A stretch of DNA of 64,000 nucleotides from Lucinisca nassula (taxonomy: Eukaryota > Mollusca > Bivalvia > Lucinida > Lucinidae): NCBI GenBank assembly GCA_963580285.1, contig OY757011.1, forward strand, positions 166,809,406-166,873,405, given 5' to 3'. Below the pieces are notes generated by a model, which worked only from the letters and a program-made list of their open reading frames with translations, had not been told where the DNA came from and searched no databases. How positions within the stretch are numbered: the first letter of the stretch is position 1; every line of letters starts with the position of its first letter. Below, in pieces: positions 1 through 64,000 of the stretch. The translations under genes and the position numbers were made by a program.

Positions 1-600
1 ATCTCCCCTGACAATATATTCTTGTGATGGCCATAACTCCAATACCCTTTGAGATATATTGATACTACTTGGCACACTTGTATGCAAGGTTGAGACGGCG
101 CTTCATGCCCAAGAACCACAACTCTGGGTGCTATGGTATTTGAGTTATCTCCCCTTCCAATATAACAGTCTGATTACCTTGTGATCACCGTACCTCCAAT
201 ACCATTTGACATATATTGGTGGTACTTGATGCAGATGTACATGAGGTTAAGCAAGTATGTCATGCTCAAGAATTACAACTCTGGGTGCTCTGGCTTTTGA
301 GTATTCTCCCCTGCCAATATAACCTTGTGATGACCATAGCTCCAACCCCCTTTGAGATATAGTCAAGGGACTTGGCGCAATTGTATACAAGGTACAGAAG
401 GGGTGTCATGTTCAAGAAACACAACTGTTGGTGCTGTGATATTTGAGTTACCTACCTTTCCAATATAACAGTATGACCAGCTTCTGATCATCATATCTCA
501 AATACCCTTTGAGATATATTGATGGTACTTTGTACAGAAATACATGAGCTTAAGCAGGCATGTCACGCGCAAGAACCACAATTCTGAGTGCCCTGTTTTT
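1..600. repeat. ~150-bp tandem repeat, about four units
   Basis: Four diverged units begin near 1, 146, 302 and 449. Each opens with a variant of TCTCCCCTGCCAATATAA, then CTTGTGATGACCATA, a GAGATATATTG block, and CAAGAACCACAACTCTGGGTG near the end. The array is cut off by the element starting at about 601 and may continue left of the window. The same motif reappears at 3506-3530 just after that element ends, so the element inserted into this array. No coding capacity was recognised. Confidence 0.75.
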
Positions 601-2873
601 TAGCTCACCTGAGCCTTTAGGCTCATAGGTGAGCTTATAGTATAGCCATGGTCCGTCGTCCGTCCGTCCGTCCACCATTTTCAAAGATCTTCTTCTCCTA
701 TACTGCAGGGCCAATCAAAGCCAAATTTCATACGGAGCCTCAGTGGGATGGGGGAACGAAAGTTTGTTCGCGGGGTCTGGATCACATGACCAAGATGGCC
801 GCCATGCCCATATATGGTAAAAAGCCTTCAAAAATCTTCTTCTCCAGAACCATAAGGCCAGTGGCCTTGAAACTTGGCATGTAGCATATGGTACTCGGGC
901 CCATCATGGTTTGTACAAATGGTGACCCCGGGTTGACCTTGACCTATTTTACAGCAATGTCAAATTTGCCGAAGTAGGCTTTTGCATGGGGCAAAGTGAA
1001 AATAATGGATTTATAGGAAAACCATTGAAGACAGTGTCACCAAAATTTGTTGATCAGGTAAAGTAACTGAATACATGAAGATCTATGGGTCAGAAAGGTC
1101 AAGGTCATTCATTGGCCTTAGACCAAGGTCATTCAGGATCCATATTTCAAACATTTTTTTCTCCAAAACTGCTGAGCCAATTTAAGTGAAATTTAATATG
1201 GAGCCTTTGTGAGTTAAACAAATGAAAAAATGCCAATACGGCCTAGATCACATGACCAAGATGGCCGTCACGCCTATATATATGGTAAAAAGCCTTAAAA
1301 ATTCTTCTTCTCCAGAACCGTAAGGCCAATGGCCTTGAAACTTTGCATGTAGCATATGGTACTCAGGCCCATCATAGTTTGTACAAATGGTGACCCCGAG
1401 TTGACCTTGACCTATTTTACAGCAATGTCAAATTTGCCGACTTAGGCTTTTGCATGGGAAAAAGTGAAAATAATGGATTTTTAGGAAACCATTGAAGACA
1501 GTGTCACCAAAATTAGTAGATATGGTAAAGTAGCTGAATACATGAAGATCTATTTGTAAGAAAGGTCAAGGTCATTAATTGACCTTAGACCAAGGTCACG
1601 CAGGTTCCATATTTCAAACATTTTTTCTCAGAAACTACTGAGCCAATTGAAGTGAAATTCAATATGGAGCCTTTGGGAGTTGAACAAATGAAAAGCTGCC
1701 AACATGGTCTAGATCACATGACCAAGATGGCCACCACGCCCATATATGGTAAAGAAACTTCGAAATTCTTCTTCTCAAGAACCGTAAGGCCAATGGCCTT
1801 GAAACTTGGCATGTAGCATATGGTACTCGGGCCTATCATAATTTGTTCAAATGGTGACCCTGGGTTGATCTTGACCTATTTTACAGTAATGTCAAATTTG
1901 CTGACTTAGGCTTTTGCATAGGAAAAAGTGAAAATAATGGATATTTAGGGAAACCATTGAAGACAGTGTCACCAAAATTTGTAGATTAGGTAAAGTAACT
2001 GAACACATGAAGATCTATGGGTAAGAAAGGTCAAGGTCATTCATTGACCTTAGACCAAGGTCACTCCGATTTCATATTTAAAAAAAAAAACATTTTTTCT
2101 CAGAAACTACTGAGCCAATTTAAGTGAAATTCAATATGGAGCTTTTGTGAGTCAAATGAAAAGTTGCCAGTACGGTCTAGATCACGTGACCAAGATGGCC
2201 GCCACGCCCATATATGGTAAAAAGCCTTCAAAAATTTTCTTCTCCAGAACTGTAAGGCCAATGGCTTTGAAACTTGGCATATATCATATGGTACTCGGGC
2301 TCGTTATAGTTTTTACAAATGCTGACCCTGGGTTGACCTTGACCTATTTTATGGCAGTGTCAAATTTGTTAACTTAGGCTTTTGCATGGGAAAAAGTGAA
2401 AATAATGGATTTTTAGGAAACCATTGAAGACAATGTCACCAAATTGGTAGATCAGGTAAAGTAAATGAATACATGAAGATTCATGGGTAAGAAAAGTCAT
2501 CATTCAGTGACCTGGGACCAAGATTAACCAGGTTCCATATTTCAAACAGTTTTTTCTCAGAAACCGCTGGCCCAATTCAAGTGAAATTTGATATGGATCC
2601 TTTATATGATGAACAAATGAAAATTTGCTCATATGGTCCAGGTCACATGACCAAGATGGTGGCCATGCCCATATATGGTAAAAACACTTCGAAATTCTTC
2701 TTCTCCAGAACCGTAAGGCAAATGACCTTGAAACTTGGCAGGAAGCATCTGGTACACGGGCCTATCATAATTTGTTCAAATGGTGACCTTGGGTTGACCT
2801 TTACCTATTTTACGGCAATGTCAAATTTGCGGACTTAGGCTTTTGCTTGGGAAAAAGTGAAAATAATTGATTT
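601..2873 (+). mobile_element. HINE/Helentron-like non-autonomous element with ~466-bp tandem core (copy 1)
   Basis: The element starts in a T-run followed by AGCTCACCTGAGCC. A subterminal inverted repeat follows (agctcacctgagcc ... ggctcataggtgagct), then CCGTCCGTCCGTCC. The body is a tandem array with the landmark ATCACATGACCAAGATGG at 781, 1247, 1713, 2181 and 2642 (spacing 466, 466, 468, 461). Each unit also carries AAGGTCAAGGTCA motifs. The short ORFs here are repeat by-products. The terminal hairpins and tandem core resemble Helentron-associated HINE elements of molluscs; that assignment is inference. Confidence 0.55.
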
Positions 2874-3490
2874 TTAGCTCACCTGAGCCTTTAGGCTCAT
2901 AGGTGAGCTTATAGTATAGCCATGGTCTGTCGTCCGTCCATCCGTTGTCCGTCCGTCCACCATTTTCAAAGATCTTCTCCTCCAAAACAGGGAGGCCAAT
3001 CAAAGCCAAATTTCATGTGGAGCTTCAGTAGGATGGGGGAACGAAAGTTTGTTCGCGGGGTCTGGGTCACATGACCAAGATGGCAGCCATGCCCATATAT
3101 GGTAAAAAGCCTTCAAAAATCTTCTTCTCCAGAACCATGAAGCCAATGACCTTGAAAGTTGGCTTGTAGCATCTGGTACTTGAGCCCATCATAGTTTGTA
3201 AAAATGGTGACCCTGGGATGGCCTTGACCTATTTTATGGCTATTTCAAATTTGCAGACTTGGGCTTTTGCATGGGAAAAAGTGAAAATAATGAATATTTA
3301 GGAAACCATTGAAGACTACAACACAAAAATAGGTAGCTCAGGTAAACAAAATCAATACATGAAGATTTATGGATAAGAAAGGTCAAGGTCATTAAATGAC
3401 CTTGGACCCTGCTCTGAGGCTATATACATATATAAAAACATTAAAATGTACACAAGGACCAGGTGTCAGGTGAGCGTTTACAGGACCACT
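2874..3490 (+). mobile_element. HINE-like element, second copy, single core unit
   Basis: The same 5' header (TTTTTAGCTCACCTGAGCC plus inverted repeat plus GTCCGTCC) restarts at 2874 inside the previous element. One core unit follows (landmark at 3066). The copy ends with CAGGTGAGCG and a short hairpin, AGGACCACTGGTCCT, then CTCTGG. A 3' hairpin followed by CTCTTG or CTCTGG recurs at 24,070 and 36,885, which defines the family's 3' end. After 3490 the ~150-bp repeat from the left edge resumes. Confidence 0.55.
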
Positions 3491-3595
3491 GGTCCTCTGG
3501 TTTAGTTATCTCACCTGACAGTATAATCTTGTGAATGCCATAACTGCAGTAACTTTTGTGATGTATTGCTGGTTTAGTTCTGGTGCACTTTCTAT

Positions 3596-4480
<885 letters not shown>

Positions 4481-4629
4481 CAGACGACAAATTGTTGATA
4501 TTTTCCTTATTTTTCCCAGAAAACAGGACTTGATATCTCATGCAAATTGTCTCCACAGGAGACAATTTGCATGAGATGTCAAATCCTGTTTTCTCGGAAA
4601 ATTAGAAAAAAAAATCAAACTGTCGTCTG
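4481..4629. repeat. Foldback (long inverted repeat) element
   Basis: Left arm 4481-4554 and right arm about 4558-4629 are near-perfect reverse complements with a spacer of only a few bases. The left arm starts CAGACGACAAATTG and the right arm ends AACTGTCGTCTG. The apex is GTCTCCACAGGAGAC. A poly-A run follows at 4634. The RNA would form a ~70-bp hairpin. This is consistent with a MITE or foldback element; no family name was recognised. Confidence 0.85.
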
Positions 4630-4633
4630 CTGC

Positions 4634-4658
4634 AAAAAAAAAAAAAAAAAAAAAAAAA
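4634..4658. repeat. Poly-A tract
   Basis: A run of 25 A bases immediately downstream of the foldback arm. Confidence 0.95.
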
Positions 4659-5436
4659 TACCCAGCATGCAGAGCGTTAAAGTCTGACCACGAAAATTAT
4701 GCTGGTTGAGCAAAAACACAACTCAAGAAAAACTATGCTATTGTTTATACACTGAACAAAACCATCTAGCGTAGCTCGGTGCAGTCTGATCACGGTTATA
4801 TCAAGCTGTACGTATACAGGTAGTAAGATTCATATTTCTTGCACACCAGACAAGGAAATCCGTGATTTTACCCTGGGATAGAAATTTATGTTCTGACCCT
4901 GGTGTTCCGACCCAGGCAACTGACATAAATGCGCTTCAATTCTATTCAACTGCCGGAACTACTTCCGCACTACTTTTATTCTGTAAACAATATACATGTG
5001 CGAGCTGTCAAAACTAACCGGAGGGAGGTATGTACGGAGATGGTTTATGGAACCAGTAACCATGCCAGTCACCATGCAATACGCATGCGCCGACTGGAGT
5101 GCTGGCTCCACGTTTTGCATTTCCGGCCTGATTTCCTACTTTCGATTTATTATTTACGACCAACTGACTGACAACCTGTTCAGCTGAGAATACTAAGTCT
5201 TAGGTTTATCCAAGTAATAATTAATTCTCATGATCCACACACACTAGAAATAAGACTGTGTCATATGTTAATTTTTACATAATTTGTATTTGTAATCATA
5301 CATCCTCTATCAGCTGAATTGTCCGCTGGAGAGAAAATTGTCAATAAATTCGTCATGGTCCTAGTACGGCAAATGTCACTGTGAAGGTAGGGTATTGTAT
5401 CCCGTGGTGACTGGGAAGTATGGCAAGCCATTTTAG
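4659..5436. other. Unique sequence, nothing recognised
   Basis: Mixed-composition DNA with ORFs of at most 80 codons on either strand and no recognisable domain. Confidence 0.45.
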
Positions 5437-5449
5437 TATTTATTATGGA

Positions 5450-5787
5450 GTGTGTGTGTGTGTGTGAATTCGGGTTTAATGTCCCTTTCAACAATTTTTC
5501 AGTCATATCACGACGGTGTCTGATTCGACAGGGAGCTCAATGCTCACTTTTGTAGTGCTGCCTCACTGAAGTATCATGTCCCAGACACATTACATGATAC
5601 CACACCCAGTCACATTAACCTGACACTGGGTCGACCAGTCCAAGCTCTACCCCATAAATCTGAGTGCCGAGCGAGGAGCAGCTAGTACCATTCTTAACGA
5701 CTTTGGTATGTCGCGACCCGGGATCGAACCTGTGACCTCCCGTTCCCCGGAGCGGACACTCTACCAACTGAGCTATCGGGGCCGGTC
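5450..5787 (-). mobile_element. tRNA-derived SINE, family A (copy 1), with target-site duplication
   Basis: Read on the minus strand, it opens with a tRNA-like head: an A box (TAGCTCAGTTGGTAGAG) and a B box (GGTTCGATCCC). A unique body follows, then a tail ending CATTAAACCCGAATTC and a (CA)n run. It is flanked by a 13-bp direct repeat, TATTTATTATGGA, at 5437-5449 and 5788-5800, as expected for LINE-mediated insertion. Two more copies lie at 28,179 and 41,556. Confidence 0.9.
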
Positions 5788-5800
5788 TATTTATTATGGA

Positions 5801-5851
5801 TTGTAGATATCTTATTTATTATATAAGATATCTTATTTATTATATAAGATA

Positions 5852-5932
<81 letters not shown>

Positions 5933-6500
5933 CTAATATAATAAATAGGATATCTTATATAGCATATAAGATATCTGATATGTTATATAAGATATCTTAT
6001 ATGCTATATTAGATATCTTATATAGGATATAAGATATCTAATATAGGATATAAGATATCTAGTATGATATATAAGATATCTTATTTACCAAAATATATAA
6101 GCTATCTTGTATGCTAAATAAGATATCTAATATAGCATATAAGATATCTTATATAACATATCAGATATCTTATATATTATATAAGATATCTTATGTAATA
6201 TATAAGATATCTTATGTAATAATGAAAATAAGATAACTTATATGATATATAAGATATCTCATATATTATATAAGATATCTTATATGTTATATTAGATATC
6301 TTATTTGGTATATTAGGTATCTTATTTAGCATATCAGATATATATTCCAGTAAATAAGATATCTTATATCCTATATCAGATGTCTTATTTAATATATTAG
6401 ATATCTTATATAGCATAATAGATATCTTATATAATATATAAGATATCTTATTTACCTAACTATTTAAGATATATGACAAATAAGATATCTAATATATTTT
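5801..6500. repeat. AT-rich array of GATATC palindromes, block 1
   Basis: Dense repetition of ATATAAGATATCTTATAT-type palindromes, spaced about 18-28 bp. Each is centred on GATATC (the EcoRV site). Included is an (AT)n run at about 5851-5930. The 'YKISYIIY' ORF here is a repeat artefact. The array resumes at 7165 after a 660-bp interruption. Confidence 0.85.
5851..5930. repeat. (AT)n microsatellite
   Basis: A continuous alternating AT run of about 80 bp embedded in the GATATC array. Confidence 0.95.
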
Positions 6501-6504
6501 ACCA

Positions 6505-7160
6505 AAAAAATAATGAAGTCTCCCCGAAACTGCCAACGAATGACTACCCCCATTTATGCCTAACATTCCATAACCCATTTTGTACCAGAAACCCTGGCAA
6601 ACAGTGCAGGCCCAGATCAGATCGGGGCCTACACTATTAATAAAATGTTCAGCTATATTCAGATTACACAACCTCTCATCATGTGTCATACCTAATTTTC
6701 GAAATGGGCTCCTGCCATAAATAAGCAGGAAGATTCCATTTGGTAAAAAAAAAGGATAAAAGGGACAAAGAAAAATTGAACTAATTATGCGAAAATAAGA
6801 GGCAGATACCAGGCTGAATATATGGACAGTCTGGTGAGAGTCTTTGTTTTTTGTTTCTGTCAAAATACATGCAACGAGCAGTGCTTGGCATAACTCAAGT
6901 TTGAAGTTAATTAATACTTCCACTATCTTGTAAGGGAGGGTTATTAAATTAAACAAACAAAAGCAAGCTGGATTTATTCTCTCTATCAAAAAAAAAAGAA
7001 AAAAAAAGAAAAAGATGTAGTCTTTAATCTGATCGCCCCTGTTTGGGAACCCCGTTTTATTTATAAACACATATGTACAATTACAGTTTATAATTAATAA
7101 TTAGAATTTCTCCAGTCCTCTGCAGCAGTCTAATGGAGAGAGGTAGTGACTATTATTCGT
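6505..7160. other. Non-repeat insertion splitting the GATATC array; unrecognised minus-strand ORF
   Basis: A block of normal base composition interrupts the AT palindrome array. It contains a 193-codon minus-strand ORF (7070-6489). That ORF has a phenylalanine-rich stretch from an A/T homopolymer, no recognisable domain, and low-complexity composition. I regard it as probably non-coding. A motif like gCAGGCCCAGATCAGATCGGGGCCTACACT resembles dispersed bivalve repeat sequence, so this may be an unclassified mobile element. Confidence 0.35.
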
Positions 7161-7164
7161 CATT

Positions 7165-7660
7165 TATTTCCAATTTATATAAGATATCTTATATGTTAAT
7201 TAAGATATCTTATTTATCAAAAGTATATAAGATATCTTATATGTTAAATAAGATATCTGATATGCCGATTAAGATATCTTATATACAAATATAAATAAGA
7301 TATCTGATATAATATATCAGATATCTGATATGTTATATAAGATATTTAAATGCTATATAAGATATCTTATATAGTATATTAGATATCTTATACAGCATAT
7401 AAGATATCTTATATGTTTTAGTAAAAAAGATATCTTATATGTTATATAAGATATCTTATTTAACATATAAGATATCTTATAAATCATATCAGATATCTGA
7501 ATTGCAGAATTAAATAAGATATCTCATATAGGATATAAGATATCTACTTTAGGATATAAGATATCTTAATTGTTATATCAAATATCTTATATAGGATATA
7601 ATATATCTTATATCCTATATAAGATATCTGATATAATATATCAGATATCTACATTCCCTA
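7165..7660. repeat. AT-rich array of GATATC palindromes, block 2
   Basis: A continuation of the 5801-6500 array. Units of TATAAGATATCTTATATG type are separated by short AT linkers. Confidence 0.85.
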
Positions 7661-7799
7661 ATAAATAGTAAAATTGCTTGCCAAAGGGAAGGAACGTTGC
7701 ATTCATAATTTCTTTGCATCAAACAAAGTATCCTTTAACAAATCCTTACCTACCTTCATTTATGAGGTGCCATTTTACTATTTAATTGAAATTCAAGAT

Positions 7800-8401
7800 T
7801 TTGTTTGTTTTGGATATTTTGTTTGTTTTGGAGTTTAACGTCCCAGTCCTAACTATTTAGGTCATTTTTAAGCTGGTCAGTTTACCATTCCATACTTTTC
7901 GTGGGCAAGCTTATACGTAAGCTGTTAACCACATTTCGAAAACACTGCCAATACAAATACATCGTAAAGTTTATCGCCACAAAAAGGAAACTTTTAAGAT
8001 GAAAAATTGTGATATTTTTCTTATTTCTGCTTAAAATAGAGATTCTGGTTACACGTTAGAACCGCTTCACCGAGGCAGTTCTAATGAGTACCCACAATCT
8101 ATATTTTGGAGCAGAAATAAGAAAAAAGAGGTTTACCCCTGCCAACCCAAGTTTTACTATATAAAGTGGGGTTCAAGAGGGTCAAAAGCTTTATAGACGC
8201 GTTTCATGATTAGTACAGTGCACATTCTTTCACAGGAACGGACAACTGCCCTTCTTGAATCAGCAGAATGGAGAAAATGACTGTAAAAAAGATTTCATGA
8301 TCCATGTCCAGGTAAGAATGTTGCCGACACGGACAGGACTCGAACACGTGTCCTCTTGATCACCAGTCAGACCTACATCTCACTGAGCTACCGAGGTCAG
8401 C
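7800..8401 (-). mobile_element. tRNA-derived SINE, family C, carrying a nested foldback
   Basis: On the minus strand the head reads CTCGGTAGCTCAGTGAGATG (A box) and GTTCGAGTCC (B box) near 8340-8395. The tail contains GGGACGTTAAACTCC near 7835. Flanks TTGAAATTCAAGAT (7786-7799) and TTGAATTTCAAGAT (8402-8415) form an imperfect 14-bp target-site duplication. A second, interrupted copy lies at about 40,350-40,616. The body is split by a foldback at 8013-8128. Confidence 0.8.
8013..8128. repeat. Foldback element nested in a SINE
   Basis: The arms begin TATTTTTCTTATTTCTGC and end GCAGAAATAAGAAAAAAG. They are imperfect reverse complements over about 50 bp, and the apex is near ACCGCTTCACCGAGG. The other copy of this SINE (40.35 kb) lacks it, which supports secondary insertion. 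Confidence 0.7.
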
Positions 8402-8409
8402 TTGAATTT

Positions 8410-10450
8410 CAAGATAGTTATTAATAAAATTTCTGATATCTATAATAAAACTATTGGATTGCAATAAATATTATTAGATATGTATAAATAATATTAGATA
8501 TCTATTATCTATTTTATGATATACATAATACATTTAGGGACATCTATAATTCGAATTATAGATATCTGTTATTCGATGGAAAGATGTTAAATATTTAAGA
8601 AAATATAATTACATTTATTGATATCAATAATATAGTTTCTTTTATTCATTATTGAAAATTGTGACATCTATAATTCAGCCTTTTAAATGATATCCATAAT
8701 TTGATTTTTAGATATCTATATATGCAAAGGAATTATATATGTATATATCTATAAATTGAAAAATAGATATCTATAATTTGAACATATATTAGATATCATA
8801 ATTATAGATATTATTTATAGATATCATTATTATAGATATTATTTATAGATATCATTATTATAGATATTATTTATTGATATCTAACAATAATTATTGATAT
8901 ACTATAGTTTATTACAGATATCTATAAATCAAATTATAATTATCAATAAATCATATTATAGATATGAACAATTAACGTTATTGATATCTATAATTATCTG
9001 TATTTTTTGCTATCATAAAATGAAATTCATGATATGTTATATATATTTCTTGATATCAATAGATTTGTTATCTGATATCAATAATTTCTTTGCATATATA
9101 AATATCTAAAAATCAAATTATAGAGACCATTTAAAAGGCTGAATCATACATATCACAATTTTCAATAATGGATATCATAAAATACATTTTGGTCATGAAT
9201 AAATGAAACTATTGATATTTTATAATGCTCTCCAATATTTGGTATCCATATATTAAAATAAAAGATATCTACTATTGAAATAATTGATAACCATTTACTT
9301 GCTATGGATATCATGAAAAAAATAATAAATATCTAATATCAGTAATGTTAATTATCTGTAATTTGATTTATAGATATCTATAAACTGATTTATAGATGTC
9401 ATTATTATAGATATTATTTATCGATATCTGACAATAATTATTGATAAACTGTAGTTTTGTTCAGATAACCATAAATCAAATTATCGATATCAATTAATCA
9501 AATTATAGATATGTATAATTAACATTATCGATATCTATAATTATCTGTATGTTTTTCTTTCATAAAATGAAATCCGTGATATGTAATATATATGTCTTGA
9601 TACCAAAAGATTTGTTTCCTGATATCAATAATTTCTTTGCATATATAAATATCTAAAAATCAAATTAAAGAGATCATTTAAAAGGCTGAATTATAGATAT
9701 CACAATTTTCAATAATAGATATCTAAAAATATATTATGGTCATGAATACATGAAACTATTGATATTTTAAAATGCTCTTCAATATTTGTTATCCATATAT
9801 CAAAATAATAGATATCTACTATTGAAATTATTGATAACCCTTTACTTATTATGGATATCATGAAATAAATAATAAATATCTAATATCAATAATGTTAATT
9901 ATCTATAATTTGATTTATAGATATCTACAAATTGATTGATAGATGTCTATAACAAAGATATAGGATATCAATAAAAATAATTTTATATATACATAATCTA
10001 ATATCTTTAAATAATATTAGATATGTATTATTTATTTCATTATATCCATAATGTGTTAAGGGATATCTATAGTTCCAATTATAGATATCTTTATTCGATA
10101 TAGAGATGTCAAATATTGATGAACATTTCAGGATATCAAGAATTACATTTATTGATATCCTTCATATATTTTCTGATATCCATTATTGAAAACTTTGATA
10201 TCTATTATCCAGCCTTGAAATGGTATCTGTAATTTGATTTTATGATATCTATATATGTAAAGGAATCATGGATATCATTAGACAAATTTATAGATATCAA
10301 GAAATATATATTACATATCATTGATTACATTTTATGATGTCAAAATATTGATAATAATGTTAATCATACATATCTATAATTTGATTTATAGATATCTATA
10401 ATTTGATTTATAAATATCTAAAATACAATTACAGATTTCTCTGAATTGTA
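8410..10450. repeat. AT-rich GATATC/TAGATATCTA array with inverted higher-order units
   Basis: Over 2 kb of AT-rich sequence dominated by ATAGATATCTATAA and TTGATATCAATAA palindromes. Longer landmarks repeat in both orientations. A block with AATTCAGCCTTTTAAATG is forward near 8,640-8,760 and 10,180-10,260. Its reverse complement (CATTTAAAAGGCTGAAT) is at about 9,070-9,180 and 9,620-9,720. ORFs here are spurious. Confidence 0.85.
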
Positions 10451-10929
10451 TTAAATAGTAATATCACATCATGCCTCATACACTTGTCATGATGACTCAT
10501 ACCGCTATCACTATGACTCGCAAAGCTGCCATGATGACTCATACACCTTTCGTCCTGACTCAAACACATGCCACTCTCTATCACTTTGACTCGTTTAGCT
10601 CTTGCTATGACTCACATTGACCCATACAGCTGTCACAGTGACTCATACGTCTGTAACCATGACTTATAATGCTGTCACGTGTTGCATACAGCATGGCTCA
10701 TAAGCTGTCACGACTACTTAAACACTTGTCAGCATAACTTATAAAGCTAATGACTAATACTGCTATCACCATGAATCATACGTCACCATAAATCAAACAG
10801 CTGTCATCTTGACTCATACAGCTGTCAGTGATGCATGCATCTGGCATCATGGCTTTTACAGCTGACACCATTACTCAAAGAGCTGTCACAATGACTTATA
10901 TAACTATAACCGTGACCGGAAGCACAAAG

Positions 10930-11340
10930 CAGTAAATATTAACATTACCACAGTTATGTTTTAACAATCTAATTAAAAATAGTACTGTTGCTCTTCACAA
11001 ACAATTATATTAAAAAAAAAAGTTCAAATAATAGCTATATAAGTCCTAGTCGCAGCTTTATAAGTCATCGTAAAACATGTATGAGTCATATTGACAGCTG
11101 TTGTAGACATGGTGACAGTTGTAGTAGTCACGGTGGCAGCTGTAGGAATCATGATGTGAGTCATGTTGACAGGTGTATAAGTGATGTTAACACTTTCTGT
11201 TCTAATTGGTTTCATATACACATGTAAACTGATTTACTATGTTATTTTTCATATATATTGTGTATGTCATGTATACTTTGCAATGTATGATTCCACTGAT
11301 ATTGTAATCAGTATTTCATAAATATAAAAAAGAACTATCA
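10930..11340. repeat. AT-rich spacer within class A array, copy 1
   Basis: The interval includes GTACTGTTGCTCTTCA and a segment ending CTGATATTGTAATCAGTATTTC. A related spacer occurs at 13,400-13,700 (CTGATATTGTTTTCAGTATTTC), about 2.36 kb downstream. The pair marks a higher-order unit. Confidence 0.65.
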
Positions 11341-13399
11341 ACAGGACTCACATAGCAAAAAACATTCATTCCGACCACTTTCACCATGAATCCCAAAGCT
11401 ATCTGAATGACTCATATAACTGTCATCATGATTCGTGCATCTCTAAGCGAGATTCCTAAAACTATCCCCTTGATGAAAGCAGCTGTCACCATGGCACATA
11501 CATCTGTCTCCGTGATTCATACAGCCATCAGTATGTCTCATCCAGCTATAAGCATGGCTCATATAGCTGTCGCCAGGGGTCAGTGACACCCACAGCTGTC
11601 TCCAAGGTTCATACAGCTATCACAATGACCCATATAGCTGTCATAATGACTCTCATACTGCTGTCACAATGACTCATGCATATGTAACAATGGTTCATAC
11701 AGCTGTCTACATGGCTCATACAACTATCACCATGACTCATTCAACTATCATCATGACTCGTACTGCTGCCACCATGACTGATAAAGCTGTCATCATCACT
11801 CATACAGCTATCGCCATGACGTATGCGGACAGCACTTTCATAGCTGTTATCATGGCTCTTCCAGCTGTCTCTGTGGTTCTTACAGTAATCACCATGACTC
11901 ATACCGCTGTCACCATTACTAATTCAGCGATTGTCACGACCTATTCAGCTATCACCATGAATACAGCAAACATCTATCTCCATATCTACTGTAGACATTG
12001 CAATGACTCATACAACAATTAGATCACTCACACAGCTGTTACCATAACTCATACAGCCATCAGCACGACTTCTACAGCTATCACCAGGAATTATACAGCG
12101 CACACAATGACGCAGATATCTTAATTTCACATACAACTGCCACCGAGATTTATTGTATCTCCTATAGCTATCAGAATGAACTATGCATTCGTAGCCATTG
12201 TTCATACAGCTGTCACGACGACTTATATGACTGTCACGATGTCTTTCAGCTGTAACAATGACTCATAGAACAGTCGACATGTCACATACAGCTGTCACCA
12301 TGATCCGTACAACTCTTATCACTGAGTATATACAGATATCAACATGTTTCATACAGCTATCGGCATGGCTTGAACAGCTGTCACGATGACACATACAGCT
12401 GCATGCTATGATGGCTCATGCATCTGTCACAAATCATGACTCATATACAGTCATGACTATGACTGCCACTACCATGATGCATACAGCTATCACAATGACT
12501 GATTCAGCTGTCAGCGGGGATCACACAGGTCTCATCATGCCTCATACACTTGTCATGATGACTCATACGTCTGTCATTATGACTCACACAGCTGTCATTA
12601 TGATTCATACACCTGTCATCATGACTCAAACACATGCCACTCCCTGTCACTTTGACTCGTTTACTATTGCTATGACCTACACAACTGTCAAATTGCCCCA
12701 TACGGCTGTCATGATGACTCGTACGTTTGTAACCATGACTCATCACGTTGCCACGAGTTGCATACAGCATGGCTCCTACAGCTGTGACAACGCCTCACAG
12801 TTGTCAGCAAAACCCATGAAGCTAATGACTAACACTGCTGTCACCATGAAATGAACGACACCGTAAATCAAACAGCAGTCATCTTGACTCATACGGCAGG
12901 CACCATGTATTTTACAGCTGACACAATGATTCATAGAGCTATCATAATGACTTATATAGCTTTAACCGTGACTAATACAGCTAACACATTGACAAATACA
13001 GCTCTCTCGGTGACCCATATCATTACAAATACAGCTGTGAAGATGGCTGACTCATGTAGCTGTCACCATGACGCACATAGCTATAACCATACAGCTGTGA
13101 CCATGACGCCTATATCTATCAGCACGACTTATGTAGCTTTCACCAAGGCTCTTATTGCTACTGTCATGACTTCTACAGCTGTAAACATGACTCCTATAAC
13201 TACCGCCATGACCTATACAGCTGTCATCAGTACCAATGTGGCTGTTAACATCACTTATACACTTGTCAACATGACTCACACAGCTATCACCATGACTCCT
13301 TCAGCTGCCACCATGACTACTACAACTGTCACCATGACTGCAACAGCTGTCCGTATGACTTATACATCTATGACAATGACTAATAAAGCTGTAACTAGG

Positions 13400-13700
13400 A
13401 CTCATATAGCTATTATTTTAAATATTTTTATAAAATATAAATATGTCCATGAAGAGCAACAGTACTATTTGTAATTAGAATGTTAGAAATATCTTCATTA
13501 CTATTTACATATAATATTTACAACATTGTGCTACTTTGGCCATTGTATTTAAAATAGTCTTTCTGTGCTAATTGGTTGCACATACACATGTCACTGATTT
13601 ACTATTTTATTATTTCTTATATATTGTGTATCCCTTGTATGCTTTGCAGTGTATGATACTACTGATATTGTTTTCAGTATTTCATTTATAAATAACAGAA
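13400..13700. repeat. AT-rich spacer within class A array, copy 2
   Basis: A diverged second copy of the 10,930-11,340 spacer. It shares CATATATTGTGTAT-like and CAGTATTTCAT landmarks in the same order. The GAAGAGCAACAGTAC segment at 13,450 is the reverse complement of the first spacer's start, which implies rearrangement. Confidence 0.65.
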
Positions 13701-15437
13701 ATATCAAGCTGACTAACACTGCTAATACCTTCATTCATACAGCTTTTACCATGACTACGATAGCCATCACAATGACTCATATAACTGTCATCATGATTCA
13801 TGCATCTCTAAGCGTGATTCCTACAGCTTTCACCATGATGAAAGCAGCTGTCACCATTGCATATACTTCTGTCTCCGTGTCTCTTACAGCCATAAGTATG
13901 TCTGATACAGCTGTATGCCAGACTCATATTGCTGTCATCAGGAATCATTGAGCTTTCACTTTGACACTTACAGCTGTCTCCAAGGCTCATGCAGCTATCA
14001 TAATGACCCAAACAGCTGTCACAATGACTCTCATACTGCTGTCATCATGACTGATACAGTTGTAACCATGGCTCATACAACTATCACCATGACTCCTACA
14101 ACTATCATCATGACTCGTTCAGCTGCCAGCATGACTGATAAAGTCGTCGTCACCCATACAGCTATCGCCGTGACGATGCTGACAACACTGTCCTAGTGCT
14201 GTAAGCATAACACATGGAGCTGTCATCATGGATCATACAGCTGTCTCTGTGGTTCTTACAACAATCACCATGACTCATACTGCTGTCGCTATTTCTACAG
14301 TAAAGTAATTATCATGCCCCATTCAGCTGTTACCATGACTAACACAATGTCTTGGATATCTTAATTTCACATAAAGCTGCCACCAATACTTATTCTGTTT
14401 TCAACAGTTATAGCTTCTATAGCCATCAGCATGGAATATGCAGCTATATCCATTGGTCATACATCACCTTAAAGGCTGTCACAATGACTCAAACAGCTTT
14501 CTTTACGATTTCTATAGCTCTTACAATCACTACTACAGGTGTCAGCATGAATCTTACAAAGGTAACCATGACACCTTGTCACCATGACTCATACAGTTAC
14601 CACCATGACTCGCATCCCATCCACTAAGACTTATATAGCTTTCATCGTATCTAATACAGCAATCACTATAACTAATATAGCTGTCACGACGACTCATAGC
14701 ATAACTCATACGGCAATCACGATAACTCGTACAGCTATCAACACGACACAAACAGCTATTACAATAACTCATAGAGCTATTTCCATGACTCGGATATCTC
14801 TCAGCACGACCTTTAAAGCTTTCACCAGGACACCTATAGCTACTACCTTTACTCATTCAGGTGTTACTTTGACTTTTTAGCTATCGCAAACACCTATACG
14901 GCTGTAACCATTACCAATACAGCTGTTAACATCACATATACAGCTGTCACCATGACTCACTAATCTATCATGATGACTACTGCTACGAGTGTCAGTATAA
15001 CTACTACAGCTATCAATATGACTAATGCATCTTTAAAAATGGCTCATACGATCGTCATCATGGCTTATATAGTTATCGCCAATGCTTACAGCTTCCACAG
15101 TGACTCTTACAACTGTCACCATAATTCATGCAGCTCTAAACGTGATCCCAACAGCTATCACCATGGCGAATGCAGCTGTCACCACAGCTCATATAGCTAT
15201 CTCAATGACTCATAGAGCCACCAGTCTGTGCTCATACAGCTTAAAGCATCGCTCATATTGCTGTCGGCAGGGTTCATACAGCAAACACTATGTCTAATAC
15301 AGCTGTATCAATGAACCAGATGACTACGCCTAAAGCTGTCTTCATGCCTCATACAGCTGTCAGGATGACTCGAACGGCTGTCACAGTCACTCATTCATTG
15401 ACCACCATGGCCCATAAAGCTATAATAATGACTAATA

Positions 15438-15747
15438 CAGCAAGCTCACGCCCATCGGGACTTTGAGAAATAAATCGGTATGCAAAGTGCTTCCACGCAG
15501 AGCTGAAACCGACCGCACGTGAGTACTGGTATGCAGCATAGGTCTAAGCCTGTTCAGGCAAAACGGTGCGAGTCGGACCGTCCATGCATATAAACATTTT
15601 GATTTCATAGGGCGACAGGGCTTGGGATTTCATTTCATCTCAATGTCGGGTAAAAGTCCCACAAAATTGAAAGCAACGTTTCGAAAATGACCTAAATAGT
15701 GTTGACAGGGACTTTAAACCTCTATTCAAACAAACAAACAAACAAAA
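15438..15747 (+). mobile_element. SINE-like element, family B (copy 1)
   Basis: A ~300-bp element with a 5' region CGCCCATCGGGACTTTGAG, a GAGTACTGGT segment, GATTTCATAGGGCGACAGGG, then AATGTCGGGTAAAAGTCCC, and a tail of CAAACAAACAAACAAA. Flanks GACTAATA (15430-15437) and GACTAATA (15748-15755) are a short target-site duplication. Other copies lie at 19,146, 20,951, 21,301 (minus), 33,044 and 36,905 (partial). No clear A/B boxes were recognised, so the RNA ancestry of the head is unknown. Confidence 0.8.
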
Positions 15748-17847
15748 GACTAATAGAGCTATCTCAATCACTCAAACAGCTATCACCATGAGGGTTGTAG
15801 CTATTACCATAACTCATACAGCAATTAAGATGACTCATACAGCTGTCACCAGGACTCACATAGCTATCACCACGACTTCTATAACTATCACCATGAATTA
15901 TACAGCTACCGCCATGATTCATACAGATATATTTATTCACATACAGCTGTCACCACGACACACAGCGCTTTCAATAGCCATATCTCCAAAACTGTCACAA
16001 AGAACCATGCAGCTGAAACCAATCGCTCATACAGCTGTCCATATCAACATGACTCACACAGCTTTCCTCACGACTCCTACAGCTGTCACCATGACTTCTT
16101 CAGATGTCATCATGTCTCATACAGCGGTCCCCATGACACATACAGCTGCCATCATGACGCATACAGCTGCTGGCACGACTTCTACACGAATCATACGGCG
16201 CCCAAAATGACTCGGATATCTTAATTTCATATACAGCTGCCATAAAGACTTATTCCTTTTCAACAGTTGTATCTCCTGTAGCTATAAATTATGCAGCTGT
16301 AACCATTGTTCATGTAGCTATCAACATCGCTTATAAGGCTGTCAACATGACTCACACGGCTTTCTTTATGACTTCTACAGCTGACACTATGACTACTTCA
16401 GTTGTCACCATGACTCTAACAATGGTACCCATGACACCTATAGCTGTCGCCATGACTCAAACAGCTGTCAACGTTGCTCGCATCCCTCTCACTAAGACTG
16501 ATATAGCTTTTATCGTGTCTAATTCAGCGATCACTATAACTTATACAGCTGACACGACGAGTCATATCATGACTAATACAGCCATCACGATGACTCATAC
16601 AGCTGTCAACACGCCACCACGACACATGCAGCTATTACCATAACTCATACAGCTTTTACCATGACTCCGATATCTATTAGCACGCCTTTTAAGCTTTCAC
16701 CAAGACACATACAGATATCGCAATTACACATTCAGATGTCACCTTGACTTGTATAGCTATTGTTATGACCCATTACCAATTCAGCTGTTAACATCACACA
16801 TACCATGACTCACAAATCTGTCATCATGGCAACTGCTGCTTTCAGTATGACTACTACAGCTGTCAATACATCTTCAAAATGGCTCATACGGCTGCCATCA
16901 TGGCTTTTACAGCTATCACATAACAACAGCTTTCATCGTGACACTTAGAACTGTTACTATAATTCATGCAGCTCTCATCTTGATCACTACAGCTGTCACC
17001 ATGATGAATACAGCTGCCATCTCAGTTCATGCAGCTATCTCCGTTACTCATACAGCCATCACTCCGTGCTCATACAGCTATGAGAATCGCTCATATTGCT
17101 TTCGTCAGGGGCCATAAAGCTTACACAGCTGTAACAATGAACCACATGACTATGCCTAAAGCTGTCTTCATGCCTCATACAGCTATCAGCATGAATCAAA
17201 CAGCTGTCGCAGTGACTCATTTAGTGACCACTATGACCAATATAGCTATCACTATGACTAATACAGCAAGCCCCGTAAACCTCTATTCAAATAAACAAAG
17301 GGAAGACAAATACAGCTATCACAATTACTCGTACATATATCACTTTGATTCTTGTAGCTATTTCCATAACGCATACAGCTATTAAGATGACTCATACAGC
17401 TTTCACCGTGACTCACACAGCTATCACCACGCCTTCTATCACTATCACCATGATTCATACAGCTACCAACATGACTCATACAGATATCTTAATTTCAAAC
17501 ACAGCTGTCACCAAGACCCATAACACTTTCATCAGCCATATTATCTAATGTACTGTCACTATGATTTGTGCAGCTGCAAACATTGTTCATACAGCTGTCC
17601 ATATCAACATGACTCACACAGCTGTCCTCACGACTCCTACAGCTGTCACCATAACTGCTTCAGATGCCATTATGTCTCCCACAGCGGTTGCCATGGCATA
17701 TACAGCTGTCATCATGACGCATACAGCTATCAACATGACTCGCATAAGTCTTCACAGTTGCTCACACAACTGTCAACATGACTAATACAGCTAGCCCCAT
17801 GACTTACAATGCTATCATCATGACTCATTGAGCTGTGACCACCATTA

Positions 17848-17911
17848 AAGCCTCCGCGGGTGTAGTGGTTAAACTACTCGTCTTTGAAACCATGTATCTT
17901 GGGGGTTCGAT
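17848..17911 (+). repeat. tRNA-like SINE head fragment
   Basis: GCCTCCGCGGGTGTAGTGGTTAAACTAC resembles a tRNA A-box region and GGGGGTTCGATTTGAG a B box. It is too degenerate for a functional tRNA and is probably the head of a degraded SINE next to the retrozyme-like block. Confidence 0.4.
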
Positions 17912-17924
17912 TTGAGCAGATAAT

Positions 17925-18345
17925 GTTATCGTAGTGCAGATTATATTTTCCTTTCCTTTATGCTATACGCCTTGCAAACTATATTGCTGTGTATGAAGAT
18001 ACTCAATAAAACCGAGTCTCCGATTTTCGTTCTTTATGTGTTCTTTGTTTCCAAAGGCAACCTTTACCTCACTGCAGCTGTTGTTAAGTGCCGTGTGGCG
18101 GCCGTAAAAGTCTCCCTGTAGTTCATCATAGGGCAGATTATATTTTCTTTTCCTCTGGGATCATTGAGCCTATTTTGTTTACTTTGAAAATCGAATATCG
18201 CTTAAGCCGGTGCTAGGCATATGCAGCCTTGCAAACTATATTGCTGTGTATGAAGAGCCTCAATAAAACCGAGTCTCCAATTTTCGTTCTTGTATGTGTT
18301 CTTTGTTTCCAAAGGCAACCGTTTAGCTTTTTATTCTCCAGACTT
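17925..18345 (+). mobile_element. Degenerate retrozyme-family repeat, tandem
   Basis: Two partial tandem units share TTGCAAACTATATTGCTGTG, CAATAAAACCGAGTCTCC and TTTCCAAAGGCAACC, with GTGTGGCGGCCGTAAAAG between them. The GTGTGGCGGCCGTAAA block is the hallmark of the family that carries hammerhead motifs elsewhere in the window. No intact hammerhead core is visible in this copy. Confidence 0.55.
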
Positions 18346-19145
18346 TTGGATAAGTCTTTAAACTGAGGTCCACTTTCTATATGATCTTAGTTGTTGGTGG
18401 GACGAAACATGCCCCAGCACGCATGCACGCACACACACAAACACGCACACAAAGCTGTCACCATGACTTACATGTATACTGCTTCCACCATGACGACTAC
18501 AGCCATCACTACGACTGATAAATGTACGTATCACTACCACAGGGACACATTCATTTATTACCATGGCTCTTATAGCTATTACTAGGACTTAAACAGCTTC
18601 CACCATGACTCCTAAAGCTATTACCATTACTCATACTGATATTACTGTGAATAATACAGCAATCACCACGACTCACACTGCTAGCGCATTGACGACTAAG
18701 TTATCACCATGATTCATACAGCTGCCACTATGATTCATACAACTGTCCCTATGACGTATAAAGCTGCCAGAAGACCAATACAGTTGTCACAATGACTCTT
18801 TCAGCTCCTGTCATAATTCAGAGGTTGGTGCTATTGTTATGACTATACTACTGCTGTCACCATGACTCCTTCATGGGCCAGTCTGGCTTATACCACCATG
18901 ACTCATACAGCTGTCCCTATGACGTATAAAGCTGCCACAAGACCTATACAGTTGTCACAATGACTCTTACAGCTGCTGTCATAATTCAGAGGTTGCTGCT
19001 ATCGCTATGACTACACTATAGCTGTCACCATGACTCCTTCATCGGCCACTCTGGCTCATATCACCATGACTCATACTGCTGTCCCTATGGCGTATAAAGC
19101 TGCCACAAGACCCATACAATTGTCACAATGACTCTTACAGCTGCT

Positions 19146-19445
19146 AAGCCCCGCCCATAGGGGCTTGAAGAAATATATGGGCTGCATGATGCTGCCACGC
19201 AGAGCTGAATCCGGCCCGCACACTAGTACTGGTAAACTGCTTAGAGGATCTAAGCCTGTCCAGGAACTGCGGTGCGAGGCGGACCGTCCATGCTAATAAA
19301 CCCTATTGGTTTAATTGGGCGACAGGGCTTGAGATGTCATTTCATCTCAATGTCGGGTAAAAGTCCCACAAAATTGGAAGCTACGTCTCCAAAATGACCT
19401 TTAGAGTGTTGACGGGGACGTTGAACCTCAAATCAAAGAAACAAA
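19146..19445 (+). mobile_element. SINE-like element, family B (copy 2)
   Basis: It starts AAGCCCCGCCCATAGGGGC and ends AAATCAAAGAAACAAA. A 12-bp target-site duplication, CTTACAGCTGCT, flanks it (19134-19145 and 19446-19457). This shows insertion into the class A minisatellite by target-primed reverse transcription. Confidence 0.88.
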
Positions 19446-19754
19446 CTTACAGCTGCTGTCATAATTCAGAGGTTGCTGCTATCGCTATGTCTACACTATA
19501 GTTGTCACCATGACTCCTTCATCGGCAACACTGGCTCATATCACCATGACACTTGCAGATGTCACTATGGTTCATAAAGCTATCATAGACTCATAGAGCT
19601 ATCATCATGTCGCCTTAAGCTGTCACCATGGCTAATAAACTATCATCCTGATTCACACACCTTTCATCATGACTCACACAGTTATAAGCATGGCTCATAT
19701 AGCTTTCACCATAGGTCATACAACTATCACTATGACTATCCCCAAGAATCACAT

Positions 19755-20105
19755 AGCCCAGATAATCCTGCACACTACGATTTTCTGTTCCATGTTGTAG
19801 TACTTGCTTCCAAAAGATTATCCCTTATATATGACATTTTAACTTCACCACACCTGGTGTTTAGAGAATGTGTGGCGGCTGTCAAAAGTCTCCCTGCCCT
19901 TCGGCATAGTTTGGGTTATATGTTCTAGTCCTTTTCGATCATTGATTCCACTGCTTAAATTTTAGAATATTTGAGGGTCACTGGCTAGGCCTAAATGCGG
20001 AAACTAGCTAGTCCGTCCCATAAAAACTTGTACACTACGGTTTTCGGTTCCGTATTGAGCCCTTGGTTGCTTTCAAAGGATTACCCATTATATAAAACAT
20101 CATAC
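19755..20105 (+). mobile_element. Degenerate retrozyme-family repeat
   Basis: Contains GTGTGGCGGCTGTCAAAAG, CTAGTCCTTTTCGATCATTG and GAGGGTCACTGGCTAGGCC then GGAAACTAGCTAGTC near 19,975-20,020. The position and flanking stems match the hammerhead found elsewhere, but the core reads CTGGCTA instead of CTGATGA, so this ribozyme is presumably dead. GCACACTACGATTTTC near 19,770 marks the site where the paralogue at 28.18 kb received a SINE. Confidence 0.65.
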
Positions 20106-20359
20106 AGTTATTAACCATGTATCAAATGGCTATCACCATGTCACCCGCAGCTGACTTCCTGACTCATACAGCTATCATCATGATTCATTTAGCTGTCATC
20201 ATGACTCATTCAGCTATCCCCAGAAATTATATTGCTATCACTGTTACGCCTGTATTACCTTGGCACATACAACTATCACCATGACTCATACAGCTGTCAC
20301 CATGACTAATACAGCTTCCACAAATACTCCTGCAGCTGTCAAGATTATTCATCAATGAT

Positions 20360-20940
20360 TCACATTCTGTCTCATGAATGAATCAGTGAAATTGTTCAAA
20401 CTTGGGACAATATATCATTGTGACCGACCTTAGATTTGATTAGTTTTTGATGACCTTGACCTTATTTCTAAGGCCAAATGTCCCGAAAACTGTCAATTTT
20501 GGCTTATCTGCACCGGTGTCTTGAATGAATAGCTGACATTTGGCCAGACTTTCTAGAACATTATTTGTACAACATGTCATTGTAACCTACCAAAGATTTG
20601 GTTTGCTTTTGGTGACCTTGACCTTTTTTTCAAGGTCACAGGCCCTCCAAAACTGTAATTTTTAGGTCAGAAATGGCTTACCAGCGCCCTTACACATGAG
20701 CGAATTGTGATATACTTTTATCTACTCTGTAAACAGTAGATATTTACCGTAAACTTCGCATAAATGTTACGCACCATGAGTGGGTCTACAGAAAATAGGA
20801 TTTTTTTTTGTAATTCTGGTTTACTTCCTTTCGGAGATATGGCCCTTTGAACATTGAAAATAGTCACCTTATTCATGTATCAATGTCAACTTTATTAAGG
20901 GAAAGACTAATGCACCTTCACTTTGAATTCATTTTGACAG
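20360..20940. repeat. Short dispersed repeat with ~180-bp units, plus unique sequence
   Basis: Two related units (about 20,380-20,530 and 20,560-20,690) share TTTGGTGACCTTGACCTTTTTT and AAAACTGTCAATTTTGGCTT type segments. The TGACCTTGACCT motif is common to the HINE-like cores. Nothing was recognised in 20,700-20,940. Confidence 0.5.
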
Positions 20941-20950
20941 TGTTTATGGC

Positions 20951-21221
20951 CGCCCATCGGGGCTTGAAGAAATAGATGGGCTGCATGATGCTTCCAGAGC
21001 TGAAATCGACCACACATGAGTACTTGTAAACCGCTTAGAGGATCTAAGCCTGCCCAGGCAAGGCGGGGCGAGTGGACCCATCCAAGGTTATAAACCCTAT
21101 GGGTTTCATTGAGAAGTCATTTCATTTCAGTTTTGGGCAAAAGTCCCACAGAATTGGAAGCAACTTCTCGAGAATGACCTATACAGTGTTGACGGGGATG
21201 TTAACCTCAGATCAAACACAA
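20951..21221 (+). mobile_element. SINE-like element, family B (copy 3)
   Basis: Begins CGCCCATCGGGGCTTGAAG and ends CTCAGATCAAACACA. It is flanked by AGTGTTTATGGC (20939-20950) and AGTGTTATGGC (21222-21232), a near-identical target-site duplication. Confidence 0.82.
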
Positions 21222-21300
21222 AGTGTTATGGCACTTGCTTGATGAAATTAGTGGCAAGGCATAATGCATTGCTTTTATTTTTCTAATGGCATACTGTACT

Positions 21301-21597
21301 TTTTTTTTATTTGAGGTTTATCATCCCCATCAACATTGTAAAGGTCATTGTTGGAGATGTTGCTTCTAGTTTTGTGGGACTTTTACCAGACATTGAGATG
21401 AAATGACATCTCAGGCCCTGCCATCAAATGAAACCAATATAGTTTATATGTATGACGGGCCCAACTCGCACCACTTTTTCCTGGTCAGGCTTAGAACCTC
21501 TAAGCAGTTTACCAGTACTCATGTGCGGTCTGTTTCAGCTCTGCGTGTAAGGATCATGAAGCCCAGTCTATTTCTTCAAGCCCCCATGTGTTGGGGC
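21301..21597 (-). mobile_element. SINE-like element, family B (copy 4)
   Basis: The reverse complement of the family. A T-run and TTTGAGGTTTATC mark the 3' tail, GGGACTTTTACCAGACATTG the central block, and TTTCTTCAAGCCCCCATG the 5' end. The 69-codon plus-strand ORF across it is a shadow. It lies 80 bp from copy 3 in opposite orientation. Confidence 0.8.
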
Positions 21598-21609
21598 CAG
21601 TATACATTT

Positions 21610-21990
21610 TGATTGTTTTACAGCATGCCTTTTTGATCTAATTTGTATAATTTCTACATTTAGGCATGATATAGTGAAGCTGGAGACTAAAGATCGCTGC
21701 CATGAGGAAGGTACAGTACAATATTTGAGAAACCAAAGGAATTTTGTAAGAACATTTTTTATACGAAATTAGGAAAGCTTTGAGTGAGTTGACTTATGAT
21801 TACAGTTTGCCAATTAGACGTGTGCCATTAATTGTTGTAGTCTCAAATATGTTATGCTATCCAATTGATAGGAGTTGTTTAGATGATTCCATTTAAATGC
21901 CAGTTAAAGTTAATGGGGCTTGACCAGAAAATATGCCAAAATAGGATTGGTTCAGCCGTTACATATTTTAGGTGAAGCTTTAGACCTATG
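21610..21990. other. Unique sequence, nothing recognised
   Basis: AT-rich, no ORF longer than 60 codons, no repeat match seen within the window. Confidence 0.4.
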
Positions 21991-21996
21991 CTATAA

Positions 21997-22070
21997 AATA
22001 AAAGTGAAGTCATTGATCTGGAATCGATACAATTACCTCACACCTCCCATCATTGACAAGAAAGTGATGT
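21997..22070 (-). mobile_element. Naiad-type PLE 3'-end fragment
   Basis: AAAAGTGAAGTCATTGATCTGGAATCGATACAATTA and the following bases match, in reverse complement, the last ~75 bp of the element at 62,790-62,860. The fragment is short and diverged. Confidence 0.6.
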
Positions 22071-22488
22071 TCCATGTACTTGTAATTACATGTTTATACT
22101 AAATCGTTAAATACAGGTATAAAATCAGACTAAAGATTTTTTGCTCACCAGAGCCGAAGGCTGTGGCAGATCTTATAGATAGGCAGTTGTCCGTCGTCTG
22201 CGTAGTATATCTGGCATCAACACTTACAGACAACATCACTTCTGAAGCCACTGGTCCGATTAAGATCAGATTGTATCTGTAGCATCCTTTGGTTGTAGGA
22301 TTTAAAGTTTATGTTTTTTTTTATGAAATAAGTGTGGTTGCTTTAGCAAATTTGAGTTTCCCTAGACTTCTGATGGGGAAAATTGAAAAATTGCATTAAC
22401 TGCCAAGCTTTTGCAGATATTTTGACAAAACTTATGTTCCTCGTGTAGTCTAGCATGTGCCAACTGATTTTTGGCATAATGCTCCTTT

Positions 22489-24092
22489 TTAGCTCGCCTG
22501 TACTAAGTACATGGAGAGCTATTGTTGTCACCTCGGTCATCTACGTGCGCGTTTGCATTTGTATTTGTGGGATCCTTCCCGCCACACTGCGTTAAAGTTA
22601 TTCAAATGCTTAAATCTCAACAGCCACTCATATTTGGAGCTTAAGTACCTTGGAGGGTCTTCTGATAATCAAAGAGAACAGATCGCTGGGTTTATGCCCC
22701 TGAGTGGGCCTAGGGGTCAAAATCTAGAACACCAATGTAATTCTATGTTTAAAGTTTTTGAAATGCTTATATCTCAACAGTCACTCATCACAAAACATTC
22801 ATACTTTCAACTTGGATACCTGGAAGTGTCTTCTGAGATTCGAAGACAACACACCCCTGTGTTCATGCCTGGAAATGGGGATGGGGTGGGGCTAGGGGCC
22901 AAAATCTAGGACACCTTTGTAATTTGTTGTATACGTTTCTATTATGCTAACAAGTTTTAGACACAATTGGTTATACATCAACCAATCAAGTGACATTGGT
23001 TCACGTGTAAAAGGGTGAGGGAGATGATGACCTACATTTCAGGGTCCAGTGATTTTGCCTTATACCTTGAATACTATTAGTAGGAGAAATGTCAAACCTG
23101 GGATATTAGTTCCATGTGACTCCATGATTGACCTCAAAATATATCTAGGCCACTGTGACCTATATATTTAATGGTTCAGCGATTTTGCCTATTATCTCGA
23201 ATACTATTTGATGTAAAAATGTCATACCTGGGTTATTAGTTCCAAGTGACCTGCTGATTGACCTCAAAATATATCTACATCAGGGTGACCTATATGTCAT
23301 GGTTCAGTGATTTTGCCTATTATCTTTAATACTATCTGATGGAGAAATGTCATACGTGGATTATTAGTTCCATGTGACCCGATAATTGACCGCAAAATAT
23401 ATCTAGGTCATGGTGACATACATTTCATGGTCTAGTGATTTTGCCTATTACTTTTAATATTATTTGATGGAGAAATGTCCAACCTGGGTTATTAGTTCCA
23501 TGTGACCCCATTATTGACCGCAAATATATCTAGGTCAGTGTGACCTATATTTCATGGTTCAGTGATTTTGCCTATTATCTTGAACACTTTTTGATGGAGA
23601 AATGTCATACCTGGATTATTATTTCCATGTGACCCGATAATTGACCGCAAAATATATCCAGGTCAGTGTGAACTATAGTTCATGGTTCAGTGATTTTGTC
23701 TATTATCTTCCATGTGACCCCATAATTGAGCTTGAATTATATCTAGGTAAGTGTGACCTGTGTTTCATGGTTCAGTGATTTTGCCTATTATCTTGAATAC
23801 GATTTGATCGAGAAATGTCTCACTTGGATTATTGGTTCCATGTGACCAGATGATTGACTTAGAAATATATGTAGGTCATTGTGAGCTATTTTCATGGTTC
23901 AATGATTTTGCCTTATAATCAGACACAATTTAATTCGAAATGTAATATCTGGAATTATGCCCATGCTCCCAGTTATTGATCTCAGAATATATCTAGGTGA
24001 GTGTGACCTATATTTCATGGTTCAGCAATTTTACCTTATATCTTGAAGGCGCGAAACAGGCGAGCTATGCTGTCATGTGACAGCTCTTGTTA
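22489..24092 (+). mobile_element. Nested HINE-like element with ~110-bp tandem core
   Basis: Starts after a T-run with AGCTCGCCTGTACTAAGTAC and a short inverted repeat to GGAGAGCT. Ends AGGCGAGCTATGCTGTC with the hairpin GCTGTCATGTGACAGC followed by TCTTG. The core at about 23,030-24,040 contains roughly nine units with CATGGTTCAGTGATTTTGCC and TTATTAGTTCCATGTGACC. The complete 5' header and 3' hairpin make this a well-delimited copy. It encodes nothing. Confidence 0.6.
23030..24040. repeat. ~110-bp tandem array in nested element
   Basis: Landmark TTCAGTGATTTTGCCTATTA recurs about every 105-120 bp, starting near 23,045, and units are roughly 80-90% alike by eye. Confidence 0.8.
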
Positions 24093-24651
24093 TTTTTTGC
24101 CAAACCAAAATGCCCAAAAGAACAACTAAAAAAATCATCTCCCCAGAAACTATATGCTCTATGAGGCTGATGCTCAATGGACATATTCACCATATTTTCC
24201 CTTACAGGTTTAGTGTTTTTCTTTTGTTTTTATTTTTCATGAAATTCTGCTCATTATTTTGGTTGCTATGGCATCTTAGAGGTTACATAGCCTTATAATG
24301 GTGAAAATAGAAGAATGGTATTTACTGCCGAGTCTTGCAGATATTTTGACAAAACTTTCATATTAATATCCTTTATGCTGTCATCTATCTGATTTTAGGC
24401 CTAATGATCACTTTTATTTGTTGCTTGGCTGCCATGGAAACCGAAATGCCAGAAAAAAATACTTAAAAAAAACAACAAAACAACATCTTCTCAGAAACCA
24501 TATGGGACTGAGACTTTATGGAAATATTTACAGAATTTGCCATATCATGTTGATATATTTTATGAAATTCGGCTCTTTAGTTTGGTTGTTATATCAACTT
24601 AGAAGTTCAATAGACTTGTAATGTGGAAAATTGAAAACTGGTACTGACTGC

Positions 24652-25065
24652 CAAAATATAAATGAAGGCAATGATCAGGAATAGATGCAATCAACCCACA
24701 GCTCCCATCAGAGACACCAAAGGGAAAGAAACACAAACATGAAACAACAGATCCTAATGGAAACATCAACTGCGGAAAGCCAAAACGGACAGTTACTTTC
24801 TCACAAAAGTGCCAACTGGCTACCCAAAACAAAATAATATACGCGACACAAACACTTGAGACAAACCATAACAAAAATAAACTGCGACAGAAGAACCACC
24901 TTGGAACGGTCAGTAAAATGAACTCCGCTCCGCTGGGGGAGTGGGGGGGGGCTTAAATCAACTTTTCACGGCCACATTCCTCGCGATTACTTCCGTCGCG
25001 ATTTAGACAAATAATTTGTTCATTCCGCATGAAGGCTTTCTAACTCATCAGTGCAACATCTCATA
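24652..25065 (-). mobile_element. Naiad-type PLE 3'-end copy, 5'-truncated
   Basis: The reverse complement of 62,480-62,860. GAAGGCAATGATCAGGAAT marks the 3' terminus, AGAGACACCAAAGGGAAAG the mid UTR, and CCTTGGAACGGTCAG and GTCGCGATTTAGACAAATAA the upstream UTR. It contains no coding sequence. A G-run at 24,938-24,952 corresponds to the variable poly-C of the UTR. Confidence 0.85.
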
Positions 25066-25119
25066 CCTATATTGGTATTATGTGAAAGTACATCAAGTAC
25101 ATGCTTTTGATGAAAAGTC

Positions 25120-26620
25120 ATTCTTGAAAGGGGCCCCGGGATGTGGCCAGTTTAGACCCAAGGGACATGATTGGCACAATTTCTGTACGGGGACCACTTG
25201 ACATTGCTACATGCTTAATATATATGCTCTGCGCCTAGTGGTTTCAGAGAAGAAGAATTTTTCAGCTTTTTTTCAATTATAAGTCTATGAGGGCTAAGGG
25301 GCCCGGGGAGTGGCCAGTTTAGACCCCCAGAAGCATGAATGGCACAATTTATGTAGGGGACCACTTGACATAGCTACATGCTTAATATGTAAGCTCTGGG
25401 CTTAGTGGTTTCAGAGAAGAAGATTTTTAAAGCTTTTTTTCCATTATAAATATATGGGGGCTAAGGGGCCCCGGGGCTTGGTCAGTTTAGACCCCAGGGG
25501 CATGACTGGCACAATTTATGTAGGGGACCACTTGACATTGCTACATGCTTAATATATATGCTCTGGGCCTAGTGGTTTCAGAGAAGAAGAATTTTTAAGC
25601 TTTTTTTCATTATAAGTCTATGGGGGCTAAGGGGTCCGGAGAGTGGCCAGTTTAGACCCCAGAGGCATGAATGGCACAATTTATGTAGGGGAGTACTTGA
25701 CATAGCTACATGCTTAATATGTAAGTTCTGGGCCTAGTGGTTTCAGAGAAGAAGATTTTTTAAGCTTCCTTTCCATTATAAATCTATGGGGGCCCCGGGG
25801 CCTGGCCAGTTTAGGCCCCAGGGGCATGATTGGCACAATTTATGAAGGGGAACCACTTGACATTGCTACATGCTTAATATGTAAGCTCTGTGCCTAGCGG
25901 TTTCAGAGAAGAAGAGTTTTTAAGCTTTTTTCCATTATAAGTCTATGGGGGCTAAGGGGCCCCACGGCGTGGCCAGTTTAGAACCCAGGGGCATGATTGG
26001 CAAAATTAATGTAGGGGACCACTTGGCATTGCTACATGCTTAATATGTAAGCTCTGGGCCTAGTGGTTTCAGAGAAGAAGATTTTTTTTATTTTTATTTC
26101 CATTTTAAGTCTATGGGGGCTAAGGGGCCCCGGGGCGTGGCCAGTTTTTGATCCCAGGGGCATGATTGGTTAAATTTATGTAGAGGACCACTTGGCATTG
26201 CTACATGCTTTATATGTAAGCTCTGTGCCTAACGGTTTCAGAGAAGATTATTTTAAGCTTTTTTCCGTTATAAGTCTATTAGGGCTAAGGGGCCCCACGG
26301 CGTGGCCAGTTTAGACCCCCAGGGGCATGATTGGCACAATTTATTTAGAGGACCACTTGACATTGCTACATGCTTAATATGTAAGCTCTTTGCCTAGCAG
26401 TTTCAGAGAGGAAGATCTTTTAAGCATTTTTATTATAAGTCTATGGGGGATAAGGGACCCCGGGCGTGGCCAGTTTAGAACCCATGGGCATGATTGGCAT
26501 AATTATTATGTAGGGGACCACTTGACATTGCTACATGCTTCATATGTAAGCTCTGAGCCAAGTGGTTTCAGAGAAGAAGATTTTTTAAATTTTTCCCATT
26601 GTAAGTCTATGGGAGCTATA
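25120..26620. repeat. ~165-170-bp tandem array
   Basis: About nine units, each with GGGGCCCCGGGG, GGCCAGTTTAGACCC, CATGATTGGCACAATTTATG and CCTAGTGGTTTCAGAGAAGAAG. A similar partial unit returns at 26,870-27,160. This is the core of the outer HINE-like element. Confidence 0.85.
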
Positions 26621-27187
26621 TGTTGCCATGGCAACAATAGTTTCCATCTGATCTGCCCCAAAACATAATTCATCTTTTCCCCCACCTCTTATCCTTGTCT
26701 TGCTGAATAAATAATGCCACACCCATTTTTGACCATCAACCAATAAAAGTACTTGATACAAAAAGTTCAATGAGCCTAACCACTCACCTGAGGAACGTTT
26801 TTGTTAGCTGTTTGTCTCATGGTCTTTGAGCATATTTTTTAGAAGTTCTTCCTAATGGGACACGGCATTGTCAGTTTGGACCCTAGGGGCATGTTTAGTA
26901 GGATTAATGTAGGTGACCAGTTAATGCTGCAAAATACTAAATATTTAAGCTTTTGACCTTTGGTTTCAGAGAAGAAATTCCAACCTCCGTAGCTCAGTCA
27001 GATGCGCATCTAACTGGTGATCAGTTTAGACCCCAGGGGCATGATTGGCACATTTTATGTAGGCGACCACTTGACATTGCTACATGCTTTATATGTAAGC
27101 TCTGGGCCTAGTGGTTTCAGAGAAGAAGTTTTTTCCCATTGTAAGTCTATGGGAGCTATATGTTGCCATGCCAACAAGAGTTTCCAT

Positions 27188-27428
27188 CTGATCTTTTTTT
27201 TTATTTTTGGTTTGGGTTTTACGGCCCTTTCAAGATTATTTTACTCATATCGAGCCGATCGTTAATCATAGGTGGGCGAAAACCGGAGTACCCGGAGAAA
27301 AACCACCTGACCTTCCGTTGCAGAACTTGGCGTCTCACACGTGACCCGAGCGAGGCTCGAACCCACGGCGGTGAGAGACCTAATGACTAAGAGTCAGCGC
27401 TCTTATCCATTAGGCCACGGAGGCCTGT
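27188..27428 (-). mobile_element. tRNA-derived SINE, family D
   Basis: On the minus strand the head reads CCTCCGTGGCCTAATGGATAAG (A box region) and GGGTTCGAGCC (B box). The tail contains GGCCGTAAAACCCAAACC and ends in an A-rich run (T-run at 27,195). CATCTGATCT precedes the element and CATCTGATCT follows it, compatible with a 10-bp target-site duplication (about 27,184-27,193 and 27,431-27,440). Confidence 0.75.
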
Positions 27429-28129
27429 TCCATCTGATCTGCCCCAAAACATACTGCATCTTTTCCCCCAACCTAATTGAAATTTAATCATTATTGGCCA
27501 ACTGGCTTTAAAGATATACTTTGTTGAACATGTGAACGGACGACGGACGACTGATACATGTACGTATCACTCATACAGGGACACATTCATTTATTACCAT
27601 GGATCTTATACTATTACCAGAGGACTTAAACAGCTTCCACCATGACTCTTAAGGCTATTACCATTACTCATACTGGTATTACTATGACTAATACAGCAAT
27701 CACCACGACTCACACAGCTAGCACATTGACTCCTAAAGTTATCACCATGACTCCTACAGCTGCCATGATTCATACAGCTGTCCCTATGACGTATAAAGCT
27801 GCCACAAGACCCATACAGTTGTAACAATGACTCTTAAAGCTGCTGTCATAATTCAAAGGTTGCTGCTATCGCTATGTCTACACTACATCTACACTACATC
27901 TGTCACCATGACTCCTTCATCGGCCACTCTGGCTCATATCACCATGTCTCGTGCATATGTCACTATGGTTCATAAAGCAATCACCATGACTCATAGAGCT
28001 ATCATCATGTCGCCTTAAGCTGTCACCATGGCTAATAAACTATCATCCTGATTCACACAGCTTTCCTCCTGACTCACACAGCAATAAGCATGGAACATAA
28101 AGCTTTCCCCATAGATCATGCAACTATCA

Positions 28130-28785
28130 CTATGACTATCCCTAAGAATCACATAGCCCAGAAAATCCTGTACACTACTACAACCGGCCCGATAGCTCTG
28201 TTGGTAGAGTGTCCGCTCCGGGGAACGGGAGGTCACGGGTTCGATCCCGGGCCGCGACATACCAAAGTCGTTAAAATGGTACTAGCTGCTCCACGCTTGG
28301 CACTCAGATTTACGGGGTAGAGCTAGGACTGGTCGACCCATTGTCAGGATAATGTGTCTGGGTGTGGTATCATGTAATGTGTCTGGGACATGATACTTCA
28401 GTGAGGCAGCACTATAAAAAGTGAGAATTGAGCAACCTCTCGCAACCAGACACCGTCGTGATATGACTGAAAAATTGTTGAAAGCGACGGCAAACCCGAA
28501 ATCACACACACACTACGATTTTCGGTTCCGTGTTGTAGTCCTTGCTTCCAAAGGATTATCCCTTATATATGCTATTTTAACTTCACCACAGCTGGTGTTA
28601 AGGGAATGTGTGGCGGCCGTAAAACGTCTCCCTGGCCTTCATCATAATGTGGGTTATATTTTCTAGTCCTTTTGGATCATGGATTCCACTGCGAATGTTT
28701 GAGAATATTTGAGGGTCACTGGCTAGGCCTAATTGCGGAAACTAGCTAGTCTGTCCCAGAAAAACTTGTACACTACGTTGCTATC
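28130..28785 (+). mobile_element. Degenerate retrozyme-family repeat interrupted by a SINE
   Basis: The left part ends GAAAATCCTGTACACTAC and the right part resumes CACTACGATTTTCGGTTCC at about 28,510. It continues through GTGTGGCGGCCGTAAAACG and GAGGGTCACTGGCTAGGCC (28,715) to AACTAGCTAGTC. The hammerhead core is mutated (CTGGCTA). The uninterrupted paralogue is at 19,755. Confidence 0.65.
28179..28509 (+). mobile_element. tRNA-derived SINE, family A (copy 2)
   Basis: A box GATAGCTCTGTTGGTAGAG and B box GGTTCGATCCC lie at about 28,190-28,250. The body matches the copies at 5.45 and 41.56 kb, and the tail reads GCGACGGCAAACCCGAAATC. A 7-bp target-site duplication, ACACTAC, lies at 28,172-28,178 and 28,510-28,516. 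The empty site is visible in the duplicate near 19,770, so insertion postdates the segmental duplication. Confidence 0.9.
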
Positions 28786-29451
28786 ACCATGTCAACCGCA
28801 GCTGTCTTCATGACTCATACAGCTTTCATCATGATTCAGTTAGCTGTCATCATGACTCATGGAACTGTCACCATGAGTTAAACAGCTGTCATCATGACAC
28901 ATACATTTATCCCCACGAATCATATAGCTATCTCGGATACGCCTGTATTACCTTGGCCCATACAGCAATCACCATGACTTATACAGCTATCAGCACGACT
29001 AATACAGCTACCACAACTACTCATGCAGCTGTCAAGATAAATCATCGAGTTCTCACTATAGCTCACACAGCTATCACACAGCTTTCACCATGAATCATAT
29101 TTTAGAATAATTACTCTTATAGCTATCACCATGATTCGTACTGCTGTAATTATGTGCCATACAGCTGTCCCCATGATTCATATACCGTAGCTAAGCTACC
29201 ATCATGAATCATATAACTACTCTTACAGCTGCCATCTTGGCTTATACAGATATCAGAGTGACCCATGCAACTGTCAACAAGGCCATTAAACTGTAAAAAT
29301 TGACTTATACAGCTATTACTATGACCAGTTAGTGTACTACATGTATCTAACAATCTTCAAGCCAAAAATGCATGTTGGAGAGGTACAGATAAACTCCTCG
29401 TTTTTCATCACTATAAGAATATAAAAATATTCAAGTGTATATATATATAAC

Positions 29452-29832
29452 TGCGGCCTCTGCATTCATCTTGTGGAAGGAAGTTCATTCAAATTTAACT
29501 GTGGAATTGACTTCACGGTGCATGAAAACATGACCTGCGAAGTCAAAAACGTTATCTACGTGATGATGTGCAGGGGCTGTGGGGAGGAATACATTGGGGA
29601 AACAGGCAATTTTCTGCGTAAGCGAGTCACTATCCATAACCAGCAGATTAGAGACCCCCGTACCAGAATGCTGCAAGTCAGTGGGCACATCGATGAATGC
29701 GCTGGCGACTTGAACCCTAAATACTACATCTTCCCCTTTTATAAGATGTACTCAGAAAGTACAACACTACGACGGGCTAAGGAAAACGCATTCATCAACA
29801 GTTTAAAACCCAAATTAAACAGGGCTAGTTAG
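29452..29832 (+). pseudogene. GIY-YIG endonuclease end of a Penelope-like retroelement (5'-truncated)
   Basis: The reading frame opens CGLCIHLVEG, giving the Cys pair of the zinc-binding CCHH signature. NVIYVMMCRGCGEEYIGETG follows, with GIY-like IYV and YIG itself. Next is LRKRVTIHNQQI with the catalytic Arg, a SGHIDECA segment, and an RRAKENAFINSLKPKLN end carrying the metal-binding Glu, then TAG. This is the typical C-terminal endonuclease of canonical Penelope-like elements. No reverse transcriptase precedes it, because the upstream sequence is a short TA run and class A minisatellite. The copy is therefore a 3'-end remnant. It differs from the Naiad-type protein at 59 kb, whose endonuclease is N-terminal. 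The first codons are chosen by homology and there is no supported start. Confidence 0.8.
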
Positions 29833-30192
29833 TATGTAAAGGAATTTGATAATTTAGATAGATATGATGCCATCAGGGTATTCAATTTTGTATGCATTTA
29901 TATTTTGTTATGCATGTATTTTGAAATCGCAGCTTGAAGTTAAAACAGTTTCTAAAGATATAATTACATAAAAACAATGTATGTTCATATACACACGGGC
30001 AGATATATGGTTATACATTGAATCTCATTTATGTTATTCAACTACCGGAAACGTTATTAACATCAGGCGGAAACGTTACTTATGACGTGACGTTCGTTGC
30101 TAGGTTATTCAATGTCTTCTTGAAAATCTGCAAAGCAGTGAAACCGCGGTAGAAGCAAATCAATTATAGTGTTTTTGGACATCGGAATAGTT

Positions 30193-30195
<3 letters not shown>
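29833..30195 (+). other. Probable 3' region of the PLE endonuclease copy
   Basis: About 360 bp between the TAG stop and a (CT)n tract. No ORF or known motif. Placement between the endonuclease ORF and a microsatellite fits a retroelement 3' UTR, but the boundary is not visible. Confidence 0.4.

Positions 30196-30196
<1 letters not shown>

Positions 30197-30280
<84 letters not shown>
30197..30280. repeat. (CT)n microsatellite
   Basis: About 84 bp of CT repeats with one CC interruption near 30,236. The ERERER ORF on the minus strand is an artefact. Confidence 0.97.
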
Positions 30281-30284
<4 letters not shown>

Positions 30285-30289
30285 TAAAT

Positions 30290-30965
30290 GTTACAATTTT
30301 TAAAATGTCTGCAAAATGTACAGAAGTTGGAGGGGCATATTGCTTCTGCTTCGGTCGTCCGTCTGTCTGTCCGTTTTGATGCGTAACATATCATAAGAAC
30401 CGCGTATGCTAGCATTTTGAAATTTTATATATGGATTCCTCATGGACAATTAGGTGACGCGATTTTTTTCTCATCCCCTTTCGAGAGTTATTGCCACTTG
30501 ATTTTTTTTTTTTTTTGTGGGGGGTGGATAAAATCTTGTCAACAAAATATCTCAAAATTCATTGGAGCTGGAACCTTGAAAGTTAGTGAATAGATTTGTG
30601 GTGATGAGTTATGACCCTTTGTCACTTTGGGTATTTGTACATTGTACCTCTGTATGTTTTGTGATGCAAAGCATAATTTAAGAACCGCGTGTGGTAGGGT
30701 TTTGAAATTTCATATATGATCTTGTCCGGAGTATATACCTTTTCAGGAGTTATTGCCCTTTGAATTTTTTCTTATAAACTCTTGTCAGCAAAATATCTCA
30801 AAGACTATAAGAGCTAGAGCCTTGAAAGTTGGTAAATAGATTGGTTGTGATGAGTAGATGACCTGATGAACTTTTGATTAAATTCCGAAAAATACTTCAT
30901 GAGTTATGGCCTTTTGTCACTTTGGGTATTTGTACATTGTATGTTTTGTGATGCATGGCATAACT
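30290..30965 (+). mobile_element. Fragment of HINE-like element with ~300-bp units
   Basis: GGTCGTCCGTCTGTCTGTCCG near 30,353 resembles the header of the window's HINE-like elements. Two related units follow, sharing AAGAACCGCGT, TTTTGAAATTTCATATATG, GAGTTATTGCC and CTTGAAAGTT. No ends are resolved. Confidence 0.45.
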
Positions 30966-30969
30966 TAAG

Positions 30970-31262
30970 AATCGTGTGCCAGTGTAGTGGATAGAGTGCT
31001 GGACTACGAATCAGATTGTCGATTATGAATCAGAGGGTTCAAATGTTCAAGAGTTCAAATGCCGGTGGCGGAATGGAAATTTGTTCTCTTTTGTTCTTAT
31101 TTTCTTTTTTCTTCATATATACACATTAACAGTTATCATCTCCCTCGCACAATGAGTGAGTGTTTGGGTTTTACGTCTCACCAACAGCTTAGGTCATACT
31201 GAGACGGGACCTCGGTTTAAAGACTCATCCGAAAGCCCGGGATCGATCCAATCTCTCTCCCT
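30970..31262. mobile_element. tRNA-like heads/SINE fragments, including family E
   Basis: 30,975-31,060 contains GTGCCAGTGTAGTGGATAGAG and GAGGGTTCAAATG (A/B-box-like, plus strand). 31,157-31,262 contains GAGTGTTTGGGTTTTACGTC and AAAGCCCGGGATCGATCC, the minus-strand tail and head of the same SINE family as 44,560-44,722. Both are truncated. Confidence 0.5.
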
Positions 31263-31271
31263 CGCACAACC

Positions 31272-31790
31272 AAATTAGAAGTGGAGGCAATGATCAGGAA
31301 TCGATTAAATCAACCCACAGCTCCCATCAGAGACACCGATGGGAAAGAAACACAGACATACAACAACAGATCCCGATAGAAACATCAATAGCGGAAAGCC
31401 AAAAGGACAGTTACTTTCCCGCAACATGGGCAATAGGCTATCCAAAATAAAATAATATAAGCGGCACAAACACCCAAAGACAAACCATAACAAAAATAAA
31501 CGGCGACAGAAGAACCGCCTTGGAACGTTCAGCGGAAACGAATTCCACTGGTGGGGGTGGGAGGATTAAATCGATTTTACGTGGCAACAATCCTCGCCCT
31601 TACTCCCGTCGCGATTAAGACATAATTTGTTCAGTCCGCATGAAGGCCTCCTAACTTATCAGTGCAACATCTCCGTGAACACAAAAAATCAAACAGCCAC
31701 AGAGATGAAACAACGGTGAGGACTCACAGCAAGAAACCACTGAAATGCTGGAGCAAAAGAAAACCAACAGTTACATTCTGATGGCCAAGT
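31272..31790 (-). mobile_element. Naiad-type PLE 3'-end copy, 5'-truncated
   Basis: The reverse complement of 62,350-62,860, from TAGAAGTGGAGGCAATGATC (3' terminus) to GGAGCAAAAGAAAACCAACAG and CATTCTGATGGCC. It includes the CGCAATATGGGCAATAGGC-like and CCTTGGAACGTTCAG blocks. UTR only. Confidence 0.85.
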
Positions 31791-31819
31791 TGTTAGGGGA
31801 TGGGGATATTGGATTTATA

Positions 31820-32075
31820 CATGCATGCATGAGTGTGTGTGTGTGTGTGCATGCATGCATATATGTGTGCATGTATGCATGCATGTGTGAGTGCATGCAT
31901 GCATGTATGTGTGCATGCAAGTCTACATTAGTGTGTGTATGCATGCTTGCATGAGTGTGTGTGCATGCATGTGTGCTTGCATGCATGCTTGCGTGTGTGC
32001 ATACATGTGTATGTGTGTGAGTGTGCATGCATATGTGCATGTCTGCATGTGTACATGTGTGCATGTTTGTATGAC
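31820..32075. repeat. Alternating purine-pyrimidine tract (TG/CA/TGCA)n
   Basis: About 250 bp of GTGTGTG, GCATGCATGCAT and ATGTGTGC strings with very few breaks in purine-pyrimidine alternation. Cys/Met/His-rich ORFs on both strands (MHACMHAC, HTHTHACTH) are artefacts. Confidence 0.9.
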
Positions 32076-32079
32076 TCGC

Positions 32080-32380
32080 ATCCCTCTAAAAATGTCCATA
32101 AGTATCTGTCAATCTTTTATATTTAAATTGTGATGAACTTTTCCTTGTGTTTCAGAATCAACATGGAGGGGAAGAAAAACAGTGACAGACGCTAAAAGCA
32201 GGAAGAAGTGAAATGAATTATAAATAAAAATTAAATGAAATACTGTCTGCAAACAAAATTCAGTTGTTTTCTTGCTTACTATCATTTTTTTTTTTTTTTT
32301 TTGACATGCCTGCTTTTAACATGGTACGACGTAGGGACTTATTTTTCTGTCCATTTGTTTGTTCACCCACCAGCCATCAA
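32080..32380. other. Unique sequence with poly-T run
   Basis: No ORF or repeat recognised, apart from a T-run near 32,286-32,302. Confidence 0.4.
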
Positions 32381-32382
32381 AA

Positions 32383-32640
32383 TAGATGTGAAGGCAATGA
32401 TCAGGAATCGATAAATAAAACCACAGCTCCCACTATCTAGAGACACCAAAGGGAACAAAACACAAACATGAAACAACTAGACCCTAATTGAAACATCACT
32501 TTACACAGAATGGCCAATTGGCTATCCAAAATAAAATAATATAAGCCACACAAACACTCAAAGACAAGCCATAATAAAATAAACCGCGACAGAAGAACCG
32601 CCTTGGAACGGTCAGCGAAACGAATTCCACTGGGGGTTTA
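32383..32640 (-). mobile_element. Naiad-type PLE 3'-end copy, 5'-truncated
   Basis: AAAATAGATGTGAAGGCAATGATCAGG through AGAGACACCAAAGGGAAC to CTTGGAACGGTCAG and ATTCCACTGGGGG. This is the reverse complement of 62,580-62,860. It is shorter than its neighbour at 31.27 kb. Confidence 0.85.
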
Positions 32641-32644
32641 AACT

Positions 32645-33030
32645 GTGTTTTGTACAAATAATTTTGCAGTGGAACTTTCTTATAGAATTGGGACATAGCG
32701 AGTTCACAGGACTCATAAGAAAAAAAATGTCAATAGATCACCAATATGCTGATAACCAGTGCAAGTATAGTGCACATTCAGCTTTAAGAAACGGACAAGC
32801 AGAAGAGGGCGAAATACCATAGAATATAGTCCGTGATCATTCTCACTCGCAAGAAATATCCTCAGTCTAGAGATGATCAATCCCTCGAGCTTGCGCATTC
32901 AATTGAGCCACTGGGATACTTAATGGACACAAAGCTGCTGTTGAAATAAATTATGCCTATACTGTTAAAACAAATTAACAAGTCCGGGAAATACATACCC
33001 ATTTAGACCCCACTTCATACATATGAAAGT
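32645..33030. other. Unique sequence, nothing recognised
   Basis: ORFs of at most about 60 codons. No domain or repeat match within the window. Confidence 0.4.
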
Positions 33031-33043
33031 AGGGTTGGCAAGG

Positions 33044-33344
33044 CTGCCCCCGCCCATAGGGGCTTGAAGAAATATATGGGCTGCATGATGCTTCCACGCA
33101 GAGCTTAATCCGGCCCGCACACTAGTACTGGTAAACCGCTTAGAGGATCTAAGCCTGTCCAGGAACCGCGGTGCGAGGCGGACCGCCAATGCTAATAAAC
33201 CCTATTGGTTTCATTTGGCGACAGGGCTTGGGATGTCGTTTCATCTCAATGTCGGGTAGAAGTCCCACAAAATTGGAAGCAACGTCTCCAAAATGACCTT
33301 TACAGTGTTGACGGGGACGTTAAACCTCAAATCAAACAAACAAA
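33044..33344 (+). mobile_element. SINE-like element, family B (copy 5)
   Basis: Starts CTGCCCCCGCCCATAGGGGC and ends CAAATCAAACAAACAAA. A 12-bp target-site duplication, GGGTTGGCAAGG, lies at 33,032-33,043 and 33,345-33,356. Confidence 0.9.
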
Positions 33345-33356
33345 GGGTTGGCAAGG

Positions 33357-33800
33357 GTATACATTTTTACCATATTCTTACCCACAGCATAGACGTATAT
33401 ACTCATTAAAATTGCTTCGAACAGTCTGTTATAATGAGCACTAACAATCTAAATTTGAACCAGAAATAGGAAAAGTGCCACAAACTTCAATAGATGAATA
33501 AAAACTGACAGAAAGCAGTGTAAGATGTGTGTGTTATAATGGGTCCCATTGACAGAAGTACTGAATTGAAGAGCTTATACATTTTCCAATGTTTTACAAT
33601 GTAATTAACATGGTGATTAAAGCATCAAAAATAACATTGATGAACGTATTCGGAAATGTAAGCAGAGAAACGTTTGTTAAATGCATTGCCAAAATATTCG
33701 CACAATAAATGACGTCTGTAAACGATCAGGAATCGATACAATTACGGCTTACAGCTTATAAGATCTAAGCCTTCCTAGGAAAAGTGGTGCGAGACGAACC
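33357..33800. other. Unique sequence, nothing recognised
   Basis: No significant ORF. ATCAGGAATCGATACAATTA at about 33,728 is a short reverse-complement match to the Naiad 3' terminus and may be a tiny relic. Confidence 0.4.
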
Positions 33801-36213
33801 GTTTTTAGTTCACCTGAGCCAATGGCTCAGGTTGAGCTATTGTGATCATTCACCGTCCGACGACGTCGGCGTCGTCGTCCGTCCGTCCGTCCGTCCGTTT
33901 ACAATTTCTTTAAACATCATCTCCTCCTAAACCACTGAATAGATTCTGACCAAACTTGGCAGAAATGATCCTTATGTGGTCCTCTCTCAAAGTTGTTTAA
34001 AGAATTCAATTCCATGCAGAACTCTGGTTGCCATGGCAACGAAAAAAGGAAAATAAGAAAAAAATCTTTAAAAATCTTCTTCTCTGAAACCAGAAGGCAT
34101 AGGTCTTTGATATTTGGTATGAAGCTTCATCTAGTGGACCTCTACCAAGATTGTTCAAATTATAGCCCTTGGGCCAAAAATGCCTCCATGCCGTGGCCCA
34201 CTGTTTTTACATAGGCTTATATAAGGAAAACCTTTAAAAACCTTCTTATCTGAAACCCAAAAGCCCAGGTCTTTGATATTTGGTATGAAGCTTCATCTAG
34301 TTGACCTCTACCAAGATTGTTCAAATTATAGCCCTGGGACCAAAAGTGGCCCCGTCCCGGGGCACACTGGTTCTATAAAGACTGATATAAAAATCTTCTT
34401 GTCTGAAACCAGAAGGCCCAGGTACTGAACCTCTACCAAGATTGTTCAAATAATAGCCCTGGAACCAAAAACGCCCCCCCCCCCGCACCGGGGCCCACTG
34501 GTTTTATAAAGGCTGATATAGGGAAAACATATAAAATCTTTTTGTCTGAAACCAGAAGGCCCAGGTCTTTGATATTTGGAATGAAGCTTCATCTAGTGAA
34601 CCTCTGCCAAGATTGTTCAAATTATAGCCCTGGGGCCAAAAACGCCCCCGCACCGGGGCCCACTCGTTTCACATATGCTTATATAGGGAAAACATATAAA
34701 AATCTTCTTGTCTGAAACAAGAAGGTCCAGGTCTTTGATATTTAGTATGAAGCTTCATCTAGTGAACCTCTACCAAAAATTGTTCAAATTATAGCCCTGT
34801 GGCCAAAAACGCCCCCGCACCGGGGCCCACTCGTTTTACATAGGCTTATTTATGGAAACATATACAAATCTTCTTGTCTGAAACCAGAAGGTCCAGGTCT
34901 TTGATATTTAGTAAGAAGCTTCATCTAGTGAACCTCTACCATGATTTTCAAATTATAGCCTTGAGGCCAAAAACGCCCCCCGCGCCGGGTCCACTGGTTT
35001 TATATATGCTTATATAGGGAACATTTTAAAAATCTTCTTCTCTGAAATCAGAAGGCCAGTCTTTGAAAATTTGGTATGAAGCTCTATCAGTGGACCTCTA
35101 CCTAGATTGTTGAAATTATAGCCCTGGGGCCAAAAACGACCCTGCCCCGTGGCCAACTGGTTTTACATAGGCTTATATAGGGAAAACCTACAAAAAAATC
35201 TTCTTCTCTGAAACCAGAAGGCCCAGGTCTTAGATAATTGGTATGAAGCATCATCAAATGGACCTATACCAAGATTGTTCAAATTATAGACCTGGGGCAA
35301 ATAATGCCCCTGCGCCGGGGCCCACTTGTTTTACCTAGGCTTATAAGGGAAAACCTTTAAAAATTTTCTTGCCTGAAACCAGAAGGCCCAGGTCTTTGAT
35401 ATTTGGTATGAAGCTTCATCTAGTGAATCTCTACCAAGATTGTTCAAATTAATACCCTGAGGCCAATCATGCCCCCATGCCGGGGCCCACTGGTTTAACA
35501 TAGGCTAATATAGGGAAAACATATAAAAATCTTCTTCTGTGAAACCAGCTGGTCGAGGTCTTTGATATTTAGTATGAAGCTTCATCTAGTGAACCTGTAC
35601 CACGATTGTTCAAATTATAGCCCTGGGGCTAAAAATGCCCCCTCGCTGGTGTTCACTGGTTTTACATAAGCTTATATTAGGAAAACCTTTAAACATCTTA
35701 TTGTCTGAAACCAGAAAGCTCAGGTCTTTTGATACTTGATATGAAGCTTCATTTAGTGAACCTCTTCCAAGATTGTTCAAATTATAGCCCTGTGGCCAAA
35801 AATGCTCCCGCGCCGGGGCCCACTGGTTTTACATAGGCTAATAGAGGGAAAACCTTTAAAAATCTTCTTGTGTGAAACCAGAAGGCCCAGGTCTTTGATA
35901 TTTGGTTTGAAGCTTCATCTAATGGACCTCAACCATGATCGTTCCAATCATAGCATGGGGGCCAAAAATGGCCCCGCCCTTGGGTCCACTGGTTTTACAT
36001 AGACTTCAACCATAGTGCAGTTTATATTTTACTTTTGGTCCTTTGAGATCAGCGTGAATATTCTGAGAAATCAAAAATAAATTATTAGTTTAGACTCAAA
36101 TTCTAGACAGGTTTTTAATTATTTGGACCTCATTTTTATTTATATCAGTCTTTGAATCGACTGCCTATTCGAAAATTCGCTATTCCTCTGGCTTTCGTTG
36201 CCGGATCATAACA

Positions 36214-36259
36214 GGGTGACTGATATGGCTTTATTAGCCGAAACTACGTAGTATGACCC
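36214..36259 (+). ncRNA. Hammerhead ribozyme, degenerate copy
   Basis: Same layout as the intact motif at 36,600, but the catalytic box reads CTGATAT instead of CTGATGA and stem I has a mismatch (GGGTGA against TGACCC). Stem II (GGCT/AGCC), GAAA and stem III are intact. Predicted inactive. Confidence 0.7.
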
Positions 36260-36599
36260 ATCTTCTTTCTTATGAATATTTTCATTGCTCTTAAAGGAAC
36301 TCTTTTTTTTAATTTTATTTGCCTTCACTGCAGCTGGTGTTGTGCCGTGTGGCGGCCGTAAAACGTCTCCCCGTACATCAACCATAGTGCAGTTTATATT
36401 TTACTTTTGGTCCTTTGAGATCAGCGTGAATATTCTGAGAAATCAGAAATAAATTATTAGTTTAGACTCAAATTCTAGACAGGTTTTCAATTATTTGGAC
36501 CTCATTTATTTATTCATATCAGTCTTTGAATCGACTGCTTATTCGAAATTCGCTAAATTGCAGTATGCTTCCTCTGGCTTTCGTTGCCGGATCATTACA

Positions 36600-36645
36600 G
36601 GGTCACTGATGAGGCTTTATTAGCCGAAACTACGTAGTATGACCC
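36600..36645 (+). ncRNA. Hammerhead ribozyme, type I, intact core
   Basis: Stem I 5' strand GGGTCA (36600-36605), catalytic box CTGATGA (36606-36612), stem II GGCT/AGCC closing a TTATT loop (36613-36625), GAAA (36626-36629). A very short stem III follows (ACTA/TAGT around CG, 36629-36638), then cleavage residue A36639, and stem I 3' strand TGACCC (36640-36645). Stem I pairs perfectly over 6 bp and every invariant core base of the family is present. The tiny stem III is typical of animal hammerheads that fold best as dimers, which suits a tandem template. Confidence 0.88.
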
Positions 36646-36904
36646 ATCTTCTTTCTTATGAATATTTTCATTGCTCTTAAATGAACTCTTTTTTTAATTT
36701 TATTATAAAGAGAAAACTTTTGAAAAATCTTATTGTTCAAAACCAGAAGGCCGATGCCTTTTATATTCGATGTTTAGCTTCATTCAGTGGACCTCTGCTT
36801 AGGTTGTTCAAATTGTAGACCTGGGTCCAAAAATTGCACCGCCCTGGGACCTACATGTTAATCTCTTAGCTCAGGTGAGCGATATAGGACCATCATGGTG
36901 CTCT

Positions 36905-37048
36905 TGGTTAAACCCTTGCGGTTTCTTTGGGTGGTAGGCCTTTAGGTGTCAGTTTATCTCAGTGTCGGGTAAAAGTCCCTCAAAATCGAAAGCAACCTCC
37001 AAATATCCTAAATGGTATTGCCTGGGAAGTAAAACCTATTGACAAACA
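36905..37048 (+). mobile_element. SINE-like element, family B, 5'-truncated (copy 6)
   Basis: Retains CAGTGTCGGGTAAAAGTCCC and AAATCGAAAGCAACC, then AAACCTATTGACAAACAAA. The 5' half is missing. It abuts the HINE-like 3' end and the class B minisatellite. Confidence 0.7.
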
Positions 37049-38506
37049 AATCTTAGCTATCACCACAGTTAATATGGCTGTCATCTTAGTAGCACAGCTA
37101 TCATCACAGGAAGAACGACTGTCAACTGAGTCATATATGTCTACACGGGTAAGTTTCACACCTATCACCACAGGTAATGAGGCTGTTACCTGAGTTATAC
37201 GACTGTCACCACAGGTTGAATTGCCAGGTAGAATGGCTATCACAACTGATGCCGCACACAACTTTTACCCTTAATATTTTGGCTTGTATGGCTTTGAACT
37301 TATTCTCACAGATATCACCACAGGTAATATGGCGATCACCTAAGTTTCACTGCTATCACCACATGTAGTATGGCTAACTCTTAAGTTTTACAACTGTCAT
37401 CACGGGTTGTTAATCAATGACCTCTGTCTCACAAAAGTCACAATAAGTAGTATGGTTACAAGAGTTTCACAACTATCAACAAGGTCAATATTGGTATCAC
37501 CCGAAGTTTTCAGCTATCACCACAACACCGCAGTTAATATGGCTATCACCTCAGCTTCACAGCTGTCACCACATACATTATAGCAATCACTTCAGTTTCA
37601 CCGCTGTCACTATAGGTATTATGATTATCACCTTAGTTTCACAGCTATCACCACAATATGGCTTACACCCGACTTTCTCAGCTTTCCTTCACAGCAGGTA
37701 ATATGGCTATCACCAGAATATTCACATATAACACCAAAGGTTATTTCGCTATCACCTCAGGTTTACATCTGTCACCATAGGTAATAATTATAGCAATCAA
37801 CTATGCTTCACAATTGTCACAACAGGCAGTATGATTATCGGACGAGTTTCAAAGCTATCACTGCAGGTAACATGGCTATCACCTCAGTTTAAAAGCTGTC
37901 ACCACAGTTAATATTGTTTTCAACAGAGTTTCACAGCTATCACCATAGGTAATATGGCTATCACCTCCGTTTCATAGCGGTCATCTCAGGAAATATGGCT
38001 ATCGCCCGAGCTTCACAACAAGAAATATGACTATCACCTGATTTTCACAGCTATCATCGCAGGTAATACGGTTCTTGCCTGTATTTTACAGCTGTCAACA
38101 ATACAGCAATCGCCTCTGTTTCATAGCTATTACTAAATTGAGTATGGATATCACCTGAGTTTCTCAGCTGTCACCACAGGTAGAAAGGCTATCATCTGAG
38201 CAGGTAATATGACTTTAACAGCTACCACCACAGGTAATATGGCTGCCACCTCAGTTTCATATCTCTCACCTCAGGCAATATGGCTGTCACCTGTATTTCA
38301 CAAGAAGCAGTATGACTATCATCTGATTTTTACACCTGCCATTATTGGTAATATACATATCACCTCGGTTTAGCAGCTGTCACCACAGGTAATGCAGCAG
38401 TCACCTCTATCACCGCAGGCTATATAGGGCCATAACCTGAATAACAGTTGCCACTATATATAACATGGCTATCACCTCAGTTTCACAGCTGCCAGTCCAG
38501 GTAATA

Positions 38507-38780
38507 AAGCAGAAGTGGAGGCAATGGTCAGGAATCGATACAATTAACCCACAGCTCCCATCAGAGACACCAAAGAGAAAGAAACACAAACATGAAACAA
38601 CAGACCCCAATGGAAACATCAACAGCGGAAAACCAAAAGGACAGATACTTTCCCACAAAATGGCCAATAGGCTATCCAAAATAAAATAATATGAGCGACG
38701 CAAACACCCAAAAACAGTTCATAACAAAAATAAACCGCGACAGAAGAATTGGAAAGGTCAACGGAAACGAATTCCACTTA

Positions 38781-38812
<32 letters not shown>

Positions 38813-39030
38813 CTTAAATCGATTTTACGTGGCCACAATACTCGCCCTTCCGTCGCGATTTACACAAATAATTTGTTCAGCCCGCATGAAGGCCTCCTTA
38901 CTCATCAGTGCAACATCTCTGTGAACACAAAAACTCAAACAACCATTGAGATGAAACAACGGTGAGGACTCGAAAGCAATAAACCAATGAAATGCCGGAG
39001 CAAAAGAAAACCAACAGTTAGACTCCGGGG
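38507..39030 (-). mobile_element. Naiad-type PLE 3'-end copy, 5'-truncated
   Basis: CAGAAGTGGAGGCAATGGTC through AGAGACACCAAAGAGAAAG, GAATTGGAAAGGTCAACG and GAGCAAAAGAAAACCAACAG. The reverse complement of 62,350-62,860. The UTR homopolymer is expanded to about 18 G at 38,796-38,813. Confidence 0.85.
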
Positions 39031-39124
39031 TAAGGCTTTCAAATTAGTCTTATAGATATCGCCACGGGTAATATGGCTATCTCCTGAGTTTCCAGTTTTA
39101 CAGCTGTCAACACATGTGATGTGA

Positions 39125-39495
39125 CTTTATGCGGACTTTAACCATAATTTGTCTAAACCATAAAAGAACCAAGGACGAGGATTGAGGCCATGTAAAATCG
39201 ATTTAAGCCCCCGAGTGGAATACTTTTTGCTGACCATTCCAAGGCGGTTCTTGTGTTGTGGTTTATTATTGTTACAGTGCGTCTTTGCATGTATGTATTG
39301 CTTATGTCTTTTTATTTTCGATCGCTGTTTGGCCATTTTTGTGGAAAGTAAATGTCCTTTTGGCTATCCGCTTGTGGTGTTTTCATTAGGGTTTAGTTAT
39401 TTCAATTTCGTATTTTTTCCCATTGTTGTCTCTGTTAGGAGATTAGGGTTAATTGAATCCATTCCTGATCATTGTCTTCACCTCTATTTTTAAAC
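39125..39495 (+). mobile_element. Naiad-type PLE 3'-end copy, plus orientation
   Basis: Runs from ATGCGGACTTTAACCATAAT through GATTTAAGCCCCCGAGTGG, CCATTCCAAGGCGGTTCTTG and GAATCCATTCCTGATCATTG to TTCACCTCTATTTTT. It lies about 100 bp from the minus-strand copy at 38,507-39,030, with minisatellite between. The pair is a head-to-head inverted arrangement. Confidence 0.82.
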
Positions 39496-40349
39496 CCTGT
39501 TTCACAGCTATCCCCAAAGGTGGTATGACAAACACCTCAGTTTCACAACTGTCACCTCAGGTTATTAAGCAATGACCTCCGTTTCACAAATGTCAGAACA
39601 GGTAGTTTGTTTATCACCAGAGTTTCACAGCTTTCAGCAGGTAATATCGCCATTACCTCAGTTTCTTAGCTATCATCACAACACCACAGGTAATATGGCT
39701 ATCACATCAATTTCACAGCTGTCATAACATAATATGTAGCAATCATTTTACCATGTATGGTAGTATGGCTGTCGCCTTAGTTTCACAGCTATCACCACAA
39801 GTAATATGGTATCATCTGAATTTCTCAGCTTTCCTTCACAGCAGGTAGTATGGTTATCACCTGACTTTAACATCTGTCACCAAAGATCATATCGCTATCA
39901 CCTCAGACTGACAGCTGTCACCACAAGTAATACAGCAATCCACTATGTTTCACACTTGTCACAACAGGTAGAATGGTTATCAACTGAGTTTCACAGCTAT
40001 CACTACAGGTAACATGGCTGTCACCTCAGTTTGACAGCTGTAACCACAGGTTATATTGCTATCAACTGAGTTTCACAGCTATCACCAGAGCTAATATGGA
40101 TATCACCTCCATTTCACAGCTGTCACCACAGGAAGTATAGCTATCATCTGAGCTTCTCACAAAACATAATCACCTGAATTTCAGAGCTATCATTACAGAT
40201 AATACGGCTGTCATCTTGGTTGACAGCTGTCCCAACAGGTAATACAACAATCACCTCTGTTTCACAACAGTCACTAAAACTCGTACGGTTAAGGCCATTT
40301 TTCCCAGCTGTCACCACAGGTAGTAATGCTATCACATGAGTACACAGGT

Positions 40350-40616
40350 TTTTGCTTTCATTGATTGCAGTTTAATGGCCCAGTCAACACTATGTATTTT
40401 TTTTAGCTTGTCAGTTTACCTATCCACACGTTTCCTGGGCTGTCTTGTACATAAGTGGTTAACCAGTAAAGTGTACATTCTTGCGCCAGAAACTGACAAC
40501 TGCCCTTCTTGAATCAGCGGAAGGGAAACGATTTCATGATCAATCTCCACGAAAAAATACTGCCAACCCCGGCAAGTATTGAATCCGCGTACTTCTGATC
40601 ACCAGTCAGACGCATC
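40350..40616 (-). mobile_element. tRNA-derived SINE, family C (copy 2), truncated head
   Basis: Matches 7,835-8,402: AGCTTGTCAGTTTACC, ACAACTGCCCTTCTTGAATC, TTTCATGATC and TTCTGATCACCAGTCAGACG. It lacks the foldback present in the first copy and ends before the A box. Confidence 0.75.
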
Positions 40617-41555
40617 ACCGCCGGTAATATGGCTATAACCTCAGTTTTACAGCTACCACCACAGGTAATATGGTTGTCACCTCAGTTTCGCATTTTACAC
40701 CTCAGATCATATGGTTATCACCTGAGTTTCACAAGAAGCAGTATGACTATCATCTGTAATATGCCTGTCACCTCGGTTTGACAGCTGCCACAGGTAATAC
40801 AGCAATCAAGTCTGTTTCACAGATATTCCCATAGCTTGTTTGGCTATCCCCTTAGCTTGACAGCTATCACTACAGGCTATATGGCCATCACCTGAGTAGT
40901 ATGGTAATCACCATAGTTTAACAGCCATCGCCAAAGGTAATATCGCCATCACCTCAGTTTTACAGCTGTCACCATATATTATATAGCAATCGTTTAACTA
41001 TAGGTAGTATGGCCATCATTTTAGTTTCACAGCTATCACAAGTAATATGGCTATCACCTGATTTTCTCGGCTTTCCTTCACAAAAGTTAGATTGCTATCA
41101 CCTCAGTTTGACAGTCGTTACCACAGATAATATAGCAGTCAACTATGATACATACTTGTCAAACAGTTAGTATGGTTATCACCCGAGTTTCAGAGTAATC
41201 CCTAAAGGTAACAACGATATCCCCTCAGGTTATATTGCTATCATCTGGGTTCCATAGCTATAAAAGTATGTAATATGGCTATCACCTCCATTTCACAGCT
41301 GTCACCTCAGGAAATATGGCTATCACTTGAGCTTCACAACAAGAAATAGGACTATGACTTGAATTTCGCAGCTATAATCACAAGTAAAACGGTTATGACA
41401 TCGGCTGACAGCTGTCACAAGAGGTATTTGCAGAAATCACATCTGTTTTACAACTGTCGCTACAACTAGTATGGTTATCACCTGGCTTCATTGCTATCAC
41501 AGAAGGTAATGTGGCTATAACCTCAATTTTACAGCTACCGCCACAGGTAATATGG

Positions 41556-41868
41556 CCCCGATAGCTCAGTTGGTAGAGTGTCCGCTCCGGGGAACGGGAG
41601 GTCTCGGGTTCGATCCCGGGCCGCGACATACCAAAGTCGTTAAAAATGGTACTAGCTGCTCCTCGCTTGGCACTCAGATTTACGGGGTAGAGCTAGGACT
41701 GGTCGATCCAGTGTCAGGATAATGTGACTGGGTGTGGTATCATGCAATGTGTCTGGGACATGATACTTCAGTGAGGCAGCACTATAAACGTGAGCATTGA
41801 GCTCCCTGTCGCAACCAGACACCGTCGTGATATGACTGAAAAATTGTTGAAAGCGACGTTAAACCCGA

Positions 41869-41922
<54 letters not shown>
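41556..41922 (+). mobile_element. tRNA-derived SINE, family A (copy 3) with (CA)n tail
   Basis: CCCCGATAGCTCAGTTGGTAGAG (A box) and GGTTCGATCCC (B box), then the family body, GCGACGTTAAACCCGAATTC and a 50-bp CA tail (41,873-41,922). Flanked by ACAGGTAATATGG on both sides (41,543-41,555 and 41,923-41,935). The sequence also occurs in the surrounding minisatellite, so the duplication is consistent but not unique. Confidence 0.9.
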
Positions 41923-41928
<6 letters not shown>

Positions 41929-42361
41929 AATATGGCTGTCACCTCAGCTTCACATATTTCGCCTGAGTTTCACTATGCTTAGTATAACTATCATCTGAAT
42001 TCCACAACTATCAGTATAGGTAATATGCCTATCGCTTCGGCTTGACATCTGTCACCACCGGTAGTACAGCTGTCACCTCTGTTTCACAGCTGTTACCAGA
42101 GTTAGTATGGCTATCCCCATAGTTTCCAGTTATCGCCACAGTTTATATGGCCATTACTTGAGTAACAGTTGCCCAAATATGTAATAAAGCTATCAACTAA
42201 GTTTCACAGTCTATCACCTGAATTTCACAACTATCTCCAAAGGTATTATGGCTATCACCTTAATTTGACAGCTGTCACCACAGTCTTTCACCTACATTTT
42301 ATAGCTATCACCACAGGTAATATGGCTATCACCACGGGTAGTATGGTTATCATCGCATATC

Positions 42362-42560
42362 TGCTAACTTGTTGTAAGTTGTTGTTTAGTGTTTTCTAAT
42401 GGTCTGATCACCCCGTGTGGGGAAGAGAGGGCTGATTGTTCCGTTTCATAAACACTCGTGTTTTTCTTGTTTTGTGTATGTTTCCTCTTCCTGTCGTGAG
42501 TGGGCTGTGTCTTGTGACTGTGGCGCTCCCTGGGTCTTTCTTTTAAATTTTCACAGCTGT
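42362..42560. other. Unclassified ~200-bp insertion in class B array
   Basis: CTAACTTGTTGTAAGTTGTTG to CTCCCTGGGTCTTTC has no similarity to the minisatellite. It sits immediately before the Naiad fragment, separated only by part of a repeat unit. It may be the 3' end of another retroelement. There is no coding potential. Confidence 0.4.
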
Positions 42561-42576
42561 CGCTAAAGATAGTATT

Positions 42577-42750
42577 TAGCACCCAATTTCGTAAAATCAT
42601 TCTTCGATATAAAAAGATAGGGTACAACATGGATATTATACGACAGACTGCATGCATGGTAGTCAACCCAATCACAGTTGGCAACTTTGCTTCCCTCTTA
42701 ATTGCACGCCGGTGGATCAGGCCTCAGATCCTATGACTGTTCCAACGTAA
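42577..42750 (+). pseudogene. C-terminal remnant of Naiad-type RT ORF
   Basis: Same frame as FRKIILRYKKIGYNMDII of the intact copy, through ACMVVNPITVGN. One T is missing in CTCTTAATTG (CTCTTTAATTG in the 62-kb copy), which shifts the frame just before the C-terminus. The ancestral TAA is at 42,748-42,750. Confidence 0.78.
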
Positions 42751-43046
42751 AGGCTTATTGAGAGTTAGAGAGATCTAATTCAAGGTAATGTTGATTGGTG
42801 CCTGATGCTCTGTCTCTCGTCGGGCCCATCGGAGTCTAACTGTTGGTTTTCTTTTGCTCCAGCATTTCAGTGGTTTCTTGCTGTCGAGTCCTCACCGTTG
42901 TATCACCTCTGAGGTTCTCTGATTATTTGTGTACACGGAGATGTTGCACTGATGAGTTAGGAGGCCTTCATGCGGACTGAACAAATAATTGTCTAAATCG
43001 CGACGGAAGTAAGGGCGAGGTTTGTGGCCACGTAAATCGATTTAAG

Positions 43047-43070
43047 CCCCCCCCCCCCCCCCCCCCCCCC
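43047..43070. repeat. Poly-C tract (24 C) in Naiad 3' UTR
   Basis: The homologous position in the intact element has six C (about 62,577-62,582). Other copies have about 14-18. Confidence 0.95.
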
Positions 43071-44554
43071 AGTGGAAATCTTTCCACTGACCGTTCCAAG
43101 GCGGTTCTTCTGTGGCGATTTATTTATGTTGTTGTTTGTTACTTATTGTGTGTATCAATTGTGTCTTTTTATTTTGGATGGCCATATGGCCATTTTGTGG
43201 GAAAGAAACTGTCCTTATGACCTTCCTTTGTTTAGGTTTCCATTATGGTCTGGTCGCTTAATGTTTTTTTGTTTCCCTTTGGTGTCTTTGATGGGTGGAG
43301 TAAGTTAATTGCATCGATTCCTGATCTTTGTTTTACTTCTACTTTGCTGTCAATCCAGTTTCACACACAAAACCTATCATCTCAGTTTTCACAACTGTCG
43401 TAAAAGAAAGGTAAAGCAGTAAACACCTCTTATTTACAGCTGTCACCAGAAGTAGTCACAGCTATCACAACAGGTAATATGGCTGCCACTGAGGTGCACA
43501 GCTGTCATCACAGGTTATATAACAATCACCTCAGTTTCACAGCTGGCAATATAGGTAGTATGGCTATCACATGATTTTCATAGCAATCAAATTAGGTAAC
43601 ATGGCTGTCGCCTTAGTTTTACAGCTACTACCACAGATTATATCATTTTTAGCTGAGTTTCTCAGCTTTCTTAATTGATAGTTTGATATTCACAGGTAAT
43701 ATGGCTATCACATTACTTTCTCAGCTGTCACCAAAGATGGTATAAATATCACATCAGACTTACAGCTGTTACCACAAGATATATGGCTATCATCTGTGTT
43801 TCACATCTGTCGTCCATAGGTAATATAGCAATCACCTGTGTTTCATCATTGTCACCAGAGGTAGTATGGCTATTACTTGAGTTTCACAGCTATCACCTCA
43901 GCATCACACTTATTACCACAGGTAGTATGGCTATAGATTCAGTTTCACAGACGTCACCACAGGTAATCTCGCTATAATCTGACATTTACAGTTGTCACCT
44001 CGGGTGATATGCTATCACCTCGTATTCAAAGCTATCACCACAGGAAAACAGCTTTCACCACATGTAATATAGCATTCATCTGTGTTTCACAATTGTCACC
44101 ACATGTAGAATGGTTATCACCTGGGTTTCAAAGCTACCACCAAAGGGATATAGCTATCACATTAGTTTAACAGCTGGATTTCACATCAGAGTTACAGCTG
44201 TCACCACAGAAATATGTCTATCACCTCATTTTTACAGCTATCGCCAGAGACAGAATAGCAATCACCTGTGTTTCACATTTTTCACCAGAGGTAGTATGGC
44301 TATCACTTGAGTTTCACAGCTATCACCTCAGCATTACATTTATCACCAAATGTAGAATGGCTATCGCATCGTTTCACGGCTTTCAACATTGGTAATATGA
44401 CTACAATCTGAGTTTTACTTTATCACTGCATGTACGATGCTATCACCTCGGTGTCATAGCTATCACCATAGGACATCAGTTTCACCGGTGTCATCAATGT
44501 TATATAGCAGTGACCCGTGTTTCTCCATTATCGCAACAGGTAGAATGTCCATCA

Positions 44555-44722
44555 ACTGAGTGAGTGGGTGTTTGAGTTATACGTCCCACCAACAGCTAAG
44601 GTCATACGGAGACGAGATCTCGGTTTAAGACACATCCGAAAGTCTGGAGAAGCCCGGGATCGATCCTGCGATCCCTGGTTTACAAGGCGACTAACGTAAC
44701 CACTTCAACACGGAGGCTTCTA
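44555..44722 (-). mobile_element. tRNA-derived SINE, family E
   Basis: Plus-strand text shows the tail, GGTGTTTGAGTTATACGTCCC, and the head complement: GCCCGGGATCGATCCTGCG, then GTAACCACTTCAACACGGAGG. Read on the minus strand this is CCTCCGTGTTGAAGTGGTTAC with a B box GGATCGATCCCGG. A partial copy lies at 31,157. Confidence 0.7.
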
Positions 44723-45748
44723 TCCATCACTTGAGTCTCACAGCTAACAGCACATATGACATGACAATCACTTCACTTTCAAATCTGTTAGCACGATAAA
44801 TTAAAAATCCTCAGATAATAAGGCTATAACGTGAGTTTCTCAGCTATAACCACAGGAAGTATAGCTATCACATCCGTTTTATAGATATCACCACGGGTAA
44901 TATGGCTATCCCCTAAGATTTTAAAGTGGTCACCACAGATTATATAGCAGTAATATTAGTTTCACAGCTGTCACCATAGGTGGTATGGCTATCACATGGG
45001 TTTCGCAGCAAACAAAACAGGTAAAACAGGTAAAATGGCTTTCACATTAGTTACGCAGCTATCACCATAGCTAATATGGCTATCGTATGGCTTTCAGAGC
45101 TTTCCCTACTGGTAGTATGGCTATCTCCTCGGTTTCACAGCGGTCACCACAGGTATTATGGCCCTCGTGTGAATTTCACAGCGTTCACCACAGATTATAT
45201 AGCGTGAGTTAAACAGCAATCATAACAGGTTACATGGTTTCACCTCAGTTTAGCTGTCACCACAAATAATATAGTTATCACCTGGGATATACACTATAGA
45301 ATATATGGCTATGACATTAGTTTCACATTTGTAATCACAGGTAGTGCGGATATCACATCAGACTTGCAGCTGTCGCAACAGGTCTTTTGGCTTTCACCCC
45401 AGTCTAACAGCTTTCAACACAGGAAGTATAGATACACCTTACTTTTACAGCCTTTCACCAAAGGGCATACGGCTATCACCTCATTTTCACAGCTGTCCCA
45501 ACAGGTTATATAGCAAACATCTCTGTTTCACATATGTCACCTGAATTTCTCAGCTATCACCAAAGGTTATATCGCTATCACCTCAGTTTCACAGCTGGCG
45601 GTTAAACATTAAAATTGATCTTTAGTTTAACGCTGCAGCATATATACAAGCGAAAGTTACATGACGTCCCTTCCGACGTTATGAACACTTTTATAAAACA
45701 CAACTGTTAGCTGGGTATCACCACAATTTCACAGCTGTCACCACAAAA

Positions 45749-45992
45749 TAGAAGTGAAGGCAATCATCAGGAATCGATACAATTATGTCACACCTCCCAT
45801 CCAAGACACCAAAGAGAAAGAAACATAATCATAAAACAACTTCACCACAATAAAAACGCCACAATCGGAAAGCCCAAAGGGCAATTACTTTACCACAAAA
45901 TGACTGTCCAAAATAAAAAGATACTGTAACAATAACAAACCACAGCAGAAGAATCGCCTTGGAACGGTCAGTATTTTAACTGGAGGGTGAAA
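45749..45992 (-). mobile_element. Naiad-type PLE 3'-end copy, left arm of inverted pair
   Basis: ATAGAAGTGAAGGCAATCATC to CGCCTTGGAACGGTCAG, then TTAACTGGAGGGTGAAATCG. The reverse complement of 62,580-62,860. The junction with the next copy falls within GGGTGAAATCGAGTCTAAC. Confidence 0.82.
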
Positions 45993-46495
45993 TCGAGTCT
46001 AACTGTTGGTTTTCTTTTGCTCAGGCATTTCAGTGGTTTCTTGCTGTCGAGTCCTCAGCGTTGTTTCATCTCTGTGCTTGTTTGGTTATTTGTGTTCACG
46101 GAAATGTTGCACTGATGAGTTAGGAGGCCTTCATGCGGACTGAACAAACTAGTTGTCTTAATCGCGACGGAAGTAATGGCGAGGATTGTAGCCACGTAAA
46201 ATTGATTTAAGCCCCCCAGTGGAATTCGTTTCTGCTGACCGTTCCAAGGTGGTTCTTCTGTCGTGGTTTATTTTTGTTATGGTTTGTCTTTGGGTGTTTG
46301 TGTCGCTTATGTTATTTAATTTGGATAGCCTATTGGTCATTTTGTGGGAAAGTAACTGTCCTTTTGGCTTTCCGCTGTTGGTGTTTCCATTAGGGTCTGT
46401 TGTTTCATGTGTGTTGATCTTTCTCTTTGGTGTCTCTGGTGGGAGCTGTGGGTTGATTGTGTCGATTCCTGATCATTGCCTCCACTTCTATTTTA
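45993..46495 (+). mobile_element. Naiad-type PLE 3'-end copy, right arm of inverted pair
   Basis: GAGTCTAACTGTTGGTTTTC through TGATGAGTTAGGAGGCCTTC and GCCCCCCAGTGGAATTCG to GATCATTGCCTCCACTTCTA. It is plus strand and directly joined to the minus-strand copy at 45,749-45,992, so both 3' termini point outward. The 177-codon ORF across it is non-coding UTR. Confidence 0.85.
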
Positions 46496-46637
46496 CATGG
46501 CTATCGAATGTTTTGCAGCTGTTTTTTCATGAATTATGGTTATCAACACAGTTTACCAAATATCACCACAGGTTATATGCCTATGTACAGTTTCACAGCT
46601 ATCACCACATACTATGTGGATGCCACTACAATTTCGC

Positions 46638-46915
46638 AGCTATTGATTGGTTATGTTGGGGTTTAACGACATGTCAACCCTTGTGGGTCATTTTGTGCCG
46701 TCTCCCAGATAAAAAGGAGAAAAGAGAAAGAAGAAGTAGAGGAGGTGAATGAGAGTGGGCAGAGACAGCGCTAAATAAATGAAAGTGAAGAAATAGAAGA
46801 AATTCCAACGTTACCTTCTATCCTTAATTGCTGCTAGGCCAGCAAGCCTTGCCTAACTGTAAGCCAATATCAGTTGGCGCCCAGTTGATGCACCCAACCC
46901 CCCCCCCCCCCCTAT
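46638..46915 (-). mobile_element. Possible SINE tail and A/G-rich segment
   Basis: GGTTATGTTGGGGTTTAACG looks like the reverse complement of a SINE tail (CGTTAAACCCCAACATAACC). An AG-rich stretch and a C-run at 46,901-46,912 follow. No A/B boxes were found. Confidence 0.4.
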
Positions 46916-47307
46916 TTTGCAGCTATATGTAATCTGTCACGACAAGTTATGTGGCCAACACTTACTTCACAGCTGCCACCACAAGATATTTGGCTATAAC
47001 ACGACATGTTTACTTTACTATCACTACTATGTCCAGCGGTCACCTTAAGAGATATGGCTATTATAACAGTTTCAAGGCAGTCACATCGGGAATATGAAAT
47101 TAACTCGATTACAAAACTGTTTAAGGTTATCATCACAGCTTTACAGCACTATCTCAGGTTAAAAATACCATAATTTCTAATCTGTCACTACATGTTATAT
47201 TACTATCACTGCAGTTTCTCATATGCAACCACATTTTATATGACTTTCGCAACACATTCACTACTATCACCATACACTTAATATCTATTACCACAGCTTC
47301 ATAACTG

Positions 47308-47352
47308 TCTCCACATAGTGTAGTGGTTTTGCTACCCGTCTCATAAACCAGG
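47308..47352 (+). repeat. tRNA-like SINE head fragment
   Basis: TGTAGTGGTTTTGCTACCCGTC and CAGGGATCGCAG are similar to the heads of the families at 17,848 and 44,722. Too short to classify. Confidence 0.35.
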
Positions 47353-47434
47353 GATCGCAGCTTATAAACGTGTCGCCACCGTTTCAGTTGTCGCCATATC
47401 AACATAGGCTATATATACATATTATTACTACAGT

Positions 47435-47570
47435 AACTTGATCTGACGCATTGTATCACGTCGAGTGGATGTTTCCAGATCAGCGTATCACACGAGACGC
47501 GCAGCGTCGAGTGTGATGCGTAAGATCTGGAAACATCCAAGAGACGTGATACTGTGCGACAGATCAAGTT
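47435..47570. repeat. Foldback element with ~65-bp arms
   Basis: The left arm ACTTGATCTGACGCATTG through GGATGTTTCCAGATC and the right arm GATCTGGAAACATCC through CAGATCAAGTT are near-perfect reverse complements. The apex is GAGACGCGCAGCGTCGAG. It is embedded in class C sequence and followed by ~300 bp of unrelated CpG-containing DNA, possibly the rest of the element. Confidence 0.85.
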
Positions 47571-47870
47571 ATTTTAGTGATAATACGTTTATTATATACC
47601 TTTTTTCGCTTTTAATAAAGTCTTTTGTCAACGTAAATTGGCGGGAAACTTTGACGTTACATTCTGTGTGTAAGTGACGTCATCATTTCGAACGTTTGGT
47701 TCCGCGTTATTGATGGCTGTTTTCTAACGTCGCAACAAATGCCGGGACTCAGGGTTTGCAGGAGTGTGATACGGAATCGGAAAACGCGAGTGCGTGATAC
47801 GGGATTCTGTATTTTTGTGTCGGAAAACTGATAGTAGACAGCAGTATTTCTTGTAGGTATATAATAAAGC
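47571..47870. other. CpG-containing non-repeat segment next to foldback
   Basis: Contains GTAAGTGACGTCATC, GGTTCCGCGTTATTG and GTGTGATACGGAATCGG. The GTGATACG string recurs in the foldback, so this may be the interior of one element. No ORF over 70 codons. Confidence 0.4.
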
Positions 47871-48486
47871 TATTTACACAGTTTCAGCGCTGTCACCACT
47901 GGTTATTTTGATAATCAGCACAGTTTCCATGACTATCACCACAGGTCACATGTGTAATAAAACTTTCACAACAGTTTCACGGCTATAACCATAGGTAATA
48001 AATAACGACACTATCACAGCGCTCAAGACAGATCACATGGCTATTACAGCAGCTTCACGGTTATCCCCGACGCTATATTGCTATATTTTGCTCTTTCACC
48101 ACCCGTTATATGGTTATCACGCCAATATCACAGCTAAAATCAAACGGTTATTTAGATTTAAACACAGTCTCATACGTGGCTTTCGCCACAGTTTAACAAC
48201 TATCAGCACATGTTTATTAGGTTTCAGCACCTTTTTACAGCAGCTGTCACCATTGGGCTATTTAAATTTCATTACACTTGCACCTTTACCATAGGTTGCG
48301 TCGCTATAACCACAAATTCGAAGCTATGACCACAGGTTATATGGATTTCAGCACAGCTTCACAGCTGCCACCGAGGGTTATGTGGCTATCACCGCAGTTT
48401 TACAGATATCACCACATGTAATTTAGATTTTAGCACAATTTCACAGCTGACATCACAGTTTCACAGTTATCACCGCAAAATATATA

Positions 48487-48577
48487 GATTTGTTTGTGTT
48501 TCTTTCCCTTTGGTGTCTGTAATGGGAGCTGTGAGTTAATTGTATCGATTCCTGGCCAATGCCTTCACTTCTATTGA
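48487..48577 (+). mobile_element. Naiad-type PLE 3'-terminal scrap (~90 bp)
   Basis: GTTTCTTTCCCTTTGGTGTC, GGGAGCTGTGAGTTAATTG and ATCGATTCCTGGCCAATGCC match the last ~90 bp of the element. It is the shortest 5'-truncated insertion recognisable here apart from the fragment at 21,997. Confidence 0.8.
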
Positions 48578-49795
48578 GCACATTTACATGGATGTCGCAG
48601 CCCATAAGTTTATTTGGCTATCACCACAGTTTCATAGCTGTCGACGTAGGTTACGTTGGTATCACCACAGTATTACAGCTATCACTACATATTATTTAGA
48701 ATTCATCATAGTTTGACAGCTGTCACTATTGGTAATGTGATAATCCCTGCAGAACCACGGTTCATTAAGGTTTTAGCACAGTTCCAAAGCTGACATCACA
48801 GGTTACATGGCCATCATCACAGTTTCACAGATATCACCACAGAATTTAAAGATTTCAGCACAGTTTCACAGCTAGCACCAAAAGCTTTTATAGATTCAGC
48901 ACAGTTTCAGAGCTTTTACCAAAGGTAACGTAATAATCAGCACAGAGCAAAGCTTTCGTCACACGTTGTTGAGTTTTTAGCTCAGATTCATAGCTGTCAT
49001 AACACGTTACGTGGGTGTCATCACCGTTTAACAGCTATGACTACAGATCATATAGGTTTTAGCAGCACAATTTCACAGCTGTCACCATCGGTCACATGGC
49101 TATCACCACAATTCCACAGCTTTCACCACAGATTATATAGATTTCAGCAGTTTCATAGCTGTCACATGTGCACAGGTAATGTGTATATCGCCAAAGCTTC
49201 ACAGCTATTACCACGGGTTATTTATAGATTTCAGCGCAGTTCATAGCTGTCACTTCACGTTACGTGGCTATCACCACAGTTTAACAGCTATCACCATAGG
49301 TTATCTCGATTTCAGCACAGTTTGACCTCATCATCACAGGTTATTTGGTTTTCAGAACAGCTTCACGGTAGTCACCACAGGTTACGTGGCTACCGCGGCA
49401 GTTTTACAGCTTTCACCACAGGTAATTTATATTTCAGCACAGTTTCACAGCCCCCACCACAAATAATATTGGTTTCAGCACACTTTCACAACTGTCACCA
49501 CTCGCAAAGGTTATTTGGCTATAACAATAGTTTCACAGCTGTTGTCGCCATAGATTACATGACTTTTACGACAGGGTCACAGCTATCACCACAGGTAAAT
49601 TATATTTCAGCACAGATTCACAGCTGTAATCACCTCATAGTTTCACAGCTCCCATCATAGATAATATAGATTTCAGCACACTTTCACAGCTTTCGCAACT
49701 CTCAAAGTTTATTTGGCTATAACTATAGTTTCACAACTGTTGTCGCCACATATTATATGTTTTTTACGACAGTGTCACAGCTATTACCACAGTGA

Positions 49796-50700
49796 AGAGC
49801 TTATTAGAGGAGAGCACCAAACCCCTCTATTAACTACATATGGACAGTTGTTTCCGTGGAATTGTATCTGCTTGTTTAAAAGGCAGCCAGTTTCTGCCAA
49901 GGGCCATAAGTGTCAGATGCTGAAACCACAAAGTGTTTTATTACCCAGTAATCTGGAGTTTATATCACAGCCAGTGAATCAGACAATGTATTTGAAATGT
50001 ATTGATGATCAGTTTATTTAAAAGTGCTTTAGTGTTATGCAGTTAATGGTCAGTTCTTCATTTATATATATGTGTGTTTTTTTTTTCAAGGAATGAATCG
50101 TATTTTATTAAATGCACTGGCGGTAAGTTTTTACCTGATGCGACTTCAGTTTGAAGTAAACATTGACATAGATAAGAGGGTATTTGATTATACGGTTAAA
50201 GGATAATTAATTAAAGGATAATTTTCTCCATACTTGGATATTCATTATAATCGCGAAGGCGATTCTAAAGAGTGCATGGGAAACAAGGACAATTATCCCT
50301 TTCAACAAATACTCAATGGAAAAAGGAAAATGTCCCTTGTAGGGACAATGTTCCAGATAAGGCCGGTTGCTTTAATTAATTTTCAAAATGTTTTTACTCC
50401 TTAAGTTTTTTTTTTTTGTTGCTGTATTTTTTGTGCCAAGACATTTCAACTTTTCCTTTAATTTTGACGACATCCTTAGCTATCAATAAGAATAAAGACT
50501 GTGTAAATTCAAGAAAGCATAGCCTATCTGCATCTCGGTTTCAAATGTTAAAGCTCGTTAACAGAAATATGACTTCTGACATTAAAGTCTCACCACAATG
50601 TTATGATAACTAAAGATCAGATTTGAACTTTTCTGTTTGAACCTAACCAATCAGATCAGTTTTCCGGAAATGGCAGGCTGAAGAGTTAACAGCTCTAGTA
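49796..50700. other. Non-repetitive ~900-bp island
   Basis: Sequence of ordinary composition between two class C blocks. Short ORFs (up to about 100 codons, the longest overlapping minisatellite) show no recognisable domain. GGGACAATTATCC-like and GTCCCTTGTAGGGACAATG segments near 50,280-50,350 could form a small hairpin. This is the best candidate for ancestral unique DNA or an unknown element. Confidence 0.4.
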
Positions 50701-51104
50701 TTATGTGCCACTTGCCACATGTTATTTAGATTTCTGCATAGTTTCACAGCTGTCACCACAGGCAACATAATAATCACTGCAGTTTCACAGCTGTCACCAC
50801 AGGTTTAGTTTCAAGCATAGTTCCATAGCTGTCATCACAGGGTACGGGGTCATCCCCACATTTTCACAGCTATCACCACATATTTTGGAGATTACAGCAC
50901 AGTTTCACAACTGTCATCGCAGATTACGTGGCTATCACACCAGCTGCAGAGCTATAACCACAGTTTCCCATCTATCACCACAGGTTATCTAGATTTCAGT
51001 ACAGTTTCACAGCTCTAACGCCAGGTTATTTAGCACAGATCACAGCTGTCACCACTGATTACGTGACCATCGCCAGTTTCACAGTTTTTATTACAATATT
51101 TCAG

Positions 51105-51485
51105 AATCCTGATGCGATAATTGGTCGAAACTAGAAAGTTTGGCCAAAACGTGTACTTTCCATACTTTTCAGTTCTGTTGTTTTGCTCTTCCAAATGATA
51201 AACCTTTCATAAAACATATTTGATGTGACTATAGCAGGCGTTAAGGGAGTGTGTGGCGGTCGTAAAATGTCTCCCCGCCTTTCGTCATAATGTAGTTTAT
51301 ATTTTCTTGTCCTTCGGGATCATTGGTGTATTGTGGAATTTTGAAAATATTTCAGGGCCACTGATGAGGCCTTATTGGCCGAAACTAGCTGCTCTGGCCA
51401 AGTAACCTTTTGCGCTCCATGCTTTTCGGATTTATTGTTTATTCCTTGCTTTCAAAGGATAACTCTTTTATAGAACATATTTCAC
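51105..51485 (+). mobile_element. Retrozyme, 257-bp subfamily
   Basis: A first, degenerate hammerhead-like motif (CCTGATGCGATAATTGGTCG then AAACTAGAAAGTTTGGCC, about 51,110-51,150) and a second, better one at 51,355, about 250 bp apart. Between them are GTGTGGCGGTCGTAAAATG and CTTGTCCTTCGGGATCATTGG. Confidence 0.72.
51355..51400 (+). ncRNA. Hammerhead ribozyme, near-intact
   Basis: GGGCCA, CTGATGA, stem II GGCC/GGCC around TTATT, GAAA, then CTAGCTGCTC and TGGCCA. Stem I pairs over five bases. Stem III is weakened (C opposite C). The core is intact; activity as a monomer is doubtful. Confidence 0.72.
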
Positions 51486-52227
51486 AGTAGGTTATTTTGA
51501 ATTCAACAGTTCCACAGCCGTCACCATATGCTACATGACTAGCACCACAGTTTTACAGCTATCACCACAGGTTATTTATAATTCAGCATCGTTTCATAGC
51601 TGCCATCATAGGTCAAATTGCCATCACCGATGTTTCACAGATATCACCACAGGTTATTTAGTCTTCAGTATAGTTTTATAGCTGTCCCAACAGAAAACTC
51701 GCAGTCACAACAGGCAACTCGGCATCACAAGAGTTTCACAGCTTTCACAATATGTTATTTTGATTTCAGCACAGTTTCACAGCTTCACAACAAATAACAT
51801 AGTTGTCACCACAGTTTCACAGCTGTCACTATAAATTATACAGATTTCAGTATATGTTCACAGCTGTAACACAGATACTTGGCTCTCAACAAACTTTCGC
51901 AGGTATCACCACAGGTTATTCCGATTTCATCACAGTTTTACATCTGTCACCACAGGTTATGTGGTTATCACCACAGTTTCGCAGGTATCACCACAGGTTA
52001 TTCAGAATTCAGCACAGTTTCATATCTGTCACCACAGGTTATGTGGTTCTGCTGTCACCACATATTACGTGGCTATCGCAACAGCTGCAGAGCTAAAACC
52101 ACAATTTCCCATCTATCACCACAGGTGATTTTGATTTCTGTAGAGTTTCACAACTCTTACACCAGGTTATTTAGCACAGATCACAGCTGTCACCAGGGGT
52201 TACGTGACCATCGCCAGTATCACAGTT

Positions 52228-52563
52228 TTTATATAATATTTCTGAGTCCTGGTGTGATAATTGGTCGAAACTAGAAAGTTTGACCAAAACATTTACACTC
52301 CATGCTTTTCAGTTCGAATGTTACTATAGCTGGCGTTAATGGAGTGTGTGGCGGCCGTAAATTGTCTCCCCACCTTTCGTCATAATGTAGTTTTATATTT
52401 TCTTGTCCTTCGGGATCATTGGTTTATTGTGGAATTTTGAAAATATTTCAGGCCTTATTGACCAAAACTAGCTGCTCTGGCCCAGTAAACGTTTGTACTC
52501 AAAGCTTTTCGGGTCTTTTATTTATGCCTTGCTACCAAAGGATAACTCTTATAGAACATACTA
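52228..52563 (+). mobile_element. Retrozyme copy, degenerate
   Basis: GTGTGATAATTGGTCGAAAC at 52,251 and GTGTGGCGGCCGTAAATTG at 52,345. The second hammerhead has lost its 5' half (TTTCAGGCCTTATTGACC). Confidence 0.65.
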
Positions 52564-53192
52564 TTTTGAATTCAGCAGTTTCACAGCTGTCACCATAGGG
52601 TACGTGACTATCACCACAGTTTCACAGTTATGACCACTGGTTATTTATAATTTAGCACTGTTTCACAGCTGTCACCATAGTGTAAAATAGCCATCACCGC
52701 TGTTTCATAGATATCACCACAGGTCATTTAGTTTTCAGTATAGTTTTTTAGCTGTCACGACAGACAACTCGGCATCACAACAGGTAACTCGGCATCACCA
52801 CAGTTTCACAGCTTTCTCAATATGTTATTTTGATTTCAGCACAGTTTCACAGCTTCACAACAAATAACATAGCTGTCACCACAGTTTCACAGCTGTCACC
52901 ATAAATTATACAGATTTCAGTACATTTTCACAGCTGTCACACAGATACTTGGCCATCACCAAACTTTGGCAGGTATCACCACAGGTTATTCAGATTTCAG
53001 CACAGTTTCACAGCTGTCACCACAGGTTAAGTGGCTATCCCAACAGTTTGCCATCAATCACAGCTGTCACACAGATACTTGGCTATCACCAAACTTTGGC
53101 AGGTATCACCACAGGTTATTCAGATTTCAGCACAGTTTCACAGCTGTCACCACAGGTTAAGTGGCTATCCCCACAGTGTGCTATCAATCATC

Positions 53193-53505
53193 ACGGACTT
53201 GTACATTCCATGCTTTTAGGCTCTGTTGTATATTCCCTGCTTCCAAATAAGCCTTTCATAGAGCATATTTGCTGTGACTATAGCTGGCGTTAATGGAGTG
53301 TGTGGCGGTCGAAATCTGTCTCTCCGCCTTTCGTCACAATGTATCTTATATTTTCTTGTCCTACGGGATCATTGGTGGAATTTTGAAAATATTTCAGGGC
53401 CACTGATGAGACCTATTTGGCCGAAACTGGCTGTTCTGGCCCAGAAAACTTGTGCATTCCATGCTTTACGGATTAGTGTTTATTCCTTGCTTTCAAAGGA
53501 TAAGG
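53193..53505 (+). mobile_element. Retrozyme copy, variant X
   Basis: ACTTGTACATTCCATGC to CTTTCAAAGGATAA with GTGTGGCGGTCGAAATC and hammerhead GGGCCACTGATGAGACC (about 53,397). Its right end is joined to a Naiad 3' fragment. Confidence 0.7.
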
Positions 53506-53753
53506 CGGCTCTTCTGAAGCGATTTATTTATGTTGTTGTTTGTTACTTACTGTGTGTATCACTTGTGTCTTTTAATTTTGGATGGCCATATGGCCATTTT
53601 GTGGGAAAGTTACTGTCCATACGGCCTTCCTTTGTTTAGGTTTCCATTATGGTCTGGTCGCTTAATGTTTGTATTTCTTTCCCTTTGGTGTCTTTTATGG
53701 ATGGAGTAAGTTAATTGTATCAATTCCTGATCTTTGTTTTACTTCTACTTTTC
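53506..53753 (+). mobile_element. Naiad-type PLE 3'-end copy
   Basis: GGCGGCTCTTCTGAAGCGAT through GGCCATATGGCCATTTTGTG to GATCTTTGTTTTACTTCTAC. Colinear with 62,612-62,860 and visibly closer to that copy than to the others. UTR only. Confidence 0.85.
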
Positions 53754-53998
53754 TCAATATGTTATTTTGATTTCAACACAGTTTTACAGCTTCACATCAG
53801 ATAACATAGCTTCCATCACAGTTTCACAGCTGTCACCACAAAATTATACAGATTTCAGTTCATTTCCACAGCTGTCACACAGATACTTGGCTATCACCAA
53901 ACTTCTGCAGGTATCACCACAGGTTATTCCGATTTCAGCGCAGTTTCACAGCTGTCACCACAGGTTAAGTGGCTATCACCACAGTTTGCCATCAATTA

Positions 53999-54345
53999 CC
54001 ACGGACTTGTACATTTCATGCTTTTAGCCTCTGTTGTATATTCCTTGCTTACAAATGATAAACCTTTCATAGAACACATTTGATGTGAATATAGCTGGCG
54101 TTAAGGGGGTCTTTGGCTGCCGTAAAATGTCTCTCCGCCTTTCGTTATCATGTTTTCAATAATTTCTTGTCCTTCGGGATAATTGGTTTATTGTGGAATT
54201 TTCAAAATATTTCAGGGTCAATGATGAGGCTGAATTGGCCGAAACCAGCTGCTCTGGTCCAGAAAACTTGTGCACTCCATGCTTTTCTGATCTGTTGTTT
54301 ATGCCTTGCTTCCAAAGAATAACTCCTTTATAGAACATATTTCAT
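53999..54345 (+). mobile_element. Retrozyme copy, variant Y
   Basis: GGACTTGTACATTTCATGC to AACTCCTTTATAGAACATA. The ribozyme region reads GGGTCAATGATGAGGC: the first C of the catalytic box is A, so it is predicted inactive. Confidence 0.68.
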
Positions 54346-54937
54346 AGTAGGCTATTTGAATTCAGCAGTTTCACAGTTGTCACCATAAGCTACGTAACTA
54401 ACACCCACTCTCATAGCTATCACCAAAGGTATTCATAATTCTGCCTCATTTCACAGCTGTCACCATAGGTTAAATGTCCATCACCGCTGTTTCACAGATA
54501 TAACCACAGGTTATTTAGTTTTCAGTATAGTTTTATAGCTGTCACAACAGACAACTCAGCATCACAACAGGAAACTCGGTATCAGAGCTTTCTCAATGTG
54601 TTATTTTAATTTCAGCACAGTTTTACAGCTTCAGAACAGATAACATAGCTGTCAACATAGTTTCACAGCTATCACCACAAATTATACAGATTTCAGCACA
54701 GTTTTACAGGTCAACACAGTTTTACAGCTTTTCATCAGATAACATAGCTGTCACCACAGTTTAATAGCTGTCACCACAAATTATACAGATTTCAGTACAT
54801 TTTCACAGCTGTCACACAGATACTTGGCCATCACCAAACTTTGGCAGGTATCACCACAGGTTATTCAGATTTCAGCACAGTTTCACAGCTGTCACCACAG
54901 GTTAAGTGGCTATCCCAACAGTTTGCCATCAATCACC

Positions 54938-55270
54938 ACGGACTTGTACATTCCATGCTTTTAGGCTCTGTTGTATATTCCCTGCTTCCAAATGATAAGC
55001 CTTTCATAAAACATATTTGCTTTGACTATAGCTGGCGTTAATGGAGTGTGTGGCGGCCGTAAACTGTCTCCCCGCCTTTCGACACAATGTAATTTAAATT
55101 TTCTTGTCCTTCGGGATCATTGGTGGAATTTTGAAAATATTTCAGGGCCACTGATGAGATCTTTTTGGCCGAAACTAGCTGTTCTGACCCAGAAAACTTG
55201 TGCATTCCATGCTTTACGGATCTGTTATTTATTCCTTGCTTCCAAATGATAACTCTTTCATGGAACATAT
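54938..55270 (+). mobile_element. Retrozyme copy, variant X
   Basis: Nearly identical to the copy at 57,272 (GTGTGGCGGCCGTAAACTG, CGACACAATGTAATTTAAA). Hammerhead GGGCCACTGATGAGATC at about 55,145 has a weakened stem II. Confidence 0.7.
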
Positions 55271-55709
55271 TTCAAAGCAAGTTATTTTGAATTCAGCAGT
55301 TTCACTGCTGTCACCACAGGCTACGTGACTAGCACCACTGTTTCACAGCTATCATCACAGGTTATTTATAATTCAGCATCACTTCATAGCTGTCACCATA
55401 GGTTAAAAGGCCATCATCGCTGTTCCACAGATATCACCCCAAGTCATTTAATTTTCAGTATAGTTTTATAGCTGTCACAACAGACAACTCGGCATCACAA
55501 CAGGTAAATCGGCATCACCACCGTTTCGCAGCTTTCAGCGTAAATATTCTGGAAATCATATATAATTATTGGTTTAGACTCATATTCTAGACAGGTTTTT
55601 AATTATTTGGACCCCATTTTGATTTTTATCAGTCTTTGAATCGACTGCCTATTCGAAATTCGAAAAAATTCAGTATGTTTCCTCTGGCTTTCGTTGCCGG
55701 ATCATTACA

Positions 55710-55755
55710 GGGTCACTGATGAGGCTTTATTAGCCGAAACTACGTAGTATGACCC
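55710..55755 (+). ncRNA. Hammerhead ribozyme, type I, intact core
   Basis: Same sequence as 36,600-36,645: GGGTCA, CTGATGA, GGCT/AGCC with TTATT loop, GAAA, stem III CTA/TAG, cleavage A55749, TGACCC. All core positions conserved. Confidence 0.88.
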
Positions 55756-56090
55756 ATCTTTTTCTTATGAATGTTTTCATTGCTCTTAAAGGAACTCATT
55801 TTTGATTTTTATTTGCCTTCACTGCAGCTGGTGTTGTGCCGTGTGGCGGCCGTAAAACGTCTCCCCGTACATCAACCATAGTGCAGTTTATATTTTACTT
55901 TTTGTCCTTTGAGATCAGCGTAAATATTCTGGAAAATCATATATTATTATTGGTTTAGACTCATATTCTAGACAGGTTTTTAATTATTTGGACACTATTT
56001 TGATTTATGTCAGTCTTTGAATAGACTGCCTATTCGAAATTCGAAAAATTGCAGTATGTTTCCTCTGGCTTTCGTAGCCGGATCATTACA

Positions 56091-56136
56091 GGGTCACTGA
56101 TGAGGCTTAATTAGCCGAAACTACGTAGTATGACCC
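56091..56136 (+). ncRNA. Hammerhead ribozyme, type I, intact core
   Basis: Identical to the 55,710 copy except for stem II loop TAATT instead of TTATT, a change outside the conserved core. Predicted cleavage after A56130. Confidence 0.88.
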
Positions 56137-56445
56137 ATCTTCTTTCTTATGAATGTTTTCATTGCTCTTAAAGGAACTCATTTTTGATTTTTATTTTTCA
56201 ATATGTTATTTTGATTTCAACACAGTTTTACAGCTTCACATCAGATAACATAGCTTCCGCCACAGTTTCACAGCTGTCCCCACAAATTATACAGATTTCA
56301 GTACATTTCCACAGCTGTCACACAGATACTTGGTTATCACCAAACTTTCGCAAGTATCACCACATGTTATTCCGATTTCAACACAGTTTCACAGCTGTCA
56401 CCACAGGTTAAGTGGCTATCACCACAGTTTGCCATCAATCACCAC

Positions 56446-56792
56446 GGACTTGTACATTCCATTCTTTTAGGCTCTGTTGTATATTCCATGCTTACAAATG
56501 ATAAACCTTTCATAAAACATATTAGATGTGAATATAGCTGGCGTTAAGGGAGTCTTTGGCTGCCGTAAAATGTCTCTCCGCCTTTCGTCATAATCTTGTC
56601 TATAATTTTTTGTCCTTCGGGATCATTGGTTTATTGTGGAATTTTTAAAATATGTCAGGGCCAATGATGAGGCTGAATTGGCCGAAACCAGCTGCTCTGG
56701 TCCAGAAAACTTGTGCACTCCATGCTTTTCTCATCTGTTGTTTATGCCTTGCTTCCAAAGGATAACTCCTTTATAGAACATATTTCACAGTA
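56446..56792 (+). mobile_element. Retrozyme copy, variant Y
   Basis: GCGTTAAGGGAGTCTTTGGC and GCCAATGATGAGGCTG. The catalytic box starts with A, as in other Y copies. Confidence 0.68.
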
Positions 56793-57271
56793 GGCTATTT
56801 GAATTCAGCAGTTTCACAGCTGTCGCCACAAGATAGGTAACTATCACCCACTATCATAGCTATCACCACAGGTATTCATAATTCTGACTCATTTCACAGC
56901 TGTCACCATAGGTTAAATGGCCATCACCGCTGTTTCACGATATCACCACAGGTTTTTTAGTTTTCAGTAAAGTTTTATAGCTGTCACAACAGTCAACTCA
57001 GCATAACAACAGGAAACTCGGTATCACAGCTTTCTCAATGTGTTATTTTGTTTTCAGCACAGTTTTACAGCTTAACAACAGATAACATAGCTGTCAACAT
57101 AGTTTCACAGCTATCACCACAAATTATACAGATTTCAGTACATTTTCACAGCTGTCACACAGATACTTGGCTTTGGCAGGTATCACCACAGGTTATTCAG
57201 ATTTCAGCACAGATTCACAGCTGTCACCACAAGTTAAGTGGCTATTCCCACAGTGTGCCATCAATCACCAC

Positions 57272-57606
57272 GGACTTGTACATTCCATGCTTTTAGGCTC
57301 TGTTGTATATTCCCTGCTTCCAAATGATAAGCCTTTCATAGAACATATTTGCTTTGACTATAGCTGGCGTTAATGGAGTGTGTGGCGGCCGTAAACTGTC
57401 TCCCCGCCTTTCGACACAATGTAATTTAAATTTTCTTGTCCTTCGGAATCATTGGTGGAATTTTGAAAATATTTCAGGGCCACTGATGAGACCTATTTGG
57501 CCGAAACAAGCTGCTCTGGCCCAGAAAACTTGTGCACTCCATGCTTTACGGATCTGTTATTTATTCCTTGCTTCCAAGTGATAACTCTTTTATGGAACAT
57601 ATTTCA
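57272..57606 (+). mobile_element. Retrozyme copy, variant X
   Basis: GTGTGGCGGCCGTAAACTG. The hammerhead at 57,477-57,521 is GGGCCA, CTGATGA, GACC/GGCC (one A-C mismatch), GAAA and TGGCCC, with 6-bp stem I perfect. Confidence 0.72.
57477..57521 (+). ncRNA. Hammerhead ribozyme, near-intact
   Basis: Catalytic box CTGATGA and GAAA intact and stem I GGGCCA/TGGCCC perfect. Stem II has one mismatch and stem III (CAAGCTGC) is poor. Confidence 0.62.
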
Positions 57607-58111
57607 CAGTAGGTTATTTTGAATTCAGCAGTTTCACTGCTGTCACCACAGGCTACGTGACTAGCACCACTGTTTTACAGCTATCATCACAGGTTATTTA
57701 TAATTCAGCATCGCTTCATAGCTGTCACGATAGGTTAAATGGCCATCATCGCTGTTTCACAGATATCACCACAGGTCATTTAGTTTTCAGTATAGTTTTA
57801 TAGCTGTCACAACAGACAACTCGGCATCACAACAGGTAAATCGACATCACCACAGTTTCACAGCTTTCTCAATATGTTATTTTGATTTCAACACAGTTTT
57901 ACAGCTTCACATCCGAGAACATAGCTTCAACCACAGTTTCACATCTGTCACCACAAATTATACAGATTTCAGTACATTTCCACAGCTGTCACACGGATAC
58001 TTGGTTATCACCAAACTTTCGCAGGTATCACCGCAGGTTATTCCGATTTCAGCACAGTTTCACAGCTGTCACCATAGGTTAAGTGGCTATCACCACAGTT
58101 TGCCATCAATC

Positions 58112-58469
58112 ACCACGGACTTGTACATTCCATGCTTTTAGGCGCTGTTGTATATTCCTTGCTTACAAATGATAAACCTTTCATAGAACATATTTGATGT
58201 GAATATAGCTGGCGTTAAGGGAATTTTTGGCTGCCGTAAAATGTCTCTCCGCCTTTCGTCATTATGTTGTCTATAATCTCTTGTCCTTCGGGATCATTGG
58301 TTTATTGTGGAATTCTTAAAATATTTCAGGGTCAATGATGAGGCTGAATTGGCCGAAACCAGCTGCTCTGGTCCAGAAAACTTGTGCACTCCATGCTTTT
58401 CTGATCTGTTGTTTATGCCTTGCTTCCAAAGAATAACTCCTTTATAGAACATATTTCACAGTAGGCTAT
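58112..58469 (+). mobile_element. Retrozyme copy, variant Y
   Basis: TTTTTGGCTGCCGTAAAATG and GGGTCAATGATGAGGCTG. Same inactive-box change as the other Y copies, supporting spread of Y by duplication rather than by new transposition. Confidence 0.68.
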
Positions 58470-59153
58470 TTGAATTCAGCAGTTTCACAGCTGTCACCAC
58501 AAGCTACGTAACTAACACCTACTATCATAGCTATCACCACAGGTATTCATAATTCTGCCCCATTTCACAGCTGCCACCATTGGTTAAATGGCCATCACCG
58601 TTGTTTCACAGATATCACCAAAGGTTATTTAGTTTTCAGTATAGTTTTATAGCTGTCACAACAGACAGCTCAGCATCACAACAGGAAAATCGGTATCAGA
58701 GCTTTCTCAGTGTGTTATTTTGATTTCAGCACAGTTTTACAGCTTCAGAACAGATAACATAGCTGTCAACATAGTTTCACAGCTATCACCACAAATTATA
58801 CAGATTTCATTACATTTTCACAGCTGTCACACAGATACTTGGCTATCACCAAACTTTCGCAGGTATCACCTCAGGTTATTCAGATTTCAGCACAGTTTCA
58901 CAGCAGTCACCACAGGTTAATATGTGGCTATCCCCACAGTTTGCCATCAATCACCACGGGCTATTTAGATTTCAATACAATTTCACAGCTGTCACCCCAG
59001 ATTATTAATATTTTAGCACAGGTCAAAACTGTCACCACCGGTCGCCTGGCCATCGCAACAGTTTCACAGCTTTTTTGTACTATTTCAGGACCCCTTAGGT
59101 TACACTCTGCTTCTTCTGTACGGATTCCCCATTCTATTAAGAACTTTAATACT

Positions 59154-62100
59154 ATGTTGCCTTCGGTATTGGTTAGACCCTTAAATTTGTCTTCTGTAAC
59201 TTCAGTTAATCTCAAAGGAGCAGGCAATACCAATGTTTTTGGGAGTAGTCTTCGTATAAGACTATCTCCTCTCAAATCGCCCATCCTTCGAAAATATACT
59301 AATCCGTGGAAAAGAAGTGGAATGTATCCTAGCATTTCTAAGTGCAATGCCAAGAGGTGCAGATGTTGTTCGCATTTAAGCACTGCGTCTACCGTTACTT
59401 CATCTGTAAACGGTAGACGCTTCTCTGTAGTTAACATGTCTGATTTGACATGACAGTCTACAGATTTAATTTATCTAATTACTTGACGTGCTGCAAACTG
59501 TAATATGCAGTACGTCGGTCAAACTAACCGCATGCTTAAAACTAGATTGAACGAGCATTATCGTAGAATGAGTAAGCCTAAGAAAACTGACACTTTCTTG
59601 TACCGTCACTTTCGACGTACAGGTCATTCTGTAAATAACATTGTTATACAACCAGTGGAAAAACTTTATTACGATGCAAATTCTACAACTAGATTCAAAA
59701 TAATCAAAAGACATGAAGCTGAACTGAAATGGATTAAATTTTTACAGACCCCTTTTCCACTGGGATTTAATGACAACATTTATCATGAGGGTAATATTTC
59801 CAGAATGCCGGACTTTGATATTTTCTCACTCCTGGAATGTCGAAAACGCAGAACTAGATCTCACGGCACCAGGAAAAATGGTAACTTTAAACGTAAATCA
59901 CGTGCGTTTAAACGAAACAATACTAGACTGAAGTGACTGTCTATTATATTATTAAATCATGGACGCCACTCTATGCTTTCATTTTTAAGTTCATTACCCG
60001 TTTCTGTTTTACGTCTTCTGGACACCGAGGCGAATAAATTCTACGATAGTTCTCATCAGTTATATGATGCGGCTCTCTTAACTAGAGGCTATACTCAGCA
60101 TACTCTCCGTCCTTACATTGATTCTGAAATTAATCATAAACGCCATTTCTTCAAAATATCCTTCATTAATAAGGGTATGGATTTTATAGATTTGCCCAGT
60201 ATCTTCCGTGAGAGATCCGTACTTTCTTCCATTCCTGCTTATTTTCAAAATACTGAAACACCTATAATTTGCTATAAATATAACAAACCTGTTAGATCTA
60301 TCATTTTTAATTTCAATAAACTTGTTTCAGATCTTGATATTGATACTAATACTCCTGATTCATGTGATTGTAAAAACTCAAAGTATTGCTATTCTGCTGC
60401 TGGTCATGTAATTACTGGCAATTTGAAAATTATTCCTGATTCAAGGATAAGGAATATAATTTCTAAAGGACCGAAATATCGGTTTCCTTCAAAAATTGAT
60501 TTCAGTAAATGTAGAGATGAAATCGCTGCTTCATTGAATGAATTCGGTAATCGATGGTGTAAGCGAGAGTATGTTGAGCATAAAGCCCTTAAGGACTGGA
60601 AACTTAGCATTTTAAAACTAGTGAATAAACGCATTTCTTTCTATTCTCAAAATACTAACTTATTACCTCCTAAGCCCAAGACGTCTTTACGTCATCTTAA
60701 ACTAGGTATTCAAGAATTTCATAAGAAGTTTGTTTTGGCCCCTGCAGACAAGGCCGCTAACAACGTCGTCGTTGTGTGACGGCTCCACTATGTTAACACG
60801 CTTAAGCGGGAGCTTGGTGGTACTAAGGCCTATGAACTTCAGCCTTTAGCTGAAGAGAGAGCTATAGTAGATAAACATGTTTGTCTTTCAGCCACCAAGT
60901 TTGCTGTGTGTGTTAACGAAGGCCAAGACAAGCTTCCTACGCTATACTGGTTACCAAAACTTCATAAAAAACCTTACAAAGCACGGTTTATTGCAAATTC
61001 TAGCTCTTGCACTACCACTGAACTTTCTAAATTATTAACTTCCTGTCTTACTGCTATTAAAACGCATGTAATTAAATATTGTGATAAAGTCTTTGAAAGA
61101 TCAGGAAGAAATCTGTTTTGGTCTATAAAAAATTCGAATGATGTTTTAAATAAATTGAAATCTAGACAGTTTCGTGCTTCTAGTCTGTCTACCTACGATT
61201 TTTCCACTCTTTACACTACACTTCCTCATAATCTTATAAAAGAAAAGCTTAATGATTTAATTGAATGGGCTTTTCACAGAGAAGATTCTCTCTATCTTGC
61301 ATGTAATGTCAGAAATGCATTTTTCACTTCTAAAGAGCATAAGAATTATACACTTTGGTCATGTCAGAAAGTGTGTGATGCCCTCACCTTTCTACTTGAC
61401 AATATTTATATTAGATTCGGTACTAAGTTATTTAGACAAATTGTGGGTATACCGATGGGTACTAATTGCGCACCTCTTGTGGCTGATCTGTTCTTGTATT
61501 GTTATGAAAGAGACTTCATTTTGTCGCTTTCCATTGATAACCAATCTGAAATTATTGAAGCTTTTAGCTCTACTTCTAGATATTTAGATGATTTATTAAA
61601 TATTGATAATACCTATTTTGATGGTTTGATCAGTCAGATTTACCCCCTAGAACTTCAGTTAAATAGGGCAAATTCTTCTGATACCGAGGCCCCGTTTTTG
61701 GATTTACATCTATCTATTGTAGATGGATTTGTTTCGTGCAAAATTTATGATAAACGCGATGACTTTGATTTTGAGATTGTAAATTTTCCTTTTTTGGATG
61801 GTGATGTTCCTCGTGCGCCATCCTATGGCGTTTATATTTCGCAATTAATTCGATTTGCTAGAGTGTGTAGTCATGTAACTGACTTCAACACTCGTAATAA
61901 ATTATTAACGGCTAAACTCCTTAATCAGGGTTATCGGTACCATAAACTACGCAAAGCCTTTTCAAAATTTTATAGACGCCATTCTGATTTAATTTCAAAA
62001 TTCAATATTGGACTTAAATCTCTTCTGCAACAAGGTCTATCGGAACCCGAATTTTATGGTGACTTAGTATTTAAATTCAGAAAAATATATAACCGCAATG

Positions 62101-62279
62101 ACTTCAGTACCCAATTTCGTAAAATTATTCTTCGATATAAAAAGATTGGGTACAACATGGATATTATACGACAGACTGCATGCATGGTAGTTAACCCAAT
62201 CACGGTTGGCAACTTTGCTTCCCTCTTTAATTGCACGCCGGTGGGTCAGGCCTCAGATTCTATGACGGCTCCAACGTAA
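59154..62279 (+). CDS. Naiad-type PLE polyprotein: GIY-YIG endonuclease + reverse transcriptase, putative selenoprotein
   Basis: The protein would nick target DNA and copy the element RNA by target-primed reverse transcription. The frame is uninterrupted for 1,041 codons if TGA is read through, and stops at TAA. Visible motifs: Cys cluster CNAKRCRCC (residues 64-72); GIY-like IYLIT (106-110); YVG (120-122); catalytic Arg in LKTRLNEH (131); CxC linker SCDCKNSKYC (403-412) followed by GHVITG; RT fingers YWLPKLHKKP (598-607); motif A YDFSTLY (Asp 682); motif B GIPMGTNCAP (765-774); motif C YLDD (810-813). In-frame TGAs are at residues 100, 111, 261 and 542 (59,451, 59,484, 59,934 and 60,777). 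Residue 111 is the Cys of the usual IYLITC, residue 100 that of the preceding TC, and residue 542 follows ANNVVVV, where Cys is normal. Clam Naiads with multiple selenocysteines have been reported, which supports recoding. The alternative is a pseudogene with four nonsense mutations. The start at 59,154 is the first in-frame ATG downstream of the minisatellite. Confidence 0.85.
59451..59486 (+). other. Two in-frame TGA codons, putative selenocysteines 1 and 2
   Basis: TGA at 59,451-59,453 (after MSDLT) and 59,484-59,486 (after IYLIT). Only ten codons separate them and both fall at the Cys positions that precede and end the GIY strand in Penelope-like endonucleases. Confidence 0.75.
59934..59936 (+). 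other. In-frame TGA codon, putative selenocysteine 3
   Basis: Follows NNTRLK at the end of the basic segment after the endonuclease. The frame continues LSIILLNHG. I cannot confirm from memory that the family has Cys here. Confidence 0.6.
60777..60779 (+). other. In-frame TGA codon, putative selenocysteine 4
   Basis: Falls in DKAANNVVVV-TGA-RLHYVNTLK at the entrance to the RT. Cys is the usual residue after VVVV in Penelope-like RTs. Confidence 0.75.
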
Positions 62280-62862
62280 AGGCTTATTGAGAATTAGAGA
62301 GATCTAATTCAAGGTAATGTTGGTTGGTGCCTGATGCTCTGTCTCTGGTCGGGCTCATCGGAGTCTAACTGTTGGTTTTCTTTTGCTCCAGCATTTCAGT
62401 GGTTTCTTGCTGTCGAGTCCTCACCGTTGTCTCACCTCTGTGGTTCTTTGATTTTTGTGTTCACGGAGATGTTGCACTGATGAGTTAGGAGGCCTTCATG
62501 CGGACTGAACAAATTATTTGTCTAAATCGCGACGGAAGTAGGGGCGGGGATTGTGGCCGCGTGGGGTCGATTTAAGCCCCCCAGTGGAAATCTTCCACTG
62601 ACCGTTCCAAGGCGGCTCTTCTGTGGCGATTTATTTTATGTTGTTGTTTGTTGCTTGCTGTGTGTATCACTTGTGTCTTTTAGTTTCGGATGACCATATG
62701 GCCATTTTGTGGGAAAGTGACTGTCCTTGTGGCCTTCCTTTGTTTGGGTTTCCATTGTGGTCTGGTCGCTTAATGTTTGTATTTCTTTCCCTTTGGTGTC
62801 TTTTATGGGTGGAGTAAGTTAATTGTATCAATTCCTGATCTTTGTTTTACTTCTACTTCTGA
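62280..62862 (+). promoter_or_regulatory. Naiad 3' UTR (expected to hold a SECIS element)
   Basis: The region between the TAA and the element end. It is shared, in 5'-truncated form, by the copies at 24.65, 31.27, 32.38, 38.5, 39.1, 42.6, 45.7, 46.0 and 53.5 kb. Conserved blocks are TGATGAGTTAGGAGGCCTTC, CGACGGAAGTARGGGCG, the poly-C run, GACCGTTCCAAGGCGG, GGCCATTTTGTGGGAAAG and CCCTTTGGTGTC. ATGA occurs near 62,477 and 62,690, but by eye I could not build a convincing SECIS stem with the AA loop. Confidence 0.5.
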
Positions 62863-62864
62863 TG

Positions 62865-63195
62865 AGGGTAATTGGGCGAAACAAGTTAGTTTTGCCAAGG
62901 AATACATGTATACTTTATGCATTTCATAGAACACATTTGATGTGACTATAGCTGGCGTAAAGGGAGTGTGTGGGGCCGTAAAATGTATGCCCGCCTTTCG
63001 TCATAGGTAGTTTATATGTTCTTGTCCTTCGGAATCATTGGTTTACTGTGGAATTTTGAAATTATTTCAGGGCCACTGATGAGGCCTAATTGGCCGAAAC
63101 TAGCTGTTCTGGGCCAGAAAACTTGTGCATTCCATGCTTTTCGGATCTGTTGTTTATTTCTTGCTTCCAAAGGATAGAACATATTTCCGGTTGGT
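62865..63195 (+). mobile_element. Retrozyme copy directly abutting Naiad 3' end
   Basis: Begins with a degenerate hammerhead-like start, CTGATGAGGGTAATTGGGCG then AAACAAG, within a few bases of the Naiad terminus. Continues through GTGTGTGGGGCCGTAAAATG to a second hammerhead at 63,070. Confidence 0.72.
63070..63115 (+). ncRNA. Hammerhead ribozyme, near-intact core
   Basis: GGGCCA, CTGATGA, stem II GGCC/GGCC around TAATT, GAAA, CTAGCTGTTC, TGGGCC. The core and stem II are perfect. Stem I and stem III each carry mismatches. Confidence 0.65.
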
Positions 63196-64000
63196 GTTTT
63201 TGAATTCAGCAGTTCCACAGCTGACATCACATGCTACGCGACTAGCACCACAGTTTCACAACTATCACCACAGGTTATTTATAATTCTGCATCGTTTCAT
63301 AGCTGTCACCACAGGTTAAATTGCCATCGTCGCTGTTTCACAGATATCACCACAGGTTATTTAGTCTTCAGTATAGTTTTATAACTGTCACAACGGAAAA
63401 CTCGCAATCACAACAGATAATATGTTCTATAAAAGGGTTATCCTTTGGAAGCAAGGAATACACAACAGAAGTGAAAATATGGAGTGTACATGTTTTCTGG
63501 GCCAGACTAGCTAGTTTCGGCCAATAAGGCCTCAGTGACCCTCAGATATTTTCAAAATTCCACAATGGAATCAATGATCCCAAAGGACAGGAAAATATAA
63601 TCTACACTATGATGTAGGGCAGGGAGACGTTTTACCGCCGCCACACATTCCCACACACCAGCTGTAGTGAAGTTAAATATGTTCTATAAAAGGGTTATCC
63701 TTTGGAAGCATCACCACAGGTTTATAGCTTTCACAAAATGTTTTTTTTTTATTTCAGCACAGTTTCACAAAAGATAACATAGCTGTCACCACAGTTTCAC
63801 AGCTGTCACCACAGATTAAAGATTTCAGCACTTTTTCACAGCTGTAACACAGATACTTGGCTCTCACCAAATTTTGGCAGGTATTACCACAGATTAATCA
63901 GATTTCAGCACAATTTCACAGCTGTAACCGAAGGTTATGTGGCTATGACCACTGTCTTACAGCTACCACCACGGGTTATTTATAATTCAGCACCGTTTCA
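63196..64000. repeat. Class C minisatellite continuing past the window edge
   Basis: 41-bp units (GTTTCACAGATATCACCACAGGTTATTTAG and relatives) flank an inverted retrozyme at 63,420-63,705 and run to the last base. Confidence 0.85.
63420..63705 (-). mobile_element. Retrozyme copy in minus orientation, tandem start
   Basis: TATGTTCTATAAAAGGGTTATCC occurs at 63,421 and 63,678, giving a 257-bp monomer. On the minus strand the ribozyme region reads GGGTCACTGA then GGCCTTATTGGCC, GAAACTAGCTAGTC and TGGCCC. The TGA of the catalytic box is deleted, while stem III and the GTC cleavage site are perfect. Confidence 0.72.

Follow-up and report, generated by a model that had tools for sequence, protein, structure and literature searches.

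The Naiad clade of Penelope-like elements was reportedly defined by Craig and colleagues in 2021, and selenoprotein Naiads are said to occur in clams and spiders. Naiads combine an N-terminal GIY-YIG endonuclease, a CxC motif and a reverse transcriptase (RT) with a telomerase-like fold, and contain several in-frame UGA codons. High copy number and tandem copies are further features of the clade, as is an insertion-in-fingers domain of the RT, and its elements are not known to carry a hammerhead ribozyme. Among the papers searched, none joined the terms Naiad, Penelope-like and selenocysteine (Sec), one (PMC10941475) combined Naiad with Penelope-like, and none of the titles listed concerned a selenoprotein Naiad. 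Among selenoproteins with many Sec residues, bivalve selenoprotein P carries more than 130, according to excerpts of articles that relate the original report (Baclaocos et al. 2019; via PMC8744743, PMC8230778). A SECIS element inside the coding region is described for fowlpox virus GPX4, again in excerpts of citing articles (Mix et al. 2007; via PMC8310308, PMC6769590), one of which states that all cellular counterparts of such coding-region elements lie in the 3' untranslated region (3'UTR) (PMC8310308).

The locus analyzed here lies in a 64,000-nt stretch of the genome of the bivalve Lucinisca nassula (the window; features in Table 1). Judged from its sequence and from its relatives, it is very probably a copy, truncated at its 5' end, of a Naiad-type retroelement that is abundant and was active recently, and the UGA codons 100, 111, 261 and 542 of this family would be read as Sec by means of one SECIS.

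Table 1. Features of the element copy and its relative in the window (homologue counts are among the matches listed)
Feature	Position	Strand	Remark
Older 5'-truncated relative, 90.7% identical	42575..43344	+	Frameshift; weaker predicted fold of SECIS stretch
Naiad-like Penelope element copy, 5'-truncated, in 41-bp satellite array	59090..62858	+	
ORF through four TGA codons, 1,041 residues, TAA stop	59154..62279	+	
TGA codon 100	59451..59453	+	Cys in 37/37 distant homologues covering site
N-terminal GIY-YIG-type endonuclease region	59460..59753	+	About residues 103-200, limits approximate; from homologues
TGA codon 111	59484..59486	+	Cys in 39/39 distant homologues covering site
TGA codon 261, lineage-specific by alignment	59934..59936	+	Mostly Asp in close relatives
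Reverse transcriptase region, telomerase-like predicted fold	60279..62153	+	Approximate limits: residues 376-1000
Codon 404, Cys (TGT), opening the CxC pair	60363..60365	+	Residue 403 is the last one in 48 relatives
TGA codon 542	60777..60779	+	Cys in 92/95 distant homologues covering site
YLDD motif of reverse transcriptase	61581..61592	+	Residues 810-813
SECIS-like element	62252..62343	+	Rfam SECIS_1 24.1 bits, below gathering score 35
3' untranslated region of element	62280..62858	+	

A long frame with four in-frame TGA codons

Read from position 59154 with TGA taken as a residue, the frame encodes 1,041 residues and closes with a TAA at 62277-62279. Re-reading of the sequence bore out what the initial annotation had described: TGA is present at codons 100, 111, 261 and 542 exclusively, and the frame contains no TAA, TAG or frameshift up to its end. 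Among the matches listed, close relatives can be aligned along its course with an identity of roughly 60-80%, and the same four TGAs recur in each of the 44 full-length copies that were scored; the frame is therefore not a product of chance. It had also been proposed that random decay would hardly yield TGA alone. A null model of nonsense mutation in this frame sustains this expectation, giving a chance of about 0.008-0.009 that all four nonsense codons produced by random point decay are TGA, and of about 1e-4 to 3e-4 for four TGAs with at least three on Cys codons.

If the whole organism used a variant code in which UGA denotes Cys or Trp, the occurrence of UGA at Cys positions would be expected, and some homologues listed with Trp at codon 404 or 542, maybe through translation of UGA as Trp, would agree with it. 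However, the same frame encodes Cys by TGT 17 times and by TGC nine times, the predicted proteins of relatives from other sources terminate at these sites, and the genome contains strong tRNA-Sec matches. We therefore consider a variant code extremely improbable.

Domain organization and element class

Searches of the query protein against Pfam and NCBIfam returned no match, and the PDB sequence search gave insignificant matches only with the single protein and none with the alignment. Homologues that align with the query are more informative: P0055, P0063, P0085 and P0123 have a Pfam GIY-YIG match above cut-off within residues 32-226, followed in the first three by a sub-cut-off RVT_1 match. 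The best structural matches of the predicted model are telomerase reverse transcriptases, at about 9-14% identity and with low Foldseek TM-scores of 0.23-0.32 by query length (telomerase rows 1-15); on the strength of this model, the RT appears to be related to telomerase. The single ORF of the family would accordingly be arranged as an N-terminal GIY-YIG endonuclease, a CxC linker and a telomerase-like reverse transcriptase, and the window element presumably belongs with the Naiad Penelope-like elements, whose GIY-YIG endonuclease, CxC motif, telomerase-like RT and tandem copies it shares.

Conserved cysteines and protein ends in relatives

The homologue set consisted of the best 120 of 431 matches, the best 120 of 823 matches and 15/15 matches from a third search; the counts in this section are among the matches listed. 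Distant homologues have Cys at codon 100 in 37/37, at codon 111 in 39/39 and at codon 542 in 92/95 cases. Codon 100 or 111 is covered by none of the best 120 of the 823. The claim that three of the TGAs occupy positions at which homologues have Cys is thus upheld. At codon 261, Asp predominates among close relatives: of the 117 reaching the site, 84 have Asp and five have Cys. A stop is present at this codon in the window element, as it is in the relatives P0203 and P0221; a FastTree phylogeny built from 170 rows places these two with the window element (support 0.76). By these alignments, the codon-261 TGA is specific to the lineage of the window element and marks no conserved Cys. The CxC motif is formed by C404-D-C406, at which Cys is present in 82/85 and 84/87 distant homologues, respectively. 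Close relatives that read through codon 404 have Trp in seven of eight cases and Leu in one, and Cys in 0/8.

The termini of the homologous proteins point to the same sites. Among 252 proteins, 48 end at residue 403, two at residue 260 and one at residue 541, and 66/252 have as their first residue Met 118, the Met that follows codon 111 most closely; this last group includes at least one distant homologue (P0053). Searches of viral and genomic contig collections for DNA of the relatives gave no match. We infer that the protein ends of relatives from other genomes at these sites correspond to TGA stops.

Inefficient reading of UGA by near-cognate tRNAs, such as those for Trp, Arg or Cys, without Sec and with graded longer products, deserves consideration at this point. 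Stop-codon readthrough occurs in animals, UGA followed by C is a leaky context for it, and the base after UGA is C at all four sites. Such decoding is nonetheless difficult to reconcile with three of the four UGAs standing at invariant or nearly invariant Cys, with relatives that stop before another conserved Cys (404) and with the presence of a SECIS-like element, and four leaky codons in series would leave little full-length enzyme. This kind of readthrough is accordingly judged unlikely, and Sec remains the preferred reading of these codons.

Trp at codons 404 and/or 542 was found in P0007, P0008, P0009, P0014, P0019, P0024, P0025, P0034 and P0039. Besides a true replacement, two other origins of this Trp are possible. 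The unaligned tails of the Trp group taken together are rich in Trp (30/677 vs 61/4,964 residues), so that some of these Trp residues may be UGA translated as Trp; other proteins, P0017, P0167 and P0210, are A-to-G hypermutants, and TGG is therefore expected from TGA in those three.

A-to-G hypermutated relatives, recognized at the protein level only, comprise P0031, P0017, P0191, P0167, P0222 and P0210. Between P0031 and P0014, 133 of 141 differences are explicable by A-to-G alone and one by G-to-A alone; between P0017 and P0008, the corresponding numbers are 104 and 0 of 114, likewise at the protein level. To judge from these translated differences, the pattern looks like ADAR-type editing before reverse transcription. 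One homologue, P0205, is labelled as coming from a metagenome-assembled genome of Candidatus Thiodiazotropha, which is a clam symbiont.

Retention of TGA in sibling copies

Sibling copies were sought in the element's own genome (2,926,205,003 bases in 696 contigs). Three sets were ranked by protein score and hence represent the best protein matches only: 44 full-length copies with 99-100% protein identity, in every one of which the stops within the frame are precisely four TGAs; 71 copies scored over residues 424-1041, each with one TGA; and 136 copies scored over residues 118-403, again each with one TGA. In addition, 56 loci were examined, which have TGA at every covered site, TGT at codon 404 and TAA as the stop. 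Their blastn-aligned parts contain no other stop, partial matches being seen in the aligned part only, and a 1-nt deletion is present in the coding part of three of the 56. In one locus, L016, codon 203 reads TAA and is accompanied by gaps, immediately beyond the part aligned by blastn; this is perhaps the border of a truncated copy.

Genome-wide exact patterns were added as counts without protein-score ranking; they detect exact flanks plus TGN only, so that changes in codon bases 1-2 or in the flanks go uncounted. At codon 100, TGA occupies 2,366 of 2,446 exact-pattern places, the other 80 being 44 TGG and 36 Cys codons by manual count. At codon 111 it occupies 1,539 of 1,545, three of the six others being one Cys variant in a tandem array. 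The corresponding counts are 145 of 146 at codon 261, with a single TGT, and 5,830 of 5,869 at codon 542, with 26 TGG and 13 Cys codons among the other 39. The share of TGA among TGN at these exact-pattern places is thus 96.7-99.6% per site, and no large Cys lineage is therefore seen among copies with these exact flanks. The initial annotation had set the sharing of TGA positions by other genomic copies against siblings with Cys codons and scattered disruptions; the former is what was found, the scored full-length copies being clean throughout and TGA prevailing in the pattern counts.

The Cys variant of codon 111 consists of TGT in place of TGA at C16:64835283, 64839434 and 64843585, with a spacing of 4,151 nt, and is apparently a local Sec-to-Cys change that was amplified in tandem. 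Neighboring tandem copies also lie 4,158 nt apart on contigs C12 and C4.

The window by itself might suggest that the copy has decayed and owes its TGAs to ordinary nonsense mutation, as it is 5'-truncated and an older relative in the window is clearly decayed. Yet the same four TGAs are retained in all scored full-length copies and at nearly all exact-pattern places, the aligned parts of the 56 loci lack any other stop, and a SECIS-like element is situated at the end of the ORF. Decay would also require that all copies stem from one dead master amplified by the enzyme of another element, and it ranks among the least credible explanations.

Selection and age of the family

For 48 coding sequences without gaps, 41 of them distinct, a pS of 0.0120 and a pN of 0.0015 were obtained, giving a pN/pS of 0.12 that is biased low because the copies were ranked by protein score. 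In the same copies, the divergence of the 3'UTR is 0.0080, and variable sites at codon positions 1, 2 and 3 number 42, 34 and 123, counts that are biased as well. Pairwise differences among copies range from 1 to 69 over 3,705 nt, with a median of 12, and the family has therefore moved recently. In view of this low divergence, the suggestion of possible recent activity is better applied to the family than to the window copy, which is 5'-truncated and may not be active.

A SECIS-like element across the stop codon

A SECIS_1 match at the end of the ORF is the only match to a SECIS family that the 64 kb yielded at E-values of up to 10. The absence of a SECIS from the transcript had been named as an argument against Sec; a SECIS-like element was found, but its 24.1 bits are below the Rfam curated score of 35. 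The E-value is 0.26 when 5.5 kb are searched with 4,227 families, which by division corresponds to about 6e-5 for SECIS_1 alone. The hairpin straddles the stop codon: AUGA at 62262-62265 falls within the final codons, AAA at 62278-62280 coincides in part with the TAA, and UGAU occupies 62332-62335. Its apical insert is 39 nt long vs 11 in the model, which is accounted for by an extra apical hairpin, and its fold is modestly better than that of shuffled sequences (z -1.48; 16 of 200 shuffles as good).

Comparison of copies and relatives provides further information on this stretch. Positions 62246-62349 are unchanged in 47 of the 56 copies, a deletion within the apical hairpin is present in three of the 56, and each of the two core arms is variable at 1 of 22 sites vs 80/515 in the 3'UTR beyond. 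The C-terminus reads SMMxxT in 16/16 relatives that end level with the query among the matches listed; because two consecutive Met codons contain AUGA, this motif is always present in them. P0028 and P0066 end six residues earlier, so the stop would precede AUGA there. In the older copy at 42.7 kb, the motifs are kept, whereas the fold is weaker (-16.8 vs -23.3 kcal/mol), and no SECIS match was obtained in that copy.

Searches of the genome with the tRNA-Sec model (RF01852) gave two strong matches of 80.0 and 77.4 bits at a cut-off of 47, and seven weaker ones just over the cut-off that are probably other tRNAs. The same search also produces matches in 14/14 control genomes, over the cut-off in five.

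The mRNA of the family would most likely be translated by the selenocysteine machinery of the host, with Sec inserted at UGA codons 100, 111, 261 and 542 under the direction of the one SECIS at the ORF end. As a guess from conservation, Sec may replace structural or metal-binding Cys residues of the endonuclease and the polymerase. Sec decoding would account jointly for the TGAs, the copies, the SECIS-like element and the homology, whereas decay, readthrough and a variant code each fail on several points. The initial annotation had called the element a strong candidate for a further multi-selenocysteine Naiad, an assessment strengthened by TGA retention in copies, Cys in homologues, the SECIS-like element and the tRNA-Sec matches.

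The position of the hairpin also prompts a speculative and rather doubtful proposal: a ribosome that passes the four UGAs and reaches the end of the ORF might unfold the very SECIS that enables its passage, which would constitute a self-limiting switch of retrotransposition. If this were true, production of the full-length enzyme would be tied to selenium supply and ribosome traffic, in an ORF with thousands of genomic copies.

Borders and surroundings of the window copy

The left border was placed at 59090, where exact identity with locus L002 ceases 64 nt upstream of codon 1, and the right border at 62858, a 3' end common to other copies beyond which the flanks differ. In longer copies such as L002, translation shows the frame extending upstream, where in-frame ATGs lie at distances of 33 and 73 codons from the start at 59154; if one of these upstream ATGs is the start, the window copy lacks it.

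When 62103-62858 is compared with the older relative at 42575-43344, the differences are skewed: at 17 sites a G of the main copy faces an A of the relative, and at three the reverse holds. Further pieces of the 3'UTR are located at 24669-25062, 31273-31783, 38507-39027, 45995-46493 and 53502-53750. A different Penelope-type GIY-YIG endonuclease fragment, with ordinary Cys codons and 26% identity to the query, is present at 29425-29832 on the forward strand.

Core patterns of the hammerhead ribozyme occur on the forward strand only, at 36606, 51361, 53403, 55151, 55716, 56097, 57483, 62859 and 63076, which amounts to nine observed vs 0.14 expected, in a satellite-rich part of the window. The pattern at 62859 adjoins the 3' end of the element, and all nearby cores are outside 59090-62858. 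Rfam Hammerhead_3 matches at 36581, 55691 and 56072 are all below threshold, and a scan of 58500-64000, which covered the 5'-truncated copy without its 5' part, gave no hammerhead up to E 10.

Implications and comparison with known systems

Selenium-using mobile elements of clams and spiders have reportedly been described before, and what is new here is probably a well-supported further member. The many near-identical copies of a four-UGA ORF within one genome constitute a natural data set on the retention, loss and gain of Sec codons, as exemplified by codon 261, which was gained, and codon 404, which is Cys in the window element and a stop in relatives. The findings suggest that mobile elements of this host depend on its selenium machinery, and a SECIS that overlaps the stop codon makes it possible to test directly how such an element works within translated sequence.

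Each of the known systems resembles the window element in part. Telomerase reverse transcriptase differs from the window enzyme in that the latter is a retroelement enzyme with an endonuclease. Molluscan selenoprotein P, as portrayed in the excerpts cited above, is similar, on the Sec reading proposed here, in that numerous UGAs of a single mRNA are translated as Sec, but its protein and function are unrelated to the window element. Fowlpox GPX4, as outlined in the corresponding excerpts, resembles the window element in the overlap of its SECIS with coding sequence; unlike that element, however, it is a viral peroxidase whose SECIS lies inside the frame, whereas the SECIS-like element described here straddles the stop. 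Naiads correspond to the window element through the GIY-YIG domain preceding the RT, the CxC motif, the telomerase-like RT, the high copy number, the tandem copies and the presence of several UGAs. The window element may depart from described Naiads in the codon-261 UGA at a non-conserved site, in the SECIS-like element overlapping the stop codon and in having Cys where its relatives stop, at the first Cys of CxC.
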